Shown here: piece after piece, positions 1 through 64,000 of the stretch | How positions within the stretch are numbered: position 1 is the stretch's first letter | Layout: every line of letters starts with the position of its first letter | Assembly: GCF_001425835.1 (NCBI RefSeq) | Contig: NZ_LMDP01000004.1 | Location: forward strand, 1-64,000 | Direction: 5' to 3' | Source: Afipia sp. Root123D2 | Lineage (GTDB): Bacteria; Pseudomonadota; Alphaproteobacteria; Rhizobiales; Xanthobacteraceae | DNA: 64,000 nt | Notes under the pieces: model-generated | What the model saw: the letters and a program-made list of their open reading frames with translations, nothing else | Databases searched by the model: none | What the model was told of the DNA's origin: nothing | Translations under genes and position numbers: made by a program

Positions 1-1
1 G

Positions 2-127
2 GGCATCATCTCCACCGAGGTCGCGCCGTTCGGCGGGGTCAAGGAAAGCGGCAACGGTCGCGAGGGCTCCAAATACGGCATCGAGGATTATCTCGAGGTC
101 AAATACCTCTGCATGGGCGGAATCTGA
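2..127 (+). CDS. gabD: NAD(P)-dependent succinate-semialdehyde dehydrogenase, C-terminal end (5' end outside window)
   Basis: Only the last 41 codons are present. The peptide ends [20 protein letters not shown]...[16 protein letters not shown]. The PFGG(V/I)[15 protein letters not shown] pattern is the conserved C-terminal tail of the GabD branch of aldehyde dehydrogenases, which oxidise succinate semialdehyde to succinate in the GABA shunt. The catalytic Cys and Glu lie upstream of the window and cannot be checked. A bidirectional terminator follows 33 bp after the stop. Another aldehyde dehydrogenase of the same family is possible, but the [12 protein letters not shown] ending is characteristic of GabD. 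Confidence 0.85.
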
Positions 128-155
128 GCGCCTTGCCACACGGTCGCCGCGACAA

Positions 156-188
156 CAAAAAGCCGGGCCAGCAAGGCCCGGCTTTTTT
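156..188. terminator. Bidirectional Rho-independent terminator between converging genes
   Basis: A perfect 9-bp stem, AGCCGGGCC (161-169) and GGCCCGGCT (175-183), has a 5-nt loop. It is flanked by an A-run on the left and a T-run (183-188) on the right, so it can terminate both the gabD transcript from the left and the luxR-type transcript from the right. Confidence 0.9.
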
Positions 189-205
189 CATGTGCGGGAA
201 GAAAA

Positions 206-1255
206 TCAGGCCTGGAAGTAGTCCTTGGTCAACACAGCCACCTCGGTCCTGTTACGGGCCTTGAGCTTTCGCATGATGTGACGCAGGTGAACCTTGACGG
301 TGTGCTCGCTCATCTTGAGTTCGAACGCGATCCGCTTGTTGGCCATCCCCTGACACAGTGCGCCAACGACCATCATCTGCCGCTTGGTGAGAAGCTCGGT
401 CGCCCGAGATGTCGCCTCCTGCTTGTTCTGAGTGAATTCGAGACTGCTGGCCGGCACGAATGTGCCGCCGGCCTCCACGCGGCGAACAGCTTCGACCGCG
501 ACGTCGAAGGGCAGACTGGTCGGGATGTAGCCCCGCGCGCCGCTCTTGAGCGTGCGCATGACATAGCTCGCGTCATCGATATCCGACATCACCACGATCG
601 GAACATTGTCCGCGACGGAATCGACAAACTGAAGGTCAGCCATGCTGGACGCCTTGGCGCCGTCCATGAACAGGATGATCACCGTGGGGGCCTGGATATT
701 TCGTTCCGCGTTGTTCGCCCAGTCGCTGATGCACGAGAAATCGAAAACGTCGTGTCCCTCGTAAGAGGCTTCCAGACACCGGACAAAGCAATCGCGAAAC
801 AGGGCGTGTGGATGGACGACAACGATCCCGGGCTTTCCCGACCGCATCGACCGATGCTCAAGGCCGTTGATAACGGTGGTGCGTGGCGGCACTTCGTTGG
901 GCCGGGCAGAACGTCTGAAATCGATACGAGCCTTTTGCGCCGGAGAGTCCAGCTCCTGACAAGTCGCTTCATCGGCGGCGCGGCGCGATCGGAGCGGATC
1001 GCAGGTGAGGCTCGTGGATGATGGCGAAAGCGGGCTGTCAGTTTGGCCTGACGGCGGATGGACTAACCGCGATGCCTCATCGCCGGACGGTTGAGGAGAG
1101 GCCAGCCCACGAGGGGAGCTGGTTGCGGGCTGATCGATGTGACGGGGAGCAATCGCCGTATGGGACAGCGGTTCTGACAGATTGTTGAGAACTTGCGGCT
1201 TCTTGCGAAGAGAAAATGAATCGCCGGCGATACTCATGGCACGCACCTGACTCAA
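206..1255 (-). CDS. LuxR/NarL-type response regulator with degenerate receiver and long disordered N-terminus
   Basis: The 349-residue product has three parts. Residues 1-135 are Ser/Pro/Arg-rich and look disordered. Residues 141-265 resemble a receiver fold. Residues 285-345 are a LuxR helix-turn-helix (LTKRQMMVVGALCQGMANKR, then SEHTVKVHLRHIMRKL). The receiver lacks the expected acidic pair: the usual VDDHPLFR region reads VVVHPHALFR. The phospho-acceptor after beta-3 is also missing or shifted (TVIILFMDG). Phosphorylation-independent control is therefore inferred. Translation could instead start at ATG 847 (Met137), giving a typical 213-residue NarL-type protein. Neither start has a convincing ribosome site. 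No partner kinase gene is adjacent and the targets are unknown. Confidence 0.75.
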   Translation of the reverse strand: MSQVRAMSIAGDSFSLRKKPQVLNNLSEPLSHTAIAPRHIDQPATSSPRGLASPQPSGDEASRLVHPPSGQTDSPLSPSSTSLTCDPLRSRRAADEATCQELDSPAQKARIDFRRSARPNEVPPRTTVINGLEHRSMRSGKPGIVVVHPHALFRDCFVRCLEASYEGHDVFDFSCISDWANNAERNIQAPTVIILFMDGAKASSMADLQFVDSVADNVPIVVMSDIDDASYVMRTLKSGARGYIPTSLPFDVAVEAVRRVEAGGTFVPASSLEFTQNKQEATSRATELLTKRQMMVVGALCQGMANKRIAFELKMSEHTVKVHLRHIMRKLKARNRTEVAVLTKDYFQA

Positions 1256-1728
1256 AACTTGGGTCGCTATAATTCCTAGAAACGCAATTTAAATGACGGA
1301 TTTTTTGAAATTGGTTTGAGTGGAAACTAACGCTCTTTTTTGCATCCCTGCAATGCTTTTGTATGACAGCGGGTTCCGGTTTGCCGGGTGGCGCGGGTCA
1401 GAGTTTCATTCAATCAGTTGGTTACTGCCTCTTTCAAATAGTCGTGTGATGCTGGCATGCCACGCTCCATGACAGCAGTTGGTTTAATCGCGATTGCATG
1501 CTGCGCTCGGTACCTCGGTTGGGAACAGGATCAAAGCTGCGCTCGGACACGCAATCCCTGACGTGCGAGGCGATGGCCGCATGCTGCGATCCGGCAGCCG
1601 TCCGCCCTGCCTCGCAACAGGGTAAAGAAGCGCTCGCCGCCCGGAGGTCCTAGACCGGCGCTCCTCCCAAGGAGGCTTCCGCGATATCAGTTTGGTGCCG
1701 CGCGCTGAATTGGCTAAACAGTGCGAAC
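1256..1728. other. Intergenic region between luxR-type gene and paaX
   Basis: This 473-bp gap should hold the divergent promoters of the regulator on the left and paaX on the right. I see no credible coding sequence, RNA gene or strong palindrome. The only structure is a small CCTCC-CAA-GGAGG dyad at 1663-1675. No clear Shine-Dalgarno sequence precedes paaX. Confidence 0.5.
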
Positions 1729-2601
1729 ATGACCAGACATCCTCTCGCGCTGATCGTCAGCCGGTTCAAACGCGAACCCTCCCGCACCGGTTCGCTGATC
1801 ATCACTTTTTATGGCGATGCGATTCTGCCGCGTGGCGGCTCGGTCTGGCTCGGCACCTTGCTGCAGTTTCTCGAAATGCTGGAGATCGACGGCGGCGTGG
1901 TGCGCACGGCGGTGTCGCGGCTGGCCGCCGATGGCTGGCTCGATCGCGACAAGGTCGGCCGCAAGAGCTTTTACCGGCTGGCAAAACGGGGGCGGGAGCG
2001 GTTCGAGGCCGCCGTCGAGCACGTTTACAATCCCCATCCATCCGACTGGTCAGGACGGTTTGAAGTTCTGCTGATCGGAAACGGCGCCGATCGCGAGTCG
2101 TCGCGCACCGCGCTGATCGAGGCGGGGTTCGGTAATCCGATTCCCGGCGTCTGGGTGGCGCCGTCAGGTGTGCCGGTGCCGCCGGAAGCAGACGGTGCGA
2201 TCCAGCTCGAGGCTTCGGCGGCGGAGGAGGCGGGCCGCCGTCTGATCAGCGAAAGCTGGTCACTGGAGCGGACGGCGGACTCCTATCGCAATTTCCTGAA
2301 AACCTTTTCGCCGTTGAAAGATTGGGCGGCGGGCACCGGCGCGCTCGATCCCGCCGATGCGCTGCTCGCCCGTATCCTGATGATCCATCACTATCGCCGC
2401 GTCATTTTGCGCGATCCGCTGTTGCCGGCGGCCTTGCTGCCGCCCGACTGGCCCGCTGCGGAGGCTCATCAGTTTTGCGGGCGAATGTATCAAGCCCTTT
2501 TGCCGGCTTCGGAAAAGTGGCTGAACGAGCACGGGGAAAGCCATTCCGGGCCGCTGCCTGCACCGGGGGCGGAACTCCGGCGTCGGTTCCCGGCATCATA
2601 A
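1729..2601 (+). CDS. paaX: PaaX-family repressor of phenylacetate catabolism
   Basis: The 290-residue protein has the PaaX layout. A winged-helix N-terminus (about 20-95: SLIITFYGDAILPRGGSVWL, RTAVSRLAADGWLDR, KSFYRLAKRGRERF) is followed by the PaaX central domain (GRFEVLLIG..., PGVWVAPSG) and a helical C-terminus with FLKTFSPL and LLARILMIHHYRRVILRDP. PaaX proteins repress paa operons and are released by phenylacetyl-CoA. The gene sits 68 bp upstream of paaA on the same strand, which fits control of the adjacent paaABCDE operon. Family length is about 300 residues, so the gene looks intact. Confidence 0.92.
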   Translation: MTRHPLALIVSRFKREPSRTGSLIITFYGDAILPRGGSVWLGTLLQFLEMLEIDGGVVRTAVSRLAADGWLDRDKVGRKSFYRLAKRGRERFEAAVEHVYNPHPSDWSGRFEVLLIGNGADRESSRTALIEAGFGNPIPGVWVAPSGVPVPPEADGAIQLEASAAEEAGRRLISESWSLERTADSYRNFLKTFSPLKDWAAGTGALDPADALLARILMIHHYRRVILRDPLLPAALLPPDWPAAEAHQFCGRMYQALLPASEKWLNEHGESHSGPLPAPGAELRRRFPAS

Positions 2602-2669
2602 CGTATTACATAATTTACTTGTGATCATATTTTTCTGTTATATATTTATCCCGTCTTAGGGAGACAGCC
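2602..2669 (+). promoter_or_regulatory. AT-rich promoter/operator region of the paaABCDE operon
   Basis: The gap is strikingly AT-rich against its surroundings. A possible -35 CTTGTG (2618-2623) is followed after 17 nt by TATATT (2641-2646), giving a transcription start about 20 nt before the paaA ATG. A GGGAG ribosome site lies at 2659-2663. An imperfect dyad (ATCATAACG...CTTGTGAT, 2595-2625) overlaps the paaX stop and is a candidate PaaX operator. The boxes are inferred by eye. Confidence 0.5.
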
Positions 2670-3671
2670 ATGTACACTCAGGCCCTGAATGCGCCGGAGA
2701 GCGAAGAGCGCTTTGCCGAGGATGCCGAGAAGTCCGCCCGGTTCGAGGCGCGCGTCGCGGCAGAGGAAAAAATAGAGGCCAACGACTGGATGCCGGCGGC
2801 CTATCGCAAGACGCTGACGCGGCAGATTTCCCAGCATGCCCATTCCGAAATCGTCGGCATGCTGCCGGAAGGCAACTGGATCACCCGCGCGCCGACGCTG
2901 CGCCGCAAGGCCGCGCTGCTCGCCAAGGTGCAGGACGAGTGCGGCCACGGGCTTTATCTTTACGCCGCCGCCGAGACGCTCGGTACATCCCGCGAAGAGC
3001 TGGTCGACCAGATGCTCAGCGGGAAAGCGAAGTATTCCTCGATCTTCAATTATCCGACACTGACCTGGGCCGACATCGGCGCGATCGGCTGGCTGGTCGA
3101 TGGCGCGGCGATCATGAACCAGATCCCGCTGTGCCGTTGCTCCTACGGCCCCTATGCCCGCGCCATGATCCGCGTCTGCAAGGAAGAGTCGTTCCATCAG
3201 CGTCAGGGTTACGAGATCATGATGACGCTGGCGAAAGGCACACCCGAGCAGAAGGCGATGGCGCAGAACGCGCTCGACCGCTGGTGGTGGCCGTGCCTGA
3301 TGATGTTCGGCCCGCCGGATGGGCAGAGCCAGCATAGCGATCAATCGACGCGCTGGAAGATCAAGCGTTTTTCCAATGATGAACTCCGCCAGAAATTCGT
3401 CGATGCCACCGTGCCGCAGGCTCAGTATCTCGGCCTGACGATGCCCGATCCCGATCTCAAACTGAACGAAGAGACCGGCCATTGGGAATATGGTGCCATC
3501 GACTGGAACGAATTCCGCGAAGTGCTCTCCGGCAACGGACCGTGCAATCGCGATCGCATAGCTGCGCGCCGCAAGGCTCACGATGAGGGTGCGTGGGTTC
3601 GCGAGGCTGCAGTGGCCTATGCTGAAAAACAACAGGCTCGCCGCGCCGCCACGGCGCAGGCTGCCGAGTAG
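2670..3671 (+). CDS. paaA: 1,2-phenylacetyl-CoA epoxidase, catalytic subunit PaaA
   Basis: PaaA is the di-iron catalytic subunit of the PaaABCE multicomponent monooxygenase, which converts phenylacetyl-CoA to its ring 1,2-epoxide with O2 and NADPH in the cytoplasm. The 333-residue protein shows both ferritin-like metal motifs: E90-C-G-H93 in [13 protein letters not shown] and E173-S-F-H176 in [13 protein letters not shown]. The conserved [13 protein letters not shown] segment follows. The length matches the family (about 310-330). It is the first gene of paaABCDE, with a GGGAG ribosome site 7 nt upstream. Confidence 0.97.
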
Positions 3672-3684
3672 GTCGGAGAGAACC

Positions 3685-3972
3685 ATGACCGTGCAGAATA
3701 TCCAGCTCTGGGAAGTGTTTATCCGCAGCCGCAACGGGCTGGCGCACAAGCATGTCGGCTCGCTCCATGCCACCGACGCCACGTTGGCATTGCTGGCCGC
3801 GCGCGACATCTATACGCGGCGCGGCGAGGGCCTTTCGGTGTGGGTGGTCCCGTCGAACGCCATCGTCGCCTCCGATCCGTCGGAGAAGGACATGATGTTC
3901 GAGCCGGCGATATCGAAGATCTACCGGCATCCCACGTTCTACGATGTGCCCGAGGAAGTCGGGCATATGTGA
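3685..3972 (+). CDS. paaB: 1,2-phenylacetyl-CoA epoxidase subunit PaaB
   Basis: This 95-residue small subunit is part of the epoxidase complex. Recognisable segments are LWEVFIRSRNGLAHKHVGSL near the N-terminus, then ARDIYTRRGEGLSVWVVPS, all typical of PaaB. I chose ATG 3685, 13 bp after the paaA stop and preceded by GGAGAG. A longer in-frame reading from 3583 would run into paaA coding sequence. A palindromic repeat begins 3 bp after the stop and separates it from paaC. Confidence 0.95.
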   Translation: MTVQNIQLWEVFIRSRNGLAHKHVGSLHATDATLALLAARDIYTRRGEGLSVWVVPSNAIVASDPSEKDMMFEPAISKIYRHPTFYDVPEEVGHM

Positions 3973-3975
3973 TTT

Positions 3976-4005
3976 GTCATGGCCGGGCTTGTCCCGGCCA
4001 TCCAC
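3976..4005. repeat. REP-like palindrome inside the paa operon
   Basis: A perfect 9-bp stem, ATGGCCGGG (3979-3987) and CCCGGCCAT (3993-4001), encloses CTTGT. The same stem recurs at 45531-45553 and, with different flanks, near 53263 and 53323. It is followed by CCACG as in the other copies. There is no T-run, so it is unlikely to be a complete terminator. It may protect mRNA or tune expression between paaB and paaC. Confidence 0.75.
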
Positions 4006-4094
4006 GTCTTTCAAAGATTCAGTAAGGCGTGAGTGTCCGCGATAAGCGCGAGCATGACGGGTGCCAAGACCAGCTCTTCAGAACAAGGTTGCTT

Positions 4095-4871
4095 ATGGCC
4101 ATCGCCTCCATCTCCGTTACTGAAAGTCCATTGGTGCTGTACACGCTGCGCCGCGCCGACGATGCGCTGATCCTCGGTCATCGGCTGTCAGAATGGTGCG
4201 GCCACGCGCCGATGATGGAAGAGGACATGGCGCTCGCCAATATGGGCCTCGACCTGATCGGCCAGGCACGTGAGCTTTATAGCTATGCCGCCAAGGTGGA
4301 AGGCGCCGGCAACGACGAAGACAAGTTCGCCTATCTGCGCGACGTGCGGCAGTATCGCAATCTGCTGCTGGTCGAGCAGCCCAATGGCGATTTCGCCCAC
4401 ACCATTGTCCGCCAGTTTGTTTATTCAGCGTTCGCCGACCCGTACTGGCGCGCGATGATGGCCTCGAAAGATGCGACGCTGGCCGCAATCGCCGCCAAAT
4501 CCGAAAAGGAAAGCGCCTATCACCTGCGTCATTGCTCCGAATGGGTGATCCGCCTCGGCGATGGAACCGATGAAAGCCATCGCCGCGCGCAGGACGCGGT
4601 CGACAATCTGTGGGCTTTCACAGGCGAGATGTTCCACACCGACGCCAGCGATGCCGAACTGATCTCGAACGGCATCGCGGTCGATCCCGAGAGTTTGCGA
4701 AATCAGTGGTTGCGTACGGTGACCGACGTGCTTTCCGTTGCGACGCTCGATATACCAAAAAGCGACTGGATGCAGAAGGGCGGCCGCAGCGGCAGCCACA
4801 CCGAACATCTCGGTCATCTTCTCAGCGAGCTGCAATCGCTGCAGCGCAGCTTCCCGGGCGCGACATGGTGA
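4095..4871 (+). CDS. paaC: 1,2-phenylacetyl-CoA epoxidase, structural subunit PaaC
   Basis: PaaC is the second ferritin-like subunit, which scaffolds PaaA and has lost catalytic function. The 258-residue product contains SPLVLYTLRRADDALILGHRLSEWCGHAP, MALANMGLDLIGQARELYSYAA and LRHCSEWVIRLGDGTDESHRR motifs. I chose ATG 4095 over an in-frame GTG at 4029 because the extra 22 residues are charged, unlike the family, and overlap the region just after the repeat. The stop overlaps the paaD start by 7 bp, indicating translational coupling. Confidence 0.95.
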   Translation: MAIASISVTESPLVLYTLRRADDALILGHRLSEWCGHAPMMEEDMALANMGLDLIGQARELYSYAAKVEGAGNDEDKFAYLRDVRQYRNLLLVEQPNGDFAHTIVRQFVYSAFADPYWRAMMASKDATLAAIAAKSEKESAYHLRHCSEWVIRLGDGTDESHRRAQDAVDNLWAFTGEMFHTDASDAELISNGIAVDPESLRNQWLRTVTDVLSVATLDIPKSDWMQKGGRSGSHTEHLGHLLSELQSLQRSFPGATW

Positions 4872-5365
4872 CCTCCACCCATAACGCCGATTTGCGTCAG
4901 CGTGTCTGGGACGCCGCGGCGCAGGTGGTCGATCCGGAGATTCCGGTTCTGACCATTGCCGATCTCGGCGTGTTGCGAGATGTGACGGTGACCGGCGACG
5001 GCGTCGAGGTCGCGATCACGCCGACTTATTCCGGCTGTCCGGCGATGAACATGATCGCACTGGAAATCGAACTCGCGCTGGAGCGCGAAGGCATCCGCAA
5101 TCCGACAATCCGCACCGTGCTGTCGCCGGCGTGGACAACCGACTGGATGAGTGAGCAGGGCCGCCGCAAGCTGAAGGATTACGGCATCGCGCCTCCGCAG
5201 GCCGGTGGTGGCCGCCGCGCACTGTTTGGCGAACAGCATGTGGCTTGTCCGCAATGTGGTTCGGTCGATACTGAAGTGTTGTCCGAATTCGGCTCGACCT
5301 CATGCAAGGCGTTGTGGCGCTGCAAGGCCTGCCGCGAACCGTTCGACTATTTCAAGTGTCATTAA
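4865..5365 (+). CDS. paaD: PaaD, iron-sulfur assembly-type (MIP18/SufT-like) accessory protein of the epoxidase
   Basis: The 166-residue protein has a MIP18/DUF59 N-terminal domain (VVDPEIPVLTIADLGVLRDV, then TYSGCPAMNMI with Cys58). Its C-terminal metal-binding module holds CPQC (C128, C131), C147, C153-K-A-C156 and a terminal Cys. PaaD is needed for an active epoxidase in vivo, probably by helping to mature the iron-sulfur or di-iron component. ATG 4865 lies inside the paaC stop region (ATGGTGA), the usual coupling in this operon. Confidence 0.94.
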   Translation: MVTSTHNADLRQRVWDAAAQVVDPEIPVLTIADLGVLRDVTVTGDGVEVAITPTYSGCPAMNMIALEIELALEREGIRNPTIRTVLSPAWTTDWMSEQGRRKLKDYGIAPPQAGGGRRALFGEQHVACPQCGSVDTEVLSEFGSTSCKALWRCKACREPFDYFKCH

Positions 5366-5413
5366 CGCGTATTCCGCAAAAGTGGATACCGGTTTTGCGA
5401 TCAGAATACGCGT
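5365..5413. repeat. Nested palindromic repeat between paaD and paaE
   Basis: Outer arms ACGCGTATTC (5365-5374) and GAATACGCGT (5404-5413) are perfect. Inner arms GCAAAA (5376-5381) and TTTTGC (5393-5398) flank GTGGATACCGG. This is a different family from the GGCCGGG repeats. It resembles the dispersed CGGAAAAGTG-ACCGGTTTTCCG elements I associate with Bradyrhizobiaceae. It starts on the last base of the paaD stop codon. Confidence 0.7.
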
Positions 5414-5430
5414 CAACAGATCGACTTCAA

Positions 5431-6510
5431 ATGTCCCACACTCCGAAATTCCATCGCCTTGCCATCCACGACCTGCGCCGCGAGACCTCCGACGCGGTCT
5501 CGATGACATTCGCCATTCCAGATGAACTGGCGGAGGATTACGCCTTCACGCCGGGGCAATATCTCACGTTGCGCACCTCGCTGGACGGCGAGGAAGTGCG
5601 CCGGTCTTATTCGATCTGCTCTAGCCCGGACGATCGCGAATTGCGGATCGCGGTCAAGAAGGTCGATGGCGGTGCGTTCTCAAGCTGGGCGCTTGATGAG
5701 CTCAAGTCCGGCGACGAACTCGATGTGATGACGCCGACCGGGCGTTTCGGCGTCGCGCACGCGCCGGAGGAGGCGCGGGTCCATGTCGGCTTCGCTGCCG
5801 GCTCCGGCATCACGCCGATCCTGTCGATTGTGCGCGGCGTTCTTGCCCGCGAGCCGCACAGCCGATTTTTCCTGTTCTACGGCAACCGAGCTACCAACGG
5901 CATCCTGTTTCGCGAAACGCTGGAGGAATTGAAAGACCGCTTCATGGGCCGGCTGTCGGTGTTCCATGTGCTGTCGCAGGAGGAGCAGGATCTTCCCATT
6001 CTTCACGGCCGGCTCGACCGCGACAAGGTGAGTGTGCTGTTGCGCGCGATGGTGCCTGCCGCGGCAGTGGATCATGTGTTCGTCTGTGGACCGGTCGCCA
6101 TGAGCGAGGAGATCGAGGCGACATGTATCGACCTCGGTATTGCCGCCGAGCGGATTCACGTCGAACGCTTCGTCTCGGAATTCGGCGGCAAGCCGCGGCC
6201 GAAAGTCGTGATCGCGCCGGAGGCGCCGCCCAAGGCGATTGCCTCATTGATCGTCGACGGCAAGCGCAAGGATGTGCCGGTTGCGGAAGGCGAAGCCATT
6301 CTCGATGCCGCGCTGCGCGCAGGCATGGATCTGCCCTATGCCTGCAAGGGTGGCATGTGCAGCACCTGTCGCGCCAAGATCGTCGAGGGCGAGACGCGGA
6401 TGGATGTCAATTATTCGCTGGAGCCGTGGGAGCTTGAGGCGGGCTTCGTGTTGACCTGTCAGGCTCATCCGGTGTCGGAGCGCGTCGTGGTCGATTACGA
6501 CCAGATGTAA
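5431..6510 (+). CDS. paaE: 1,2-phenylacetyl-CoA epoxidase reductase subunit PaaE
   Basis: PaaE passes electrons from NADPH through FAD and a [2Fe-2S] cluster to the PaaA di-iron site. The 359-residue protein has the FAD-binding motif RSYSIC (58-63), a nucleotide-binding region GFAAGSGITPILSI (120-133), and a C-terminal plant-type ferredoxin domain with C305, C310, C313 and C343. ATG 5431 gives the family length (about 355). A longer in-frame reading from 5302 would overlap paaD. It is the last gene of the plus-strand paa operon and converges on a thioesterase gene 6 bp away. Confidence 0.95.
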   Translation: MSHTPKFHRLAIHDLRRETSDAVSMTFAIPDELAEDYAFTPGQYLTLRTSLDGEEVRRSYSICSSPDDRELRIAVKKVDGGAFSSWALDELKSGDELDVMTPTGRFGVAHAPEEARVHVGFAAGSGITPILSIVRGVLAREPHSRFFLFYGNRATNGILFRETLEELKDRFMGRLSVFHVLSQEEQDLPILHGRLDRDKVSVLLRAMVPAAAVDHVFVCGPVAMSEEIEATCIDLGIAAERIHVERFVSEFGGKPRPKVVIAPEAPPKAIASLIVDGKRKDVPVAEGEAILDAALRAGMDLPYACKGGMCSTCRAKIVEGETRMDVNYSLEPWELEAGFVLTCQAHPVSERVVVDYDQM

Positions 6511-6516
6511 GCGGCG

Positions 6517-6942
6517 CTATTTGGCGTCGCGCATCAGGGCGTAGGCGGTTTGTGCCATCGCCACCGGGCGCTCGTCGCCATCCACTTTCAAAGTCACGCT
6601 GCCGAACGCCATGGTTTTGCCGGCGCGCACGACACGGGCTTCCGCGAGCACGTCGGCTTTCGCGGCGGGCCGCAGGAAATGGATCGACTGGTCGACCGTG
6701 GTCATCGGGATATAGCTGCCGACCGCGCCGGACACCGCGAACACCATCGCGGTATCGGCAAGGCTCATCAGTGCCTGGCCGCAGATCACGCCGTTGTCGC
6801 GGCAGAGCTTGTCCGAGAATTTCATCCGCAGCACGGCGGCGTCAGCGCTGACGCTCTCAACCGACAGATCGAGGTCCTGCACCCACCGGGCGAATACCGT
6901 ATTCAGCAGGTCGGTGGCGGCGGTCGTATCGAACGTCGTCAT
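6517..6942 (-). CDS. PaaI-type hotdog thioesterase family protein
   Basis: The 141-residue hotdog-fold protein carries the family hallmark LCRDNGVICGQALMSLADTAM, the counterpart of the NG-xxHGG-xxxLAD active-site helix, although the His-Gly-Gly step is replaced by C-G-Q. Such enzymes hydrolyse acyl- or aryl-CoA esters. It ends the minus-strand set behind the P450 gene, 21 bp downstream of it. It is distinct from the second thioesterase at 12649-13119. The substrate is unknown; a role in releasing trapped CoA during aromatic catabolism is inferred. Confidence 0.8.
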   Translation of the reverse strand: MTTFDTTAATDLLNTVFARWVQDLDLSVESVSADAAVLRMKFSDKLCRDNGVICGQALMSLADTAMVFAVSGAVGSYIPMTTVDQSIHFLRPAAKADVLAEARVVRAGKTMAFGSVTLKVDGDERPVAMAQTAYALMRDAK

Positions 6943-6963
6943 GGAATGTCCTTGTAATGCGGA

Positions 6964-8199
6964 TCAGGTGAGGGTGACGGGAAGCGATGTGAAGCCGCGA
7001 AACCGGGCGCGTCGCGCGCGCTGTGCCAAGCCTGCGGCAGCGAAGCGAGGGAAGCGCGCCATGAAGCGGCCGATGGCGATGCGGCCTTCCAGGCGCGCAA
7101 GGTTCAGCCCGACGCAGGCATGCGGACCCGACGCAAACGCCAGATGACGATTTGGCGCGCGTCCGATGTCGAGGCGATCGGGATTCTCGAATTGCGCCGG
7201 GTCGCGGTTGGCCGCGCCGATGCACAGCGTGATGAGCGTGCCTTCGGGGATGACGACCTCATCGAGCGTGGTGTCCTGGGTAACGCGGCGGTTGCCGAGC
7301 TGGTTGGAGCTTTCGAACCGCAGGAACTCCTCGATCGCTGGCTTGATCAATGATGGCTCGTCGATCAGACGCTGCCGCTCGCCGGGATAGCGCAGCATCA
7401 GTTCGAGACCATTGCCGATCAGGTTGCTGGTGGTCTCGTGTCCGGCGTTGAGGACGAAGATGCAATTCTGCAGCAGTTCGATTTCGCTGAGACGTTCGCC
7501 ATTGGTCTCGCCCTGGATCAGACGTGTGAGCACGTCGCGCTCGGAGTCACCGGGGTTGCGACGGCGCTCGGTGACAAGTTGCTTCAGGTAGGCGAGGAAT
7601 TCATCGACCGCCCGTTCTCCGGCACTCTGAACCTCCGGCGACAGCACTGGCTCGAGCGCGCCGAGGATCGCCAGCGACCAGCCGCGCAGCGGGCCGCGAT
7701 CTGCGTGAGGCACCGCGAGCAGATTGCCGATCACTTCCACCGGAATCGCGGCGGCGAAATCCGCGATCAGGTCGGCATGGCCCTTGGCTTCCATGTCATC
7801 GAGCAGGCGATCGACGAGCGCGACCAATGCCGGCTCCATCTCGGCGATGGCGCGCGGGTTGAGCGCGCCGGCGATCAGGCGGCGAACGCGCGTATGCAGC
7901 GGCGGATCGTTGAACACCAGGCTGGTGGTGTGATGTTGATAGAGCAGTGAGCCGGTGCCGTATTTCGGTGCGAACTCGATCTTCTTGTCCGAGCTGAATC
8001 GTGCCGTGTCTTTATAAATGGCCTCAAGATCGCGATGCCGGGTCAGGAACAGCGATCCGTCCGCCATGCGGTGGATCGGGTCGCCGTCCTGCAGTGCGCG
8101 ATAGGTCGGATAGGGGTCGGCATAGAAAGAATCCGGCAGGTCCTTCAGCGAGAACCCGCGAACGATCTCCAAGGTGTCAGCATCGCCTGCCGGCATCAT
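6964..8199 (-). CDS. Cytochrome P450, bacterial soluble class
   Basis: The 411-residue P450 has every landmark: the I-helix oxygen-binding motif AGHETT (252-257), the ExxR pair E291-R294, and the heme-binding loop FASGPHACVG with Cys362 as thiolate ligand. There is no membrane anchor. It would hydroxylate a small molecule using a ferredoxin and reductase, neither of which is adjacent. It lies between an EthD-like gene and a thioesterase within the minus-strand paa transcript. The substrate cannot be read from the sequence; an aromatic or alkyl compound feeding phenylacetate metabolism is inferred. Confidence 0.92.
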   Translation of the reverse strand: MMPAGDADTLEIVRGFSLKDLPDSFYADPYPTYRALQDGDPIHRMADGSLFLTRHRDLEAIYKDTARFSSDKKIEFAPKYGTGSLLYQHHTTSLVFNDPPLHTRVRRLIAGALNPRAIAEMEPALVALVDRLLDDMEAKGHADLIADFAAAIPVEVIGNLLAVPHADRGPLRGWSLAILGALEPVLSPEVQSAGERAVDEFLAYLKQLVTERRRNPGDSERDVLTRLIQGETNGERLSEIELLQNCIFVLNAGHETTSNLIGNGLELMLRYPGERQRLIDEPSLIKPAIEEFLRFESSNQLGNRRVTQDTTLDEVVIPEGTLITLCIGAANRDPAQFENPDRLDIGRAPNRHLAFASGPHACVGLNLARLEGRIAIGRFMARFPRFAAAGLAQRARRARFRGFTSLPVTLT

Positions 8200-8224
8200 C
8201 GCGCGATCTCCTGGCCGTTTCGGC

Positions 8225-8536
8225 TCAACTCAGGATGTCGTTGATCTGCACCACGGCCTGCGCGTTGGTAAAGTTCGGGATGTCGGCAAAGATTTCCTTG
8301 CCGTGCGCCTTGCCCGCGGCCTTGAAATCGTCGAGCGAGCCGAAGGTTAGCAGCGCCATCATTTGATAATCCGCCGCGCTGCCGTCGGGCTTGGCGGCGC
8401 CGCGCAGCACCTGCGCGCTTTTGAGCCCATGCTGGGCCCAGCGCTCTCTCACCAGCGGCATGTGCTTCTGCAGATAGTAATCGGTGTCGAATTTGGTCTG
8501 TGCCCCGGCGGGATACATCACTGTGACGAGAATCAT
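8225..8536 (-). CDS. EthD-family protein
   Basis: This 103-residue dimeric alpha-beta-barrel-type protein begins MILVTVMYP and carries D-x-x-Y-Y-x-x-x-H-M-P-L-V (FDTDYYLQKHMPLV), the signature of the EthD family. In Rhodococcus, EthD is required with a P450 for ethyl tert-butyl ether degradation, but its chemistry there is unclear. The neighbouring P450 gene starts 25 bp downstream, so the two are probably co-expressed. The family also includes polyketide-cyclase-like enzymes. Its role here is open. Confidence 0.85.
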   Translation of the reverse strand: MILVTVMYPAGAQTKFDTDYYLQKHMPLVRERWAQHGLKSAQVLRGAAKPDGSAADYQMMALLTFGSLDDFKAAGKAHGKEIFADIPNFTNAQAVVQINDILS

Positions 8537-8566
8537 GGGCGTTTCCTCCGTTATGATTGTTGTTGC

Positions 8567-10600
8567 TCAGGCTTTCGGCCGAACCGCGTTCATTGTCAGG
8601 AGTTCATAGGTCGCCGCGGTTTCGCCGGTGCCGGTGGTGATTTCGACATCCCAGCGCACCTCGCCGTATTGCGTGTTGCGCGGTGATTTTTCCTTCGCCG
8701 TCAGGCGAACCCTGATGCTTTCGCCGGGTTGGAGCGGCTTGATGAAGCGCAGCGAGTCGAGCCCGTAGTTGGCGAGCACCGGGCCGGGGTCAGGATCGAC
8801 GAATAGGCCGGCCGCGAACGACAGCAGCAGATAGCCGTGCGCGACGCGGCCGGGGAAGAACGGATGGCCCTTGGTCGCTTCTTCGTCCATGTGGGCATAG
8901 AAGGTGTCGCCCGTGAAATGGGCGAAATGTTCGATGTCTTCGAGCGTGATCGTGCGCTCCGTCGAATAGAAGGTCTGGCCGATGTCGAGATCCTCGAAGT
9001 GATAGCGGAACGGATGGCGATCTTTCTCGACGACCGGTGCGCCCTTGCTCCAGCTTCCGGTCACCCTGGTCAGCATCGCGGGGGATCCCTGCACGGCGGT
9101 GCGTTGCATGTAGTGATGCAGGCTGCGAATGCCGCCGAGTTCCTCGCCGCCGCCTGCGCGGCCGGGACCGCCGTGAACCATCTGCGGCATCGGCGAGCCG
9201 TGGCCGGTCTGTTCCTTGGCGCAGTCGCGGTCGATCAGCACGAGCCGGCCGTGGAATGTGCCGATGCCGAAGACCAGATCGGCCGCGGTGCGTGGATCGT
9301 AGGTGTAAACCGAGGCGACCAGGCTGCCGCCGCCACGATTGGTGAGCGCGATGGCGTTTTCGAGCGTGTCGTAGCCCATCACGGTGGAGACTGGTCCGAA
9401 CGCTTCGACCGATTGGACCTGCGTGGCGCGAACAGGATCGGCGCAATGCAGGAGCAGCGGCGGGATGAATGCGCCGCGCGTGACATCGGCGCCCTCGACC
9501 GTGAAGTTGTCCGGATCGCCGAAAACGAGTTCGGCCTCGGTGCGCAGCTTGGCGACATGCGCCAGTACATCCCGGCGCTGATCGAGACCGACGACAGGAC
9601 CCATGCGGACGGTTTCAAGCTCAGGATTGCCCATAGTGACCTTTGCAAGCCGTTCGCGCAGCGCGGCGATCACCGCATCGACATACGCCGAAGGCGCCAG
9701 CGCGCGGCGGATTGCGGTGCATTTCTGCCCGGCCTTGACCGTCATCTCCTTCGCCACTTCCTTGACGAACAGGTCGAACTCCGGCGTGCCGGGGATGGCG
9801 TCGGGCGCAAGGATTGCGGCGTTGAGCGAGTCGCGCTCGGCGACAAAGCGCACCGCCTCGCGTGCGATCACCGGGTGACGCTGCAGCATCTCGGAGGTCG
9901 CAGCCGAGCCTGTGAATGAGACGGCATCCTGACAGGTGAGGTGGTCGAACAGGTCGCCGGTCGAGCCCACGATGAATTGCAGCGCGCCTTCTGGCAAAAT
10001 TCCGGACTCGGCGATCATTCGCGCCAGTGCGTGAGCGACATAGGATGTGACAGTCGCCGGTTTGGTGACGACCGGAACGCCGGCGAGCAAAGCGGGCGCC
10101 AGCTTTTCCAGCAGACCCCAGCAGGGAAAGTTGAACGCATTGATGTGCACCGCGACACCATGCAATGACGTCACGATATGCTGTCCGGCGAATGTGCCGC
10201 CCTTGCCGAGCTGTTCGGGCGCGCCATCGATCAGGAAGGTCGAATTCGGCAGTTCACGCCGCCCCTTGCCTGCATAGACGAACAGTGTGCCGATACCGCC
10301 GTCGACATCGATCATGTTATCGGTTCGGGTTGCGCCGGTTTGGAACGATAGTTTGTAGAGCTGGTCTTTCCGCTCGGTCAGGTATTGTGCCAGCTTCTTC
10401 AGCAGGTCGGCGCGTTGATGGAAAGTGAGGCGTCGCAGATTCGGTCCGCCGGTGTTGCGCGCATAGGCCAGCACCTCGCGCATATCGAGTCCGCCACTCG
10501 TCGCCTGTGCCACCGTATCGCCGGTCACGGCGCTGCGGATATCGGTGATGTCCTTGCCAGGAGCGACCCATTGTCCGCGAACATAGCTTTCGAGTTTCAT
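8567..10600 (-). CDS. paaZ: PaaZ, bifunctional oxepin-CoA hydrolase / 3-oxo-5,6-dehydrosuberyl-CoA semialdehyde dehydrogenase
   Basis: PaaZ cleaves the oxepin ring and oxidises the resulting aldehyde. The 677-residue protein is the typical fusion. An N-terminal aldehyde dehydrogenase domain (1-530) has catalytic Cys294 (KAGQKCTAI) and Glu255 (RFVAERDSLN). A C-terminal MaoC-type (R)-hydratase domain (about 540-677) has the active-site motif FTGDTFYAHMDEEA. These positions are within one residue of those known for E. coli PaaZ. It lies 42 bp downstream of the tetR gene and upstream of the EthD gene on the minus strand. Confidence 0.97.
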   Translation of the reverse strand: MKLESYVRGQWVAPGKDITDIRSAVTGDTVAQATSGGLDMREVLAYARNTGGPNLRRLTFHQRADLLKKLAQYLTERKDQLYKLSFQTGATRTDNMIDVDGGIGTLFVYAGKGRRELPNSTFLIDGAPEQLGKGGTFAGQHIVTSLHGVAVHINAFNFPCWGLLEKLAPALLAGVPVVTKPATVTSYVAHALARMIAESGILPEGALQFIVGSTGDLFDHLTCQDAVSFTGSAATSEMLQRHPVIAREAVRFVAERDSLNAAILAPDAIPGTPEFDLFVKEVAKEMTVKAGQKCTAIRRALAPSAYVDAVIAALRERLAKVTMGNPELETVRMGPVVGLDQRRDVLAHVAKLRTEAELVFGDPDNFTVEGADVTRGAFIPPLLLHCADPVRATQVQSVEAFGPVSTVMGYDTLENAIALTNRGGGSLVASVYTYDPRTAADLVFGIGTFHGRLVLIDRDCAKEQTGHGSPMPQMVHGGPGRAGGGEELGGIRSLHHYMQRTAVQGSPAMLTRVTGSWSKGAPVVEKDRHPFRYHFEDLDIGQTFYSTERTITLEDIEHFAHFTGDTFYAHMDEEATKGHPFFPGRVAHGYLLLSFAAGLFVDPDPGPVLANYGLDSLRFIKPLQPGESIRVRLTAKEKSPRNTQYGEVRWDVEITTGTGETAATYELLTMNAVRPKA

Positions 10601-10642
10601 GGTGTGCTCTGTTGTTGGCGCCGAACGGCACGTGTGAACCGT

Positions 10643-11278
10643 TCACTCGGCTGCGGTGATGCGTTTGGCGGAAGAGGGCGTTTGCCCGGAGATGTTGCGC
10701 GTGCCATCGGCGATCAGCCGGGTGACGAGATCGGCGTAGTCGGCGCGGCTGACGGGGCCGTTTGCCTTGAACCAGAGGTAGTGCCAGTTGATCATGCCGA
10801 ATAGCGACATCGTCACGGGCTTGAGCATCCGCGTGCCTTTCAGCTGCGGCGCGACGCCGATGACTGCATCGGAGAAAATCGTAACCAGATCGCGCTCCAT
10901 GCCCTTCAGTTCGGTCTGCCGCTCGGCCGGCAGGAAACGCATACTGCTGATTTGCACATTGTGCTGCGAATCCGCGTCGCGATAGGCTTCGAGCAAGGCG
11001 CCGGCCAGTTCGCGAAGACGCTCCCTCGGCGGCAGATCGGGGCGGTCGGCCGCCTCGACCACCTCGATCAGTTCCTCGAGATGGAAGCGGATGACGTCGA
11101 ACAGCAGTGCTTCCTTGTCCTTATAGTAGTGATAGAGGTTCGCTTTCGACACACGGCAGGCTTCGGCGATCTTGTTCATCGAGGCACGGTCGTAGCCGTG
11201 CTCGGAAAACAGTTCCGCCGAGCGATTAAGGATCGCCCGCCGCTTGTCGTCGTAGTCGCTGGCGCGAGTGCGTGCCAT
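10643..11278 (-). CDS. paaR: TetR/AcrR-family regulator (PaaR-like)
   Basis: This 211-residue regulator has an N-terminal TetR helix-turn-helix (ILNRSAELFSEHGYDRASMN, then CRVSKANLYHYYKDKEALLF). The C-terminal ligand domain includes a TetR_C_33/YcdC-like stretch (RFLPAERQTELKGMERDLV). It is embedded between paaK and paaZ, as PaaR is in many beta- and alphaproteobacteria, where it represses paa genes and responds to phenylacetyl-CoA. The symbol is by context. A perfect dyad at 13251-13272, ahead of paaI and the ABC operon, is a candidate target. A short dyad overlaps its own stop codon. Confidence 0.85.
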   Translation of the reverse strand: MARTRASDYDDKRRAILNRSAELFSEHGYDRASMNKIAEACRVSKANLYHYYKDKEALLFDVIRFHLEELIEVVEAADRPDLPPRERLRELAGALLEAYRDADSQHNVQISSMRFLPAERQTELKGMERDLVTIFSDAVIGVAPQLKGTRMLKPVTMSLFGMINWHYLWFKANGPVSRADYADLVTRLIADGTRNISGQTPSSAKRITAAE

Positions 11279-11294
11279 GTCGGGTCTTGTTTCC

Positions 11295-12629
11295 TTATTC
11301 CTTGGGCCTGCGATCGACGATGCGGCGGGCCTTGCCGAGCGAACGTTCGATGCTTTCCGGATCGAGCACGCTGACTTTCGCCGTTATGCCGATGGTGTCC
11401 TTGATCGCCTGTTCGAGACGGCTGGCGGCTGCCTTGCGGACCTCGGTTGCAGCGGCGTCGGGCCGAGCCTCGATCAGAATTTCCATCTGGTCCATGCGCC
11501 CCTCGCGCGTCAGCACGATCTGGTAGTGCATGGACAGGGCAGGGATGGTGAGCAGCTTTTCCTCGATCTGGGTCGGGAACACGTTGACGCCGCGCACGAT
11601 CATCATGTCGTCGGAACGGCCGGTGACCTTCTCCATTCGCCGCAGGGCGCGTGCGGTGCCGGGCAGCAGCCGCGTCAGATCGCGGGTGCGATAGCGGATG
11701 ATCGGCATCGCTTCCTTGGTCAGCGAGGTAAATACCAGTTCGCCTTTCTCGCCGTCGGGCAACACCTTGCCGGTCACCGGATCGATCACCTCTGGATAGA
11801 AGTGATCTTCCCAGATGTGCAGGCCATCCTTGGTCTCGACGCATTCGCTGGCGACGCCGGGGCCTATCACCTCCGAGAGGCCGTAAATGTCGACGGCATG
11901 GAGGTCGAACGCTTCCTCGATTTCCTCGCGCATCGCATTGGTCCACGGTTCGGCGCCGAAAATGCCGACGCGCAGCGATGATTTGCGCGGGTCGAGACCC
12001 TGTTTGCGGAATTCATCGAGGATCGCCAGCATGTAGGACGGCGTCACCATGATGATGTCGGGTTTGAAATCGTTGATGAGCTGGACCTGACGCTCGGTCA
12101 TGCCGCCCGACACCGGGATGACTGTGCAGCCGAGCCGTTCCGCGCCGTAGTGCGCGCCGAGACCGCCGGTGAACAGGCCGTAACCATAGGCGACGTGAAC
12201 CTTCATGCCCGGCCGCGCGCCGGCGGCACGGATCGAACGGGCGACCACGTCGCTCCAGACATCGATGTCGCCTTTGGTGTAACCGACCACGGTCGGCTTT
12301 CCGGTGGTGCCCGATGACGCGTGAATGCGCGCGATTTCCGATTCCGGAACGGCGAACATGCCGAACGGATAGTTCGCGCGCAGGTCCGCCTTGACGGTGA
12401 ACGGAAATTTGGCGAGGTCGCCGATGTCCTTGAAGTCATCGGGATGGACACCCGCAGCCTTGAACGCAGCAGAGTAGTGCGGGACTTTCTCGAAGGCCCG
12501 GCGCAGCGTCCAGCGGAGCCGTTCGCGCTGCCAGGCGCGCAATTCGTCCTGCGAGGCGGTCTCGTAGCGGTCGAGGTCGGCCGGCTGCGGCTTGAGTTGC
12601 GAAAGTTTGCGCAGGGGAATCTGAAGCAA
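11295..12629 (-). CDS. paaK: Phenylacetate-CoA ligase
   Basis: PaaK activates phenylacetate with ATP and CoA to phenylacetyl-CoA, the first step and the inducer-forming step of the pathway. The 444-residue adenylate-forming enzyme carries the P-loop SSGTTGKP (105-112), the PaaK signature YGYGLFTGGLG, YGLSEVIGPG and the C-terminal TGRSDDMMIVRGVNVFPTQI. The length is typical (430-445). It lies 16 bp upstream of the tetR gene and 19 bp downstream of paaI. Confidence 0.97.
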   Translation of the reverse strand: MLQIPLRKLSQLKPQPADLDRYETASQDELRAWQRERLRWTLRRAFEKVPHYSAAFKAAGVHPDDFKDIGDLAKFPFTVKADLRANYPFGMFAVPESEIARIHASSGTTGKPTVVGYTKGDIDVWSDVVARSIRAAGARPGMKVHVAYGYGLFTGGLGAHYGAERLGCTVIPVSGGMTERQVQLINDFKPDIIMVTPSYMLAILDEFRKQGLDPRKSSLRVGIFGAEPWTNAMREEIEEAFDLHAVDIYGLSEVIGPGVASECVETKDGLHIWEDHFYPEVIDPVTGKVLPDGEKGELVFTSLTKEAMPIIRYRTRDLTRLLPGTARALRRMEKVTGRSDDMMIVRGVNVFPTQIEEKLLTIPALSMHYQIVLTREGRMDQMEILIEARPDAAATEVRKAAASRLEQAIKDTIGITAKVSVLDPESIERSLGKARRIVDRRPKE

Positions 12630-12648
12630 GGCGGGCTCCGTTTCGGCT

Positions 12649-13119
12649 TTATCGGGATTCGTCTGTATGGGGCGTGAGCAATTCGCCCGAGATTGTTCGC
12701 GAGTGTCCGCGAAATTCGGCGACCACGACGTCGCGGCTGTCGCGCACGGTCACGTCGTAGATGCCGCTGCGCCCGCTCTTCGAACGCTCGATGGCGTGGG
12801 CGGTGAGGACTTCGCCTTCCTGAACGGCACGGATGAACGTTACGGCGCATTGTTGCGCGACCGTGCGCTGGTTGTAGGTGTTGCAGGCGAAAGCGAAGGT
12901 CGAATCCGCCAGCGTGAACATGAAGCCGCCGTGGCAGATGCCGTGGCCGTTGGTCATGTCGCGGCGGACCGGCATCGAGATCACCGCTTCGCCCGGGGCA
13001 ATGCGCACAATGGTCATGCCGAGCGCCTTGCTGGCCCGATCGTCCGCCCACATCTTGCTTGCGCAGGCCTCCGCCAACGCGCGCGGATCAAGGTCGTCCG
13101 TCTTGTTCTGCGCGTCCAT
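12649..13119 (-). CDS. paaI: Hydroxyphenylacetyl-CoA thioesterase PaaI
   Basis: This 156-residue hotdog thioesterase has the canonical active-site region MTNGHGICHGGFMFTLADSTFAF (the N-G-H-G-x-C-H-G-G pattern) and FIRAVQEGEVLTA. PaaI hydrolyses hydroxylated phenylacetyl-CoA dead-end products to rescue CoA. I chose ATG 13119 because a GGGAGG ribosome site lies just upstream and the family starts near here. A longer in-frame reading from 13245 adds a charged extension and would cover the regulatory dyad region. It is the first gene of the minus-strand paa set. Confidence 0.93.
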   Translation of the reverse strand: MDAQNKTDDLDPRALAEACASKMWADDRASKALGMTIVRIAPGEAVISMPVRRDMTNGHGICHGGFMFTLADSTFAFACNTYNQRTVAQQCAVTFIRAVQEGEVLTAHAIERSKSGRSGIYDVTVRDSRDVVVAEFRGHSRTISGELLTPHTDESR

Positions 13120-13250
13120 CACGGCCTCCCGCCAGTCGTGAACGGGCCGGCGCAATGCGTGTTTCGAGGTGCGGTAAAAACCGGCTGTCTCACCAAATGT
13201 CCTCCCGCATCGGCCTGTTGATGACGGCCGTATGCCGCGCGACAATACTA

Positions 13251-13272
13251 TTGACCAACCGTCCGGTCAATT
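13251..13272. promoter_or_regulatory. Candidate TetR/PaaR operator between paaI and the ABC importer
   Basis: A perfect inverted repeat, ATTGACC (13251-13257) and GGTCAAT (13266-13272), surrounds AACCGTCC. The core ACCAACCGTCCGGT resembles TetR-family operators of the ACCNACCG-CGGT type. It lies in the 268-bp divergent gap and could control both the paaI set and the importer. The regulator assignment is inference. Confidence 0.6.
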
Positions 13273-13387
13273 ATATTGAAGCAGACAGAAGCAGATCGCG
13301 GGATATGGGACGATAGTCCCATGTGACGGACAAGATTTGCCGGGCAAGCTCTCTCAAAAAACGAGCACCTGAAACCAGGAGGAAACG

Positions 13388-14551
13388 ATGAAGCCACTTT
13401 CTAAAGCCAATTTCCTTTTCGCAGCCGGCGCTCTCGCGCTGTCGTTCTCGCCCGCCCTCGCGCAGCAGACTGTCAAGATTGGTTCGGTGCTTTCGGTGAC
13501 TGGACCGGCGTCGTTCCTCGGCGCCCCCGAGGATAAGACGCTGCGGATGTATGTCGACAAGATCAACGCTGCAGGCGGCGTCGACGGCAAGAAGATCGAG
13601 ATCGTCATCTATGACGACGGCGGCGACGCCAACAAGGCGCGCACCTTCGCTACGCGCCTCGTCGATGACGACAAGGTCGTTGCGATGGTCGGCGGTTCGA
13701 CCACGGGAACGACGATGGCGATGATCCCGGTGTTCGAAGAAGCGAAGATCCCGTTTATCTCGCTGGCCGGCGCGATCGAGGTGGTCGACCCGGTTCGCAA
13801 GTACATCTTCAAGACTCCGCATACCGACAAGATGGCGTGCGAAAAGATTTTCGAGAATCTCAAGGCGCGCAAGCTGACCAAGATCGGCTTGATCTCGGGC
13901 ACCGGCGGTTTCGGCGCGTCGATGCGCACCCAGTGCACCAAGGTGGCGCCGAACTATGGCATCGAGATTCTCGCCGATGAAACCTACGGGCCGCGCGACA
14001 GCGACATGACGGCGCAGCTCACCAAGATCAAGAACACCGCCGGCGTGCAGGCTGTGGTCAACGCCGATTTCGGGCAGGGCCCGGCGATCGTCACCCGCAA
14101 CTATGCCCAGCTCGGTATGAGCAAGACGCCGCTCTACCAGAGTCATGGCGTTGCCTCGAAGAGCTTCATTGATCTCGCTGGAGCGGCGGCAGAGGGCGTG
14201 AGGCTGCCGGCGGCGGCGTTGCTCGTTGCCAGCAAGCTGCCGGACAGCGATCCGCAGAAGAAGGTCGTGGTCGATTACCAGAAGACCTACGAGGACACTG
14301 CCAAGCAGCCGGTCTCGACGTTCGGCGGGCACATCTATGACGGTCTCTACATCCTGGTCGATGCGATGAAGCGCGCGAAGTCGACCGATCCCGCAAAGGT
14401 CCGTGACGAAATCGAAAAGACCAAGGGCTTCATCGGCACCGGCGGCGTCGTCAATATGTCGCCGACCGACCATCTGGGTCTCGACCTCTCGGCGTTCCGG
14501 ATGCTCGAGATCAAGAACGGCGACTGGGCGCTGGTTCCAGCAGGAAGCTGA
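13388..14551 (+). CDS. Branched-chain-type ABC transporter substrate-binding protein (paa-linked)
   Basis: The 387-residue periplasmic binding protein has a signal peptide (about 1-25, LSFSPALAQQ). The Leu/Ile/Val-binding-family fold follows, opening with VKIGSVLSVTGPASFLG and GGVDGKKIEIVIYDD. A strong AGGAGG site precedes the ATG. It heads a five-gene importer operon divergent from paaI. Location suggests uptake of phenylacetate or a related aromatic acid. That is inference, since binding-pocket specificity cannot be read directly. Confidence 0.9.
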   Translation: MKPLSKANFLFAAGALALSFSPALAQQTVKIGSVLSVTGPASFLGAPEDKTLRMYVDKINAAGGVDGKKIEIVIYDDGGDANKARTFATRLVDDDKVVAMVGGSTTGTTMAMIPVFEEAKIPFISLAGAIEVVDPVRKYIFKTPHTDKMACEKIFENLKARKLTKIGLISGTGGFGASMRTQCTKVAPNYGIEILADETYGPRDSDMTAQLTKIKNTAGVQAVVNADFGQGPAIVTRNYAQLGMSKTPLYQSHGVASKSFIDLAGAAAEGVRLPAAALLVASKLPDSDPQKKVVVDYQKTYEDTAKQPVSTFGGHIYDGLYILVDAMKRAKSTDPAKVRDEIEKTKGFIGTGGVVNMSPTDHLGLDLSAFRMLEIKNGDWALVPAGS

Positions 14552-14564
14552 TCGAACGCTGAAG

Positions 14565-14594
14565 CGACGCCCTCGATTGAATTCGGGGGCGTCG
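14565..14594 (+). promoter_or_regulatory. Stem-loop between binding-protein and permease genes
   Basis: CGACGCCC (14565-14572) pairs with GGGCGTCG (14587-14594) across TCGATTGAATTCGG, whose ends extend the stem with one mismatch. No T-run follows, so it is more likely a 3'-end stabiliser or partial attenuator. Such a structure could keep binding-protein mRNA above that of the permeases. Confidence 0.55.
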
Positions 14595-14666
14595 TTCGCT
14601 CATTTGTCGTAGTCTCGATCGCAGATCGTCGCGCGGGCCACCAATAGCGTTGGCCGTTGAGGGGAC

Positions 14667-15539
14667 ATGGCCGAATTCTTTCAGTTCCTGGCCTCCGGGC
14701 TGACGGTGGGCGCGGTCTATGCGCTTGTCGCGCTCGGATTTACGCTGGTTTACAACGCATCGGACGTGGTGAACTTCGCGCAAGGCGAATTCGTCATGCT
14801 CGGCGGCATGGTGACGGTGTTCGTCTCCGCCGCAGGCGTGCCGCTGCCGCTCGCGGCGGTGATCGCGGTGATCGTTGCGATCGCGGTCGGGCTGCTGTTG
14901 TACTGGCTCGCCATCGAACCGGCGCGCGGCGCGTCCGCGGTGACGCTGATCATCATCACCATCGGCGCGTCGATCCTGCTGCGCGGCATTGCCCAGATCG
15001 TGTTCGACAAGCAGTTTCACAAACTGCCGTCGTTCTCCGGCGATACGCCGGTGAATATCCTCGGAGCGGCGGTGCAGCCGCAGAGCTTCTGGGTAATTGG
15101 CGGCACGGCCGTGATCGTGATTTTGTTGTACGCCTTTCTGGAGCGGACCATTCTTGGCAAGGCGGTGCTGGCGACAGCCGCGAACCGGCTGGCGGCGCGT
15201 CTGGTCGGCATCAACACCACGACGGTGGTGGCGCTCGCCTTCGGCGGATCGGCGGCGATCGGCGCCATCGCTGGAATCCTGATCACGCCGATCACGCTGA
15301 CGAGTTACGATGTCGGCACCTTGCTTGCGCTCAAGGGATTTGCCGCGGCGATGCTCGGCGGCATGGGCAATCCGCTCGGTGCGGTCGCCGGCGGGCTGCT
15401 GCTCGGCCTGCTCGAATCCTTCGGCGCGGGTTATATCAGTTCAACCTACAAGGACGCCTTCGCGTTCATTGTGATCCTGCTGGTTCTGGTCGCGATGCCG
15501 CAGGGACTGTTCGGCCGCCGCATCGTGGAGAGGGTCTGA
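14667..15539 (+). CDS. livH: Branched-chain-type ABC permease, LivH family
   Basis: The 290-residue inner-membrane permease has about eight hydrophobic segments. It carries LivH landmarks: GLTVGAVYALVALGFTLVYN at the start, VVNFAQGEFVMLGGM, and the coupling-helix region LKGFAAAMLGGMGNPLGAVA. It is preceded by GAGGGG. It pairs with the next gene as the heterodimeric membrane channel of the paa-linked importer. Confidence 0.92.
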   Translation: MAEFFQFLASGLTVGAVYALVALGFTLVYNASDVVNFAQGEFVMLGGMVTVFVSAAGVPLPLAAVIAVIVAIAVGLLLYWLAIEPARGASAVTLIIITIGASILLRGIAQIVFDKQFHKLPSFSGDTPVNILGAAVQPQSFWVIGGTAVIVILLYAFLERTILGKAVLATAANRLAARLVGINTTTVVALAFGGSAAIGAIAGILITPITLTSYDVGTLLALKGFAAAMLGGMGNPLGAVAGGLLLGLLESFGAGYISSTYKDAFAFIVILLVLVAMPQGLFGRRIVERV

Positions 15540-15542
15540 GCG

Positions 15543-16487
15543 ATGCGGGCGCGGCTCGGTCATCGCTATGTGACGCTGCTCGTGCTGGCGGCCGTTATTG
15601 CGCTGCTGCCGCTGGTGCTGCCGTCGAATTATTACTTCCGCGTCGCATCGCTGGTCTGGGTGTCGGCGTTTGCGGCGATCGGCCTCAATATTCTGATGGG
15701 CAATGCCGGGCAGGTCAGCCTCGGTCATGCCGGGTTCTTCGGCATCGGTTCCTATGCCGCCGCTGTTGGGCCGGCGCATCTCGGCATTCCATCGTGGATC
15801 GCGGTTCTTGTTGGCGCGGTGATCTCGGCGCTGCTGGCCTATCTCGTCGGCCGTCCGATCCTGCGGCTGAAAGGACATTATCTTGCCATCGCCACGCTCG
15901 GCCTTGGTGTGTTGGTGGCGATGGTCATCACCACCGAAAGCCACTGGACTGGCGGGCCGGATGGAATGCCGGTCGCGAAGCTGACGCTGTTCGGCTGGCG
16001 CGCCAGCGGCTCGAACGTCTGGTACTGGATCTCGGGTGCGTGCCTCCTGCTTGGCACCTGGCTCGCGCTCAATCTCAATGAGACGCCGACCGGCCGTGCG
16101 TTTCGCGCGTTGCATGACAGCGAGGTGGCGGCACGGGTCGCGGGCATCGACGTTGCCCGCTTCAAGCTGCAGGCTTTCGTGATCGCTGCGGTCTATGCAT
16201 CGCTGGCCGGTTCGATGCTGGCGCTGATGAACGGATTTGCGAATCCCGATCAGGCCGGCTTCCTGCACTCGGTCGAGCTCGTCACCATGGTGGTGCTCGG
16301 CGGGCTCGGGTCGGTGGCCGGCGCGATCGTTGGCGCGGCGGTGCTGGTGACACTGCCGCAGGTGCTGACGGTGTTTCAGGAATACGAGAACCTGATGCTC
16401 GGTCTCGTCATTATTGTATCGATGATCTTCATGCGCGACGGCATCGTTCCCACCGTATCCCGGCTGCTGGCGAGGGCGCGGACATGA
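15543..16487 (+). CDS. livM: Branched-chain-type ABC permease, LivM family
   Basis: This 314-residue permease shows the LivM signature NILMGNAGQVSLGHAGFFGIGSYAA, followed by GHYLAIATLGLGV and LVTMVVLGGLGSVAGAIVGA. It starts 3 bp after the livH stop and overlaps the ATPase gene by 4 bp. It is the second channel subunit of the importer. Confidence 0.92.
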   Translation: MRARLGHRYVTLLVLAAVIALLPLVLPSNYYFRVASLVWVSAFAAIGLNILMGNAGQVSLGHAGFFGIGSYAAAVGPAHLGIPSWIAVLVGAVISALLAYLVGRPILRLKGHYLAIATLGLGVLVAMVITTESHWTGGPDGMPVAKLTLFGWRASGSNVWYWISGACLLLGTWLALNLNETPTGRAFRALHDSEVAARVAGIDVARFKLQAFVIAAVYASLAGSMLALMNGFANPDQAGFLHSVELVTMVVLGGLGSVAGAIVGAAVLVTLPQVLTVFQEYENLMLGLVIIVSMIFMRDGIVPTVSRLLARART

Positions 16488-17266
16488 CGATCCTCAAGGC
16501 CACCGATATCGGCATCTCGTTTGGTGGTGTGAAGGCGATCGATGGTGTCAGCTTCTCGGTCGCGCCTGGTCAGATCCTGTCGATCATCGGCCCGAACGGC
16601 GCGGGCAAGACGACGCTCTTCAACGTTGTCTCCGGTGTTTATGTCTCCGACCAGGGGCAGGTCGAGCTATCAGGGAAAGATGTCACGGGTTTTGCGCCGG
16701 ATCGGCTCGCGGCGCGTGGCCTGTCGCGCACGTTCCAGAATCTTCAGATCTTCCAGCGCATGACCGCCGTAGAAAACGTCATGGTCGGGCGTCATCTGCG
16801 CGAAAACTGCAATCTGTTCGCCGATATGTTCAGGCTGCCGTCGGTGACGCGGCAGAACCGCGAGACGCGGGAAGCGGCGCTCGCCTTGCTCGATCAGGTT
16901 GGCCTGCACGCCTACGCGGATCAATTGGCCGGATCGCTCCCTTACGGCGCCTGCAAGCGTCTCGAGATCGCACGCGCACTGGCGGCGGAGCCGCAGGTGC
17001 TGTTGCTCGACGAACCTGCCGCGGGCTGCAACGCGGTCGAGACCGAGGAGATTGACCAGCTCATTCATCGGGTCGCCGGGCAGGGGATCGCGGTGGTGCT
17101 GGTCGAGCACGACATGAAGCTTGTCATGAAGATTTCGGATCGGATTCTGGTTCTCGAACGCGGCCGGCCGCTGGTCGAAGGCACGCCGCAGGAAGTGCGC
17201 AACAATCCCGCCGTTCTCGAAGCCTATCTCGGCAAGCATGGTGCGAGGGAGGCGAGGCGTGCTTGA
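16484..17266 (+). CDS. livG: Branched-chain-type ABC ATPase, LivG family
   Basis: The 260-residue ATPase has Walker A GPNGAGKT (36-43), a LivG-type insert, and Walker B VLLLDEPAAG. The ABC signature is unusual: family members usually have L-(S/P)-Y-G-x-Q-R-R, while this protein reads LPYGACKRLEIA. The following AAGCNAVETEE deviates from the common AAGMNPTET. Both substitutions leave the nucleotide-contacting core in place, so function is likely. It overlaps livM (4 bp) and livF (8 bp). Confidence 0.9.
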   Translation: MTILKATDIGISFGGVKAIDGVSFSVAPGQILSIIGPNGAGKTTLFNVVSGVYVSDQGQVELSGKDVTGFAPDRLAARGLSRTFQNLQIFQRMTAVENVMVGRHLRENCNLFADMFRLPSVTRQNRETREAALALLDQVGLHAYADQLAGSLPYGACKRLEIARALAAEPQVLLLDEPAAGCNAVETEEIDQLIHRVAGQGIAVVLVEHDMKLVMKISDRILVLERGRPLVEGTPQEVRNNPAVLEAYLGKHGAREARRA

Positions 17267-17963
17267 AGTCGTTGACTTGCACAGCGCCTATGGCCGGATC
17301 GAGGTGCTGAAGGGCGTCAGCCTCGAAGTGCGTTCCGGCGAGATCGTGGCATTGATCGGTTCCAACGGCGCCGGCAAGACCACACTGTTGCGCGCACTGT
17401 CCGGCGTACAGCCGATCACGCGCGGCGAGATCCGTTTTCTCGGCGAAAGTATCGAGCGTTTTCCGTCGCACCGCCGGGTCCAGCGCGGCATGACGCAATC
17501 GCCGGAAGGGCGGCAGGTGTTTGGCCCGCTCAGCGTCGAGGACAATCTGCGGCTCGGCGCGTATGTGCGCAGCGACAAGCAGATCATGGAGGATCGCGAC
17601 CGGATTTTCGCGATGTTTCCAATTCTCGCCGAGAAGCGCTATCTCGCAGCCGGCGGATTATCCGGTGGTCAGCAACAGATGCTGGCAATCGGGCGGGCCT
17701 TGATGGGAAAACCGAAACTGCTTTTGCTCGACGAGCCGTCGCTTGGCCTGTCGCCGATTCTGGTCGACCAGATTCTTGCTGCGATCGTATCGCTGAAAGC
17801 TGAAGGCATCACCGTGCTGCTGGTCGAGCAGAACGCCAGCGCGGCGCTTGAAATCGCTGATCGCGGTTACATCATTGAAACCGGGCGCATTGCCGGGACC
17901 GGCGATGGCGCAGCCCTGCTGTCAGACCCCAAGGTCAAGGCCGCGTATCTTGGTTTTGAATAA
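17259..17963 (+). CDS. livF: Branched-chain-type ABC ATPase, LivF family
   Basis: The 234-residue ATPase has Walker A SNGAGKTT, signature LSGGQQQMLAIGRAL and Walker B LLLLDEPSLGLSPILV, typical of LivF. I chose the GTG at 17259, preceded by GGGAGG, because it gives the standard family length and a start (MLEVVDLHSAYGRIEVLKGV) matching relatives. An in-frame ATG at 17238 adds seven residues. It is the last gene of the importer and converges with an MFS gene 6 bp away. Confidence 0.91.
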   Translation: MLEVVDLHSAYGRIEVLKGVSLEVRSGEIVALIGSNGAGKTTLLRALSGVQPITRGEIRFLGESIERFPSHRRVQRGMTQSPEGRQVFGPLSVEDNLRLGAYVRSDKQIMEDRDRIFAMFPILAEKRYLAAGGLSGGQQQMLAIGRALMGKPKLLLLDEPSLGLSPILVDQILAAIVSLKAEGITVLLVEQNASAALEIADRGYIIETGRIAGTGDGAALLSDPKVKAAYLGFE

Positions 17964-17969
17964 TGCGCG

Positions 17970-19172
17970 CTACTTTCGGCCGAATATCGGAAGAATGGTC
18001 ACCACGGCGGTCAGCAGCATGAACAAGGCAGTGAACGCGAAGACGCCTTGATTTTGGCCGTGGTCGATCAGCCAGCCGAAGATGATCGGCGAGATCGCGC
18101 CGCCGATATTGAAACCGGTCGAGACGATCCCGAACACCCGGCCTTCGGCGCCGCGCGGCGAAGCTGCGCGCACCAGCAAATCCCGCGACGGCGTGATGAT
18201 GCCGGACAGGAGGCCGATGGCGATCATCGCCGCCATCAGCATGACCTGCCCCGGCATGGTCCATGCGAGCACGGCGGTCAACGCGGCGGCAGCCAGCATT
18301 GCGACGGTGGCGAGCGCCGCGTGACGGTGGGTGCGGTCGGCTAGAATGCCGCCTGCCAGCACGCCGAAGGCGCTGGCAAGCAGGAAGCCTGTCAGTGCGG
18401 CATTAGCGAACGACAGGTTGATGCCGTAGCCGTGGGTCATTGCAGTCACCGAAAACGCCTGAATGCCGCTGGCGTTGAGGTTGAGCAGCACGAACATGAA
18501 CGTCAGCAACAGGACCGCTGGCGTGACGATATTCTTGTTGTCGCTCGACGCATCTGTCGCAGCGAGGGTTTTCCGGTGGGCTTCGAGGCGAGTGGCGCGC
18601 GACCCGAGGATGACAGCGGCCACCGCAAGGCTGGCAATGCCGGCAAGCGCAAAAGCCGGTCCGACGCCGAAATACCCGGCGGTGCCGAGCAGGATCGCAG
18701 GCGTCACCGCTGTACCGAGGAAGCCGGCGAAGGTGTGGATCGAAAACGCCTTGCCGAGCCGTTGGCCCTCGATTGACGATGAGAGCAGGGCATAGTCGGC
18801 AGGATGATAGACACCGTTGGCGATGCCGGCAGCAGCCATCGCGACCAGAAGCCAGGCGTAGCTCGATGTCGCGGCGAGCAACGCAAAGCTGGCGCCGCCG
18901 AGCACCAGCGCAAGCATCAGCATTCGCCACGCGCCGACCCGGTCAGTGATGAATCCCATGGGAGTCTGCACGAACAGTGACACCAGATTGAACACGGTCA
19001 GGGCCATGCCGATGGTCAGGTAACTGACACCAAAATAGGCCGGCAGCAGCGGGATCAGCGCCGGCAGTGTCATGATGTGGACATGGCTGATGAAATGAGC
19101 CGCCGATACCAGCGACAGCAGTGCCGTCTCCTGCTTACGGGCAATGATCGGTTCTGTCGCCTGAATCGTCAT
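17970..19172 (-). CDS. MFS transporter, 12-helix
   Basis: The 400-residue protein has about twelve hydrophobic helices and MFS motifs, including FVQTPMGFITDRVGAWRMLM (motif A) and GFLGTAVTPAILLG. I chose ATG 19172 (MTIQATEPIIARKQE). A longer reading to 19316 adds a Cys/Arg-rich stretch unlike MFS N-termini. It is single-gene and convergent with livF. The substrate is unknown; an organic-acid or drug carrier of the FsrR/NarK-like sort is possible. Confidence 0.85.
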   Translation of the reverse strand: MTIQATEPIIARKQETALLSLVSAAHFISHVHIMTLPALIPLLPAYFGVSYLTIGMALTVFNLVSLFVQTPMGFITDRVGAWRMLMLALVLGGASFALLAATSSYAWLLVAMAAAGIANGVYHPADYALLSSSIEGQRLGKAFSIHTFAGFLGTAVTPAILLGTAGYFGVGPAFALAGIASLAVAAVILGSRATRLEAHRKTLAATDASSDNKNIVTPAVLLLTFMFVLLNLNASGIQAFSVTAMTHGYGINLSFANAALTGFLLASAFGVLAGGILADRTHRHAALATVAMLAAAALTAVLAWTMPGQVMLMAAMIAIGLLSGIITPSRDLLVRAASPRGAEGRVFGIVSTGFNIGGAISPIIFGWLIDHGQNQGVFAFTALFMLLTAVVTILPIFGRK

Positions 19173-19491
19173 CGTTGAAGTGGCCGTTTCTCGTTTTGCC
19201 TTGCAGCATCTCAAAGGACGCCGATCGGGAGCGACGCACCGGCGCCATACATAACAGATGTCGCGGTGCGAACCAGACGCCGGTGACCGGCATTTTTGCG
19301 CTGCCCGTCTGCACAAACCGGTGGTCCGGATGCGGCTGCCGTCAGCTTGTCGAGGGGATGCGCCATCTGTTCAACCGAGCTGTAGTGGCGGCGGGATGTG
19401 CGGGTGAGGGCTCTCATCGGAGCGGGCGAGGTATTCAGCGCCGGGCGATCTGAAAGAGCGTGATCGCCCCAGCACGACACGCTGGCTTCAG
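19173..19491. other. Intergenic stretch without a credible gene
   Basis: This region lies upstream of the MFS gene and before the crotonase-like remnant. All frames carry stops or lack family resemblance. It must contain the MFS promoter on the minus strand, but no convincing boxes were seen. Confidence 0.4.
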
Positions 19492-19641
19492 GTGCTGACC
19501 TCGCGCGACGACAATTTCAAGGAAGGCGTTCGCGCATTCTTCGAAAAGCGGAAGCCGGATGCTGGCAGCGAGTTGATCTATCCGCGAGAGCCGATTTGTC
19601 CGCAACTGGCTGACGAAAGGTGGAACCAAGTTCCAACATGA
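19492..19641 (+). pseudogene. C-terminal remnant of a crotonase (enoyl-CoA hydratase/isomerase) gene
   Basis: One frame reads VLTSRDDNFKEGVRAFFEKR then KPDAG, ending at TGA 19639-19641. The pattern F-x-E-G-x-x-A-F-x-E-K-R-K-P is the standard C-terminal tail of enoyl-CoA hydratases and PaaG-type isomerases. No crotonase body or start lies upstream: the frame is closed by TGA at 19405, and the sequence before the tail does not resemble the family. I infer a decayed gene end, possibly of a former paaG or paaF. The match is short, so chance cannot be excluded. Confidence 0.45.
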
Positions 19642-19646
19642 CGGTT
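19622..19646 (+). promoter_or_regulatory. EcfG-type (general stress sigma factor) promoter
   Basis: GGAAC (19622-19626), a 16-nt spacer and GGTT (19643-19646) match the alphaproteobacterial EcfG consensus GGAAC-N16/17-(c/g)GTT. It lies 38 bp before the DUF3309 start. The -35 is also part of a TGGAAC-CAA-GTTCCA palindrome. Confidence 0.55.
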
Positions 19647-19683
19647 AAGTCATGCATGCGGGCTCATTGACTGAGGTGTTCAT

Positions 19684-19848
19684 ATGTCGATCGGTACTAT
19701 CATTCTTATCATTCTGATCATCGCCCTCCTGGGCGGGTTCAGCGGCTTGGGCGGCGGACCGTTTTACGGCACCGGCTACTATGGCGGCGGCGGTCTCGGC
19801 CTGCTCATCATCATTCTGCTGATCCTTGTTCTGATGGGTCGAATCTGA
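19684..19848 (+). CDS. DUF3309-family small membrane protein
   Basis: The 54-residue protein is MSIGTIILIILIIALLGGF, then a Gly/Tyr-rich stretch (GGGPFYGTGYYGGGG), then LGLLIIIILLILVLMGRI-like hydrophobic residues. This two-helix hairpin with a glycine-rich loop and a G-R-I end is the DUF3309 layout. Function is unknown. It has a GAGG site upstream, an EcfG-like promoter and its own terminator, so it is probably a monocistronic stress-induced gene. Confidence 0.8.
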   Translation: MSIGTIILIILIIALLGGFSGLGGGPFYGTGYYGGGGLGLLIIILLILVLMGRI

Positions 19849-19861
19849 CCGGCCCGTAAAC

Positions 19862-19890
19862 AAAAAGGCCGCCTCAAGGGCGGCCTTTTT
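19862..19890. terminator. Bidirectional terminator between DUF3309 and lysR genes
   Basis: A 12-bp stem, AAAAAGGCCGCC (19862-19873) and GGCGGCCTTTTT (19879-19890), has a 5-nt loop. The A- and T-runs let it work for both converging transcripts. Confidence 0.92.
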
Positions 19891-19902
19891 CACTATGGAA
19901 TC

Positions 19903-20838
19903 CTAGTCCGTGTCGGGCGCGTCAATCGTGTCGTGAGGGTTCATCCATTTGCGGTGTTCGGCAAAACCTTCCGTCAGAAGGTCGATGAAGCTGCGCACCT
20001 TGCTCGACAGATGATGACGATGCGGATAGGCCGCGTTGATGGCGAATTCGATCGGTGAATAGCCGCGCAGCAGCCGCACCAGACGGCCGGACCGGATGTC
20101 GTCAGCGATGATGAAACTGGGCGCGAGGAAAATACCCTGACCCGAAAGCGTGAGCTGACGCAGCAATTCGCCGCTATTGGTGACGGCGTTGCCGCTCACG
20201 TGGACCGATTGCGTTTTGCCCTTGGCCGCTTCGAAATGCCATTCGTTGCCATAGGGATAAAACGCATACTGCAAGCAGTTGTGGTCGGCGAGGTCAGCGG
20301 GTGTTTGCGGGACCGGGTGCTTGCCCAGATAGGATGGCGCGCAGCACACGATATGCCGCCATGGGGTCAGACGTCGTGCGACCAGACTTGAATCCGGCGG
20401 CAGCAGGGTGACGATCGCAAGATCGATCCGATGCTCCACCAGATCGATGATCCCTTCGCCGACCGTGAGATCGATGGCGACGTCGGGATAGCGGGTAAGG
20501 TATTGATCGACGATCGGTGCGATGAACCGGACGGTGTGGATGCTGGTATAAAGCTTGAGCGATCCGCGCGGCGTCGAGTTCAGCGAGTTCGCGATCCGGT
20601 CGGCTTCGTCCAGTTCGACCAGAATGTTCTTCGACCGTTCGTGGTAGGCCTTGCCGATCTCGGTGAGGCTGACCTTGCGGGTGGTGCGGTTAAGCAGCCG
20701 CACACCGAGCCGGTCTTCGAGCGCCTGAATGTGATTGCTGACCATGGTCACGGACATATTCATCCGTCGTGCTGCGGCGGAAAATCCGCCGCATTCGACG
20801 ACCTGGCCGAACACCGTCAGACTTGTGAGCCGATCCAT
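19903..20838 (-). CDS. LysR-family transcriptional regulator
   Basis: The 311-residue regulator has an N-terminal winged HTH (MDRLTSLTVFGQVVECGGFS, then ALEDRLGVRLLNRTTRKVSL) and a type-2 periplasmic-binding-like effector domain (LKLYTSIHTVRFIAPIVDQY onward). It belongs to the CrgA/DsdC-like branch that often sits beside efflux or dehydrogenase genes. It is divergent from the emrA-like gene, with 131 bp between starts. A 26-bp element in that gap recurs before emrB and may be its binding site. Confidence 0.88.
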   Translation of the reverse strand: MDRLTSLTVFGQVVECGGFSAAARRMNMSVTMVSNHIQALEDRLGVRLLNRTTRKVSLTEIGKAYHERSKNILVELDEADRIANSLNSTPRGSLKLYTSIHTVRFIAPIVDQYLTRYPDVAIDLTVGEGIIDLVEHRIDLAIVTLLPPDSSLVARRLTPWRHIVCCAPSYLGKHPVPQTPADLADHNCLQYAFYPYGNEWHFEAAKGKTQSVHVSGNAVTNSGELLRQLTLSGQGIFLAPSFIIADDIRSGRLVRLLRGYSPIEFAINAAYPHRHHLSSKVRSFIDLLTEGFAEHRKWMNPHDTIDAPDTD

Positions 20839-20870
20839 GGCGACCTCGGATTATCCACTACAGGTTGATG

Positions 20871-20896
20871 ATCCTTCCAAATTTTAGCTGATTATC
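20871..20896 (+). promoter_or_regulatory. Repeated 26-bp element, copy 1 (upstream of emrA-like gene)
   Basis: This element reads ATCCTTCCA-A-ATTTTA-GCTG-ATTATC and is matched at 22 of 26 positions by the copy at 22217-22242. Together with preceding bases it forms GATGAT-N18-ATTATC. It lies 73 bp before the emrA-like ATG. A LysR operator or shared promoter element is inferred. Confidence 0.6.
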
Positions 20897-20969
20897 AGAT
20901 ATGCCGAAAGACTGCATCTTCCGTGCACGTAAGCGCCGCTGCCATCGGCGATCATCACGGGAGGATGTC

Positions 20970-22217
20970 ATGAGCGAGATGCCGCGTCGAGAATATTTTG
21001 AGCAAGACGTTGTATTTACTGATGAATCGTTGCCGGAGGAAACACCTCCGAAGCCGTCTCAGCGGCTCGGCCGGACCGTGATCAAGAAGGGTCTGTTCGC
21101 GCTGGCGTTTCTGGCGGGCGCCACGGCATTGGTTGGCTACGGTCACCATTACTGGACCACGGGGCGCTTCATCGAATCCACCGACGATGCCTATGTGAAG
21201 GCGGACTACACCACTATCGCCCCCAAGGTGCCGGGCTACATTTCCGAGGTTCTGGTTCAGGACAACCAGCGCGTCGCCGCTGGTCAGGTTCTGGCCCGCA
21301 TCGACGACCGCGACTTCCGCGCTGCGCTCGCGCAGGCGCGGGCCGAGGTCGGCGCCGCGACCGCTGCCATCGACAATCTCGCGGCACAGATCGACCTGCA
21401 GCAATCACTGATCGCGCAGGCCAAGGCCGCGCTCGACTCCTCGCAGGCTTCGCTGGCGTTCGCCGATGCCGACGCCACCCGCTATCGCGATCTGATGAAG
21501 ACCGGATCGGGCACGATTCAGCGTGCGCAGCAGACGGAATCGATCCGGGGGCAGGCGGCAGCGCAGACGCAGCGCGATCAGGCAGGATTGATCGCGGCGC
21601 AGAAGAAGATCGCGGTCCTCGCCACTGAAAAGGAAAAGGCCGAAGCGCAGCTTGCGCGAAGCAAGGCGCTGGCCACGCAGGCTGAACTCAATCTGTCCTA
21701 TGCCACGATTACGGCACCGGTGAACGGCACGGTGGGCGCGCGCTCGCTGCGGATCGGCCAGTTCGTCAATGCCGGCACGCAACTGATGGCGGTGGTGCCG
21801 CTGCATGCGACCTATATCGTCGCCAACTTCAAGGAAACCCAGCTCACCTACGTGCGTGACGGACAGCCGGTCGAGATTCGGGTCGATGGCTTTCCGGACG
21901 TGACGCTCACGGGGCGCGTCGACAGCGTGTCACCGGCGAGCGGGCTCGAATTCGCTCTGCTGCCGCCGGACAACGCCACCGGCAACTTCACCAAGATCGT
22001 CCAGCGCATCCCGGTGAAGATCACCCTCGATGACTCCACCTTGAACGGGTTGCTGCGCGCCGGGATGTCGGTCGAGCCCAGCGTCGATACCAAAGCCGCC
22101 GTCGTGGAGGCCCGTCGCGGCCAGTCGCTCGCCCGTGATGCCGCGACCGGGACCAGCCCGCGCGATGGCCACCAAGCCAAGGCGGCACCCCGGGCAGCTT
22201 CAACTCCGGCTGGATAA
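20970..22217 (+). CDS. emrA: EmrA/HlyD-type membrane fusion protein
   Basis: The 415-residue periplasmic adaptor has one N-terminal membrane helix (about 33-52: GLFALAFLAGATALVGYG). A lipoyl-like half (ESTDDAYVKADYTTIAPKVP), a long alpha-helical coiled hairpin (about 115-235, Ala/Gln-rich) and the second lipoyl half (LSYATITAPVNGTVGARSL) follow. ATG 20970 follows GGGAGG; an upstream in-frame ATG at 20901 has no such site. It bridges the MFS pump encoded next to an outer-membrane channel not found here. Confidence 0.9.
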   Translation: MSEMPRREYFEQDVVFTDESLPEETPPKPSQRLGRTVIKKGLFALAFLAGATALVGYGHHYWTTGRFIESTDDAYVKADYTTIAPKVPGYISEVLVQDNQRVAAGQVLARIDDRDFRAALAQARAEVGAATAAIDNLAAQIDLQQSLIAQAKAALDSSQASLAFADADATRYRDLMKTGSGTIQRAQQTESIRGQAAAQTQRDQAGLIAAQKKIAVLATEKEKAEAQLARSKALATQAELNLSYATITAPVNGTVGARSLRIGQFVNAGTQLMAVVPLHATYIVANFKETQLTYVRDGQPVEIRVDGFPDVTLTGRVDSVSPASGLEFALLPPDNATGNFTKIVQRIPVKITLDDSTLNGLLRAGMSVEPSVDTKAAVVEARRGQSLARDAATGTSPRDGHQAKAAPRAASTPAG

Positions 22218-22242
22218 TCCTTCCATATTTTACCGAATTATC
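22217..22242 (+). promoter_or_regulatory. Repeated 26-bp element, copy 2 (upstream of emrB-like gene)
   Basis: ATCCTTCCA-T-ATTTTA-CCGA-ATTATC starts on the last base of the emrA-like stop codon. With preceding bases it gives a perfect GATAAT-N18-ATTATC dyad and contains TTC-N11-GAA. It lies 53 bp before the emrB-like ATG, suggesting that the pump gene has its own regulated promoter. Confidence 0.6.
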
Positions 22243-22295
22243 GCGCCTGTCTTTGCAGAGCATGTTTCCTCGCACGCAACAAGGAGCCTTGTGTC

Positions 22296-23912
22296 ATGAG
22301 CGCCCAAGCTGTTTCCGGTGCGGCGTTTGTCCCGAACGACAACGCTCAGGCTGCAAAGCCGGCGGCGCCTGAGGGTTCCGCGAAAATGTGGATCGCCGTG
22401 GTCGGCTCGACGCTCGGCGCCTTCATGGCGGTGCTCAACATCCAGATCGTTAACGCCTCGCTGGCCGACATCCAGGGCGCGATCGGCGCGGGTATCGACG
22501 ACGGCGGCTGGATTTCCACCTCCTATCTGATCGCCGAGATCGTGGTCATTCCATTGACGGCGTGGCTCGCCCGGGTGTTCTCGGTGCGCGCGTATTTGCT
22601 CACCAACGCCGTGCTGTTCATGGTGTTCTCGATAGCCTGTGCGTTCGCACAAAACCTTGGCCAGATGATCGTGCTGCGTGCGATCCAGGGTTTCACCGGC
22701 GGCGTGCTGATCCCGATGGCTTTCACCATCATCATCACCCTGCTGCCGAAGGCGAAGCAGCCGGTCGGTCTCGCGCTGTTCGCACTCTCGGCGACGTTCG
22801 CCCCGGCGATCGGTCCGACTATCGGCGGCTATCTGACCGAGAACTGGGGTTGGGAATTCATCTTCTATGTCAATCTCGTTCCTGGCGTGCTGATGATTGC
22901 GATGCTGTGGTTCTCGCTCGACCGCGCGCCGATGAACCTGTCGCTGCTGCGCCAGGGCGATTGGGCCGGAATCGCCACCATGGCGATCGGTCTCGCCGCG
23001 CTGCAGACTGTGCTCGAGGAGGGCAACAAGGAAGACTGGTTCGGATCCGACTTCATCACGCGGCTGTCGGTGATTGCCGCGATCTCGCTGTCGCTGTTCG
23101 TGTGGGTCGAACTGCGCAGCGACAAGCCGCTGCTCAACCTCCGGCTGCTGGCACGGCGCAATTTCGGCTTTGGCATTCTCGCCAACTTCCTGCTCGGCAT
23201 CGTGCTTTATGGCTCAGTGTTTATCCTGCCGGTCTATCTGGCACGGGTTCAGGGCTACAACTCCGAGCAGATCGGCATGGTGCTGGCATGGACCGGCCTG
23301 CCGCAGCTTGTGCTGATCCCGCTGGTGCCGCTGCTGATGAAGCGGTTCGACGTCCGTATGGTAATCGCCGCTGGGTTTGCACTGTTCGCCGCCAGCAATT
23401 TCATGAACGTCCATATGACGGTGAACTACGCCAGCGACCAGTTGCTCTGGCCGAACGTCGTCCGCGCCGTCGGACAGGCCATGGTGTTCGCGCCGTTGTC
23501 GGCCATCGCAACGTCCGGCATCGAGCAGGAGAATGCGGGATCCGCGTCCGCGTTGTTCAATATGATACGCAATCTCGGCGGCGCCATCGGTATCGCGGTG
23601 CTGCAGACTTTCCTGACCAAGCGCGAGCAGTACCATTCCAATGTCATGGTGCAGTCGGTGTCCATGTTCGAGGAGGCGACGCGCGACCGGATCGATCGTC
23701 TCACCGCGTACTTCCTCAGCCACGGCGTTGCCGATCATGCGACCGCGGCGCACAAGGCTGTGATCGCGATCGCGTTGCGGGTGAGGCAGCAGGCCAATAT
23801 CATGGCGTTCAGCGATGCGTTTTATTTCCTCGGAGTAGCTTTGATCGTCGCGCTTGCGGCAACCCTGTTGCTGAAAAAGCCCGATCACCTCGCCGGTGGC
23901 GGCGCCCATTGA
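22296..23912 (+). CDS. emrB: EmrB-type MFS multidrug efflux pump (DHA2, 14-helix)
   Basis: The 538-residue pump has about fourteen hydrophobic segments. It shows DHA2 motifs: MAVLNIQIVNASLADIQGAI in helix 1, WISTSYLIAEIVVIPLTAWL, and motif C-like APAIGPTIGGYLTENWGWEF. EmrAB pumps expel hydrophobic toxicants and aromatic acids by proton antiport. AAGGAG precedes the start. The fusion-protein gene is 78 bp upstream and an AhpD-like gene 44 bp downstream, so a three-gene stress/efflux unit is likely. Confidence 0.92.
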   Translation: MSAQAVSGAAFVPNDNAQAAKPAAPEGSAKMWIAVVGSTLGAFMAVLNIQIVNASLADIQGAIGAGIDDGGWISTSYLIAEIVVIPLTAWLARVFSVRAYLLTNAVLFMVFSIACAFAQNLGQMIVLRAIQGFTGGVLIPMAFTIIITLLPKAKQPVGLALFALSATFAPAIGPTIGGYLTENWGWEFIFYVNLVPGVLMIAMLWFSLDRAPMNLSLLRQGDWAGIATMAIGLAALQTVLEEGNKEDWFGSDFITRLSVIAAISLSLFVWVELRSDKPLLNLRLLARRNFGFGILANFLLGIVLYGSVFILPVYLARVQGYNSEQIGMVLAWTGLPQLVLIPLVPLLMKRFDVRMVIAAGFALFAASNFMNVHMTVNYASDQLLWPNVVRAVGQAMVFAPLSAIATSGIEQENAGSASALFNMIRNLGGAIGIAVLQTFLTKREQYHSNVMVQSVSMFEEATRDRIDRLTAYFLSHGVADHATAAHKAVIAIALRVRQQANIMAFSDAFYFLGVALIVALAATLLLKKPDHLAGGGAH

Positions 23913-23956
23913 CCCACGACCCTTTTTCTCACCTCGATTGAAAACAGGAGAAGATC

Positions 23957-24418
23957 ATGCAACCGAGACTGAACCCCTACAAAATCGCTCCCGATGCGAT
24001 GAAGCCGCTGTTCGCGATGGAAGAGAGCGTGCAGGCCAGCGGTCTGGAGCGATCCCTGATCGAACTGGTCAAGATCCGCGCTTCGCAGATCAATGGCTGC
24101 GCCTATTGTATCCACATGCATACAGCCGATGCGCGAGCGCAGGGTGAAAGCGAGCAGCGCATTTACCTTCTCGACGCATGGCGCGAGTCGCCGCTTTATA
24201 CTGACCGCGAGCGCGCCGCGCTGGCCTGGACCGAGGCAGTGACGCTGGTGTCGCAGACCCACGTTCCTGACAACGTCTACGAGCAACTGCACGGAAGTTT
24301 CTCGGAAGAAGAAATCGTCAAACTGACGATGCTGGCGGCCACCATCAACGCATGGAATCGAATTGCGATCAGCTTCCGCTCGATCCACCCGGTGAAGCCG
24401 GTCAAGGCAACCGCTTGA
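23957..24418 (+). CDS. AhpD-like carboxymuconolactone decarboxylase family protein
   Basis: The 153-residue protein carries the AhpD/CMD core LIELVKIRASQINGCAYCIH with the redox pair C-A-Y-C followed by IHMH, and the usual WRESPLYTDRERAALAWTEA segment. AhpD-like proteins use the CXXC pair for peroxide-linked redox chemistry. It has AGGAG upstream and probably ends the efflux operon, with a strong terminator 26 bp downstream. Confidence 0.9.
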   Translation: MQPRLNPYKIAPDAMKPLFAMEESVQASGLERSLIELVKIRASQINGCAYCIHMHTADARAQGESEQRIYLLDAWRESPLYTDRERAALAWTEAVTLVSQTHVPDNVYEQLHGSFSEEEIVKLTMLAATINAWNRIAISFRSIHPVKPVKATA

Positions 24419-24443
24419 GATCACGTCCTGCGATTTGATGTGC

Positions 24444-24475
24444 AAAAGGCCGCCCGAAGGCGGCCTTTTGTTTTG
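24444..24475. terminator. Bidirectional terminator between the AhpD-like and DUF2171 genes
   Basis: CAAAAGGCCGCC (24444-24455) pairs with GGCGGCCTTTTG (24460-24471) across CGAA, followed by TTTT. It serves both converging genes. Confidence 0.9.
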
Positions 24476-24491
24476 ATTCAAGCCGAAATGA

Positions 24492-24725
24492 TCAGGCGGC
24501 GTTGCTCCATTGCGATGTTACCTCGTTGGCCGCTTTCTTGAGATGAACATGGGTGTCGACGTGATCGATCCATGACACCGGGATCAGGTGATGTTTGCCG
24601 TCCGGCGCATCGTTCTTGGTGAGTTTGATCGTGTCGGTTCCATCGAAGTGGTCGACCTTGCCGACCTTTTGGCCGTCGGAGGCCAGCACGTCCATGTGCT
24701 CCTTGATGTGCAGCGTATTCGCCAT
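24492..24725 (-). CDS. DUF2171-family small protein
   Basis: The 77-residue protein begins MANTLHIKEHMDVLASDGQK, then VGKVDHFDGTDTIKLTK, HHLIPVSWIDHVD and VHLKKAANEV. This is the PRC-barrel-like DUF2171 pattern (an I-x-x-x-M-x-V-x-x-x-D-G-x-x-V-G-x-V-D start). Function is unknown. A CAGGAGG ribosome site precedes ATG 24725. It stands alone between a terminator and the DeoR gene. Confidence 0.82.
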   Translation of the reverse strand: MANTLHIKEHMDVLASDGQKVGKVDHFDGTDTIKLTKNDAPDGKHHLIPVSWIDHVDTHVHLKKAANEVTSQWSNAA

Positions 24726-24886
24726 GGGTCATCCTCCTGTTGGCTGTTAAGTCAACGCATCGCGCGCGCGATGGTTCATATCGGAACAATGTCCGCGAAA
24801 GTTCCGCTGGGCCGGCGAACAAGATGGTTGCGGGAGGGCGATTGCGTAAAATCGGTTGAAGTCAACGCATGGAGCAGACCGCGCGA

Positions 24887-25675
24887 TCAGGCCGCGCGTT
24901 CATTGCTCTCGATGGCGACGTGGACCTCGTTGCCACCCTGCTCGATCATGCCGCGGAAGGCGGGTGGGATCGGCTTGTCCGTGAAGAAATGATGTGGATC
25001 GGTGATGTGGCCGCCGCGCACGGTGGCGTTTCGCCCGAACTTGCTGACGTCGGCGACGAGAAGCGATGCGCGGCTGTTCGCGGCAATCGCCTGTCGCGCC
25101 TCGACCTCGCCCGAGTAGAAATCGAGCAGGGAACCGTCCTCATCGATACCGCCGACGCCGAAGATGCCGAAATCCGCTTTATACTGGGCGAAGAAACGCG
25201 CCGCTGCGTCACCGATGATGTCGCGGTCACGCGCGCGCAGCGTGCCGCCGGCGAAGGTGATTTCGACATCGGGGTTGGGGGCGAAGGCGGCGGCGACGCT
25301 CAGGCTGTTGGTGATGATGCGCAGGTCGCGGCGTCCCGTCAGGGCCCGCGCGACATATTCCGGCGTGGTGCCTAGACCGATCATGAGCGAGACGTCATCG
25401 GGAATGAAATCGAACACCGCGCGGGCGATCCGGCGTTTGGCGTCGAGGTTCAGGCCCTGCCGGCTCTGATAGGCGAGGTTCTGGTCGGGGACCGGCAGGC
25501 TGACGCCGCCATGAATGCGCCGCAGCAGGCCTTGATCGCACAGGCGATTCACGACGCGGCGGATGGTCTGGGTGGTGACCTCGAAATGGGCGGCCAGGTG
25601 TTCGATCGAGGCAAAGCCTTCCTCGCGCACCATTTCCAGAATCCGGACCTGTCGTTCGTCGGCGATCTTGAGCAT
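24887..25675 (-). CDS. glpR: DeoR/GlpR-family repressor
   Basis: The 262-residue regulator has a DeoR HTH (ERQVRILEMVREEGFASIEHL, TTQTIRRVVNRLCDQGLLRR, RIHGGVSLP). The DeoRC sugar-phosphate domain contains VSLMIGLGTTPEYVARAL, NSLSVAAAF and the C-terminal LLVADVSKFGRNA. These proteins respond to phosphorylated sugars; GlpR responds to glycerol-3-phosphate. It is divergent from the Ugp-like importer, with 332 bp between starts, and probably represses it. The gene symbol is by context. Confidence 0.85.
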   Translation of the reverse strand: MLKIADERQVRILEMVREEGFASIEHLAAHFEVTTQTIRRVVNRLCDQGLLRRIHGGVSLPVPDQNLAYQSRQGLNLDAKRRIARAVFDFIPDDVSLMIGLGTTPEYVARALTGRRDLRIITNSLSVAAAFAPNPDVEITFAGGTLRARDRDIIGDAAARFFAQYKADFGIFGVGGIDEDGSLLDFYSGEVEARQAIAANSRASLLVADVSKFGRNATVRGGHITDPHHFFTDKPIPPAFRGMIEQGGNEVHVAIESNERAA

Positions 25676-26007
25676 GGCCGTCCTGCCTGTGGAACTCCGC
25701 TATCATCTGAACGTCAAGTTCGCAATTTATATTTCATTCGCGCATTGGATATGTTCATATGAAAAGAAAATGGGAGGAATGATCGGTGTTGGGGCCGCTG
25801 CCGGAATTGCCGGGCAGGCGCACATGCGCCGCCCATCCTGTTGATCGCGCGTACCTGCGGGGCGACGTGTCGTCCCGGTTCGCGGCTGATTTGCTTTGGT
25901 GCGGCGTGCGTTTACCGGCCATGATGCCGACATTGCACAGAGGATTTGTGACACCACGGGGCAGGGCTGCGGCTTTGTCACCGGCCACCGGACAGAGCGG
26001 GTAGGCC
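25676..26007. promoter_or_regulatory. Divergent promoter region between deoR-type and ugp-type genes
   Basis: The 332-bp gap has an AT-rich core around 25715-25775. That core contains the perfect palindrome TTCATATGAA (25754-25763) and two ATTTCATTCG/GTTCGCAAT-like boxes on its left. These are candidate sites for the DeoR-type repressor. The right half (25790-26007) shows no structure I can name. Confidence 0.4.
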
Positions 26008-27027
26008 ATGTCGGCGATTGCGCTTGAGCACGTCATCAAGAGTTGGGGCCCGATGCGGGCCGTCGACGACATTAGCCTGACCGCGGACGAAGGATCGTTG
26101 CTGGTGCTGCTTGGCCCGTCGGGTTGCGGCAAGTCGACGACGCTGCGCCTGATCGCTGGTCTGGAACAGCCGGACGGCGGTCGCATCACGATCGGCGGCA
26201 CCGACGTGACGCATTTGTCGCCGGCGCAGCGCAAGATCGCGATGGTCTTCCAATCCTACGCGTTGTTTCCCCATCTTAGCGTCGCCGAGAATATCGTGTT
26301 CGGCTTGCGCGTGCGCCGCGTTTCGCGCGGCGAGCGTGACGCGCGCCTGAAAAAGGTCGCCGAGATCGTCGGCCTGTCGCATCTGCTCGAACGCAAGCCG
26401 GCGCAACTCTCCGGCGGCCAGCGCCAGCGCGTCGCGCTCGGCCGCGCCATCATCGCCGAAGCCAAAGTCTGCCTGATGGACGAGCCGCTTTCCAATCTCG
26501 ACGCCAAGCTCCGTCACGAGATGCGCACGGAAATCCGCGCGCTGCAGCAGCGGCTCGGCATAACCATGGTCTATGTCACCCATGACCAGACCGAAGCCAT
26601 GACCATGGCCGATCGCGTGGTGCTGATGCGCGACGGCAAGATCGAACAGAACGGCACGCCCGAGGAGCTTTACAGCCGTCCGGCGACCGCATTCACCGCG
26701 CGCTTTATAGGCACGCCGCCAATGAACCTGATCGCATCCGGCGACAAACTGATCGGCGTCCGGCCTGAGGATATCCGCATCGTGTCGCAGGACGGTCATG
26801 TGGCGCACGTAAAGACCGTCGAGCATCTCGGAGCGGACAGCATCGTTCTTTGCGAGGTCGACGGGCAACCGGTGTCGGTGCGTCAGGACGGTTTCAGCAA
26901 GGCGGCGGTCGGCGACCGCATTCGCCTCGGCTGGGACACCAGCCATGAACATCACTTCGACCAGAAGACCGGTCGGCGGCTCGACACCACGGCCGCCGGC
27001 GGAATGAAACAAGCTGCGAACGGCTGA
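26008..27027 (+). CDS. ugpC: ABC importer ATPase, UgpC/MalK family
   Basis: The 339-residue ATPase has Walker A GPSGCGKST (36-44), signature LSGGQRQRVALGRAI and Walker B VCLMDEPLSNLDAKLR. A C-terminal regulatory OB-fold domain follows (about 240-339, including IGVRPEDIRI). This is the CUT1 carbohydrate/glycerol-phosphate type. It is the first gene of the operon and precedes the binding protein. Substrate is inferred from the DeoR/GlpR neighbour and the hydrolase at the end of the operon. Confidence 0.88.
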   Translation: MSAIALEHVIKSWGPMRAVDDISLTADEGSLLVLLGPSGCGKSTTLRLIAGLEQPDGGRITIGGTDVTHLSPAQRKIAMVFQSYALFPHLSVAENIVFGLRVRRVSRGERDARLKKVAEIVGLSHLLERKPAQLSGGQRQRVALGRAIIAEAKVCLMDEPLSNLDAKLRHEMRTEIRALQQRLGITMVYVTHDQTEAMTMADRVVLMRDGKIEQNGTPEELYSRPATAFTARFIGTPPMNLIASGDKLIGVRPEDIRIVSQDGHVAHVKTVEHLGADSIVLCEVDGQPVSVRQDGFSKAAVGDRIRLGWDTSHEHHFDQKTGRRLDTTAAGGMKQAANG

Positions 27028-27073
27028 GCGCAACGAGAAGATCGGCGCGGCACGTGCCACAGAGGAGGAGACG

Positions 27074-28348
27074 ATGAAGTACTATGGGAAGACTGTTCTG
27101 GCGGCTGCATTCGCCGCGACGATTGCAATGGCGCAGCCCGCGGCTGCCGTCGATCTGACGATGTATTATCCGGTCGCGGTCGGCGGTCCGGTCACCAAGA
27201 TCATCGACGACATGGTTGGCCGTTTCGAGAAGGAAAATCCCGATATCAAGGTGACGGCGGTTTACGCCGGCAACTACACCGACACCATGACCAAGGCGAT
27301 GACCGCGATGAAAGGCGGCCAGCCGCCGCAGCTGTCGGTGTTGCTCTCCACCGACGTGTTCACGCTGATGGATGAAAACGCCATCGTGCCGATGGACGGT
27401 CTGGTCTCCGACAAGGCGTGGTTCAAGAGCTTCTATCCGGCGTTCATGGCCAACGGCCAGATCGACGGTAAGACCTGGAGCATCCCATTCCAGCGCTCGA
27501 CCATCGTGCTGTACTGGAACAAGGATGCTTTCAAGGAAGCCGGCCTCGATCCGGAAAAGGCGCCTGCGTCGTGGGATGAAATGGTCGCGATGGGCAAGAA
27601 GCTCGTCAAGAAGGACGGCTCCGGCAACACCACGCGCTGGGGCGTCGAAATTCCGACCACGGGCTACGCCTACTGGATGCTGCAGGCGCTGGCGATCGAG
27701 AACGGCCAGAAACTGATGAACGAGGCGGGCAACGAGGTCTATCTGACCGCGCCGAAGACGGTGGCCGCGCTCGATTATTGGGTCGACCTGTCACGCAAGG
27801 ACGGTGTCATGCCCAAGGGCACCATCGACTGGGCGACGCTGCGCACCGACTTCCTCGAGGGCAAGACCGCGATGATGTGGCACACCACCGGCAACCTGAC
27901 GGCGGTGAAGAGCGGCACCAAGTTCAACTTCGGCGTTGCGATGCTACCGGCCAAGGAGCGGCGCGGTTCGCCGACCGGCGGCGGCAGCTTCTACATCTTC
28001 AAGAGCGCTTCCCCCGAGCAGCAGAAGGCGGCGGTAAAGTTCATCGAGTGGATGACCGCGCCCGAACGCGCCGCCGAGTGGAGCATGAAGACCGGTTACG
28101 TCGCGGTGTCGCCGGCGGCCTACAAGACCCCGGCGATGGAAGCCTACGCAAAGGACTTCCCCGCAGCGACGGTTGCGCGCGACCAGCTTGAGCATGCGGT
28201 GCCGGAGCTGTCGGTGCATGACAACGGACGCATCTACAAGTTCGTCAACGATGCCGTGCAGTCGGCAGTGACGGGCGCGCAGACGCCGAAAGACGCGCTG
28301 GCCGCCGCCCAGCAACAGTCCGACCGCGTGCTCCGCGCGTACAAGTAA
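27074..28348 (+). CDS. ugpB: ABC importer substrate-binding protein, UgpB-like
   Basis: The 424-residue type-1 solute-binding protein has a signal peptide ending AMAQPAAA (about residue 25). UgpB-like motifs include YYPVAVGGPVTKIIDDMVGR, SVLLSTDVFTLMDENAIVPM and SIPFQRSTIVLYWNKDAF. Members bind sn-glycerol-3-phosphate or glycerophosphodiesters. AGGAGGAG precedes the start. A perfect terminator-like hairpin follows within 6 bp of the stop. Confidence 0.88.
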   Translation: MKYYGKTVLAAAFAATIAMAQPAAAVDLTMYYPVAVGGPVTKIIDDMVGRFEKENPDIKVTAVYAGNYTDTMTKAMTAMKGGQPPQLSVLLSTDVFTLMDENAIVPMDGLVSDKAWFKSFYPAFMANGQIDGKTWSIPFQRSTIVLYWNKDAFKEAGLDPEKAPASWDEMVAMGKKLVKKDGSGNTTRWGVEIPTTGYAYWMLQALAIENGQKLMNEAGNEVYLTAPKTVAALDYWVDLSRKDGVMPKGTIDWATLRTDFLEGKTAMMWHTTGNLTAVKSGTKFNFGVAMLPAKERRGSPTGGGSFYIFKSASPEQQKAAVKFIEWMTAPERAAEWSMKTGYVAVSPAAYKTPAMEAYAKDFPAATVARDQLEHAVPELSVHDNGRIYKFVNDAVQSAVTGAQTPKDALAAAQQQSDRVLRAYK

Positions 28349-28353
28349 AGGCG

Positions 28354-28386
28354 AACCGGGCGGCGATTCATCGCCGCCCGGTTTTT
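28354..28386 (+). terminator. Strong hairpin (terminator or attenuator) between ugpB and ugpA
   Basis: A perfect 13-bp stem, AACCGGGCGGCGA (28354-28366) and TCGCCGCCCGGTT (28371-28383), has a TTCA loop and a T-run at 28382-28386. The ugpA ATG lies only 9 nt beyond. It should end most ugpCB transcripts, with permease expression by read-through. Confidence 0.88.
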
Positions 28387-28395
28387 CATCCTATC

Positions 28396-29316
28396 ATGTC
28401 AGAGCAGATCGCCATTCCGGTTCAGGCCACTCGCGCGCCGCGCTCTCATGCGTGGTGGAACGCGGTGAACGCGTGGCTGCTGCTGCTACCGGCGGCGGTG
28501 CTGCTCGCGGCTTTCACGCACTATCCGATCCTGTCGACGATCTGGCACAGCTTCTTCATCACCAAGCGGAATGGCGCCGAACTGTTCGTCGGTCTCGACA
28601 ATTATCGCGCGATGTCCGCCGACCCGATCTTCTGGAAGGTGCTGGTCAACAATTTCTGGTTCGCGCTCGGCACCATCCCGACCTCTGTAGCGCTGGCGCT
28701 GCTGATGGCGCTGTGGGTCAACCGCAATATGCGCGGGCGCGGTTTCCTGCGGCTCGCTTATTTCACGCCGACCGTGCTGCCTATGATCGCGGTCGCCAAT
28801 ATCTGGCTGTTCTTCTACACGCCGGACTACGGCTTGCTCGATCAGTTGCGCGGGCTCGTCGGTCTGCCTGCGTGGAACTGGCTCGGCGAGCCCAGCACCG
28901 TGATGGGCTGCCTGATCGTGATGGTGATCTGGAAAGAAGCCGGCTTCTTCATGATCTTCTATCTCGCAGCACTCCAGCAATTGTCGCCGGATCTCGAAGA
29001 GGCTGCTTCGGTCGAAGGGGCAGGGCGCTGGTACACTTTCCGCCGCATCACGTTTCCGCTGCTGATGCCGACCACGCTGTTCGTTGCGATCAATGCCGTG
29101 ATCAACTCGTTCAAGCTGGTCGATCACCTTGTCATCATGACCAAGGGCGGCCCGAGCAACGCCAGTTCGCTGCTGCTTTATTACATTTATGAGGTCGCAT
29201 TCACCTTTCAGGATTCCGCCTACGCCGCGACGCTGACGGTGGTGCTGATCGCTCTTCTGGCGACGCTGGCGCTGATCAAGTTCGGTTATCTCGACCGCAG
29301 GATTCACTATCAATGA
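28396..29316 (+). CDS. ugpA: ABC importer permease, UgpA/MalF family
   Basis: The 306-residue permease has six predicted helices and the EAA loop LEEAASVEGAGRWYTFRRIT, a typical CUT1 MalF-side subunit. ATG 28396 lacks a recognisable Shine-Dalgarno sequence, because the preceding bases belong to the T-run of a strong hairpin. Translation is probably weak by design. It overlaps ugpE by 4 bp. Confidence 0.9.
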   Translation: MSEQIAIPVQATRAPRSHAWWNAVNAWLLLLPAAVLLAAFTHYPILSTIWHSFFITKRNGAELFVGLDNYRAMSADPIFWKVLVNNFWFALGTIPTSVALALLMALWVNRNMRGRGFLRLAYFTPTVLPMIAVANIWLFFYTPDYGLLDQLRGLVGLPAWNWLGEPSTVMGCLIVMVIWKEAGFFMIFYLAALQQLSPDLEEAASVEGAGRWYTFRRITFPLLMPTTLFVAINAVINSFKLVDHLVIMTKGGPSNASSLLLYYIYEVAFTFQDSAYAATLTVVLIALLATLALIKFGYLDRRIHYQ

Positions 29317-30122
29317 ACAGCCGGACGCATCCACTCGAAGCGATCGGGGCGTGGCTGCTGGCGCTGGTTTGGCTCGCGCCGCTGGCCTATGCGTTCTGGA
29401 GTTCGCTGCATCCGGCGGCTTATGCCACCTCGTTCAGCCTGTCGGCGCCATGGACGCTGGAGAATTTCGTTCGCGCGTGGAACCAGGCGCCATTCGGCCG
29501 CTATTACTTCAACACGATCGTTCTGGTGACGCTGATCCTGATCGGCCAGCTCATTCTCTCGACGCTCGCGGCCTATGCCTTCGTGCGATTCAAGTTCAGG
29601 GGCAGCAGCATCGCCTTCGCGCTGGTGCTGCTGCAGCTCATGATCATGCCCGACGTTCTGATCGTCGAGAACTATCGCGTCATCGGCAAACTCGGGCTGC
29701 TCGACACCATTCCGGCGATCGCATTGCCGTATCTCGCCAGCGCATTCGGTATTTTTCTTTTGCGCCAGACATTCAAGGGCATCCCGCAGGAACTGGTCGA
29801 GGCAGCACGCGTCGAAGGCGCGGGACCGCTGCAGATACTCTGGCGTGTTTACGTGCCATTGGCGCGGCCGACCTACGTTGCGTTTGGGCTGGTGTCGGTG
29901 AGCTATCACTGGAACAATTTCCTGTGGCCGCTGATCGTGACCAATTCGGTTGAGAGCCGCCCGCTGACGGTGGGGCTCGCGGTGTTCGGTGCCCCCGAAA
30001 CCGGCGTCGACTGGTCGATCATCACCGCCGCGACGGTCATGACGATGGCGCCGCTGTTGATCGCGTTCCTGCTGTTCCAGCGCCAGTTCGTGCAATCGTT
30101 CATGCGGGCGGGCATCCGCTGA
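29313..30122 (+). CDS. ugpE: ABC importer permease, UgpE/MalG family
   Basis: The 269-residue permease has six helices and the EAA loop ELVEAARVEGAGPLQILWRV. It contains FLLRQTFKGIPQEL, typical of the MalG/UgpE side. It overlaps ugpA (4 bp) and the following hydrolase gene (1 bp: the A of TGA is the A of ATG), indicating a tightly coupled operon. Confidence 0.9.
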   Translation: MNSRTHPLEAIGAWLLALVWLAPLAYAFWSSLHPAAYATSFSLSAPWTLENFVRAWNQAPFGRYYFNTIVLVTLILIGQLILSTLAAYAFVRFKFRGSSIAFALVLLQLMIMPDVLIVENYRVIGKLGLLDTIPAIALPYLASAFGIFLLRQTFKGIPQELVEAARVEGAGPLQILWRVYVPLARPTYVAFGLVSVSYHWNNFLWPLIVTNSVESRPLTVGLAVFGAPETGVDWSIITAATVMTMAPLLIAFLLFQRQFVQSFMRAGIR

Positions 30123-30961
30123 TGAAACTGGTGACGTGGAATATCCAGTGGGGCAAGGGCTGCGACGGCAAGGTCGATCTCGCGCGGATCGTTCGCGACG
30201 CGACGGCGCTCGCCGATGCGGATGTGTTCTGCTTTCAGGAAGTCTCCGCCGGTTTTGAGAAGCTCGATGGCGGCATCGACCAGAGTAATGAACTGGCCGC
30301 GCGGCTGCCCGGCTACGCGGCGGTCTTCCGGCCGGCGATCGAATCCATTGACAGCGAAGGCCGCACCCGCCGTTTCGGCAACATGACTTTCTCGCGATTG
30401 CCGGTGATGCAGGTCGCGAACCATCTGTTGCCGTGGCCGGAGGCCGGATCGGTGCGCAGCATGCGGCGGCAGGCGCTGGACGTGACGGTTCAAACCGCGT
30501 TCGGACCGCTGCGCGTCGTCAACACCCATCTCGAATATCATTCCGCGGCGCAGCGCGAAGCGCAGATCACGCGCTTGCTCGATCTTCAGGAAGAAGCGTC
30601 GACCAGTCCCCATACGGCCAAGGCCGAGCATCCGGAACCCTATGTGAGCCAGACACTGGCCCCGTCCAGCCTGCTGAGCGGTGATTTCAACTTCGACGTC
30701 TCCGATCCGCAGCACGCGCTCGTGCACGGCGCGGCACGACCTGGCCTGAACTACCGGGATGCGTGGACGATCTGCCATCCGGGCCGGCCGCACGATTTGA
30801 CCTGCGGTCTGTACGACACCGTACAATGGGACGAAGGCCCCGATTGCCGCGACTTCATTTTCGTCACCGAGGATCTTGCGGGCAGGGTTCGCCGCATCGC
30901 GGTCGACGGCAAGACGGCGGCCTCAGATCACCAGCCGATGATGATCGAGCTTGCGGACTGA
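30122..30961 (+). CDS. Endonuclease/exonuclease/phosphatase-family hydrolase
   Basis: The 279-residue protein has the complete EEP (DNase I-like) motif set: TWNIQWGKG, FCFQEVS (metal-binding Glu), NTHLEYHS, SGDFNFDV and a terminal SDHQPMMIEL. No signal peptide is seen, so it should be cytoplasmic. It overlaps ugpE, so it is part of the importer operon. I infer a phosphodiesterase acting on an imported glycerophosphodiester, in the place that UgpQ holds in E. coli. The family also includes nucleases and phosphatases. Confidence 0.85.
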   Translation: MKLVTWNIQWGKGCDGKVDLARIVRDATALADADVFCFQEVSAGFEKLDGGIDQSNELAARLPGYAAVFRPAIESIDSEGRTRRFGNMTFSRLPVMQVANHLLPWPEAGSVRSMRRQALDVTVQTAFGPLRVVNTHLEYHSAAQREAQITRLLDLQEEASTSPHTAKAEHPEPYVSQTLAPSSLLSGDFNFDVSDPQHALVHGAARPGLNYRDAWTICHPGRPHDLTCGLYDTVQWDEGPDCRDFIFVTEDLAGRVRRIAVDGKTAASDHQPMMIELAD

Positions 30962-31087
30962 CGCATCGCGCAACTGCCGAAATGTCGCTTTCAGGGCGTA
31001 CGGCCGTCAGCTATTGTTGCGACAAAGCACCGCATCTTTGGGATATCTCGTTCCCTGTGCGCTGCTTCAGGCTTTGGGAGGATTTGA

Positions 31088-32419
31088 ATGACGTGTCGTC
31101 TTATTTCAGGATTGGTTGCATCACTTGCCGTTTTGGCAATGCCGTTATCCGCCCTGGCTCAAGCTCCGAGCGGGAAGGTCAGTGTGGTGACATCCTATGC
31201 CAAGGAAGTCACCGAGCCGATCAAGAAGGCGTTCGAAGCTGCAAATCCGGGCGTGACTCTCGACATTCAGAACCGCAACACCCACGCCGGCGTGAAGTAT
31301 CTCGAGGAAACCAAAGGCAACAACCAGGTCGATATCTTCTGGGTATCGGCGCCGGATGCGTTCGAGTCGCTCAAGGCAAAATCGCTGCTTCAGGTCTACA
31401 AGCCGAAGGCCGCCGGCATTCCCGACAAGATCGGCCAGTTTCCGACCAACGATCCGCAGGGCTTCTATTCAGGCTTTGCCGCCTCCGGCTACGGCATCAT
31501 GTGGAACGAGCGTTACGTGAAGGCCAACAAGCTGCCTGAACCGAAGGAGTGGCAGGATCTCGCGGCCCCGGTCTATTTCGATCACGTTTCCATGGCGACG
31601 CCGTCGCGCTCCGGCACCACGCATCTGACGATCGAAACCATCCTGCAGGGCGAAGGCTGGGATCGCGGCTGGGCCACCATCAAGGCGATGTCCGGCAATT
31701 TCCGCGATGTCACCGAACGCTCGTTCGGCGTGCCGGAAGCGGTGAATTCGGGGCAGGTCGGCTACGGCATCGTGATCGACTTCTTCGCGTTCTCGGCGCA
31801 GGCTTCGGGCTTCCCGGTAAAGTTCGTCTATCCGTCGGTGACTGCGATCGTACCGGCGAATATCGGCGTCGTCGCCAACGCGCCGAACAAGGCTGGCGCC
31901 GAAGCGTTCATCGAATACCTGCTGTCGCCGGAGGGGCAGGTGCTGATGTTCGATCCGAAGATCCGGCGTCTTCCGGTCAACCCGGCTGTCTACAGCAAGG
32001 CGCCCGCGGGTTATCCGAATCCGTTTACGGACCCGCGCCTGAATTCGATGGTGAAGTTCGACGTCAAGAAATCCGAAACCCGGAATGACGTTGTCGACGC
32101 CCTGTTCGATCAGATGGTGACATTCCAGCTTGCCGCGCTGAAGGATGCGACCAAGTCGATCCATGCGGTTGAGACGGCGCTCGCCAAGAAGGACAACGCG
32201 GCGGCGCGCGCGATGCTCGGCGAAGCCCGCGCGCTCGTTGCCGCGATGCCGGTGACGGAAACCCAGTCGGCGGCGGGCGAGATCGCCGGCGCATTCACTG
32301 GCTCCAAGCAGAAGGGTGCGCGTCAGGCCGAGCTTGAGCAGCAATGGGCTGCGTTCGCCAAGGACCGCTACGCTCAGGCCAAGGCGAAGGCCGACGAAGC
32401 ACTGAAGCTGGCCAAATAA
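31088..32419 (+). CDS. ABC transporter solute-binding protein (Fbp/phosphonate/PgtC type) with C-terminal extension
   Basis: The 443-residue protein has a signal peptide (cleavage near SALAQ, residue 25). A type-2 binding fold follows: SVVTSYAKEVTEPIKKAFEA, GIMWNERYVK, and VPANIGVVANAPNKAGAEAF. Relatives bind Fe3+, thiamine, 2-aminoethylphosphonate or phosphoglycerate. An extra helical, Ala/Lys-rich region (about 355-443) lies beyond the usual fold. GGGAGG lies upstream. The substrate is unresolved; nearness to a glycerophosphate importer makes a phosphorylated compound plausible. Confidence 0.82.
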   Translation: MTCRLISGLVASLAVLAMPLSALAQAPSGKVSVVTSYAKEVTEPIKKAFEAANPGVTLDIQNRNTHAGVKYLEETKGNNQVDIFWVSAPDAFESLKAKSLLQVYKPKAAGIPDKIGQFPTNDPQGFYSGFAASGYGIMWNERYVKANKLPEPKEWQDLAAPVYFDHVSMATPSRSGTTHLTIETILQGEGWDRGWATIKAMSGNFRDVTERSFGVPEAVNSGQVGYGIVIDFFAFSAQASGFPVKFVYPSVTAIVPANIGVVANAPNKAGAEAFIEYLLSPEGQVLMFDPKIRRLPVNPAVYSKAPAGYPNPFTDPRLNSMVKFDVKKSETRNDVVDALFDQMVTFQLAALKDATKSIHAVETALAKKDNAAARAMLGEARALVAAMPVTETQSAAGEIAGAFTGSKQKGARQAELEQQWAAFAKDRYAQAKAKADEALKLAK

Positions 32420-32447
32420 CGGCGCGGTGCCGCTGACGGGCGCGCCG
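32420..32447 (+). promoter_or_regulatory. Hairpin covering the permease ribosome-binding region
   Basis: CGGCGCG (32420-32426) pairs with CGCGCCG (32441-32447). The right arm ends 2 nt before the permease ATG at 32450. The stem would mask the only purines available as a ribosome site (CCGGAATG), so it may reduce permease translation relative to the binding protein. Confidence 0.5.
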
Positions 32448-32449
32448 GA

Positions 32450-34183
32450 ATGACCGATCTCGCATCAGAAACCCGGCCGGCCGCGTTCTCTATTTTTGGG
32501 GGGCGTGGCCGCTGGAAATGGGGACAGGCGCTTCTCGCGCTCGCGATCCTGCTGTTCCTCGTGCTGTTTCTGGTGTGGCCGGTCGCGACGGTGGTGTTCG
32601 TCGCCTTTACCGAGAAAGGCAGCGGCGCCTTCACGCTGATCAACTTCTTCGACTTTGCGCAGACCGACCTGTTCGTCCGCTCGTTCTGGAATTCATTCTA
32701 CGTCTCCGTAATGGCAGTCGCCGGCGCGTCGGTGCTGGCGCTGCCGCTCGCCTACATTACGTCGCGATTCACCTTTCGCGGCGCGTCGGTCGTGCAGATT
32801 CTCGGATTCCTGCCGCTGATCATGCCGCCGTTCGTCGGCGCGGTCGCGATGCAATTGCTGTTCGGCCGCAACGGTTCGGTCAACCTGCTGCTCGACGACT
32901 GGATCGGCATGAAGGTCCCGTTCATGGAGGGACTGAACGGTGTCATCTTCGTTCAGTCGATCCATTATTTCCCCTTTATCCTGATCAACCTGTCGGCGGC
33001 GCTGCGCAACGTCGATCGCGCGATGGAGGAGGCGGCGCAGAATCTCGGTTCGCACGGCTTCCGCCTGTTCCGGCGCATCGTGTTTCCGCTGGCGCTGCCG
33101 GGTTATGTTGCCGGCGCGTCGCTGGTTTTCGTCAAGGTCTTCGACGATCTGGCGACGCCGCTGCTACTCAATGTCAAGGATATGCTGGCGCCGCAGGCCT
33201 ATCTGCGGGTGACCTCAATCGGCATCACCGATCCGATGGGCTACGTGATCTCGGTGGTTCTGATCGTCGCTTCTGTCGCGGCGATGTGGGCCTCGTCGCT
33301 CGCGACCCGCAATACCGACTACGCCACCGTACAGCGCGGCGGCGGCGGCATCGCGCGTCGGCGCTTGCGCTCGTGGGAAGCGGTGCTGGCCTATGGGATG
33401 GTCACGCTGATCGTGCTGCTGGTGCTGGCGCCGCATATCGGGTTGGTGCTGCTGTCGTTCGCGACCATCTGGTCGTTCTCGCCGCTGCCGGATGGTTACA
33501 CCGTTTCGCACTACGCGCATGTCTTCGGCGAAAGCTCGCTGTTTATCAAGAACACGCTGATTTATGCCTCCCTTGCCGGTCTGATCGACATCGTGCTCGG
33601 CACCGCGATCTCGTATCTGGTTCTGCGCACCAAACTGATCGGCCGGCGAGGGCTCGATCTGCTGGCATCGTCCGCGCTGGCAATCCCTGGGGTGGTGCTC
33701 GGCATCGGCTATCTGCGCGCCTTCTACGGCATCGAATTGTGGGACGGCACGCCGCTGGCGTCGCTGTGGATCGTGATCGTGCTGGCGCTGGCGATCCGCC
33801 GCCTGCCGTATGCGTTGCGGGCGTGCTACGCGGCTCTTCAGCAGATTTCATCATCGCTGGAGGAGGCTGCGGAAAATCTTGGCGCCACCAAAGCGCGGAC
33901 GGTGCGGCGCATCGTCGTGCCGCTGATGACCGGCGGAATCGTCGCCGGCTTCGTCACGAGTTTCGCCACCGCCGCCGTTGAGCTGTCCGCCACCCTGATG
34001 CTGGTGCAGTCCAACAATGACGCGCCACTGGCTTATGGACTTTACGTCTTCATGCAGTCCGCCGCCGGGCGCGGGCCGGGCGCTGCGCTGGGCGTCGTCG
34101 CCGTGATCATCGTCGCTGCTTCCACCATTCTCTCGCAATTCCTGATCGAACGCGATCGTCGCGCCAAGGCCGGTGCGTCGTGA
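32450..34183 (+). CDS. ABC permease, double-domain FbpB type
   Basis: The 577-residue membrane protein is an internal duplication of two six-helix permease domains. Each has its own EAA loop: MEEAAQNLGSHGFRLFRRIV (about 198-217) and LEEAAENLGATKARTVRRIV (about 472-491). This is the FbpB/ThiP arrangement, one chain forming the whole channel. It is paired with the preceding binding protein and the following ATPase, whose start overlaps or adjoins it. Confidence 0.9.
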   Translation: MTDLASETRPAAFSIFGGRGRWKWGQALLALAILLFLVLFLVWPVATVVFVAFTEKGSGAFTLINFFDFAQTDLFVRSFWNSFYVSVMAVAGASVLALPLAYITSRFTFRGASVVQILGFLPLIMPPFVGAVAMQLLFGRNGSVNLLLDDWIGMKVPFMEGLNGVIFVQSIHYFPFILINLSAALRNVDRAMEEAAQNLGSHGFRLFRRIVFPLALPGYVAGASLVFVKVFDDLATPLLLNVKDMLAPQAYLRVTSIGITDPMGYVISVVLIVASVAAMWASSLATRNTDYATVQRGGGGIARRRLRSWEAVLAYGMVTLIVLLVLAPHIGLVLLSFATIWSFSPLPDGYTVSHYAHVFGESSLFIKNTLIYASLAGLIDIVLGTAISYLVLRTKLIGRRGLDLLASSALAIPGVVLGIGYLRAFYGIELWDGTPLASLWIVIVLALAIRRLPYALRACYAALQQISSSLEEAAENLGATKARTVRRIVVPLMTGGIVAGFVTSFATAAVELSATLMLVQSNNDAPLAYGLYVFMQSAAGRGPGAALGVVAVIIVAASTILSQFLIERDRRAKAGAS

Positions 34184-34205
34184 TGCCAACCTGATCGAGC
34201 ATATC

Positions 34206-35309
34206 ATGGCCGGACCTGACCATTCCGATATTTCGCTGAAAGCCGTCGATCTCCAGATCGAGAATGTCAGCGCGGCTTATGGCGCGCTCAAGGTTCTGGA
34301 TGATGTGAGCCTCGATATCCAGCCCGGAGAGTTTTTCGCGCTGCTCGGGCCGTCCGGTTGCGGCAAGACCACGTTGCTGCGCCTGATCGCGGGTTTCGCG
34401 GACAATGAGGCGGGCCGCGTTGTCGTCGGCGGCAAGGACATCTCAAACCTGCCGCCGTGGAAGCGCGATGTCGGCATGGTGTTTCAATCCTATGCGCTGT
34501 GGCCGCATATGAGCGTGGCGAGCAATGTCGCATTTGGTCTTGAGGAGCGGCGGGTGTCGCGGGACAATGTCCGGCGCCGGGTCGCCGCCGCACTTGCTTT
34601 CGTCGGCCTGTCGGATCTTGCCGACCGCCGGCCGTCGCAATTGTCGGGCGGCCAGCGGCAGCGCGTGGCACTGGCGCGGACGATCGCGATCGAACCGAAA
34701 ATACTGCTGCTCGACGAGCCGCTGTCCAATCTCGATGCCAAGTTGCGGATTCAGGTGCGTCGCGAATTGCGTCTGCTGCAAAAGCGGCTGGGCTTGACGA
34801 CGATCATCGTCACCCACGATCAGGAAGAGGCAAACACGATCAGCGATCGCGTCGCCGTCATGAACGGCGGCAAGATCCAGCAGGTCGGTACCCCGACCGA
34901 GCTTTACGAGCGTCCGGCCAATCTGTTCGTGGCCCAGTTTCTCGGTACGGCGAACGTTCTTGAAGGACATGTCGCGTCCATGAACGGCCAGCGGATGTTC
35001 GAGGTCGGCAACGGACTGTCGCTGCCGATTCCAGCCGCGGCCGAGGTGCCGGACGGCGCGCGGATGGTGTTTCGCCCGCAGCACGCTTCTCTGTCGATCA
35101 ACCGGCCGTCCGCGCCGGGCGATGCTGCGATTCCGGGACTTGTCAGCGATCGAGAATTTCTCGGATCGATTGTCCGTTACGCCGTTCGCATCGGTGAATC
35201 CGAGGTGTGGATCGATATGCCGTTCGAATCCGGCGAGCAGCTCCTTGCGCCGGCAACGCCGGTTTACGTCTCGGTTACGCCCGAACTCCTGCGCTGGCTG
35301 CCGGGGTAG
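34206..35309 (+). CDS. ABC importer ATPase, FbpC/PotA type
   Basis: The 367-residue ATPase has Walker A GPSGCGKTT, signature LSGGQRQRVALARTI, Walker B ILLLDEPLSNLDAKLR and a C-terminal TOBE region. ATG 34206 follows the permease stop by 22 bp. An in-frame GTG at 34173 would overlap the permease by 11 bp and add 11 residues. Neither start has a clear ribosome site. It completes the three-gene importer, followed by a convergent ClC gene 8 bp away. Confidence 0.87.
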   Translation: MAGPDHSDISLKAVDLQIENVSAAYGALKVLDDVSLDIQPGEFFALLGPSGCGKTTLLRLIAGFADNEAGRVVVGGKDISNLPPWKRDVGMVFQSYALWPHMSVASNVAFGLEERRVSRDNVRRRVAAALAFVGLSDLADRRPSQLSGGQRQRVALARTIAIEPKILLLDEPLSNLDAKLRIQVRRELRLLQKRLGLTTIIVTHDQEEANTISDRVAVMNGGKIQQVGTPTELYERPANLFVAQFLGTANVLEGHVASMNGQRMFEVGNGLSLPIPAAAEVPDGARMVFRPQHASLSINRPSAPGDAAIPGLVSDREFLGSIVRYAVRIGESEVWIDMPFESGEQLLAPATPVYVSVTPELLRWLPG

Positions 35310-35317
35310 CAGGCGGT

Positions 35318-37078
35318 TTACGATTCACCCATGAATTCCCGGCGTCGCCGCTCGGCTTCCTCGGCATAGCGCCGCAGGGCGTGGGCTTCGGTGAGAAGGC
35401 CGATGACGCGGTTCTGATCGGCAGGATCGACGACCGCGAGCGTTTCGGCTTCAGCGGCGTCGAACGTGGACATCGCTTGCTGCACATTCATCGACGGCAG
35501 CAGCATGGCATCGCGGTGGTGGACGATGCTCTCGAGCCTGGCGGCCGGATCGGCCTCCTGGCTGTGGGCTTCCGCGATGAAGACAAGTCCGACATAGCAT
35601 TGTTTGTCGTCGACCGCGACAACCTGCGTTTTCGAGCCCAGCGGAAATGTCTTGCCGAATTCGCCCACGGTGACGTCGATATTTATCGTGGTCACATCGG
35701 TTCGCATCAAGCGGGCGACGGTGAGATCGCGAATCCAGCCGACATCGGCCGCGCTGCGGATGGTTTCGCCGCGCAGATGCAGCCGCCAGGTGGCGAACGA
35801 ATAGCCGAACAGCTCGCGGGTGATCAGCGTCGAGATGATCACCGCGACCAGCACAGCCGTCGTGAGCCAAAGATTGCCGGTCGATTCGAGGGCGATGAAC
35901 GACATCGTCAGCGGCCCGCCGATCACCGATGCCGATAGCGCGCTCATTCCGATGATCGCATAGACATTGGGATCGAGGCCAAGGCCCGGCCACACGTGGT
36001 TCAATCCCGCGACGAACAGATGGCCGCCCAGTGCGCCCAGCAGAAGCGATGCGAAGAACAGGCCGCCGCGGAAGCCGGTGCCCAGCGATGCGATTGAAGC
36101 AAGAGTCTTCAGCGCGAAGATGATCGCAATGGTGGCGAGCGGCAGCTGGACCATGCCGGTGAGGCGCAGCGCACCATGGCCGGACGACATCACCTGCGGT
36201 GTCACCAGCGCAAGGAGACCGACGATCAATCCGCCGAGGGCAGGGCGGAGCGGCGGCCAGATCCGTGATTTCGACAGCAGTTTTTCCAGCAGCGCCACAC
36301 CGCGCATGATGCCGATGCCGAGGAGAGCGGCAATAGCGCCGAGGCAACTGGCGATCGCCAGATCGTGCCCCAGAATATCTCCGAACTCGCCGGCGAAAAC
36401 GCCAAGCGAGGTCGGCGTAAACAATCTCGTCACGAAATAACCGGTCACAGCCGACACACCGACAGGCGCAAGACTGGCGGCGGTATAGCTGCCGATGATC
36501 AGCTCGAACGCATAGAACGCACCGGCCAGCGGCGCGCCGAACGCTCCGGCAATCGCCGCCGCCGCGCCGCAGCCGACCATGACGCGCTGGTCCGCGCGGC
36601 GCAGGTGGAAGCCGCGCCCGAGCGACGCAGCGAGCCCGCTGGACAATTGCGTGTAACCGGCCTCGAGTCCGACCGACGCGCCGACGCCGCTCGACCAGAT
36701 GGTTTGCAACGCCACGATGACGCTGCCGCGAAACGACATGCGCCCGCCATGAAGGGCGTTGGCCTCGATCGGGTCGACCTCGCGCGCCGGCCGCCAGCGG
36801 ATCAGCACCAGAAAGACGATCCCCAGCACGAGGCCGCCCGCGGTGGGGACGATAACGGCGCGCAGCGGGTCGATGCTGCTTTGACTGGACAGGCGCGCAC
36901 CGAGAGGGATGTCGAACAGGACGGCATGAAGCAGGCTGACCGCGCCGCTCATGGCGGCCACCGTGAGGCCGCTGATAGCGCCGACCAGCGCGGCGAGCAC
37001 GATCAGGCTGGATTCGCGGGCGCGGACGAATGCCCTGAGCCGTCGGGGGGCCTCGAGGAAGCTGGTCGTCGCCGCCAT
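35318..37078 (-). CDS. ClC-family chloride channel/antiporter with C-terminal CBS domains
   Basis: The 586-residue membrane protein has a ClC core (about 20-430) and two CBS domains (about 450-570: RLMRTDVTTINIDVTVGEFG and LPSMNVQQAMSTFDAAEAE). The selectivity-filter regions are divergent. The first reads WSSGVGASVG, the gating-glutamate motif is GLEAGYTQ instead of GREGPTVQ (Glu kept), and the third is GGLFFASLLLGA. Conduction or Cl-/H+ exchange is expected but the ion preference is uncertain. It is divergent from the molybdenum hydroxylase gene. Confidence 0.88.
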   Translation of the reverse strand: MAATTSFLEAPRRLRAFVRARESSLIVLAALVGAISGLTVAAMSGAVSLLHAVLFDIPLGARLSSQSSIDPLRAVIVPTAGGLVLGIVFLVLIRWRPAREVDPIEANALHGGRMSFRGSVIVALQTIWSSGVGASVGLEAGYTQLSSGLAASLGRGFHLRRADQRVMVGCGAAAAIAGAFGAPLAGAFYAFELIIGSYTAASLAPVGVSAVTGYFVTRLFTPTSLGVFAGEFGDILGHDLAIASCLGAIAALLGIGIMRGVALLEKLLSKSRIWPPLRPALGGLIVGLLALVTPQVMSSGHGALRLTGMVQLPLATIAIIFALKTLASIASLGTGFRGGLFFASLLLGALGGHLFVAGLNHVWPGLGLDPNVYAIIGMSALSASVIGGPLTMSFIALESTGNLWLTTAVLVAVIISTLITRELFGYSFATWRLHLRGETIRSAADVGWIRDLTVARLMRTDVTTINIDVTVGEFGKTFPLGSKTQVVAVDDKQCYVGLVFIAEAHSQEADPAARLESIVHHRDAMLLPSMNVQQAMSTFDAAEAETLAVVDPADQNRVIGLLTEAHALRRYAEEAERRRREFMGES

Positions 37079-37286
37079 TGCAGGAATCCGGATTGGCCTC
37101 CGGATCTGATGGCCCGGAATCGGAATTTAGCGGCCGCCGGACCTCCCGGCTAGGCCGGACATGTTGCAGAAAAGCAGCCTTGCTCTGTGCTGACGGTAGG
37201 TCTGCTCTTCCAATGGCGAAGCGAGGTTTACATTGCCGCTGCGCTTGGGCAACAAGTGCCGAAGTAATCTCTGATGGAAATGATCG

Positions 37287-39608
37287 ATGAATATTCTGCC
37301 GGGCAATTTACGTTTCGGAGCGGGGCAGCCGGTCAAGCGGCTGGAGGATCAGCGGCTGTTGACCGGCAAGGGCCAATTCATCGACGATAAGCCGGATGAG
37401 CGCACACTCTGGCTTCATGTGCTCCGTTCGCCTCATGCCCATGCCAAAATCGGCGCCATCGATACGGCGGCCGCAGCCGCGATGCCGGGGGTCGAAGCGG
37501 TCTTCACCGGCGCCGATCTGGAGGCCGACAAGATCGGCTCGATTCCGACCCTGCCGATTTTCAAGCGGCCCGATGGCTCGCCGATGCAGTCGCCGCCGCG
37601 CCGGCTTCTGGCTCATGAGATCGTGCGCTTCGTCGGCGAGCCTGTGGTCGCCATCATCGCCACCTCGCGGGTGATTGCGCAAACCGCAGCCGAGGCGGTC
37701 GTTGTGGATTACGAGTCGCTTCCGGCCGTCACCGATCCGGTTAAGGCGGTCGAGCCCGGCTCGCCGGTGGTGTGGCCCGATGCGCCTGACAATATTGCTG
37801 CTGCGATGAGCTACGGCGATGCGGAAAAGGTCGAGGCCGTCTTCAAGTCGGCGGCGCATGTGGTGTCGCTCGATGTCGCGAGCCAGCGTCTCGTGCCGTC
37901 GGCGATGGAGCCGCGCAGCACGATTGCCGAGGTCGATCCGAAGACCAAGCGGCTGACCCTCCACATCCAGTCACAGACACCGACCTCGACCCGTGACGTT
38001 CTCGCCGATGCGGTTCTCAAGCGGCCGAAGGACAGCATCCATGTGCTGGTCGGCGATATCGGCGGCGGTTTCGGGCAGAAGACCAATCTTTATCCGGAAG
38101 ACGGCATTGTTGCTTACGCTGCCGTCAAGCTAGGCAAGAAAATCCGCTGGCGCGGCGAGCGCACCGACGATTTCGTCGGCGGCACCCACGGCCGCGACCT
38201 CACTTCGACCGGAGAATTCGCGCTCGATGCCAAGGGGCGCGTGCTGGCGTTCCGCGTGCGCTCGATCGGCTGCACCGGCGCCTATCTCAGCGGCGCAGCC
38301 GTTATCATTCCGCTGGTGCTCGGGCCATTCGTCCAGACCGGGGTCTACGATCTTCCGCTCGTTCACTTCGAGGTCAAGGCGGTGCTGACCAACACCGCGC
38401 CGACCGGCGCCTATCGCGGCGCAGGCCGACCCGAGGCGGTGTTCATCGTCGAACGGCTGATGGATGCCGCCGCGCGTCAGCTCGGCATGGACCCGCGCGC
38501 CATCCGCAAGGTCAATTTCATCAAGCCGAAGCAGTTGCCTTATACCAACGCCGTTGGGCAGGTGTACGACAGCGGCGCATTCGCACACATGCTCGACAGG
38601 GCTTCGGAGCTTTCGGATTGGGATGGCTTTGCCGCACGCAAGAAGGCAGCGAAGAAGAAGGGACTGCTCTATGGCCGGGGCCTGACCAGCTACATCGAAT
38701 GGACCGGCGGCCGTGCGCACAGCGAGAAGGTCAGCCTTCATGCGACCGCCGACGGTCGCATCGTGCTGCATTCGGGCACGCAGGCGATGGGGCAGGGACT
38801 GCAAACCAGCTACTCGCAGATGATCGCGGCGGCACTCGGCGTTTCGATCGACAAGATCGATGTCGTCCAGGGCAACACCGATCTCGCGCAAGGCTTCGGC
38901 AGCGTCGGCTCGCGCTCGCTGTTCGTCGGCGGAACGGCGGTGGCGGTCTCGACGGCGGATTTGATCCGGAAGGCGCGCGAGAAAGCCTCTCATGTGCTCG
39001 AGGCGTCACTCGACGACATCGAATATGGCGACGGCTGGCTGACGGTGGTCGGCACCGACCGCCGCGTCAACCTGTTCGACATCGCGAAGAATGAGGAAGG
39101 CGCCAAGCTCAGCGTCGACAGTCAGGGCGATGTCGATGGGCCGAGCTGGCCGAACGGCACGCACATCTGCGAAGTCGAGATCGATCCGGAAACCGGCATG
39201 ACCAAGGTGGTGCGCTACACCACGGTCGATGATGTTGGCGTCGCAGTGAATCCGATGCTGGTCGAGGGTCAGGTTCATGGCGGTATCGCGCAGGGTATCG
39301 GCCAGGCGCTCTACGAAGGCGTCGTCTACGATTCCGACGGTCAGCTCCTTACTGCGAGCTATCAGGACTACTGTATTCCGCGCGCCGACGACATTCCGCA
39401 AATCAAGGTGACGATCGACGATTCCGCGCCGTGCCAGACCAACCCGCTCGGCGCCAAGGGCTGCGGCGAATCCGGGGCGATCGGCGGCCCGCCATGCATC
39501 GCCAATGGTGTGATGGATGCGCTGGCGCCGCGCGGCATCAGCGGACTGCAGACGCCGCTGACGCCCATGAAGATCTGGCAGGCTATCCAGGACGCGAAAT
39601 CAGCGTAA
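37287..39608 (+). CDS. Xanthine dehydrogenase-family molybdopterin-binding (large) subunit, orphan
   Basis: The 773-residue protein is the molybdenum-cofactor subunit of an aldehyde oxidase/CO dehydrogenase-type hydroxylase. It opens with FGAGQPVKRLEDQRLLTGKG and has GDIGGGFGQK, the active-site loop GAYRGAGRPEA and the Moco-binding GTQAMGQGLQTSYSQ. The C-terminal GCGESGAIGGPP carries the catalytic Glu. The AYRGAGR loop differs from the AYRCSFR of true CO dehydrogenase, so another substrate is likely. Medium (FAD) and small (2Fe-2S) subunits are absent from the neighbourhood. It may assemble with subunits encoded elsewhere. Confidence 0.92.
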   Translation: MNILPGNLRFGAGQPVKRLEDQRLLTGKGQFIDDKPDERTLWLHVLRSPHAHAKIGAIDTAAAAAMPGVEAVFTGADLEADKIGSIPTLPIFKRPDGSPMQSPPRRLLAHEIVRFVGEPVVAIIATSRVIAQTAAEAVVVDYESLPAVTDPVKAVEPGSPVVWPDAPDNIAAAMSYGDAEKVEAVFKSAAHVVSLDVASQRLVPSAMEPRSTIAEVDPKTKRLTLHIQSQTPTSTRDVLADAVLKRPKDSIHVLVGDIGGGFGQKTNLYPEDGIVAYAAVKLGKKIRWRGERTDDFVGGTHGRDLTSTGEFALDAKGRVLAFRVRSIGCTGAYLSGAAVIIPLVLGPFVQTGVYDLPLVHFEVKAVLTNTAPTGAYRGAGRPEAVFIVERLMDAAARQLGMDPRAIRKVNFIKPKQLPYTNAVGQVYDSGAFAHMLDRASELSDWDGFAARKKAAKKKGLLYGRGLTSYIEWTGGRAHSEKVSLHATADGRIVLHSGTQAMGQGLQTSYSQMIAAALGVSIDKIDVVQGNTDLAQGFGSVGSRSLFVGGTAVAVSTADLIRKAREKASHVLEASLDDIEYGDGWLTVVGTDRRVNLFDIAKNEEGAKLSVDSQGDVDGPSWPNGTHICEVEIDPETGMTKVVRYTTVDDVGVAVNPMLVEGQVHGGIAQGIGQALYEGVVYDSDGQLLTASYQDYCIPRADDIPQIKVTIDDSAPCQTNPLGAKGCGESGAIGGPPCIANGVMDALAPRGISGLQTPLTPMKIWQAIQDAKSA

Positions 39609-39683
39609 GGGGATATTCGACGGCGAGAGCTACGCCTGGTGACGCTGCTGAGTGGGCTCGTTCTCATCGCAGCCCATTCAGTT

Positions 39684-39810
39684 GTCGTCGCGGCGAAGGC
39701 CGGGACCCATGACCGCAAGGGTGTGTGCTTTTGAAGGTTGTCTTGCTCCAGCATCCCGCAGAAGGCCGCTTGTCCAAGGACTATGGGTCCCGGCCTTCGC
39801 CGGGACGACT
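39684..39810. repeat. Long inverted repeat (paired palindromic element)
   Basis: Two 27-bp arms (39684-39710 and 39784-39810) are reverse complements at 26 of 27 positions, around the core GGCGAAGGCCGGGACCCAT. A 73-bp loop separates them. No coding sequence is inside. It resembles the GGCCGGG repeat family seen at 3976, 45528 and 53263 but has its own core. It lies after the molybdenum hydroxylase gene. Confidence 0.8.
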
Positions 39811-39909
39811 CGCGGCCGGAGAATAATCTCCGCTATCCGCCTTGCAGGGGAGCAAATCTCTCTACCTGCGACACCGGCAATGAAATTTCCTTTTTAATTT
39901 CAGCTACTT

Positions 39910-39933
39910 ATAGACCATTTTTCTCCGGTCTAT
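39910..39933. promoter_or_regulatory. Candidate operator upstream of the YeeE/YedE gene
   Basis: A perfect inverted repeat, ATAGACC (39910-39916) and GGTCTAT (39927-39933), surrounds a T-rich 10-bp centre. It lies in an AT-rich patch 51 bp before the transporter ATG. It differs from the dyad at the soxS-soxV divergence, so a different regulator is implied. Confidence 0.55.
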
Positions 39934-39983
39934 TACATCAACGACACAATTTTAATGCTGGATCGGCTGAAGGTGCTCCTGCC

Positions 39984-41033
39984 ATGCCAAGTCTGTCGGT
40001 GTCTCTCGGGTTTGCGATCGGTCTTACGTTTGGTGTTGTCGGCCTTGTGAGTGGCTTCTGCCTCATGAGTAGCCTGCGCGATTGGTGGACCGCCAATGAC
40101 GGCCGCAAGGTTCGCAGCTTCGCGCTTGCGCTCGCAATTGCCATTTTGGGCACCCAATTCCTGGCGGGCTCCGGTCTCGTCGATATCGCCAAGTCGCTGT
40201 ATCTGCAGCCGTCGTTCTCCGCGCCGGTGATGTTCGCAGGCGGCCTGTTGTTCGGTATCGGCATGGTGCTGTCGAACGGCTGCGCCTCGCGTGCGCTGGT
40301 TCTGCTCGGCAAGGGCAATCTGCGTTCGCTGGTCGTGATCACCGTGATCGGCATTGCCGCGCAGATGACCCTCAAGGGTCTGCTTGCTCCGGCGCGTCTT
40401 GCCTTCATTCAGTGGAGTCAGACCACGGCCTCTGCTGTATCCCTTCCTGATCTGCTCGCAACGCTGGGCATCGATGAAGCCGCGGCTCGCATCGCGGTCG
40501 CGCTGATCGTCAGTGGCGCCCTTCTGATCTTCGCATTCTCCGACCGCCAGTTCCGCCGCACGCCGGTGCAGATTGTCGCCGGCATCCTGGTCGGATTGCT
40601 GGTGCCCGCGGGCTGGATCGCGACCGGCTGGCTTGGGGCCGATGAATTCAATCCGATCCCGGTGACGTCGCTGACGTTCGTATCGCCGCTGGCGGACTCG
40701 GTGCAGTACGTGATGCTGTCGACCGGCATGACGCTGAATTTCGGCATCGCGGTTGTGGCGGGTGTGCTCACCGGCAGCTTGCTGACGGCCGTGCTGACCG
40801 GACGCTTCCAGCTTGAGGGTTACACCTCGCCGAATCACATGGTGAGCTCGATCTCCGGCGCTGCGCTGATGGGCATCGGCGGTGCGATGGCCTACGGTTG
40901 CTCGATCGGGCAGGGCCTCACGGGCGTCTCGACGCTGGCGATACCCTCGCTCGTCGCGGCCGCCGGTATCTTGGCCGGTGCGGCGGTCGCGATCCGTCGC
41001 GGCGCGGTGGTCCCGGTGCTTGCGACGCGGTAA
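39984..41033 (+). CDS. YeeE/YedE (SoxT/TsuA-like) sulfur-compound transporter
   Basis: The 349-residue polytopic protein has two similar halves and the conserved cysteines that define this family: SGFCLMSS (C26), LSNGCASRAL (C100) and AYGCSIGQGL near the C-terminus. In TsuA these cysteines relay thiosulfate across the membrane. ATG 39984 was chosen because upstream in-frame codons fall in the operator and repeat region. It is followed by two exported DsrE-like genes and a second YeeE/YedE gene, so transport of a sulfur species is likely. Confidence 0.85.
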   Translation: MPSLSVSLGFAIGLTFGVVGLVSGFCLMSSLRDWWTANDGRKVRSFALALAIAILGTQFLAGSGLVDIAKSLYLQPSFSAPVMFAGGLLFGIGMVLSNGCASRALVLLGKGNLRSLVVITVIGIAAQMTLKGLLAPARLAFIQWSQTTASAVSLPDLLATLGIDEAAARIAVALIVSGALLIFAFSDRQFRRTPVQIVAGILVGLLVPAGWIATGWLGADEFNPIPVTSLTFVSPLADSVQYVMLSTGMTLNFGIAVVAGVLTGSLLTAVLTGRFQLEGYTSPNHMVSSISGAALMGIGGAMAYGCSIGQGLTGVSTLAIPSLVAAAGILAGAAVAIRRGAVVPVLATR

Positions 41034-41056
41034 ATCCATCCGCATTCGCGATCACG

Positions 41057-41079
41057 CCAAGATGGTTTTGCCATATTGG
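41057..41079. promoter_or_regulatory. Inverted repeat between the YeeE/YedE and first DsrE-like genes
   Basis: CCAAGATGG (41057-41065) and CCATATTGG (41071-41079) pair at 8 of 9 positions around TTTTG. There is no T-run on the plus strand after it. It could be an operator for the DsrE-like pair or an mRNA 3'-end structure. Confidence 0.4.
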
Positions 41080-41138
41080 ATGCGTTAGACTCGCATCGGC
41101 CGAACGCGATGTGCGTGTATTGGCCGAGGTACCGGGAC

Positions 41139-41612
41139 ATGAATCGGCGTCAATTGCTGGTGAGTATTTTGAGCGCGTCAGCCGCGTTGGCGGCTGCGCG
41201 CGGCGCATCGGCTCAGACCGACGCCCCGGCCGTCAAACCGCCGGAAGACAAGCCGTTCGCGGAACATTTCGTCGCGCTCCAACTCTCCGATTCCGATCCC
41301 AAGAAAGAGCGGCTGGTGCTGAGCGTCGCCAGCAATCTGCTGAAAGCCTATGGCGCCGACAAGGTCGCGATCGAGGTCGTGACATTTGGCTCCGGGATCG
41401 ACCTTCTGCGTGAGACCAATGAGTTCCGTACGCTGGTCGACAGTCTCGTCACCCAGGGCGTGCGCTTCGACGTTTGCGGCAACACGCTGGACACCATCGA
41501 ACGCGAAACCGGCAAGCGTCCGGCCATCAATCCGAAAGCGATTGAGGTGCAGGTCGGCGTCGCGCAATTGATTACGTTAAGCCGCAGCGGTTACACCGTT
41601 GTCCGTCCTTGA
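41139..41612 (+). CDS. Exported DsrE-family protein 1
   Basis: The 157-residue protein starts MNRRQLLVSILSASAALAAARGASAQ, a twin-arginine-like signal peptide with cleavage near residue 25. A DsrE/DsrF-like domain follows, with LQLSDSDPKKERLVLSVASN, IEVVTFGSGIDLLRE and Cys113 in FDVCGNTLD. DsrE-type cysteines carry persulfide sulfur. ATG 41139 was chosen since it gives the signal peptide at the N-terminus. Its partner gene starts 14 bp downstream and shares the FGxGxxxLRE and CGNT motifs. Periplasmic sulfur carriage is inferred. Confidence 0.82.
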   Translation: MNRRQLLVSILSASAALAAARGASAQTDAPAVKPPEDKPFAEHFVALQLSDSDPKKERLVLSVASNLLKAYGADKVAIEVVTFGSGIDLLRETNEFRTLVDSLVTQGVRFDVCGNTLDTIERETGKRPAINPKAIEVQVGVAQLITLSRSGYTVVRP

Positions 41613-41626
41613 GAAGGAGTTTTGAG

Positions 41627-42079
41627 ATGCGTTTCCTGTGCCAAGCGATTGCAGCTGTCATGATGCTGGCGTTTGCGACGTCGGCCGGCCTCGCGGCGGA
41701 AGGAAAGCACCATCGCGTCGCCATTCAGGTCGACCAGAACGATCCGCAAATCATGAACCTGGCGCTCAACAACGCGGCCAACATCATGGAGTTCTACAAA
41801 GAGAAGGGCGAGACGGTGGATGTCGAGATCATCACCTTTGGCCCCGGTCTTCACATGCTGCGTGAGGACACCTCGCCGGTGAAGGAGCGGATCAAGCAGA
41901 TCTCGGACCTGAGCTTCCCCAACGACCTCAAGTTCTATGCCTGCGGCAACACCAAGGACGGCATGGAAAAGCACGAGGGCAAGCCGGTCAAGATGATCCC
42001 GGAAGCAAAGCTGGTGCAGTCAGGTGCTGTGCGCCTGCTCGAACTGCAGGAAGAGGGCTGGAGCTACCTGCGGCCGTAA
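41627..42079 (+). CDS. Exported DsrE-family protein 2
   Basis: The 150-residue protein has a Sec-type signal peptide (MRFLCQAIAAVMMLAFATSA, cleavage near LAA-E25). A DsrE-like domain contains HRVAIQVDQNDPQIMNLALN, VEIITFGPGLHMLRED and Cys106 in FYACGNTKDG. AAGGAG lies 7 nt before ATG 41627. It is clearly a paralogue of the preceding gene with the same cysteine site. The two may form a hetero-oligomer, as DsrE-type proteins usually do. It converges with the soxT-type gene 11 bp away. Confidence 0.83.
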   Translation: MRFLCQAIAAVMMLAFATSAGLAAEGKHHRVAIQVDQNDPQIMNLALNNAANIMEFYKEKGETVDVEIITFGPGLHMLREDTSPVKERIKQISDLSFPNDLKFYACGNTKDGMEKHEGKPVKMIPEAKLVQSGAVRLLELQEEGWSYLRP

Positions 42080-42090
42080 TCGCGCGGCTT

Positions 42091-43200
42091 CTAGTCCTGC
42101 GGGCGGTTGCGGCTGCGCAGGCTGGCCCAGCCGCGCTGAATCATGTGACGTGTCGATCCGTCGACCAGAATCGCGATGCCGAGCCGCGCGCCAAGCACCA
42201 TGCCGCCGACCGCGAACGGCCATGACAGTGACAGCATCGATCCGGCGCTGAGGCCCTGGCCGATGGTGCAGCCGCCGGCAAGAATTCCGCCCGCGCCCAT
42301 CAGGGCGGCCCCCGTGAGATGCCGCCGCATTTCGTGATCGTCGTCGAATGCTTCCCAGCGCAGTTCGTCGGAGATCCATGCGGCAAGGCACGACCCTGCA
42401 ACGACCCCGAACACGCTGCCGACTCCGAAATCAGCGAAACTCGCAACGTTCAGAATGCCGGCAAAGATCGCCTTGCCGATGGTCGAGACGAAGGTCAGGC
42501 TTTGCGGGCGAACCGGCCCGGCGAACTCGTCCGCCAGCGTCGTCGTCACGATCCAGCCGCCGACGATGAGAACGCCGAGGATGATGCCGGCGGACAACAG
42601 GCGCGGCGTCCTCCGCAATCGCGGATCACCGAGTGCGAGCCAGCATAGAGTGGCCCCTGCGATCGCGGCCAGCGCAGCGCGCACGTCCAATCCCAGTGCG
42701 TGCGAGGACAGCGACGCCATGTCAGAGCCGACGTTCTCCGGCATCGCCACAGCGAAATTCTCCAGAACGCCGATCCGGAAATCGGCCAGCACACCGCGCA
42801 ATGTGGCGTAGGCCACCGCGCCGAGAACGAGCACGACAACCAGGCTTCGCAAATCGCCGGTGCCGAGCCGCACCAGCGTACCGAATCCGCAGGTGCCGAC
42901 CATCGCCATGCCGACGCCGAACATCAGGCTGCCGATCATGATCGAGATCAGCGGCAGGGCAGGTGGGGTGAAGGTGGTCAGCTGCGGATCGAGAAACCGG
43001 GCGAGGACCAGCGCCTGGGTGCCGAGGATGGCAATGCCGAGAGCGAGCCCGAAAATCCGCATGCGGCGGCTGTCACCGCCCATCAATGCATCCTCGATCG
43101 CGCCGAACGTGCACAGCCGTGCGCGGCGCACGGCAAAGCCCGCCATCGCGCCGATCGCGAAACCGCCGATGGCCGGCATCCAGGCAGACATATCCTGCAT
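42091..43200 (-). CDS. soxT: SoxT-type YeeE/YedE membrane transporter
   Basis: The 369-residue polytopic membrane protein is of the YeeE/YedE family. Conserved cysteine sites are RRARLCTFGAIEDAL near the N-terminus, MVGTCGFGTLVRLG in the first half and GGCTIGQGLSAG near the C-terminus. Its place directly downstream of soxR and soxS on the same strand matches the soxTRS arrangement of Paracoccus. A role in importing a sulfur compound for signalling or assimilation is inferred. A GGGAGGAG site precedes the start. Confidence 0.85.
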   Translation of the reverse strand: MQDMSAWMPAIGGFAIGAMAGFAVRRARLCTFGAIEDALMGGDSRRMRIFGLALGIAILGTQALVLARFLDPQLTTFTPPALPLISIMIGSLMFGVGMAMVGTCGFGTLVRLGTGDLRSLVVVLVLGAVAYATLRGVLADFRIGVLENFAVAMPENVGSDMASLSSHALGLDVRAALAAIAGATLCWLALGDPRLRRTPRLLSAGIILGVLIVGGWIVTTTLADEFAGPVRPQSLTFVSTIGKAIFAGILNVASFADFGVGSVFGVVAGSCLAAWISDELRWEAFDDDHEMRRHLTGAALMGAGGILAGGCTIGQGLSAGSMLSLSWPFAVGGMVLGARLGIAILVDGSTRHMIQRGWASLRSRNRPQD

Positions 43201-43269
43201 GGATCTCCTCCCGAATCCGGCGGAAGTCAGCCTCGCGGGCGCTTCCGTCCGCCTGCCGGTCTGGCAGGA

Positions 43270-43644
43270 TTATGGTTTCGCTGCCTCCACGCGCGCGCAG
43301 AAGATGTCGTAGACCACCGAGATCACCCGGCGCACGTCATCATTGGCGAGGCTGTAATAGATCGTCTTGCCGTCGCGGCGCGTATCGACCATGCCGTCGT
43401 AGCGCAGGCGCGCGAGCTGCTGCGACACCGCGGACTGGCGCAGCGACAGGATGTTTTCCAGCTCGGTCACGGAACGTTCGCGCTCGGCCAGCAGGCACAG
43501 CAGCAGGAGACGGTTTTCGTGTGACAGCGCCTTGAGGAAGTTGCTGGCCTTGCGCGCCTTGCGCATGAGCTGGTCGAGCTCGGGCGAGTATTCCGCGCCG
43601 TCGCGCAGTTCGTTTTCCAGATCGGATGAAAGAATCGATGTCAT
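43270..43644 (-). CDS. soxR: SoxR, ArsR-family persulfide-type repressor of sox genes
   Basis: The 124-residue winged-helix protein has the ArsR recognition helix SLRQSAVSQQLARLRYDGMV and wing DTRRDGKTIYYSL. Two cysteines, C50 (LLLLCLL) and C116 (YDIFCAR), are 66 residues apart. SqrR (C41/C107) and BigR (C42/C108) have the same spacing, and their cysteines form a tetrasulfide or disulfide on sulfide stress and release DNA. It lies between soxT and soxS on the minus strand. A dyad at 44084-44111 is its likely operator. Confidence 0.9.
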   Translation of the reverse strand: MTSILSSDLENELRDGAEYSPELDQLMRKARKASNFLKALSHENRLLLLCLLAERERSVTELENILSLRQSAVSQQLARLRYDGMVDTRRDGKTIYYSLANDDVRRVISVVYDIFCARVEAAKP

Positions 43645-43682
43645 GGCGGCCAGCGTTTCGTTTTCGGATCGATGGAAGATCG

Positions 43683-44081
43683 TCAGGTTCGATTGGGTTC
43701 GGAGTGGGGTGTTTCGATCTTGGCCGCCAGCGCGGCGAGCAGCCCCCAGAACGATTCATCGTTGGCATAGCCGGTGATGCGGCCGATCTCCCGACCGTTA
43801 TCCACCACGACGAAGGTCGGCGTGTAGCGAACCGGCGCGGCAAGGACGATGCCCTCGGCCTTTTGGCGGTCGACATCGATCCGGCGCAGCGGCAGCAGCT
43901 TGGCTTCTTCGGTCCTGCTGTAAATCGGGGCGATGGCCTTGTCCCAGCGCTGGCACCACACGCAGCCGGCGCGCTCGAACATCACAAGTTCGGAGGCGCG
44001 CGCGAGCGTCAGCCCAGACAGGCTGAGCGTCGCCACGGCGAGGGCGATCGCCAAGGATTTTTGCAGTGTCTTTGCGAACAT
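43683..44081 (-). CDS. soxS: SoxS, periplasmic thioredoxin-like protein
   Basis: The 132-residue product has an N-terminal signal peptide (FAKTLQKSLAIALAVATLSL, cleavage near ARA-S). A thioredoxin fold follows, with the redox motif C-V-W-C in ELVMFERAGCVWCQRW and a cis-Pro site in RYTPTFVVVDNG. SoxS reduces and reactivates SoxY in Paracoccus. ATG 44081 is used; an in-frame ATG at 44090 would extend it by three residues into the operator. It is the first gene of the soxS-soxR-soxT transcript, divergent from soxV. Confidence 0.88.
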   Translation of the reverse strand: MFAKTLQKSLAIALAVATLSLSGLTLARASELVMFERAGCVWCQRWDKAIAPIYSRTEEAKLLPLRRIDVDRQKAEGIVLAAPVRYTPTFVVVDNGREIGRITGYANDESFWGLLAALAAKIETPHSEPNRT

Positions 44082-44083
44082 GT

Positions 44084-44111
44084 GATACATATAGACGAAT
44101 TCGCATGTATC
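44084..44111. promoter_or_regulatory. Perfect inverted repeat between soxS and soxV, candidate SoxR operator
   Basis: GATACAT (44084-44090) and ATGTATC (44105-44111) are perfect arms around ATAGACGAATTCGC, which itself contains CGAATTCG. The dyad fills the 49-bp gap between the divergent soxS and soxV starts. Binding there would cover both promoters. The SoxR assignment is by context. Confidence 0.7.
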
Positions 44112-44130
44112 TACCAGTACCGGAAAAGCC

Positions 44131-44874
44131 GTGGTTTCTTCTATTTCGCTAATGGGTGCGCTGGGTGCGGGGTTCTTGTCGTTCCTCTCGCCCTGCGTTT
44201 TGCCGCTGGTTCCGCCGTATCTATGCTTTCTCGCCGGCGTGAGCCTCGATGACCTGACCCGGAGCGATGCACAGCAAAGCAGATTCCCCCAGCGGCGCGT
44301 GGTCGCGATGTCGGTGGCGTTCGTGCTCGGCTTTGCCACGGTGTTCGTCGCGCTTGGGGCGTCGGCCTCGGCGATCGGCAAGACGGTGACGGAGCACTTC
44401 GAAACGCTCGGCATCATCGCGGGCGTGATCATTCTCATTCTCGGCCTGCATTTCCTCGGCGTGTTCAGGATCGGCCTGCTGTTTCGCGAAGCCCGTTTTC
44501 AGACCGCGCGCAAGCCGGCTGGTTTTCTCGGCGCCTATCTGGTCGGCCTCGCATTCGCTTTTGGCTGGACGCCGTGCGTCGGGCCGGTACTGGCGGCGAT
44601 TCTCCTGGTTGCCGGCGTCGAAGGATCGGCGGCGCAGGGCGCGCTGCTGCTCGGCGCTTATGCGCTGGGAATCGGAATTCCGTTCGTGCTGGCGTCGCTG
44701 TTCTCCGGCCCCTTCATCCGGCTGATGGCGCGCTGGCGCAGCCACATGGGTACTGTCGAGAAGGTGATCGGCGGCAGCCTTGTCCTGACCGGGGTTCTGT
44801 TTTTGACTGGCGGCATGCCGCGGATCGCCGGCTGGCTGCTGGAGACATTTCCCGCGTTTGGAACGATCGGCTGA
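44131..44874 (+). CDS. soxV: SoxV, CcdA-type thiol-disulfide transmembrane protein
   Basis: The 247-residue membrane protein has six or so helices and both CcdA cysteine motifs: FLSPCVLPLVPPYLC near the N-terminus and GWTPCVGPVLAAIL in the middle. CcdA/SoxV moves electrons from cytoplasmic thioredoxin to periplasmic SoxW and SoxS. It begins with GTG 44131, preceded by a weak GGAAA; ATG 44152 is an alternative start. SoxW follows 22 bp downstream. Confidence 0.9.
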   Translation: MVSSISLMGALGAGFLSFLSPCVLPLVPPYLCFLAGVSLDDLTRSDAQQSRFPQRRVVAMSVAFVLGFATVFVALGASASAIGKTVTEHFETLGIIAGVIILILGLHFLGVFRIGLLFREARFQTARKPAGFLGAYLVGLAFAFGWTPCVGPVLAAILLVAGVEGSAAQGALLLGAYALGIGIPFVLASLFSGPFIRLMARWRSHMGTVEKVIGGSLVLTGVLFLTGGMPRIAGWLLETFPAFGTIG

Positions 44875-44896
44875 CGCGCAGGCAGGGAGACTTTTC

Positions 44897-45484
44897 GTGA
44901 CGACGCAAAATCATCTTCTAACCAGGCGTCATGCTGTTGCGCTGCTTGGCCTCGGTGCGCTGGGTCTGCGGACTGCTCCGGCGATCGCCAAGGCGCGGCT
45001 CGGCGACGACGGGCTCTATCAGGAAGACTGGTATCTCGAGAGCTTTCTCGACGTGTCCGAGGATCTCGCGGGCGCGACCGCCAAGGGCAAGCGCTTCGCG
45101 ATCCTGTGGGGGCTGAAGGGCTGCCCGTACTGCAAGAAGATGCACGAGGTCCACATGATGGACCCGAAGATCGAGAGCTACATCCGCGATAATTTCGAGA
45201 TTTTGCATCTCAATCATATCGGCTCGCGCGAGGTCACTGATTTCGATGGCCGCAAGCTGACCGAGAAGGCGTTCGGCGAGGCTTATGGCATCCGCTATAC
45301 GCCGACCGTTCAGTTCTTTCCGGCTTCGACCGATGGACTCGCGGGAAAGAAAGGGCAGGCACGGGAGGTTGCGCGGATGCCCGGCCTGCTGGAGCCGCCG
45401 GAATTTCTCGCGATGTTCCGCTACGTGCGCGAGGAAGGCTACAAGTCCGCGCCGTTTCCGGAGTGGCTGAAGAAGCAGGCGTGA
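44897..45484 (+). CDS. soxW: SoxW, periplasmic thioredoxin
   Basis: The 195-residue protein has a twin-arginine-like signal (LLTRRHAVALLGLGALGL, cleavage near AIAKA) and a thioredoxin-type domain. The redox site is C-P-Y-C in WGLKGCPYCKKMHEVHM, and IRYTPTVQFFP holds the cis-Pro. SoxW is the partner of SoxV in keeping Sox proteins reduced. GTG 44897 was chosen because GGGAG lies 7 nt upstream and it places the signal at the N-terminus. Repeats follow the stop. Confidence 0.88.
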   Translation: MTTQNHLLTRRHAVALLGLGALGLRTAPAIAKARLGDDGLYQEDWYLESFLDVSEDLAGATAKGKRFAILWGLKGCPYCKKMHEVHMMDPKIESYIRDNFEILHLNHIGSREVTDFDGRKLTEKAFGEAYGIRYTPTVQFFPASTDGLAGKKGQAREVARMPGLLEPPEFLAMFRYVREEGYKSAPFPEWLKKQA

Positions 45485-45527
45485 GAGATTTCACGAACGA
45501 GTAATAGCTCGCCCGAGTTTGCAATTC

Positions 45528-45616
45528 GTCATGGCCGGGCTTGACCCGGCCATCCATGCCTTTCGTCATATATTCCAAGGGAAGACGTAGATCACCGGGA
45601 CAAGCCCGGTGATGAC
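45528..45616. repeat. Pair of REP-like palindromes in opposite orientation
   Basis: First stem: ATGGCCGGG-CTTGA-CCCGGCCAT (45531-45553), nearly identical to the paaB-paaC element. Second stem: ATCACCGGG-ACAAG-CCCGGTGAT (45591-45613), the inverse form. Flanking CGTCAT and ATGACG make the whole unit symmetrical, like a BIME. It lies between the convergent soxW and glcG-like genes. Confidence 0.8.
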
Positions 45617-45649
45617 GGATTGATGTCATTGCGACATCGTGGCTGTTAT

Positions 45650-46150
45650 TCAGAAATCCAGCTTGTCCTGGATCGCGGCGATGCCCGCCTTGGCGCAGGC
45701 ATCGTCGGATTCGCCGCCCGGCGCACCGGACACGCCGATGGCGCCGACAGTCGAACCGCCGGCTTCAATCCTCATCCCGCCGCCCAGCACCACAACGTTT
45801 GGCAACTGGCGCAAGCCGGCTTGCGGCATGCCGGGCTTGGTCAGCGCATCAAGCTCGGTTGTGTTGGTGCGGAATGTCGCCGCGGTCCAAGCCTTGCCGG
45901 TTGCTGTCGGCGGCGTGTGCGGGCCGGCGAAACGATCGCGCAGTAGCACTTGCGGCGTGCCAAAGCGGTCGACAACCGCAACAGCTACCTGAAAACCCTG
46001 CTTCTGACATTCGGCGAGCGCAGCGCGCGCGGCATCGAGGGCAACCTCGAGGCCGAGCGATTTGTAGGTGACCGTCGCGTCCTGCGCCCGCACCGGGAGA
46101 GAGGTAAGGAGGCAGATCGCCGAAACCGCCAGCAAATGATGCATCCTCAT
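45650..46150 (-). CDS. Exported GlcG/HbpS-family heme-binding protein
   Basis: The 166-residue protein has a Sec signal peptide (LLAVSAICLLTSLPVRA, cleavage near residue 23). The GlcG fold shows VAVAVVDRFGTPQVLLRDRF, GKAWTAATFRTNT, VVLGGGMRIEAGG and IGVSGAPGGESDDACAKAGI. Family members bind heme or cobalamin-like ligands, and some act in redox sensing. It is third in a minus-strand set after soxA and soxX. Heme handling for SoxXA or thiosulfate-linked sensing are possibilities, not shown. Confidence 0.85.
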   Translation of the reverse strand: MRMHHLLAVSAICLLTSLPVRAQDATVTYKSLGLEVALDAARAALAECQKQGFQVAVAVVDRFGTPQVLLRDRFAGPHTPPTATGKAWTAATFRTNTTELDALTKPGMPQAGLRQLPNVVVLGGGMRIEAGGSTVGAIGVSGAPGGESDDACAKAGIAAIQDKLDF

Positions 46151-46175
46151 GTGGTCCTCCGTCCTAGAGTGTTCA

Positions 46176-46263
46176 CCGTTTCACGGAAACGGAGAACGAC
46201 TCTAGATTTCTATTTTGACGCGTTTTCTTCACGCGAACCGGAATCCACTTCGCTTGAAAACGC
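46176..46263. repeat. Palindromic repeat element between soxX and the glcG-like gene
   Basis: It contains CCGTTT-CACGG-AAACGG (46176-46192) and a larger dyad with GCGTTTTC (46220-46227) and GAAAACGC (46256-46263) around TTCACGCGAACCGGAATCCA. I associate this sequence type with dispersed elements in Bradyrhizobiaceae. It would fold in the soxAX-glcG transcript. Confidence 0.65.
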
Positions 46264-46277
46264 TATAACGCATTCGC

Positions 46278-46910
46278 TTACTTGTTGACCGGCGATTCCG
46301 GATCGAACAGCAGCGCGACGATGTCCTTGATCTGCTGCTCGGTCAGCACGTGATTGGCGCCGAACCGCGGCATCTGCGAACACGCGAACAGAGCCTGCGC
46401 GTCATAGACCTTGGTGTAGGCGCGCTTGATCTCTTCCGGCTCGTATTTGCGGTCCTTGCCATAGTGCAGCAGGCTCGGGCCGATCGTGCCGTAGCTCAGT
46501 TCCTTGGCATCGAGCTGATGGCAGGCGTAGCAATTGGCGCCGCTCACCGTGCCCGGCTTGTCGGAGAACTGGCCGCCCCGGCCGTTCTTGGCGACCTTCA
46601 TACCTTCTTTCCAGTCGCCCATCATCTTGCCGTCGGCCGGATACGCCACCTTCGCCAGTTCGCGCGCCATGATCTTCTCCGCCTCGGCGGTCGGAACATT
46701 GTTGCGATACTGGTTGCAGGTCTTGAGCGTTTCATCCGGCTGGATGCGGTCCTGCCATTCCTGCGGCGCCTTGCCGAAGGTCGACTTGATGTAGGCTTCC
46801 ACCACGGCCGGATCGGGATGCTTGATCGCGGTCTGGGCCGACGCGGTGAAGGGCAGGGCGGTGATGCCGGCAGCGAGAATCAGCGCGGCGAGTTTCAACG
46901 TCGTTTTCAT
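46278..46910 (-). CDS. soxX: SoxX, monoheme c-type cytochrome of the SoxXA complex
   Basis: The 210-residue protein has a signal peptide ending TASA-Q26, a long N-terminal region, and one heme site C127-Y-A-C-H131. The SoxX markers LSYGTIGPSLLHYG and the axial Met region SQMPRFGANHVLTEQQI follow. SoxXA oxidatively joins thiosulfate to the SoxY cysteine. The gene lies 12 bp downstream of soxA in the same transcript. Confidence 0.93.
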   Translation of the reverse strand: MKTTLKLAALILAAGITALPFTASAQTAIKHPDPAVVEAYIKSTFGKAPQEWQDRIQPDETLKTCNQYRNNVPTAEAEKIMARELAKVAYPADGKMMGDWKEGMKVAKNGRGGQFSDKPGTVSGANCYACHQLDAKELSYGTIGPSLLHYGKDRKYEPEEIKRAYTKVYDAQALFACSQMPRFGANHVLTEQQIKDIVALLFDPESPVNK

Positions 46911-46922
46911 ATCGCGCTCTCC

Positions 46923-47741
46923 TCAGCGTTTAATCGACGGGACCTGGACTTCACCGCCGACTGCCTGTGTCTGCAGGAAGACGTTGAGCGCGGTGAGGGC
47001 GTCCGACGCGTATTCAGGTTTTGGCCAGCGCTGCTGCCGATAGCAGTCGTAAAGACGATGCTGCATGGTCCGCACCGTGCTCTGCGACACGCGATAGGCG
47101 GGCCAGGCGCCCATGGTCTGTTGGGCCTGCTTGCCGGGCTTTGCGAGGTCCGGAAGGTTCTGCAGGCGAATGCGCTTGCCTTCGTCGGCATGGCAGGTCG
47201 CGCAGGAGAAATCGTTCACCCCGCCGCGGCGGAAGAACAGTTCCTCGCCGACCGCAGCCATTTCCTTTTCCTTCGGATGGCTCTGCGGAACGTTGATCTT
47301 CATGCCGCTCGATTTGTTCGCGACATAGGCGACGATGTCCTCGATCTCGGAGGGGTTTCCGGTGGAGGCGAACGGGCGGGCGACGATGTTCTTGGTGTCG
47401 AATCCTTGGCCGTTTTGCATGCACCACAGGAGGCGTTGTTCGAGATCCATCACCTTGTCGGTGTCGGCGAAGTAGCGTGGCAGTTGGGCGTAAGCACCTT
47501 CGAGCTTGCCGGCGCCGAGGCCGAGGTCGCAGCCTTCAAGCGAGACGTTCTTGGTGCCGCGCTTCTCATGCCAGAGCGCCTCGCCGCGATCGACCGCCAG
47601 GAAACCGGGGTTCGACATCGGGTCGGAGATCATCTCCCGATAGCGTTCGATTTCCTTCTCGGTGTCTTGCGCGTGCACTGCAGCGAAAGATGCGCAAAGG
47701 ATCGCCGCCGCGATCGCCGAATGGATAATTGTGCGTCTCAT
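46923..47741 (-). CDS. soxA: SoxA, monoheme diheme-type-derived subunit of SoxXA
   Basis: The 272-residue product has a signal peptide ([14 protein letters not shown], cleavage near residue 24). Only one heme motif is present: C180-A-T-C-H184. C71 and C107 sit where diheme SoxA has its extra heme and probably form a disulfide. C233 in [17 protein letters not shown] is the active-site cysteine that becomes a persulfide heme ligand. ATG 47741 follows GGAGGAG; a longer in-frame reading to 47849 covers the divergent promoter region. It is the first gene of soxA-soxX-glcG. Confidence 0.93.
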
Positions 47742-47924
47742 GTGTCTCCTCCATATCCGGAAGGCCATCTTTTGCGGCCTTTGCGGCTTTGGGTCAGCTC
47801 CGACATCTTTACATTCAAGAAAAACAATATAATGATGTGAGCAGATCATGATAGATCAGACTTGGCATCGTCAAGCGATACTATCGTCAAGGGATGCGAA
47901 AGAACGCCCCTCAGGAGGACTACG
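47742..47924. promoter_or_regulatory. Divergent promoter region between soxA and soxY
   Basis: A perfect TATAAT (47828-47833) lies on the plus strand in an AT-rich patch around 47810-47840 and could serve the soxYZBCD transcript. No good TTGACA lies 17 bp upstream, so activator or alternative sigma use is possible. A loose ACATC...GATGT dyad surrounds it. The exact arms of the soxS-soxV dyad are not repeated here. Confidence 0.5.
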
Positions 47925-48389
47925 ATGATTCTGAAGTCGGTTGAAACAACCCGCCGCGAAACACTGACGCTCGCGGCCATTGCCGGGCTCGCGGCGTTTC
48001 TTGCACCGCGCATTTCCGTGGCGGACGAGAAGGTCGTCGCCGCTGAAATCCAGAAGCTCTACGGCGACAAGAAAATGGAAAGCGGCAAGGTCAAGCTCGA
48101 GGTGCCGGAGATCGCCGAGAATGGTCTGGTCGTGCCGGTTAACGTTGAGGTTGAGAGCCCGATGACCGACAAGGACTACGTCAAGGCGGTTCACGTGTTC
48201 GCCGACGGTAATCCGCTTCCCGGCGTCGTCAGCTACAAGTTCACGCCGGCATGCGGCAAGGCGGCGGCATCGACCCGGATGCGCCTCGCGCAGACCCAGA
48301 ACATTATCTGCATCGCGGAAATGTCGGACGGCAAGCTCTACACCGCCAAGGCGAACGTGAAAGTGACCATCGGCGGCTGCGGCGGCTAA
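47925..48389 (+). CDS. soxY: SoxY, sulfur-carrier subunit of SoxYZ
   Basis: The 154-residue protein has a twin-arginine signal (ETTRRETLTLAAIAGLAAFL). It ends with the diagnostic swinging arm G-G-C-G-G, with Cys152 as the covalent sulfur carrier. SoxYZ shuttles between SoxXA, SoxB and SoxCD in the periplasm. ATG 47925 follows CAGGAGG. soxZ lies 49 bp downstream. Confidence 0.96.
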   Translation: MILKSVETTRRETLTLAAIAGLAAFLAPRISVADEKVVAAEIQKLYGDKKMESGKVKLEVPEIAENGLVVPVNVEVESPMTDKDYVKAVHVFADGNPLPGVVSYKFTPACGKAAASTRMRLAQTQNIICIAEMSDGKLYTAKANVKVTIGGCGG

Positions 48390-48438
48390 TAGCCGCGCAT
48401 CACCCCGATCGAAACAATTCAAGGCGAGGAATTCTCAC

Positions 48439-48768
48439 ATGGCGACCAAATCGACACCGCGCGTTCGCGTTCCGGCATCCGCCAAGCCCGGCGAAATCAT
48501 CGAGATCAAGACTCTCATCTCGCACGAGATGGAATCCGGCCAGCGCAAGGATTCGGCCGGCAAGCCGATCCCGCGCAGGATCATCAACAAGTTTACCGCT
48601 GCTTTCAACGGCAAGGTGGTGTTCGAGGCCGACTGGAATCCCGCCATCTCGGCAAATCCGTATCAGTCGTTCTTCTACAAGGCCGCCGAGCCCGGCGAGT
48701 TCACCTTCACCTGGAAGGACGACGATGGCTCGGAATACACGGCCAAGAACAAGCTGAACGTTGCCTGA
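48439..48768 (+). CDS. soxZ: SoxZ, partner subunit of SoxYZ
   Basis: The 109-residue immunoglobulin-like protein contains PRVRVPASAKPGEIIEIKTL, SHEMESGQRKDSAGKPIPRR and FTFTWKDDDGSEYTAKN, typical SoxZ segments. It has no signal peptide, as expected, because it is exported with SoxY by the Tat system. It follows soxY in the same transcript. Confidence 0.96.
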   Translation: MATKSTPRVRVPASAKPGEIIEIKTLISHEMESGQRKDSAGKPIPRRIINKFTAAFNGKVVFEADWNPAISANPYQSFFYKAAEPGEFTFTWKDDDGSEYTAKNKLNVA

Positions 48769-48832
48769 TCTGACGGCACGCCAGAGTTTCTGAACATATT
48801 CCCTTCTTCGCGAAGGGATCGAGGATGGATCG

Positions 48833-50530
48833 ATGATATCGAGGCGGGATTTCCTGCAGGCGACTGCGGCTGCGTCGGCGCTGCTCACCGGAAGCGGATA
48901 CGGATCGCTCGGCCGAGCTGCCGCTCAACAGCGGCTGACGCAGACGGACATTCTGAAGTTCGATCCGCTCGGCACCGTCACCATTCTCTACATTGCGGAT
49001 ACCCACGCGCAGCTGATGCCGCTGTATTTCCGCGAGCCGTCGGTCAATCTCGGCGTCGGTGAGGATCGCGGCCTGCCGCCGCACATCACCGACGAGGCGT
49101 TCCGGAAGTATTTCCACATCGCTGCCGGTTCGGCTGACGCCTACGCGCTGACCGCCGACGACTTCGTGTCGCTTGCCCGCAACTACGGCAAGATGGGCGG
49201 CATGGATCGCATAGCGACGCTCGTCAACGCGGTGCGCGCCGAGCGCGGCGACGACAAGGTGCTGTTGCTCGACGGCGGCGACACCTGGCAGGGCAGCTGG
49301 ACTTCGCTGCAGACCAAGGCGCAGGACATGGTCGATGTCATGTCGGCGCTCAAGACCGACGCGATGGTCGGCCATTGGGAATTCACCTACGGCGCCGATC
49401 GCGTCAAGGAAATCGCCGACTCGGCGTCGTTTGCTTTCCTTGCGCAGAATATCCGCGATAACGAATGGCAGGAGCCGGTGTTCGAGGGCCGCAAGGTGTT
49501 CGAGCGCGGCGGCGCCAAGGTCGCCGTCATCGGTCAGGCCTTGCCTCGCACGGCGGTCGCCAATCCGCGCTGGATGTTCCCGAAATGGGAATTCGGCATC
49601 CGCGAGGAGGACATGCAGAAGCAGGTCGACGACGCGCGCGCTGAGGGGGCCGACATCGTTGTGCTGCTGTCTCATGACGGTTTCGACGTCGATCGCAAGC
49701 TCGCAAGCCGCGTCAAAGGCATCGACGTCATTCTCACGGCGCACACCCATGATGCGATGCCGGGCCTGATCAAGGTCGACGACACCGTGCTGGTGGCCAC
49801 CGGCTCGCACGGCAAGTTCCTGTCGCGCCTCGATCTCGAGGTGAAGAACAAGAAGGTTACCGGCGTACGCTTCAAGCTGATGCCGGTGTTCACCGATGCG
49901 ATCAAGCCGGATTCAGCAATGACCGCGCTGGTCGAGAAGGTGAGAGCGCCTTACGCCAAGGACCTCGCCCGTGTCGTCGGTAAGACCGATTCGTTGCTCT
50001 ACCGTCGCGGCAATTTCAACGGCACCTTCGACGATCTGATCTGTAACGCGATCATGTCGGAGCGCGATGTCGAGATATCGCTGTCGCCGGGCTTCCGTTG
50101 GGGCGGCAGCCTGCTTCCGGGGCAGGCGATCACCTGGGAAGACATCACCAACGCCACCGCGATCACCTATCCGAACTGCTATCGCAACGAGATGACCGGC
50201 AAGCAGCTCAAGGCTGTACTGGAAGACGTTGCCGACAACATCTTCCACCCCGACCCTTATTTCCAGGGCGGAGGCGACATGGTGCGGATCGGCGGCATGG
50301 GTTACGCGATCGACGTGTCCAAGCCGATGGGCTCGCGCATTTCCGACCTTACGCATCTGAAGTCCGGCAAGCCGATCGATGCCGACAAGACCTACACTGT
50401 TGCCGGCTGGGCCAGCGTCAACGAGGGCACGCGGGGTCCGCCGATCTGGGACCTGCTGTCGGCGCATATTTCCAAGGCTGGCGAAGTGAAGGTCGAACCG
50501 AACACCGCAGTGAAAGTGACGGGAGCCTGA
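48833..50530 (+). CDS. soxB: SoxB, manganese-dependent sulfate thiohydrolase
   Basis: SoxB releases sulfate from SoxY-Cys-S-thiosulfonate. The 565-residue protein has a Tat signal (MISRRDFLQATAAASALLTG). Metallophosphoesterase motifs follow: YIADTHAQLMP, LLDGGDTWQGS, VGHWEFTYG, LSHDGFDVD and TAHTHDAMPG, and then the 5'-nucleotidase C-terminal domain. The length is typical. It lies 64 bp downstream of soxZ. Confidence 0.96.
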   Translation: MISRRDFLQATAAASALLTGSGYGSLGRAAAQQRLTQTDILKFDPLGTVTILYIADTHAQLMPLYFREPSVNLGVGEDRGLPPHITDEAFRKYFHIAAGSADAYALTADDFVSLARNYGKMGGMDRIATLVNAVRAERGDDKVLLLDGGDTWQGSWTSLQTKAQDMVDVMSALKTDAMVGHWEFTYGADRVKEIADSASFAFLAQNIRDNEWQEPVFEGRKVFERGGAKVAVIGQALPRTAVANPRWMFPKWEFGIREEDMQKQVDDARAEGADIVVLLSHDGFDVDRKLASRVKGIDVILTAHTHDAMPGLIKVDDTVLVATGSHGKFLSRLDLEVKNKKVTGVRFKLMPVFTDAIKPDSAMTALVEKVRAPYAKDLARVVGKTDSLLYRRGNFNGTFDDLICNAIMSERDVEISLSPGFRWGGSLLPGQAITWEDITNATAITYPNCYRNEMTGKQLKAVLEDVADNIFHPDPYFQGGGDMVRIGGMGYAIDVSKPMGSRISDLTHLKSGKPIDADKTYTVAGWASVNEGTRGPPIWDLLSAHISKAGEVKVEPNTAVKVTGA

Positions 50531-50605
50531 CGGCCGGATTGTGCCAGTCGTGTTGCGCCTAACACATTCACATATTGGGATAGATATAGAGAGAAAGGAT
50601 GCCGC

Positions 50606-51883
50606 ATGAGTGACAAAGCCTCCGCGGATATTCTCAATCGCCGCAGATTTTTGAGTATTGCAGGTTTGGCCGGCGCGGGTGCCGCGATGTCGTCGCTGCC
50701 GGCCGTTGCCGAAGGCGCCAAACCCGATCCGCTGATCACCGAAGTGCAGGACTGGGAGCGTTATCTCGGCGATGGCGTCGACAAGCGGCCCTACGGCATG
50801 CCGTCGAAGTTCGAGAAGAATGTGATCCGCCGCGACGTGTCGTGGCTGACCGCATCACCGGAATCGTCGGTGAATTTCACGCCGCTTCATGCGCTCGATG
50901 GAATCATCACGCCGTCCGGGCTGTGCTTCGAGCGTCATCACGGCGGCGTCGCCGAGATCAACCCGGACGATCACCGGTTGATGATCAACGGTCTCGTCGA
51001 GCGGCCGCTGGTGTTCACGATGGACGACATCCGGCGCATGCCGCGCGTCAACAAGATTCACTTCCTCGAATGTGCGGCGAACTCCGGCATGGAGTGGCGC
51101 GGCGCGCAGCTCAATGGCTGCCAGTTCACCCACGGCATGGTCCACAACGTCATGTACACCGGCGTCCGGCTGCGGACGCTGCTCGACGAAGCCGGCCTCA
51201 AGCCCAACGTAAAATGGCTGATGCTGGAAGGCGCCGATTCCGCCGGCATGAACCGTTCTCTGCCGATCGAAAAGGCGCTCGACGATGTGCTGATCGCGTT
51301 CGCGATGAACGGCGAGGCGCTGCGGCCTGAGCAAGGCTATCCGCTGCGCGCGGTCATTCCCGGCTGGGAAGGCAATCTGTGGGTCAAGTGGCTGCGCCGC
51401 ATCGAAGCCGGTGACAAGCCGTGGGCGACGCGCGAGGAAACCTCCAAGTACACCGATCTTCTGGCTGACGGCCGCTCGCGCAAGCACACCTTCATCATGG
51501 ATGCGAAGTCGGTGGTGACCAATCCGTCGCCGCAGGCGCCGCTCAAATACAAGGGCCGCAACGTGCTGAGCGGATTCGCCTGGTCGGGCCGCGGCACGGT
51601 CAAGCGCGTCGACGTCACTATCGACGGTGGCCGCAACTGGCAGACCGCGCGGATCGACGGCCCGGTGCTCGACAAGTCGCTGGTGCGCTTCTACGTCGAC
51701 CTCGACTGGGACGGCCGCGAAATGATGATCCAGTCGCGGGCGATGGATTCGACCGGCTACGTCCAGCCGACCAAGGCCGAACTGCGCAAGGTGCGCGGCG
51801 TCAACTCGATCTACCACAACAACGGCATTCAGACCTGGCTGGTGCACAAGAGCGGGGAGACCGAGAATGTCGAGATTGCCTAA
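50606..51883 (+). CDS. soxC: SoxC, molybdenum subunit of sulfane dehydrogenase
   Basis: The 425-residue sulfite oxidase-family protein has a Tat signal (NRRRFLSIAGLAGAGAAMSS) and Moco-ligand Cys156 in IHFLECAANSGMEWRG. The dimerisation domain begins near KYKGRNVLSGFAWSGRGTVK. With SoxD it oxidises the sulfane sulfur left on SoxY, so the pathway can go fully to sulfate without sulfur globules. It overlaps soxD by 17 bp. Confidence 0.96.
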   Translation: MSDKASADILNRRRFLSIAGLAGAGAAMSSLPAVAEGAKPDPLITEVQDWERYLGDGVDKRPYGMPSKFEKNVIRRDVSWLTASPESSVNFTPLHALDGIITPSGLCFERHHGGVAEINPDDHRLMINGLVERPLVFTMDDIRRMPRVNKIHFLECAANSGMEWRGAQLNGCQFTHGMVHNVMYTGVRLRTLLDEAGLKPNVKWLMLEGADSAGMNRSLPIEKALDDVLIAFAMNGEALRPEQGYPLRAVIPGWEGNLWVKWLRRIEAGDKPWATREETSKYTDLLADGRSRKHTFIMDAKSVVTNPSPQAPLKYKGRNVLSGFAWSGRGTVKRVDVTIDGGRNWQTARIDGPVLDKSLVRFYVDLDWDGREMMIQSRAMDSTGYVQPTKAELRKVRGVNSIYHNNGIQTWLVHKSGETENVEIA

Positions 51884-52571
51884 GTTGCTGGTGCTCGCCG
51901 CACTCGGCGGGCTGTCGCTCACTGCTTTTAGCTTGCCAGCGTCGGCGCAACAGGCCGCGTCTTCCAGCGCAACAGCGCACCCGAAAAAACTGGGTCTTGG
52001 CCGCGTCGCATTGCCGGAAGAAATCAAGGCGTGGGATACCGATGTGCGGCCGGACGGATTGGGTCTGCCGGTCGGCAAGGGCACGGTGAAGGAAGGCGAT
52101 GCGCTGTTTCAGGAGCGTTGCGCATCCTGCCACGGCGAATTCGGTGAAGGCGCCGGACGATGGCCGGTTTTGGCGGGCGGCCAGGGTTCGCTGAAAGCGG
52201 ATCGGCCGGACAAGACCATCGGCTCGTTCTGGCCCGATCTGTCGACGGTGTTCGATTACATTCGCCGGGCGATGCCGTTCGGCAACGCGCAGTCGCTGAC
52301 CGATGACGAGGCCTATGCTCTGACGGCTTATCTCCTCAGTCTCAATGACATCGTGAAGGATGAGAATTTCGAGCTGAACAACAAGAATTTCACCTCGATC
52401 AAGATGCCCAACGCGTCTGCCTTCTATGACGACGATCGCGAAGTTGCGGAAAAGCAATTCTGGGAGAAAGACCCGTGCATGAAGGATTGCCGCGACGCCC
52501 CGAAAGTCGTGGGCCGCGCCATGGCGATCGACGTGACGCCTGACAGCAAGGAAGGGCCGAAGGTCGAGTGA
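51867..52571 (+). CDS. soxD: SoxD, c-type cytochrome subunit of sulfane dehydrogenase (short, monoheme)
   Basis: The 234-residue protein has a signal peptide ending PASA-Q28 and one heme motif C85-A-S-C-H89 in FQERCASCHGEFGEGAGRWP. Paracoccus SoxD is longer (about 380 residues) with two hemes; the second heme domain is absent here. A C-P-C-M-K-D-C region near the end (DPCMKDCRDAPKVVGRAM) is kept. The product would pass electrons from SoxC to a soluble cytochrome, plausibly the next gene. Confidence 0.92.
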   Translation: MSRLPKLLVLAALGGLSLTAFSLPASAQQAASSSATAHPKKLGLGRVALPEEIKAWDTDVRPDGLGLPVGKGTVKEGDALFQERCASCHGEFGEGAGRWPVLAGGQGSLKADRPDKTIGSFWPDLSTVFDYIRRAMPFGNAQSLTDDEAYALTAYLLSLNDIVKDENFELNNKNFTSIKMPNASAFYDDDREVAEKQFWEKDPCMKDCRDAPKVVGRAMAIDVTPDSKEGPKVE

Positions 52572-52662
52572 CCTTGCTCTGGCGCATTGCGGGCATGATC
52601 GCCAGAGGATACTTTGTTGCCATCCACCCAGCCAGGATTCCCCAGCAAGAGGTTCGAGACCG

Positions 52663-53052
52663 ATGATTGTTCGTTCCCTTCTCGTGTCGTTGTCATTTGT
52701 CGCACTGACTTGCGCAGCCCATGCGCAGGACGTCGATGCCGGCAAGAAGTCGTTCAACAAATGCCGGGCCTGTCATCAGGTCGGTCCAACCGCCAAGAAC
52801 GGTGTCGGCCCCGAGTTGAACGGCTTGATCGGCCGCAAGGCGGGTTCGGTCGAGGGCTATAATTATTCCGACGCCAACAAGAACTCGGGCATCACCTGGG
52901 ATGAGGCGACCTTCGCCGAGTACATTAAGAACCCCAAGGCCAAAATTCCTGGCACCAAGATGGCGTTCGCCGGCATCACGAAGGAGCAGGAGATCAAGGA
53001 TCTCACGGCTTTCCTCAAGACCTTCGACAAGGACGGCAAGGAATCGAAGTGA
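52663..53052 (+). CDS. Class I cytochrome c (c2/c550-like)
   Basis: The 129-residue protein has a signal peptide (LLVSLSFVALTCAAHA, cleavage before QDVDAG) and heme site C34-R-A-C-H38. Cytochrome c2-type segments include GPTAKNGVGPELNGLIGRKA, YNYSDANKNSGITWDE and the axial-Met PGTKMAFAGI. It lies 91 bp after soxD and likely accepts electrons from SoxXA and SoxCD for the terminal oxidase. Confidence 0.94.
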   Translation: MIVRSLLVSLSFVALTCAAHAQDVDAGKKSFNKCRACHQVGPTAKNGVGPELNGLIGRKAGSVEGYNYSDANKNSGITWDEATFAEYIKNPKAKIPGTKMAFAGITKEQEIKDLTAFLKTFDKDGKESK

Positions 53053-53172
53053 GCGGCGCAGCCGCTGGTTTAGTGTGAGACCTGCGGCGCAAGTGCGGGC
53101 AAGCTCATCCTCTTGCTAAGGAAGCGCGTAGCGCCGTCTCGAGCCGTGATGCCACGGATCGTGCAAATCCTG

Positions 53173-53217
53173 CTCCATCCTTCGAGGCGCGCGCAGGAAC
53201 GCGTTCATCAGGATGAG
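53173..53217. repeat. Palindromic element (CATCCTTCGAGG type)
   Basis: CTCCATCCT (53173-53181) and AGGATGAG (53210-53217) form the outer arms, with one unpaired C. GCGCGC-AGGAAC-GCG lies inside. It is a further repeat family in the 368-bp gene-free region after the cytochrome gene. No reading frame of note is present in that region. Confidence 0.6.
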
Positions 53218-53262
53218 AGAAGAGAGTGATAGCGGGCACGTGTGTCCGCACACTCGGTCGTC

Positions 53263-53378
53263 ATCACCGGGCTTGCCCGGTGATCCACGCCTTTCCTCGT
53301 AACGATCCCCTAAAACGTGGATGGCCGGGACATAGGCGAGCGGAAGCGACGCCGTTCTTTGAACGGCTATGCCCGGCC
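53263..53378. repeat. REP-like pair with GGCCGGG and CACCGGG stems
   Basis: First stem: ATCACCGGG-CTTG-CCCGGTGAT (53263-53284), followed by CCACGCCTTTC as in other copies. Second, longer stem: GGCCGGGACATAG (53323-53335) with CTATGCCCGGCC (53367-53378), one base unpaired. An inner GCCGTTC-TTT-GAACGGC hairpin lies at 53351-53367. It is the same family as 3976-4005 and 45528-45616. Confidence 0.75.
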
Positions 53379-53420
53379 TTGACATATCGTATAGCTCTCC
53401 GGTGAACGGGCGTTGCCCGA

Positions 53421-54119
53421 TCACACCCCGAGATAACGCTGCAGGATCTCCGGCTGCGCCTTGATCTCCTGCGCCGGGCCCTCATGGACGATATGGCCGT
53501 TGTTGATGATGTAGACGCGCTGGGCCAGCGCCAGCGTTGCCGCGAGGTTCTGCTCGACCAGCACGATGGTCTGTCCGGCGGCCGCGAGGTCGCGGCATGC
53601 GCTCATCAGGTCGCGAACGATGACCGGCGCCAATCCTTCGAACGGCTCGTCGAGCAGGATGATCTTCGGATCGCGCACCAGTGCGCGCGCGATCGCAAGC
53701 ATCTGCTGCTCGCCGCCCGACAGATCGGTGCCACGGCTTTCGCGCCGTTCCTTCAGTCGCGGGAACATTTCGTAGATGCGGTCGAGCGGCCAGCGGTTCG
53801 ACGCCGTCAGTCCGGCGAGGATGATGTTCTCCTCGACGTTCAGGCTGCCGAAAATGCGGCGGTCCTCATGGACCAGCTGCATGCCGGCCTGGGCGATGAT
53901 GTGGCTTTTCTTTCCGGCGAGATCGACGCCGTCGAGTTTCACCGCGCCGGCGCGTGGTGTCACCACACCCATCAGGCTTTTGAGCGTGGTGCTCTTGCCT
54001 GCGCCATTGCGGCCGAGCAGGGCGACAACCTCGTTCTTTTCGACGCGCAGCGATACGTCGAAGAGGATGTGGGAATCCCCATAGTACGAGTTCAGTCCGC
54101 TGACTTCGAGCAGGCTCAT
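53421..54119 (-). CDS. livF: Branched-chain-type ABC ATPase, LivF family
   Basis: The 232-residue ATPase has Walker A GRNGAGKSTT, signature LSGGEQQMLAIARAL and Walker B IILLDEPFEGLAPVIV. It overlaps the upstream fused permease-ATPase gene by 4 bp and is the last gene of the operon. The substrate is unknown; the binding protein of this operon has the type associated with amides, urea or amino acids. Confidence 0.9.
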   Translation of the reverse strand: MSLLEVSGLNSYYGDSHILFDVSLRVEKNEVVALLGRNGAGKSTTLKSLMGVVTPRAGAVKLDGVDLAGKKSHIIAQAGMQLVHEDRRIFGSLNVEENIILAGLTASNRWPLDRIYEMFPRLKERRESRGTDLSGGEQQMLAIARALVRDPKIILLDEPFEGLAPVIVRDLMSACRDLAAAGQTIVLVEQNLAATLALAQRVYIINNGHIVHEGPAQEIKAQPEILQRYLGV

Positions 54120-55954
54120 TCGTGCACTCCCCCGAGATAGGCTTCCTGCACTTTGGCGTTGCCCTTGATTTCATCCGGTGTGCCTTCGACCAGCACGCGG
54201 CCCTCCTGCAGCACGGTGACGCGCTCGACCAGTTCGAACAGCGAGTCCATATCGTGATCGATGATGATCATGGTGCGGCCCTGGCTGATCGACTTCAGCA
54301 GCTTGACGGTTTCGACACGTTCCTGCGGGCTCATGCCGGCGAGCGGCTCGTCGAGCAGCAGGAGGCTTGGCGAGCTAGCGAGAGCGAGGCCGATTTCCAG
54401 GCGCCGCTTCTCGCCATAAGCCAGTTCGGACACCGGCGTGTCGGGACGTCCGGCGAGATTGACCAGCTCCAGCGTGTGCTGGACCTGCGCGTCGAGGCCC
54501 GGAATTTTCGACATGTTGGAGAACAGGTCGAGCTTGAACTTGCCGCGCAGCTCCGCCAGCACCGAGATGGTGATGTTTTCGCGCACGGTCAGCCGGTTGA
54601 ACAACTGGTTGACCTGATAGCTCTTGGTCAGACCGAGCTGGCAGGCATCGGTCACATCCTTGTGGGTGATGTCATGGCCCTCGAAGATGATCTTGCCCGA
54701 CGTCGGAGCAACTTCGCAGGTCAGCATCTTGAAGAAGGTCGACTTGCCTGCGCCGTTCGGGCCGATGATGCCGCGCAGTTCGCCGTGGTTGACGATCAGG
54801 TCGATGTCGCTGTTGGCGACCAGGCCGCCGTAGCGCTTGGTCAGGCCGGTCGCGTGGAGGATCGGGCCGGAGTAGCCGTCGAGGGCGCGCTGGCGGGGCG
54901 GCATCGGCGCCGCTTTCGGCGCGGTGAAGGCCGGTGTGGCGACATTGGATGCCGCGACTTTGTCAGCCTTCGCTCTCTCGGTGTCGCCCGAGAGGAAGCC
55001 ATACGCATCCTTGATGGCGCCGATCAGGCCGTGCCGCAGGAAGCACACCAACAGCACGAACACGATGCCCAGAACCAGCTTCCACGCCGCGCCAAGGCCG
55101 AGTGCGGCCTGCAGGAAGTCCTGCAGGAACAGCCAGACGGCGGCGCCGAGCAGGGGGCCGAACAGCGTGCCTGCGCCGCCGATCGCGGTCTGCATGATGA
55201 GCTGGCCCGACGTTTCGAACATGAACGCGTCCGGCGGCATGAACGCTTGCATCACGCCGAGCAGGCCGCCGGCGAAACCGGCATAGGCGGCGGCGATGAC
55301 GAAAGCGGTCAGCTTGTAGCCATGGATGTTATGGCCGACAGCCTGGGCGCGCAGCGGATTTTCGCGGATCGCCCTGAAGATCGTGCCGACCGGCGAGCGC
55401 ACGATACGCAGCGCGATCACGATGCCGACGAAATAGCAGAAGGCGAGGAACCAGTAGAGCGACCAGCCGGTCGTGAAGTGGATGTTGATAAAGCCGAAAT
55501 CGAAATGAGGTGTGGGGACGCCGGGCAGGCCGTTTTCACCGCCGGTCCAGTCCGCCAGCGGATTGAACTCGACAAAGAAGAACACTTCGGCGATCGCCAC
55601 CGTGATCATCGCGAAGTAGATGCCGGTACGGCGCAGCGCGATCAGGCCGACCAGATAGCCGACCACCGCGGCGGCAACCATGCCGATCAGCAGCGCGGTC
55701 ACCACATGCGGGAACCCCGCGCGAGTCAGCAGATAGGCCGCGACGAAGCCGCCGGTACCGTAGAATGCCGATTGGCCGAATGACAGCAGGCCGGTGAACC
55801 CGAACAGGATGTCGAAGCCGACACCGAACAGGCCCCAGACCAGGATCCGGTTGACCGTGTTCGGGGCAAAGCCGAGATGCGGCAGGATGAACGGCGCAAG
55901 GATCAGACCGACCGCCGTCAGCGTCTCGATGAGAAGGGGACGTTGTTTAAGCAT
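54116..55954 (-). CDS. Fused branched-chain-type ABC permease (LivM) and ATPase (LivG)
   Basis: The 612-residue chain joins two usually separate subunits. Residues 1-325 are a LivM permease (VGFDILFGFTGLLSFGQSAF, IALRRTGIYFAMITVAIAEV). Residues 365-612 are a LivG ATPase with Walker A GPNGAGKST, signature LAYGEKRRLEIGLAL and Walker B LLLLDEPLAGMSP. A charged, Ala/Pro-rich linker of about 40 residues joins them. The frame is continuous, so it is a true fusion and not a frameshift. The stoichiometry of the importer is thereby fixed. Confidence 0.92.
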   Translation of the reverse strand: MLKQRPLLIETLTAVGLILAPFILPHLGFAPNTVNRILVWGLFGVGFDILFGFTGLLSFGQSAFYGTGGFVAAYLLTRAGFPHVVTALLIGMVAAAVVGYLVGLIALRRTGIYFAMITVAIAEVFFFVEFNPLADWTGGENGLPGVPTPHFDFGFINIHFTTGWSLYWFLAFCYFVGIVIALRIVRSPVGTIFRAIRENPLRAQAVGHNIHGYKLTAFVIAAAYAGFAGGLLGVMQAFMPPDAFMFETSGQLIMQTAIGGAGTLFGPLLGAAVWLFLQDFLQAALGLGAAWKLVLGIVFVLLVCFLRHGLIGAIKDAYGFLSGDTERAKADKVAASNVATPAFTAPKAAPMPPRQRALDGYSGPILHATGLTKRYGGLVANSDIDLIVNHGELRGIIGPNGAGKSTFFKMLTCEVAPTSGKIIFEGHDITHKDVTDACQLGLTKSYQVNQLFNRLTVRENITISVLAELRGKFKLDLFSNMSKIPGLDAQVQHTLELVNLAGRPDTPVSELAYGEKRRLEIGLALASSPSLLLLDEPLAGMSPQERVETVKLLKSISQGRTMIIIDHDMDSLFELVERVTVLQEGRVLVEGTPDEIKGNAKVQEAYLGGVHE

Positions 55955-55966
55955 TTTGAACCGTCG

Positions 55967-56839
55967 TTATGCGCGATTGCGCGCGCCAAGCAGGCCATGC
56001 GGCCGCACCATCAGGACCAGCGTCATCGCCGCGAACAGCATGATGTAAGAGTAGCTGGGGTTGATCATGGACGTGATGCTGATGATCTCACCCGCGATCA
56101 GGCCGCCGAGAATGGCGCCGGGGAACGATCCCACGCCGCCGATCACGACGACGACAAAGGTCTGGACCAGGATCGCTTCGCCCATCTGAGGGGTCAGCGA
56201 CACCACCGGCGCATTGACGATGCCGGCAAAGCCTGCGGCCATCGCGCCGATCCCGAACACCACCATGAAGACGCGGTAGACGTTGATGCCGAGCGAATCG
56301 ACCATCACCGAGTCCTCGATGCCGGCGCGGACGATCAGACCGAGCCGCGTGCGATAGAGCACGACGAACAGGATGAGCAGCGCCACGGCAACGATCCCGA
56401 CCAGGGCAAGCCGGTAGGTCGGGTAGTACATGAAACCGAGCGAGGTGATGCCCGCGAAAATCTTCGGCGCGGGCACGGACAGCGACAGGCTGCCGAAAGC
56501 AAAACGCACCAGTTCGACAAAGACGATACTGAGACCGAACGTGACCAGAAGCTGGTCCTCGTCCGGCCTGCTGTAGAAGTGGCGGATCACCACCCGCTCC
56601 ATCACCACGCCGACCACCATGACGAACAGTGAGCCGGCGATGACGGCGAGGATGAATGAATCCGTGTAGGTGTAGGCGACATACCCGGCGTAACCGCCGA
56701 GCATGAACATAGCGCCGTGCGCGAGATTGAGGACACCGAGCGTACCGTAGATGATCGTCAGGCCGGATGAGATCAGCGCCAGCAGAGCACCGAGCACCAG
56801 TCCGTTGAACATCTGCGAAACAAGATTAGCCCAATTCAT
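55967..56839 (-). CDS. livH: Branched-chain-type ABC permease, LivH family
   Basis: The 290-residue permease has LNGLVLGALLALISSGLTII-like opening helices (MFNGLVLGALLALISSGLTI), LGVLNLAHGAMFMLGGYAGY, and VVVIGGVGSFPGAILGGLIA near the C-terminus. It lies between the binding-protein gene (40 bp upstream) and the fused LivM-LivG gene. Confidence 0.91.
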   Translation of the reverse strand: MNWANLVSQMFNGLVLGALLALISSGLTIIYGTLGVLNLAHGAMFMLGGYAGYVAYTYTDSFILAVIAGSLFVMVVGVVMERVVIRHFYSRPDEDQLLVTFGLSIVFVELVRFAFGSLSLSVPAPKIFAGITSLGFMYYPTYRLALVGIVAVALLILFVVLYRTRLGLIVRAGIEDSVMVDSLGINVYRVFMVVFGIGAMAAGFAGIVNAPVVSLTPQMGEAILVQTFVVVVIGGVGSFPGAILGGLIAGEIISITSMINPSYSYIMLFAAMTLVLMVRPHGLLGARNRA

Positions 56840-56879
56840 TACCGTCGACCTCGCGCACGGAAGGAGTTTCAGAACGCGA

Positions 56880-58226
56880 TCAGGTGTAATCGCCGAGCTT
56901 GCAGCCGAATTCGTCCGGCTTCTGCATCAATCCCGCACCCGGGACGACTTCGACGATGTCGTACCAGTCTTCCTTGCCCTTCATGTCCTTCTTCGCCTTA
57001 CCCTTGACGATGATGACGGGGCGGATGCACTGGTGATCTTCGGGACGGTAGTGCACGTCGCCAACCAGCGACGGAATGGTCTCGCCCTTCTCGTAGGCCT
57101 TGATCACGTCCGGCGGATAGAAGCTGCCGGCTTCCTCGACCATGCGAGCCCAGTGCAGGAAGCTGATGTAGGCGTTTTCCGCACCCCATTCCGGCTTGTA
57201 GCCGAACTTCTTCTCGAAGGTCTCGTTGAACATCTTGGCGAGCGGGTACTTGTCTTCAATCGTCCACCAGTAGTCGGTGGCCGCGTAAACACCTTCCATC
57301 AGGCCGCCGGTCTCGCGGGCGAGGAACGGAACCTGATAAGGCACGACGAGCTTCATCTTGTCGAAGATGCCGAACTGCTTGGCCTGCTGAATCGACAGGA
57401 CAGCGTCGTGACCCCAGTTGACGTTGATGAGCACGTCAGCGCCGGAGTTGGCGACGTTGAGCAGATAGGACGAGAAGTCAGGCGCACCGAGCGGCGAGAC
57501 CTGGTTGGTCACCGTGGTCCAGCCGGACTTGGCCAGAATGTCCTGCACCGACTTGGTGACGGTGTGGCCGTAGGTGTAGTCCGGCGTCATGTACGCCGCC
57601 TTCTTGTTCTTGCCGAACTGCTTGACGAGAACCGGGGCGATCGCCGCAGCCGCTGTCTGTCCGAAGAAGTTCTGACGGACGCCGTAGCGCACGCAGTCCT
57701 TGCCGGTGGTGTCGTTCGAACCGGAAATGCCGCAAACGAACAAGACCTTTTCGCGCTGGGCGAGCTTGTTGAGTGCGACCGCGACGGCGCTCGAGGTGCC
57801 GCCGGTGATCATCACGGCCTTGTTTTCGCTGATGAAGCGCTGCTGCGCCTGCACCGCTTCGTTCGGCTTGGCGGCCGAGTCGGCGACGACCAGTTTCAGT
57901 TCCTTGCCGAGAACGCCCTTCTTGGTCTTCGGCGAGACCTTCTTGGCGAGTTCGTGGCCCTGGTTGAGATGCTCGACGGCGAGCTGATAACCCTTGAGCT
58001 CGTCTTCGCCCTGCACCGCGTAGGTGCCGGTGCGCGGCACCGAAGCGCCGATGGTGACCGAGTTGCCGGATGAACCGGCGGGATAGGTTCCGATCGCGGG
58101 ATGGTCGCCCGCTGCGTAAGCCCGGAGCGTGGTGCCCGGAATCACCATTCCACCTGCCAGGCCGGCAGCGACCTGGAGCATTGTGCGGCGCGAAACGCCG
58201 GTCTTGTCGATCGAGTTGCGTGACAT
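56880..58226 (-). CDS. Branched-chain-type ABC substrate-binding protein
   Basis: The 448-residue protein has a twin-arginine-like signal (GVSRRTMLQVAAGLAGGMVI, cleavage near RAYA). The Leu/Ile/Val-binding family fold follows (VTIGASVPRTGTYAVQGEDE, GVLGKELKLVVADSAAKPNE, KYPLAKMFNETFEKKFGYKP). It is longer than typical LivK (about 370) and belongs to the group whose members bind amides, urea or short acids. It is the first gene of the operon. Confidence 0.88.
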   Translation of the reverse strand: MSRNSIDKTGVSRRTMLQVAAGLAGGMVIPGTTLRAYAAGDHPAIGTYPAGSSGNSVTIGASVPRTGTYAVQGEDELKGYQLAVEHLNQGHELAKKVSPKTKKGVLGKELKLVVADSAAKPNEAVQAQQRFISENKAVMITGGTSSAVAVALNKLAQREKVLFVCGISGSNDTTGKDCVRYGVRQNFFGQTAAAAIAPVLVKQFGKNKKAAYMTPDYTYGHTVTKSVQDILAKSGWTTVTNQVSPLGAPDFSSYLLNVANSGADVLINVNWGHDAVLSIQQAKQFGIFDKMKLVVPYQVPFLARETGGLMEGVYAATDYWWTIEDKYPLAKMFNETFEKKFGYKPEWGAENAYISFLHWARMVEEAGSFYPPDVIKAYEKGETIPSLVGDVHYRPEDHQCIRPVIIVKGKAKKDMKGKEDWYDIVEVVPGAGLMQKPDEFGCKLGDYT

Positions 58227-58544
58227 TCAGCTTCCTCCTTAAAAATCTTTGTTGTTTGTTATCGCGGACCCGGCCCAGGCGAAGAAGCCGGTTAACTCCG
58301 GCCTTCAAATGAGGGCTCCGCACGGCATCGCATATCAGCGATGCTGTTCAATGTTTTACGGCGGCAACATCGGATGTGCGCCAGTCGGCGGCAATCCGAC
58401 TTTCGTCGATGCGGTGCCTATGATGTGTGCAGCACACAGGAAATATCTCGGAGTTCGAGCGATCCTGGCGCCGTTAACTCTTATCCAAACGGATGAGATG
58501 TTCGCAGTGGCGAGATCAGAACTCAGCGTTCTGTTTGACTTAAT
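58227..58544. other. Intergenic region between binding-protein and MocR genes
   Basis: This 318-bp gap contains the promoter of the minus-strand ABC operon at its left end and the 3' end of the MocR-type gene at its right. No credible gene, RNA or terminator hairpin was recognised. Confidence 0.4.
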
Positions 58545-59960
58545 TCAACGCGCCGGCGCGGCTCCGGCACCGGCAATGAAGTCCGCGAAACGCGGATCGC
58601 CGACATGCGCGATATTGACGCGCATTGCGGGGCGCGCCGGGGCCGTGTCGGGATTGAACGCAGATCCGGGTGCCAGCAGGATGCTGTGTTCGGCGGCAGC
58701 GCGCGACAGCTGCTTGTCGTCGATGTGGTCCGCGAGTTCGCACCACATGTAAAAACCGCCGCCCGGCGTGCCGAACAGCGGAAGCCCGATCCGTCCCAAC
58801 GTATCGCGGGCCTGACGCGTCGCGTCCTCGATGCGTCCGGCGAGCCGCTTGAGGTGACCGCGATAACGTCCGCTCGTAATCAGGTCGTAGATGATCTGCT
58901 CGATGTAGCCTGAGCTGTTGGCACGGGTGATCATCTTCAGATCGGCAAGCGCGCCGATGGTGTCCGGATCGGCCGCGATGTAGCCGGAGCGCAGGCTGGC
59001 GGACAGCGTCTTGGCGAAGGTGCCGACATAGATGACGCGCTCGAGTTGATCCAGCGCCGCAAGCCGCGGATGGGTGTTCGGCAGCACGTCGGCAAACGGA
59101 TCGGTATCGACGATTCGCAGGCGATGCTCGTTAGCGACGCCGAGCAGACGGTAAGCAACCGGCAGCGTGAGCGAGCATCCGGTCGGATTGTGCGCCAGCG
59201 ACTGGGTGAAGAAAAATTTTGCGCCGGTTCGCGCGGCCTGCGCGGCGAGATCGTCGACGTCCGGTCCGTTGGGATTGCGCCGCACGCCGACGATGCGCGC
59301 TTTTGCCAGGCGCAGTTTGCCGAACAGCGGATAGTAACCGGGATTATCGACCAGCACCGCGTCGCCGGGTTCGATGAAATGGCGAACGATCATGTCGAGC
59401 GCGTCGTTGGCGCCCTGTGTCAGCAGCACCTGGGTCGGTTCGGCGCCGATCGATCGCTCCGCCAGCGTCAAGGCGATGCGCTGACGCAGCGGCAGCAGGC
59501 CGTAGGGGCTGCCGTAACTTTCGGGGAGGGTGCGCTGTCCGGGGCGGCTGACCGGGCGCAGATAAGGCCCGACCTCCGAGCCTTCCATCCACGCCGCCGG
59601 CGGACGGCCATCACCGACGCGGACCTCGTAACGGTTTTCGAGTTGCTCGCGCAGCAGCCAGACGATGTCGACGGCGTCGATCTTGGCCGGCGTCTCGTTC
59701 TCGGCCTGCTTCGGCCGGTGGGGCGTGACATAGAATCCGGAGCCTGGGCGACTCTCGATCTTTCCGGCGGCGACCAGACGGTCGTAAGCCTCGACGATGG
59801 TGTTCTTGGAGACGGCGAAGGCCTGTGACGCGGCGCGGATCGACGGCAGCCGTTCGCCGGGGCGGATCATTCCCCGATCGATCCGCATTATAAAGGCATC
59901 GATGACTGTTTCGACCCGGGAGCGGGGGGCTTCGCGCTCTGCTGCCTGAACTGTACCCAT
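58545..59960 (-). CDS. MocR-type regulator (GntR HTH fused to aminotransferase domain)
   Basis: The 471-residue protein has an N-terminal GntR winged HTH (about 15-80: IDRGMIRPGERLPSIRAASQ, SKNTIVEAYDRLVAAGKIES). A fold-type I aminotransferase domain follows, with the PLP lysine in YVGTFAKTLSASLRSGY and the NPTG motif AHNPTGCSL. ATG 59960 sets the N-terminus; a longer reading to 60146 would cross into the divergent gene. MocR proteins activate or repress a divergent gene, here the HMG-CoA reductase gene 161 bp away. Confidence 0.9.
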   Translation of the reverse strand: MGTVQAAEREAPRSRVETVIDAFIMRIDRGMIRPGERLPSIRAASQAFAVSKNTIVEAYDRLVAAGKIESRPGSGFYVTPHRPKQAENETPAKIDAVDIVWLLREQLENRYEVRVGDGRPPAAWMEGSEVGPYLRPVSRPGQRTLPESYGSPYGLLPLRQRIALTLAERSIGAEPTQVLLTQGANDALDMIVRHFIEPGDAVLVDNPGYYPLFGKLRLAKARIVGVRRNPNGPDVDDLAAQAARTGAKFFFTQSLAHNPTGCSLTLPVAYRLLGVANEHRLRIVDTDPFADVLPNTHPRLAALDQLERVIYVGTFAKTLSASLRSGYIAADPDTIGALADLKMITRANSSGYIEQIIYDLITSGRYRGHLKRLAGRIEDATRQARDTLGRIGLPLFGTPGGGFYMWCELADHIDDKQLSRAAAEHSILLAPGSAFNPDTAPARPAMRVNIAHVGDPRFADFIAGAGAAPAR

Positions 59961-60121
59961 GCCCCGGATGGTACGGACCTTCCCGAAAATGTGCAAAGCG
60001 TTCCTTGTGGCGTACCCTTGCCTCAATACAGTTCGCTGCCGAAAGCCCGCAGAGGCTTCGGTTCGGAACCGGCCGATGCGTGAACAGCACGGGCCGGACG
60101 TCAATCGCAAGGGCAGGCCGC

Positions 60122-61405
60122 ATGACCGTTCCAGCACATGGCGCAAACCGCAGCGCGCGGATCGCCGGATTTCACCGCAAGACTCCGCAGGAACGGCTCG
60201 ATCTGGTGGCCGCTTTCGCGGGCCTTGATGCGGCTGCGGTCAGCCACCTCGCGAACATGGGCAATCTGCCGCCGCAGCTCGCCGACAAGATGATCGAGAA
60301 CGTAATCGCCACGATGAACGTGCCGATCGGGATCGCCACCAACCTGAAGATCGACGGCGAGGATGTCCTGGTGCCGATGGCGACCGAGGAATCGTCGGTG
60401 GTCGCCGCAGTCTGTAATGCAGCGCGCCAGAATTACGAGGCGGGCTTTGTCACGTCAGTATCCGGTACGCAGATGATCGCGCAGGTTCAGGCGGTCGATG
60501 TGCCGGACCCGCAAGCGTCGCGATTGCGGCTGCTGGAGCGGCGCGACGAGATCAAGGCGATCTGCGACGGCTGCGATCCGCTGCTGGTCAAGCTCGGTGG
60601 TGGCTTCCGTGATCTCGAAGTGCGGATTCTCGAGACGCTTGGCGGCACCATGCTCATTACTCATCTGATCGTGGACACCCGCGACGCGATGGGCGCCAAC
60701 GCCGTCAATACCATGGCTGAAAAGGTCGCGCCGTACATCGCGGCGTGGAGCGGCGGACGTGTCTATCTGCGGATTCTCTCCAATCTCGCCGACCGGCGGC
60801 TGGCGCGCGCCCATGCGGTATGGAAGACGGCCGATATCGGCGGCGACAAGGTGCGCGACGGCATCATCAGCGCCTATCAGTTCGCAGCGGCCGACCCGTA
60901 TCGTGCCGCGACGCATAACAAGGGCATCATGAACGGCATCAGTGCCGTCATTCTTGCGACCGGTAACGACACCCGCGCGGTCGAAGCCGGCGCGCACGCT
61001 TAGGCGGCGCGCAGCGGGCGCTATTCGTCGCTGACCCATTACGAGATCAACCGCGACGGCGATCTCAGCGCATCGATCGAACTGCCGCTGGCGGTCGGAC
61101 TGATCGGCGGCGCGACCAAGATCCATCCCACAGCGCAAGCATGCCTGAAGATCATCGGTGTCACCACCGCCGAGCGGCTGGCGCGGATTATCGCGGCGGT
61201 CGGGCTGGCGCAGAATTTTTCCGCGCTCAAGGCGCTGGCGACGGTCGGCATCCAGTCGGGCCACATGGCGCTGCACGCGCAGAACGTTGCGATCATGGCG
61301 GGCGCCGTCGGCGATGAGGTCGATGCGGTGGCGCGGGCGCTGGTCGAGCGCGGCGCCGTGCGCATCGATGTCGCCCAGACCGTTCTGGAGAAACTTCGGC
61401 GCTAG
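60122..61405 (+). pseudogene. mvaA: Degradative (class II) HMG-CoA reductase gene interrupted by an in-frame amber codon
   Basis: Codons 1-293 encode the N-terminal two thirds of a class II HMG-CoA reductase, with MATEESSVVAAV (catalytic Glu), ATHNKGIMNG (Lys) and ATGNDTRAVEAGAHA (Asp). Codon 294 is TAG (61001-61003). The same frame continues with AARSGRYSSLTHYE, LPLAVGLIGGATKIHP and QSGHMALHAQN, which carries the catalytic His, to TAG 61403-61405. Pseudomonas mevalonii has EAGAHAYAARSG here, so TAG stands for Tyr (TAC or TAT) by one base. The total of 427 codons equals the family length. The truncated product lacks the His and should be inactive. Sequencing error or readthrough are alternatives. 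Confidence 0.88.
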
Positions 61406-61455
61406 ATCATCCGGTTCATCGAACGACAAAAATCAAAAGGGAGGAAGAAAACGAC

Positions 61456-62682
61456 ATGTCATTGAAACAGAAATCAGGAGTTCTGCTCGGAGCCGCGGTC
61501 GCACTGGCGCTTGCCGGTTCGGCCCACGCGGAAATCGCCAACAACACCATCAAGCTCGGTGTGTTGACGGACATCAACGGGACCGCGGCCGATTCGACGG
61601 GCCTCGGGTCGGTTGCCGCCGCACGTCTTGCGATCGAGGATTTCAAGAAAGAGAAGCCAGACATCAAGGTCGAACTCGTTCAGGGCGACCACCAGAACAA
61701 GGCCGACGTCGGTGCCGCACTGACGCGCCGCTGGATCGACGTCGACAAGGTCGATGCCATTCTTGACGTGCCGTTCTCGTCCGTTGCGCTCGCCGTGCAG
61801 GAAGTGACGCGCGACTCGAAGGCCGCTTTCATCGCGTCGGGGCCGGGGTCGTCCTTGATCACTGGCGAGAAGTGTTCGCCGAATACCGTGCACTGGACCT
61901 ACGACACCTGGGCGCTGGCTCACGGAACCGCGCTGGCCTTGCTGCGGAACAAGAAGGACACGTGGTTCTTCGTCACCGCAGATTATGCGTTCGGCCATTC
62001 GCTTGAAAAAGATGCCTCGGACGTCGTCAAGGCCGAGAACGGAAAGGTTCTTGGGAGTGTCAGGCATCCGCCAGGCGCATCGGACTTTTCATCATTCCTG
62101 TTGCAGGCTCAGGCCAGCAAAGCGAAAATCGTCGCGCTCGCGAACGCCGTCAACGACACCGTCAATTCCGTGAAGCAGGCTCGCGAATTCGGCATTCAGG
62201 CCGGCGGGCAGGACCTGGCGGCACTCCTGATGCAGGTGACCGATGTCAACGCGATCGGTCTCGACGGCGCCAAGGGTCTCTATCTCACCGAGGGTTTTTA
62301 CTGGGATATGAATGACGGCACGCGCGCCTTTGCGGATCGCTTCACGGCGATCGTGGGCGGCGGCAAGCGGCCGACCGCGATTCAGGCGGGCGTTTATGCA
62401 GGAACGCTGCACTATCTGCGCGCAGCCGCCGCGGCGAATACGACCGACGGCAAGACGGTCGTCGCCAGGATGAAGGAAATGCCGTCGCATGATCCGCTGT
62501 TCGGCGACGGAACGATCCGCGTCGATGGCCGCCACATCCACAACATGTATCTGTTCCAGGTGAAGACCCCGGCGGAATCGAAGAAGCCATGGGATTTCTA
62601 CAAGCTGGTGCAGACCATTCCGGCGGCTGAGGCGTTTCGTCCGCTGGCGGACGGCGGCTGCCCGCTGGTCGCCAAGAAGTAA
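61456..62682 (+). CDS. Branched-chain-type ABC substrate-binding protein
   Basis: The 408-residue periplasmic protein has a signal peptide ending GSAHA-E26. The Leu/Ile/Val-binding fold opens with IKLGVLTDINGTAADSTGLG. Conserved parts include GDHQNKADVGAALTRRWIDV and TADYAFGHSLEKDASDVVKA. GGGAGG precedes the start. It lies 50 bp after the HMG-CoA reductase gene, so co-transcription is likely. It has no permease genes of its own in the window and might serve the importer at 53421-56839. A mevalonate-type ligand is only a guess from context. Confidence 0.87.
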   Translation: MSLKQKSGVLLGAAVALALAGSAHAEIANNTIKLGVLTDINGTAADSTGLGSVAAARLAIEDFKKEKPDIKVELVQGDHQNKADVGAALTRRWIDVDKVDAILDVPFSSVALAVQEVTRDSKAAFIASGPGSSLITGEKCSPNTVHWTYDTWALAHGTALALLRNKKDTWFFVTADYAFGHSLEKDASDVVKAENGKVLGSVRHPPGASDFSSFLLQAQASKAKIVALANAVNDTVNSVKQAREFGIQAGGQDLAALLMQVTDVNAIGLDGAKGLYLTEGFYWDMNDGTRAFADRFTAIVGGGKRPTAIQAGVYAGTLHYLRAAAAANTTDGKTVVARMKEMPSHDPLFGDGTIRVDGRHIHNMYLFQVKTPAESKKPWDFYKLVQTIPAAEAFRPLADGGCPLVAKK

Positions 62683-62700
62683 CAACACGCACCGCGCGAA

Positions 62701-62733
62701 GGCCGGCACCGGATTCGGTGCCGGCCTTTTTTT
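62701..62733 (+). terminator. Rho-independent terminator after the substrate-binding protein gene
   Basis: A 10-bp stem, GGCCGGCACC (62701-62710) and GGTGCCGGCC (62717-62726), is followed by seven T residues (62727-62733). Confidence 0.93.
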
Positions 62734-62980
62734 GCTTGAATCATGCCGATACGACTGATCGTCATATCTATAAGTCCGATATTTATCGTCACTATTACTC
62801 GCTTGCGAAATATAAATCCGGGACCACAATGCTCGTGTTCGTCGGGCACAGGAGTGGCCCGATATGGCCGGCATGCGTTGCAGCCGGATGCAAACTCCCG
62901 GCCTGGGCTTGTTCTGATCGCACGCCGCCTGGACGGCATCGCCGCCGCGCGCGGCGTGGCAGCGCGAAAGGAAGAATCGC

Positions 62981-63523
62981 ATGGAGTCCCGTCAGCCGGT
63001 GGCCAATCCGTCCTCTGCGTTCGATGATTTTCTGTTTGCGGTGATTTGCGAGGAGCGTGATGGCACCCAGCTTTCCGTGTTGTCGGCACTGGCGCGAACC
63101 GACGTCGATCCGTGGGAGGAAGCCGCGCGGCTGTCGACGATGACAATCGGGGCTGCGGAAGAGACGGTGGTGGCATTGATCGGCCGGGTGATGCGCGACG
63201 GAACGCCGGCGCAAAACGCCGCGCTCGCGGAGCGACTGGTCCGCCTTCTGCCCAAGCAGTACGCAGCGACGCAGTCTGGATCCTCTGTCTTGTCACGCGC
63301 GGCGAAGGCGCCGGATCTGAGCACGCAGGCGCTGATTTTCCTGGTCGGGTGGTGGAGCTTCGTGATGGTGGTTTCCGCGTTCACGCCCAACAAGGCCACG
63401 GTGGGCGCCGATGCACCGCCGGCCTATGCGAGCACGAGAGTTCTGCCGCGAGACAGTCACCCTGACGGCTCGGCAGTGATCAGGGACGGTTTCCCGTATT
63501 CGAACGTCGGGATGTCGCGGTAG
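62981..63523 (+). CDS. Hypothetical protein with one C-terminal membrane helix
   Basis: The 180-residue protein is not recognised. Residues 1-105 are soluble and mainly helical (FDDFLFAVICEERDGTQLSV, LLPKQYAATQSG). One hydrophobic segment follows (about 116-134: ALIFLVGWWSFVMVVSAF), then a Pro/Arg-rich tail of about 45 residues. GAAAGGAAG precedes ATG 62981. It may be a membrane-tethered cytoplasmic protein. An opposing minus-strand reading overlaps it, but the ribosome site and helix favour this one. Confidence 0.55.
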   Translation: MESRQPVANPSSAFDDFLFAVICEERDGTQLSVLSALARTDVDPWEEAARLSTMTIGAAEETVVALIGRVMRDGTPAQNAALAERLVRLLPKQYAATQSGSSVLSRAAKAPDLSTQALIFLVGWWSFVMVVSAFTPNKATVGADAPPAYASTRVLPRDSHPDGSAVIRDGFPYSNVGMSR

Positions 63524-63534
63524 GCGCGGCCCGG

Positions 63535-64000
63535 CTATTTCGGAGCCGGCGCGACCTGTGTCGCGTTTGCTGTTTCGCTTTGGGTCGCGGGTTCGATCGC
63601 CGCGTTGATCACCGGGTATGCTACCGACACGATATGGGAGTGAATTCGCTTCAGGTCCCGCAGCACGTCGAGATGCAATGAAGTTGTTTCCAGCGTTTCA
63701 GGCTGCGCATTGCGCAGGCGGTCGAGATGACGCTCGCCGGCGGCGAGTTCGATGCTTTTCAGTTCGGCCTTCTCGGCGACGAGCTTGCGCGCCTCGGTGA
63801 GATCGCCTGACATGAAGACGCCAAACGCCGCGCGCAGCGCATCGACGATCCGGCGATGGAATGCCTCCAGCTCCTGCAGACCCTCTGCCGAGAACTGTAG
63901 CCGGTTCTTGATCTTCTTGGCGGCGAGTTCGCTCAGGTTCTTGTCGATGATGTCGCCGACGTGCTCGAGGTTGATCGAGAACGACACGATTTCCATGGCG
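63535..64000 (-). CDS. Na/Pi-cotransporter family protein, C-terminal PhoU domain (5' end outside window)
   Basis: The visible 155 codons read ...AMEIVSFSINLEHVGDIIDK, AFHRRIVDALRAAFGVFMSG and LRDLKRIHSHIVSVAYPVI. They form the PhoU-like helical domain found after the membrane part of NptA/YjbB-type Na/Pi cotransporters. The motif S-x-N-L-E-H-V-G-D-I-I is typical of that group. A stand-alone PhoU would be shorter at its C-terminus and usually lies beside pstB. The membrane domain would lie beyond position 64000. Confidence 0.75.
   Translation of the reverse strand, partial: AMEIVSFSINLEHVGDIIDKNLSELAAKKIKNRLQFSAEGLQELEAFHRRIVDALRAAFGVFMSGDLTEARKLVAEKAELKSIELAAGERHLDRLRNAQPETLETTSLHLDVLRDLKRIHSHIVSVAYPVINAAIEPATQSETANATQVAPAPK

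Follow-up and report, generated by a model that had tools for sequence, protein, structure and literature searches.

Exported DsrE-fold proteins of sox clusters as candidate periplasmic sulfur carriers, with a YeeE-type channel as likely receiver

What might two exported DsrE-like proteins be doing between two YeeE/YedE-family transporters at the edge of a sox locus? The question bears on the passage of sulfur from SoxYZ to a SoxT-type transporter, a step for which the SoxT study considers general thiol-disulfide proteins (PMC11582611). A recurrent family of exported, single-cysteine DsrE proteins in sox clusters is a specific candidate for this hand-over; if that proves true, a well-known cytoplasmic carrier fold moves into the periplasm.

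The locus lies in a window of 64,000 nucleotides (the whole stretch of DNA analysed) from the Afipia-like genome of a soil bacterium, and its gene order is as the first-pass annotation described it: four adjacent genes, the last convergent with the other three. These encode YeeA (39984..41033, + strand; PF04143, E 1.4e-60; cysteines C26, C100 and C306), DsrE1 (41139..41612, +; 157 aa), DsrE2 (41627..42079, +; 150 aa) and YeeB (42091..43200, -; PF04143, E 2e-53). They adjoin a complete sox locus, SoxC included. Next to YeeB are four genes named by position: SoxR, an ArsR-family repressor (43270..43644, -; HTH_5; C50 and C116) whose best NCBIfam match is BigR, under the BigR cut-off; a SoxS-like thioredoxin (43683..44081, -; Thioredoxin_2; CxxC at 39-42 of the ORF as read); SoxV of the DsbD-TM type (44131..44874, +; PF02683); and a SoxW-like thioredoxin (44858..45484, +; PF13098). 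Beyond an HbpS-like gene (45650..46150, -; PF03928, E 2.6e-31) come SoxX (46278..46910, -; TIGR04485), SoxA (46923..47768, -; TIGR04484), SoxY (47925..48389, +; TIGR04488), SoxZ (48439..48768, +; TIGR04490), SoxB (48833..50530, +; TIGR04486, 858 bits against a cut-off of 550) and SoxC (50606..51883, +; TIGR04555), each above the cut-off of its model, and then a SoxD-like cytochrome (51867..52571, +) that has no specific NCBIfam match and is named by its position after soxC. The HbpS-like gene recurs as a neighbour in both arrangements of the locus described below (YeeA-DsrE1 and soxB-DsrE1); read by eye, the neighbour of YeeA on its other side is a molybdenum-hydroxylase-like ORF. Alignment revealed conserved blocks in the soxA-soxY and soxS-soxV intervals; a SoxR operator common to these sox promoters and YeeA, sought in the same way, did not clearly emerge, the region upstream of YeeA showing only a short weak block.

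DsrE1 and DsrE2 are paralogous, as had been proposed (33% identity over 123 columns, E 1e-23), and both carry the FGxGxxxLRE motif (FGSGIDLLRE and FGPGLHMLRE, respectively). In predicted models the DsrE fold spans the mature domain of each. DsrE2 matches PF02635 at 24.7 bits (cut-off 22.7) and DsrE1 has no Pfam match at 1e-3; a six-frame PF02635 search of the genome at 1e-3 returned 0 matches, missing even DsrE2, and the genome may encode further DsrE proteins. Signal peptides, also claimed at first pass, are predicted on both by a hydrophobicity and AxA scan (without SignalP) and likewise on their orthologues, and the n-region of DsrE1 contains RR; both proteins are thus predicted, from sequence, to be exported to the periplasm. 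The further claim of a single cysteine holds for DsrE1, whose C113 (codon 41475-41477) is its only one, and for mature DsrE2, with C106 (codon 41942-41944), though the DsrE2 precursor has another, C5, within its signal peptide. This mature cysteine is invariant in every alignment of our analysis.

The two transporters proved to be of different standing. YeeB belongs to the YeeE family, adjoins soxR and soxS and has three channel cysteines, the features that define SoxT; it clusters with the YeeE proteins of Rhodobacter, Ruegeria and Paracoccus units (support 100/98, on long branches), those in Rhodobacter sp. CZR27 and Ruegeria being of soxSRT type by gene context. Judged by these sequence features, YeeB is the ordinary SoxT of a soxS-soxR-soxT unit. 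YeeA falls in a clade apart from YeeB and the SoxT of soxSRT (support 100/100), and the three channel cysteines are kept in 32/32 rows of that clade, one gene being counted twice. The original picture of two sox-side transporters serving the DsrE pair is supported in part: YeeA is statistically linked to DsrE1 (see below) and may exchange sulfur with the pair, but YeeB is the SoxT of a known unit. No rhodanese, DsbA or sHdr gene is adjacent to YeeA, so that the context at this locus is not of the SoxT1A type. We considered separately the feeding of a cytoplasmic Hdr-like pathway and tentatively rejected it: CCG-domain (PF02754) matches occur at three separate places in the genome (frames of 389, 454 and 524 aa), and this scatter does not resemble an sHdr cluster.

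YeeA can be aligned with the thiosulfate transporter TsuA (6leo), its three cysteines included, and DsrE3A of Metallosphaera cuprina is reported to carry thiosulfate (PMC4175335). Both observations would suit a scheme in which the DsrE cysteine holds Cys-S-SO3 and acts, in the manner of a substrate-binding protein, for a TsuA-like channel YeeA. We think this quite improbable: with the NCBIfam TsuA equivalog NF052577, whose cut-off is 400 bits, YeeA scores 107.9, far too low, and with a second TsuA model, NF041049, it scores 58.5 where 645 is required; moreover, no channel gene lies in the stretch examined at 55 of the 80 DsrE1 loci that we could name.

Those 80 loci come from a census of a genome collection, one scan of genome contigs, and plasmid records. 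Directly upstream of DsrE1 stands YeeA in 23 loci, soxB in 55 and neither in 2. The order YeeA-DsrE1-(convergent YeeB) recurs in the 23, which argues that the arrangement is more than chance; DsrE2 is present in 13/23 and often missing, DsrE2-only and DsrE-less versions of the locus exist, and in one genome (G016) YeeA adjoins YeeB with no DsrE. This variable complement of DsrE genes led us to reject a fixed four-gene module. The first-pass annotation had made its proposal depend on conservation of the neighbourhood in relatives: the neighbourhood is conserved, though variable, and the suggested tie to thiosulfate oxidation is supported by conserved sox linkage. What had to be given up is the image of a pair bracketed by two transporters, given the DsrE1-only, DsrE2-only and DsrE-less versions and the soxB neighbour in 55/80.

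In the soxB-type arrangement DsrE1 sits beside soxB, where the structural genes end, with no YeeE match within the stretch examined. Such loci would be expected if DsrE worked in the periplasm only, freeing SoxY of sulfane chains that are over-long or have reached a dead end, or acting as a polysulfide buffer, with YeeA having a separate function; the position of DsrE between soxZ and soxA in two other genomes (loci L184, L185) and the MBL or thioredoxin genes that recur beside DsrE point the same way. We nevertheless hold this to be unlikely: YeeA tracks DsrE1 even where the two are unlinked, being present in 26/28 DsrE1 genomes versus 9/61 other soxB genomes (figures uncorrected for kinship, with thresholds chosen after the lists were seen), and outside the family YeeE shares a stretch with DsrE and sox in 4/8 loci. 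The clearest within-genus contrast, that of genus g20, is confounded in that its four genomes lacking both DsrE1 and YeeA have no SoxB either. A purely signalling role, in which DsrE would present sulfane sulfur to SoxT/YeeA solely for substrate sensing by SoxR, has still longer odds. The YeeA-DsrE1 arrangement does adjoin soxT-soxR-soxS, and SoxT1B of Hyphomicrobium is described as signalling to SoxR (PMC11582611), but Rhodobacter sp. CZR27 and Ruegeria have soxSRT-type units with no DsrE gene annotated alongside (in a gene table that is incomplete), and in the other arrangement DsrE1 sits with the structural genes.

We propose, with a probability of roughly 45%, that the Sox system here employs DsrE1 and DsrE2 as sulfur carriers in the periplasm, each working through its single cysteine, with YeeA as likely receiver and a probably low flux. 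The export signal, the fold, the invariant cysteine, the sox linkage and the co-occurrence with YeeA, each read or predicted from sequence, form its basis; from them we infer a persulfide chemistry, a donor, a receiver and a direction of transfer. The cysteine would be loaded, as Cys-S-SH, with sulfane sulfur drawn from the SoxYZ cycle either directly or by way of SoxS/SoxW, and would hand it on, in this lineage likely to the cysteine-lined channel YeeA, on a route that would run parallel to that of YeeB/SoxT, which informs the repressor SoxR. With a complete Sox system, SoxC included, the cell has no obvious need to import sulfur in bulk; the DsrE-mediated flux is therefore probably small, and would serve for signalling or assimilation, or to relieve SoxY when over-loaded, rather than for bulk oxidation. 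Compensation for missing SoxCD was mostly rejected as a role, since SoxC is above cut-off in 25/28 DsrE1 genomes (the exceptions are G024, G086 and G093).

Several observations count against a carrier that delivers to YeeA: the 55/80 loci without a YeeE match, two DsrE1 genomes without a close YeeA (G127, G139), the YeeA without DsrE in G016, and the want of a clear operator shared by YeeA and the sox promoters. In most Bradyrhizobium-like genomes, moreover, YeeA lies away from sox, among phenylacetate-degradation genes (read by eye), and several DsrE2 relatives have no sox match in the stretch examined. In Bradyrhizobium diazoefficiens, soxY1 is reported to be needed for thiosulfate oxidation and soxY2 not (PMC5748708); if soxY2 is within the soxB-DsrE1 cluster, that cluster is non-essential there. 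Relatives are also placed within sox clusters in other Pseudomonadota, in Methylosinus and in Sulfurovum, and the sox-linked DsrE proteins come from at least four family branches (DsrE1; DsrE2; L181/L183/L185/L187; Sulfurovum-DsrEa/L188). A wider and more doubtful reading, which we offer tentatively, is that exported DsrE is the missing periplasmic relay from SoxYZ sulfane sulfur to SoxT/YeeE channels, recruited or kept by sox clusters of Pseudomonadota and Campylobacterota from these branches.

How do these proteins compare with known systems? The closest solved structures by sequence and fold are MTH1491 and ST0148 (1l1s, 2pd2), MTH1491 being the closest of all, and their cysteine is in the same place; their chains begin at the fold (residues 3-113, equivalent to model residues 42-157), whereas DsrE1 and DsrE2 have in addition a predicted export signal and a place beside sox genes. 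In the PDB, MTH1491 is entered as a protein of unknown function, and our literature search found nothing on its function. DsrE of DsrEFH/TusBCD is described as part of a cytoplasmic hexamer with DsrF and DsrH (PMC3397948); DsrE1 and DsrE2, in contrast, carry a predicted export signal and neighbour YeeA and YeeB, with no adjacent F- or H-like gene. The YTD cluster, or DsrEFH type II (YeeE-TusA-DsrE), resembles our locus in having a DsrE-fold gene near a YeeE gene, but its DsrE is proposed to be cytoplasmic, to act after TusA and downstream of import (PMC13293266, PMC13047784), whereas here the proteins have an export signal and the locus has no TusA, the one TusA match of the genome being on another contig (G000:C1:410847).

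Closer parallels come from sox clusters themselves. In Sulfitobacter noctilucicola, DsrE, DUF302 and YeeE/YedE orfs share one sox cluster, the DsrE orf being given as of unknown function (PMC11034169); in Sulfurovum indicum a sox-linked dsrE is called periplasmic, is reported as a thioredoxin and is upregulated with soxW and soxH1 on thiosulfate relative to sulfur (PMC10045233). A sox-linked DsrE described as periplasmic is thus already published for Sulfurovum indicum, without a mechanism from exported DsrE to YeeE; both reports place DsrE inside sox clusters, like DsrE1 and DsrE2, and their accessible text holds no transporter link and no cysteine or family analysis. Our literature search found no mechanism joining exported DsrE to YeeE/SoxT. 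Hyphomicrobium denitrificans, with SoxT1A and SoxT1B, likewise has two YeeE transporters near sox, one of them beside soxR. The main text of that study, as accessible, names DsrE once, as cytoplasmic DsrE3C, and weighs DsbA and SoxS as periplasmic presenters (PMC11582611); here, by contrast, the candidates for that part would be exported DsrE-fold proteins.

The window's sox locus opens at its left end with YeeA (39984-41033), DsrE1 (41139-41612, 105 bases beyond YeeA) and DsrE2 (41627-42079, 14 bases beyond DsrE1), all on the forward strand, which are met by YeeB (42091-43200), SoxR and a SoxS-like protein on the reverse strand. There follow SoxV and a SoxW-like protein (both forward), then an HbpS-like protein, SoxX and SoxA (all reverse), and, at the right end, SoxY, SoxZ, SoxB, SoxC and a SoxD-like protein (all forward). 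NCBIfam cut-offs are passed by SoxX, SoxA, SoxY, SoxZ, SoxB and SoxC; SoxR and the SoxS-like, SoxV, SoxW-like and SoxD-like proteins are named by domain and position. The surrounding genome comprises 4.8 Mb, with the window on contig 4, and its nearest named relatives by DsrE1, among the best 80 of 184 DsrE1-type loci, are Afipia. We also noted strongly conserved non-coding blocks in the soxS-soxV gap (44080-44120; 20 sequences) and the soxA-soxY gap (47810-47890; 16 sequences), which are candidate SoxR operators.

DsrE1 and DsrE2 share 33% identity. A signal-peptide-type hydrophobic N-terminal segment is found in each of 63 DsrE proteins (40 fetched loci plus the window); because the script that chose start codons favours such N-termini, export is supported rather than proven. 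The mature cysteine (C113 in DsrE1, C106 in DsrE2) is invariant in alignments of the fetched loci and the window (29/29 and 34/34 proteins). Among the best 80 of 184 named loci, every complete DsrE1 protein (77) has it within a C-[LGV]-N-T motif; DsrE2 keeps it in 33/33 proteins, as C-x-N-T in 31. Across 12 diverse homologues, including those of Methylosinus, Sulfurovum and Acidithiobacillus, this cysteine and one glycine are the only invariant residues. AlphaFold models predict, with confidence, a DsrE fold for the mature domains.

A scan of named genomes, from which the best 80 of 184 DsrE1-type loci were analysed, yielded two arrangements: YeeA directly upstream with YeeB convergent downstream, as in the window (23/80), and soxB directly upstream (55/80). 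Two further loci have neither YeeA nor soxB in the available sequence: L118 begins 24 bases into its contig, and L107 has 9.8 kb of upstream sequence without any sox match. No YeeA or YeeB match occurs in the 55 soxB-arrangement loci within the stretch examined (up to 10 kb per side); DsrE2 accompanies 19 of them, and 13 of the 23 YeeA-arrangement loci. The soxB arrangement runs soxC-D-X-Y-Z-A-B-DsrE1-DsrE2-HbpS, or shorter forms thereof, and its SoxB is ~45-50% identical to that of the window, so this arrangement represents another sox cluster lineage. Both arrangements coexist in one genome (G140; L044, L054), and G095 has the soxB arrangement with YeeA at the opposite end (L045). Six genomes of the window's family (G005, G028, G045, G050, G108, G125) and the fragmentary G059 carry YeeA-DsrE2-YeeB without DsrE1, and G016 has YeeA-YeeB without any DsrE (from match coordinates and from the loci L071, L172 and L173); DsrE1 and DsrE2 are therefore not an obligate pair.

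Several neighbours recur. The HbpS-like gene of the window (45650-46150, reverse strand) lies within the sox locus, and in 14 of the best 80 of 184 named loci such a gene lies shortly 3' of DsrE1 in the soxB arrangement; a 'heme-binding protein' orf is reported for a Sulfitobacter sox cluster in the accessible part of PMC11034169. In 24 of 28 clustered soxB-arrangement loci, the gene after DsrE1/DsrE2/HbpS encodes a protein that combines metallo-beta-lactamase and rhodanese (L145 11322-12362 and equivalents); other sox clusters likewise have metallo-beta-lactamase matches close to DsrE. Two Nitrobacter MAG contigs (L121, L126) carry soxB-DsrE1-DsrE2-HbpS.

YeeA and YeeB are both long YeeE proteins that, aligned with the thiosulfate transporter TsuA, carry the three cysteines of TsuA/SoxT; these channel cysteines are present in 56/56 YeeE rows examined (one gene counted twice). 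The soxSRT-type units of Rhodobacter sp. CZR27, of Ruegeria and of one Paracoccus plasmid contain the YeeE proteins with which YeeB clusters. YeeA falls in a clade of its own (32 rows, 31 different; support 100/100), the deeper placement of which is unsure because the program flags long branches elsewhere in the tree. A Paracoccus alcaliphilus plasmid (L201 5401-10181) encodes a YeeE 42% identical to YeeA, flanked by two flavin oxidoreductases and followed by soxY and then soxZ.

Strong DsrE1 matches (E < 1e-40) occur in 28 of the 149 genomes sampled from the family, a close YeeA (E < 1e-130) in 36 and SoxB above cut-off in 89. YeeA is present in 26/28 DsrE1 genomes versus 10/121 others and, among SoxB genomes, in 26/28 with DsrE1 versus 9/61 without. 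Statistical significance is overstated here, since the thresholds were read off the result lists and kinship links the genomes, the 28 with DsrE1 coming from 7 genera. In genus g20, both DsrE1 genomes have YeeA and the four others (G019, G061, G102, G119) do not; SoxB, however, is missing from the same four, and the presence or absence of sox may by itself account for the difference. The single clean contrast is in g43: G095 has DsrE1, YeeA and SoxB, whereas G043 has SoxB with no strong DsrE1 and no close YeeA. In most soxB-arrangement genomes YeeA is unlinked, beside genes that, read by eye, resemble phenylacetate degradation; an OsmC-fusion hydrolase is, by the same reading, mostly among these neighbours too (L155-L171).

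In a wider sample of 349 Pseudomonadota genomes, a DsrE profile built from the 12 diverse homologues matched 62, SoxB was above cut-off in 52, and both occurred in 34 (odds ratio 18); the DsrE counts are lower bounds, as at most 11 candidates were scored per genome, and export was checked for part of the matches. A DsrE match lies within 20 kb of SoxB in at least 18 genomes, 8 of them outside the family, and 4 of those 8 loci (L181, L183, L186, L187) have a YeeE match in the same stretch. Of 21 proteins checked, 18 have a signal-peptide-like start; in L186 and L189a the hydrophobic segment comes later, and L184 was set aside because its start was mis-called. In a 73-protein tree that retains several long rows after prior exclusion of 18, DsrE1 falls in one clade that also holds one outsider (L182), and sox-linked members are spread over several branches. 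Plasmids of Azospirillum and Rhizobium also carry DsrE2 relatives with no sox gene annotated nearby. In Methylosinus and in Sulfurovum, a DUF302 protein adjoins a sox-linked DsrE gene (L176 8942-9520; L180 8401-9327), and DUF302 is noted for Acidithiobacillia sox clusters in the accessible part of PMC5037610.

Our best reading is that DsrE1 and DsrE2 serve the Sox system as periplasmic carriers of sulfane sulfur and, in the window's lineage, deliver it to YeeA: SoxYZ would donate sulfane sulfur, a persulfide would form on the cysteine of the DsrE-like proteins, and YeeA would be the receiver, transfer presumably running in that direction. The export signal, fold, cysteine and sox linkage are drawn from sequence or prediction; the carrier chemistry is plausible by analogy, because Allochromatium DsrE, in the part of PMC3397948 available, binds sulfur at Cys78 and then passes it on. 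Since SoxC is above cut-off in 34/38 genomes examined, including the window's, sulfur import for bulk oxidation would not be needed in most of them; signalling, assimilation or relief of SoxY fit better.

Components of this picture have precedents. In the accessible parts of these papers, Sulfitobacter sox clusters contain a DsrE-family orf, alongside DUF302 and YeeE/YedE orfs in S. noctilucicola (PMC11034169), and a sox-linked dsrE of Sulfurovum indicum is called periplasmic and is higher on thiosulfate than on sulfur (PMC10045233). The available text of the SoxT paper (PMC11582611) does not name an exported DsrE, and we found no published proposal linking exported DsrE to YeeE/SoxT in the accessible portions of the open-licence literature. 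The system would therefore be a variation on known DsrE-fold carriers, and the locus is best read as such carriers relocated to the periplasm and incorporated into Sox; among solved DsrE-fold proteins, MTH1491 and ST0148 each have a cysteine that aligns with the mature cysteine of the DsrE-like proteins.
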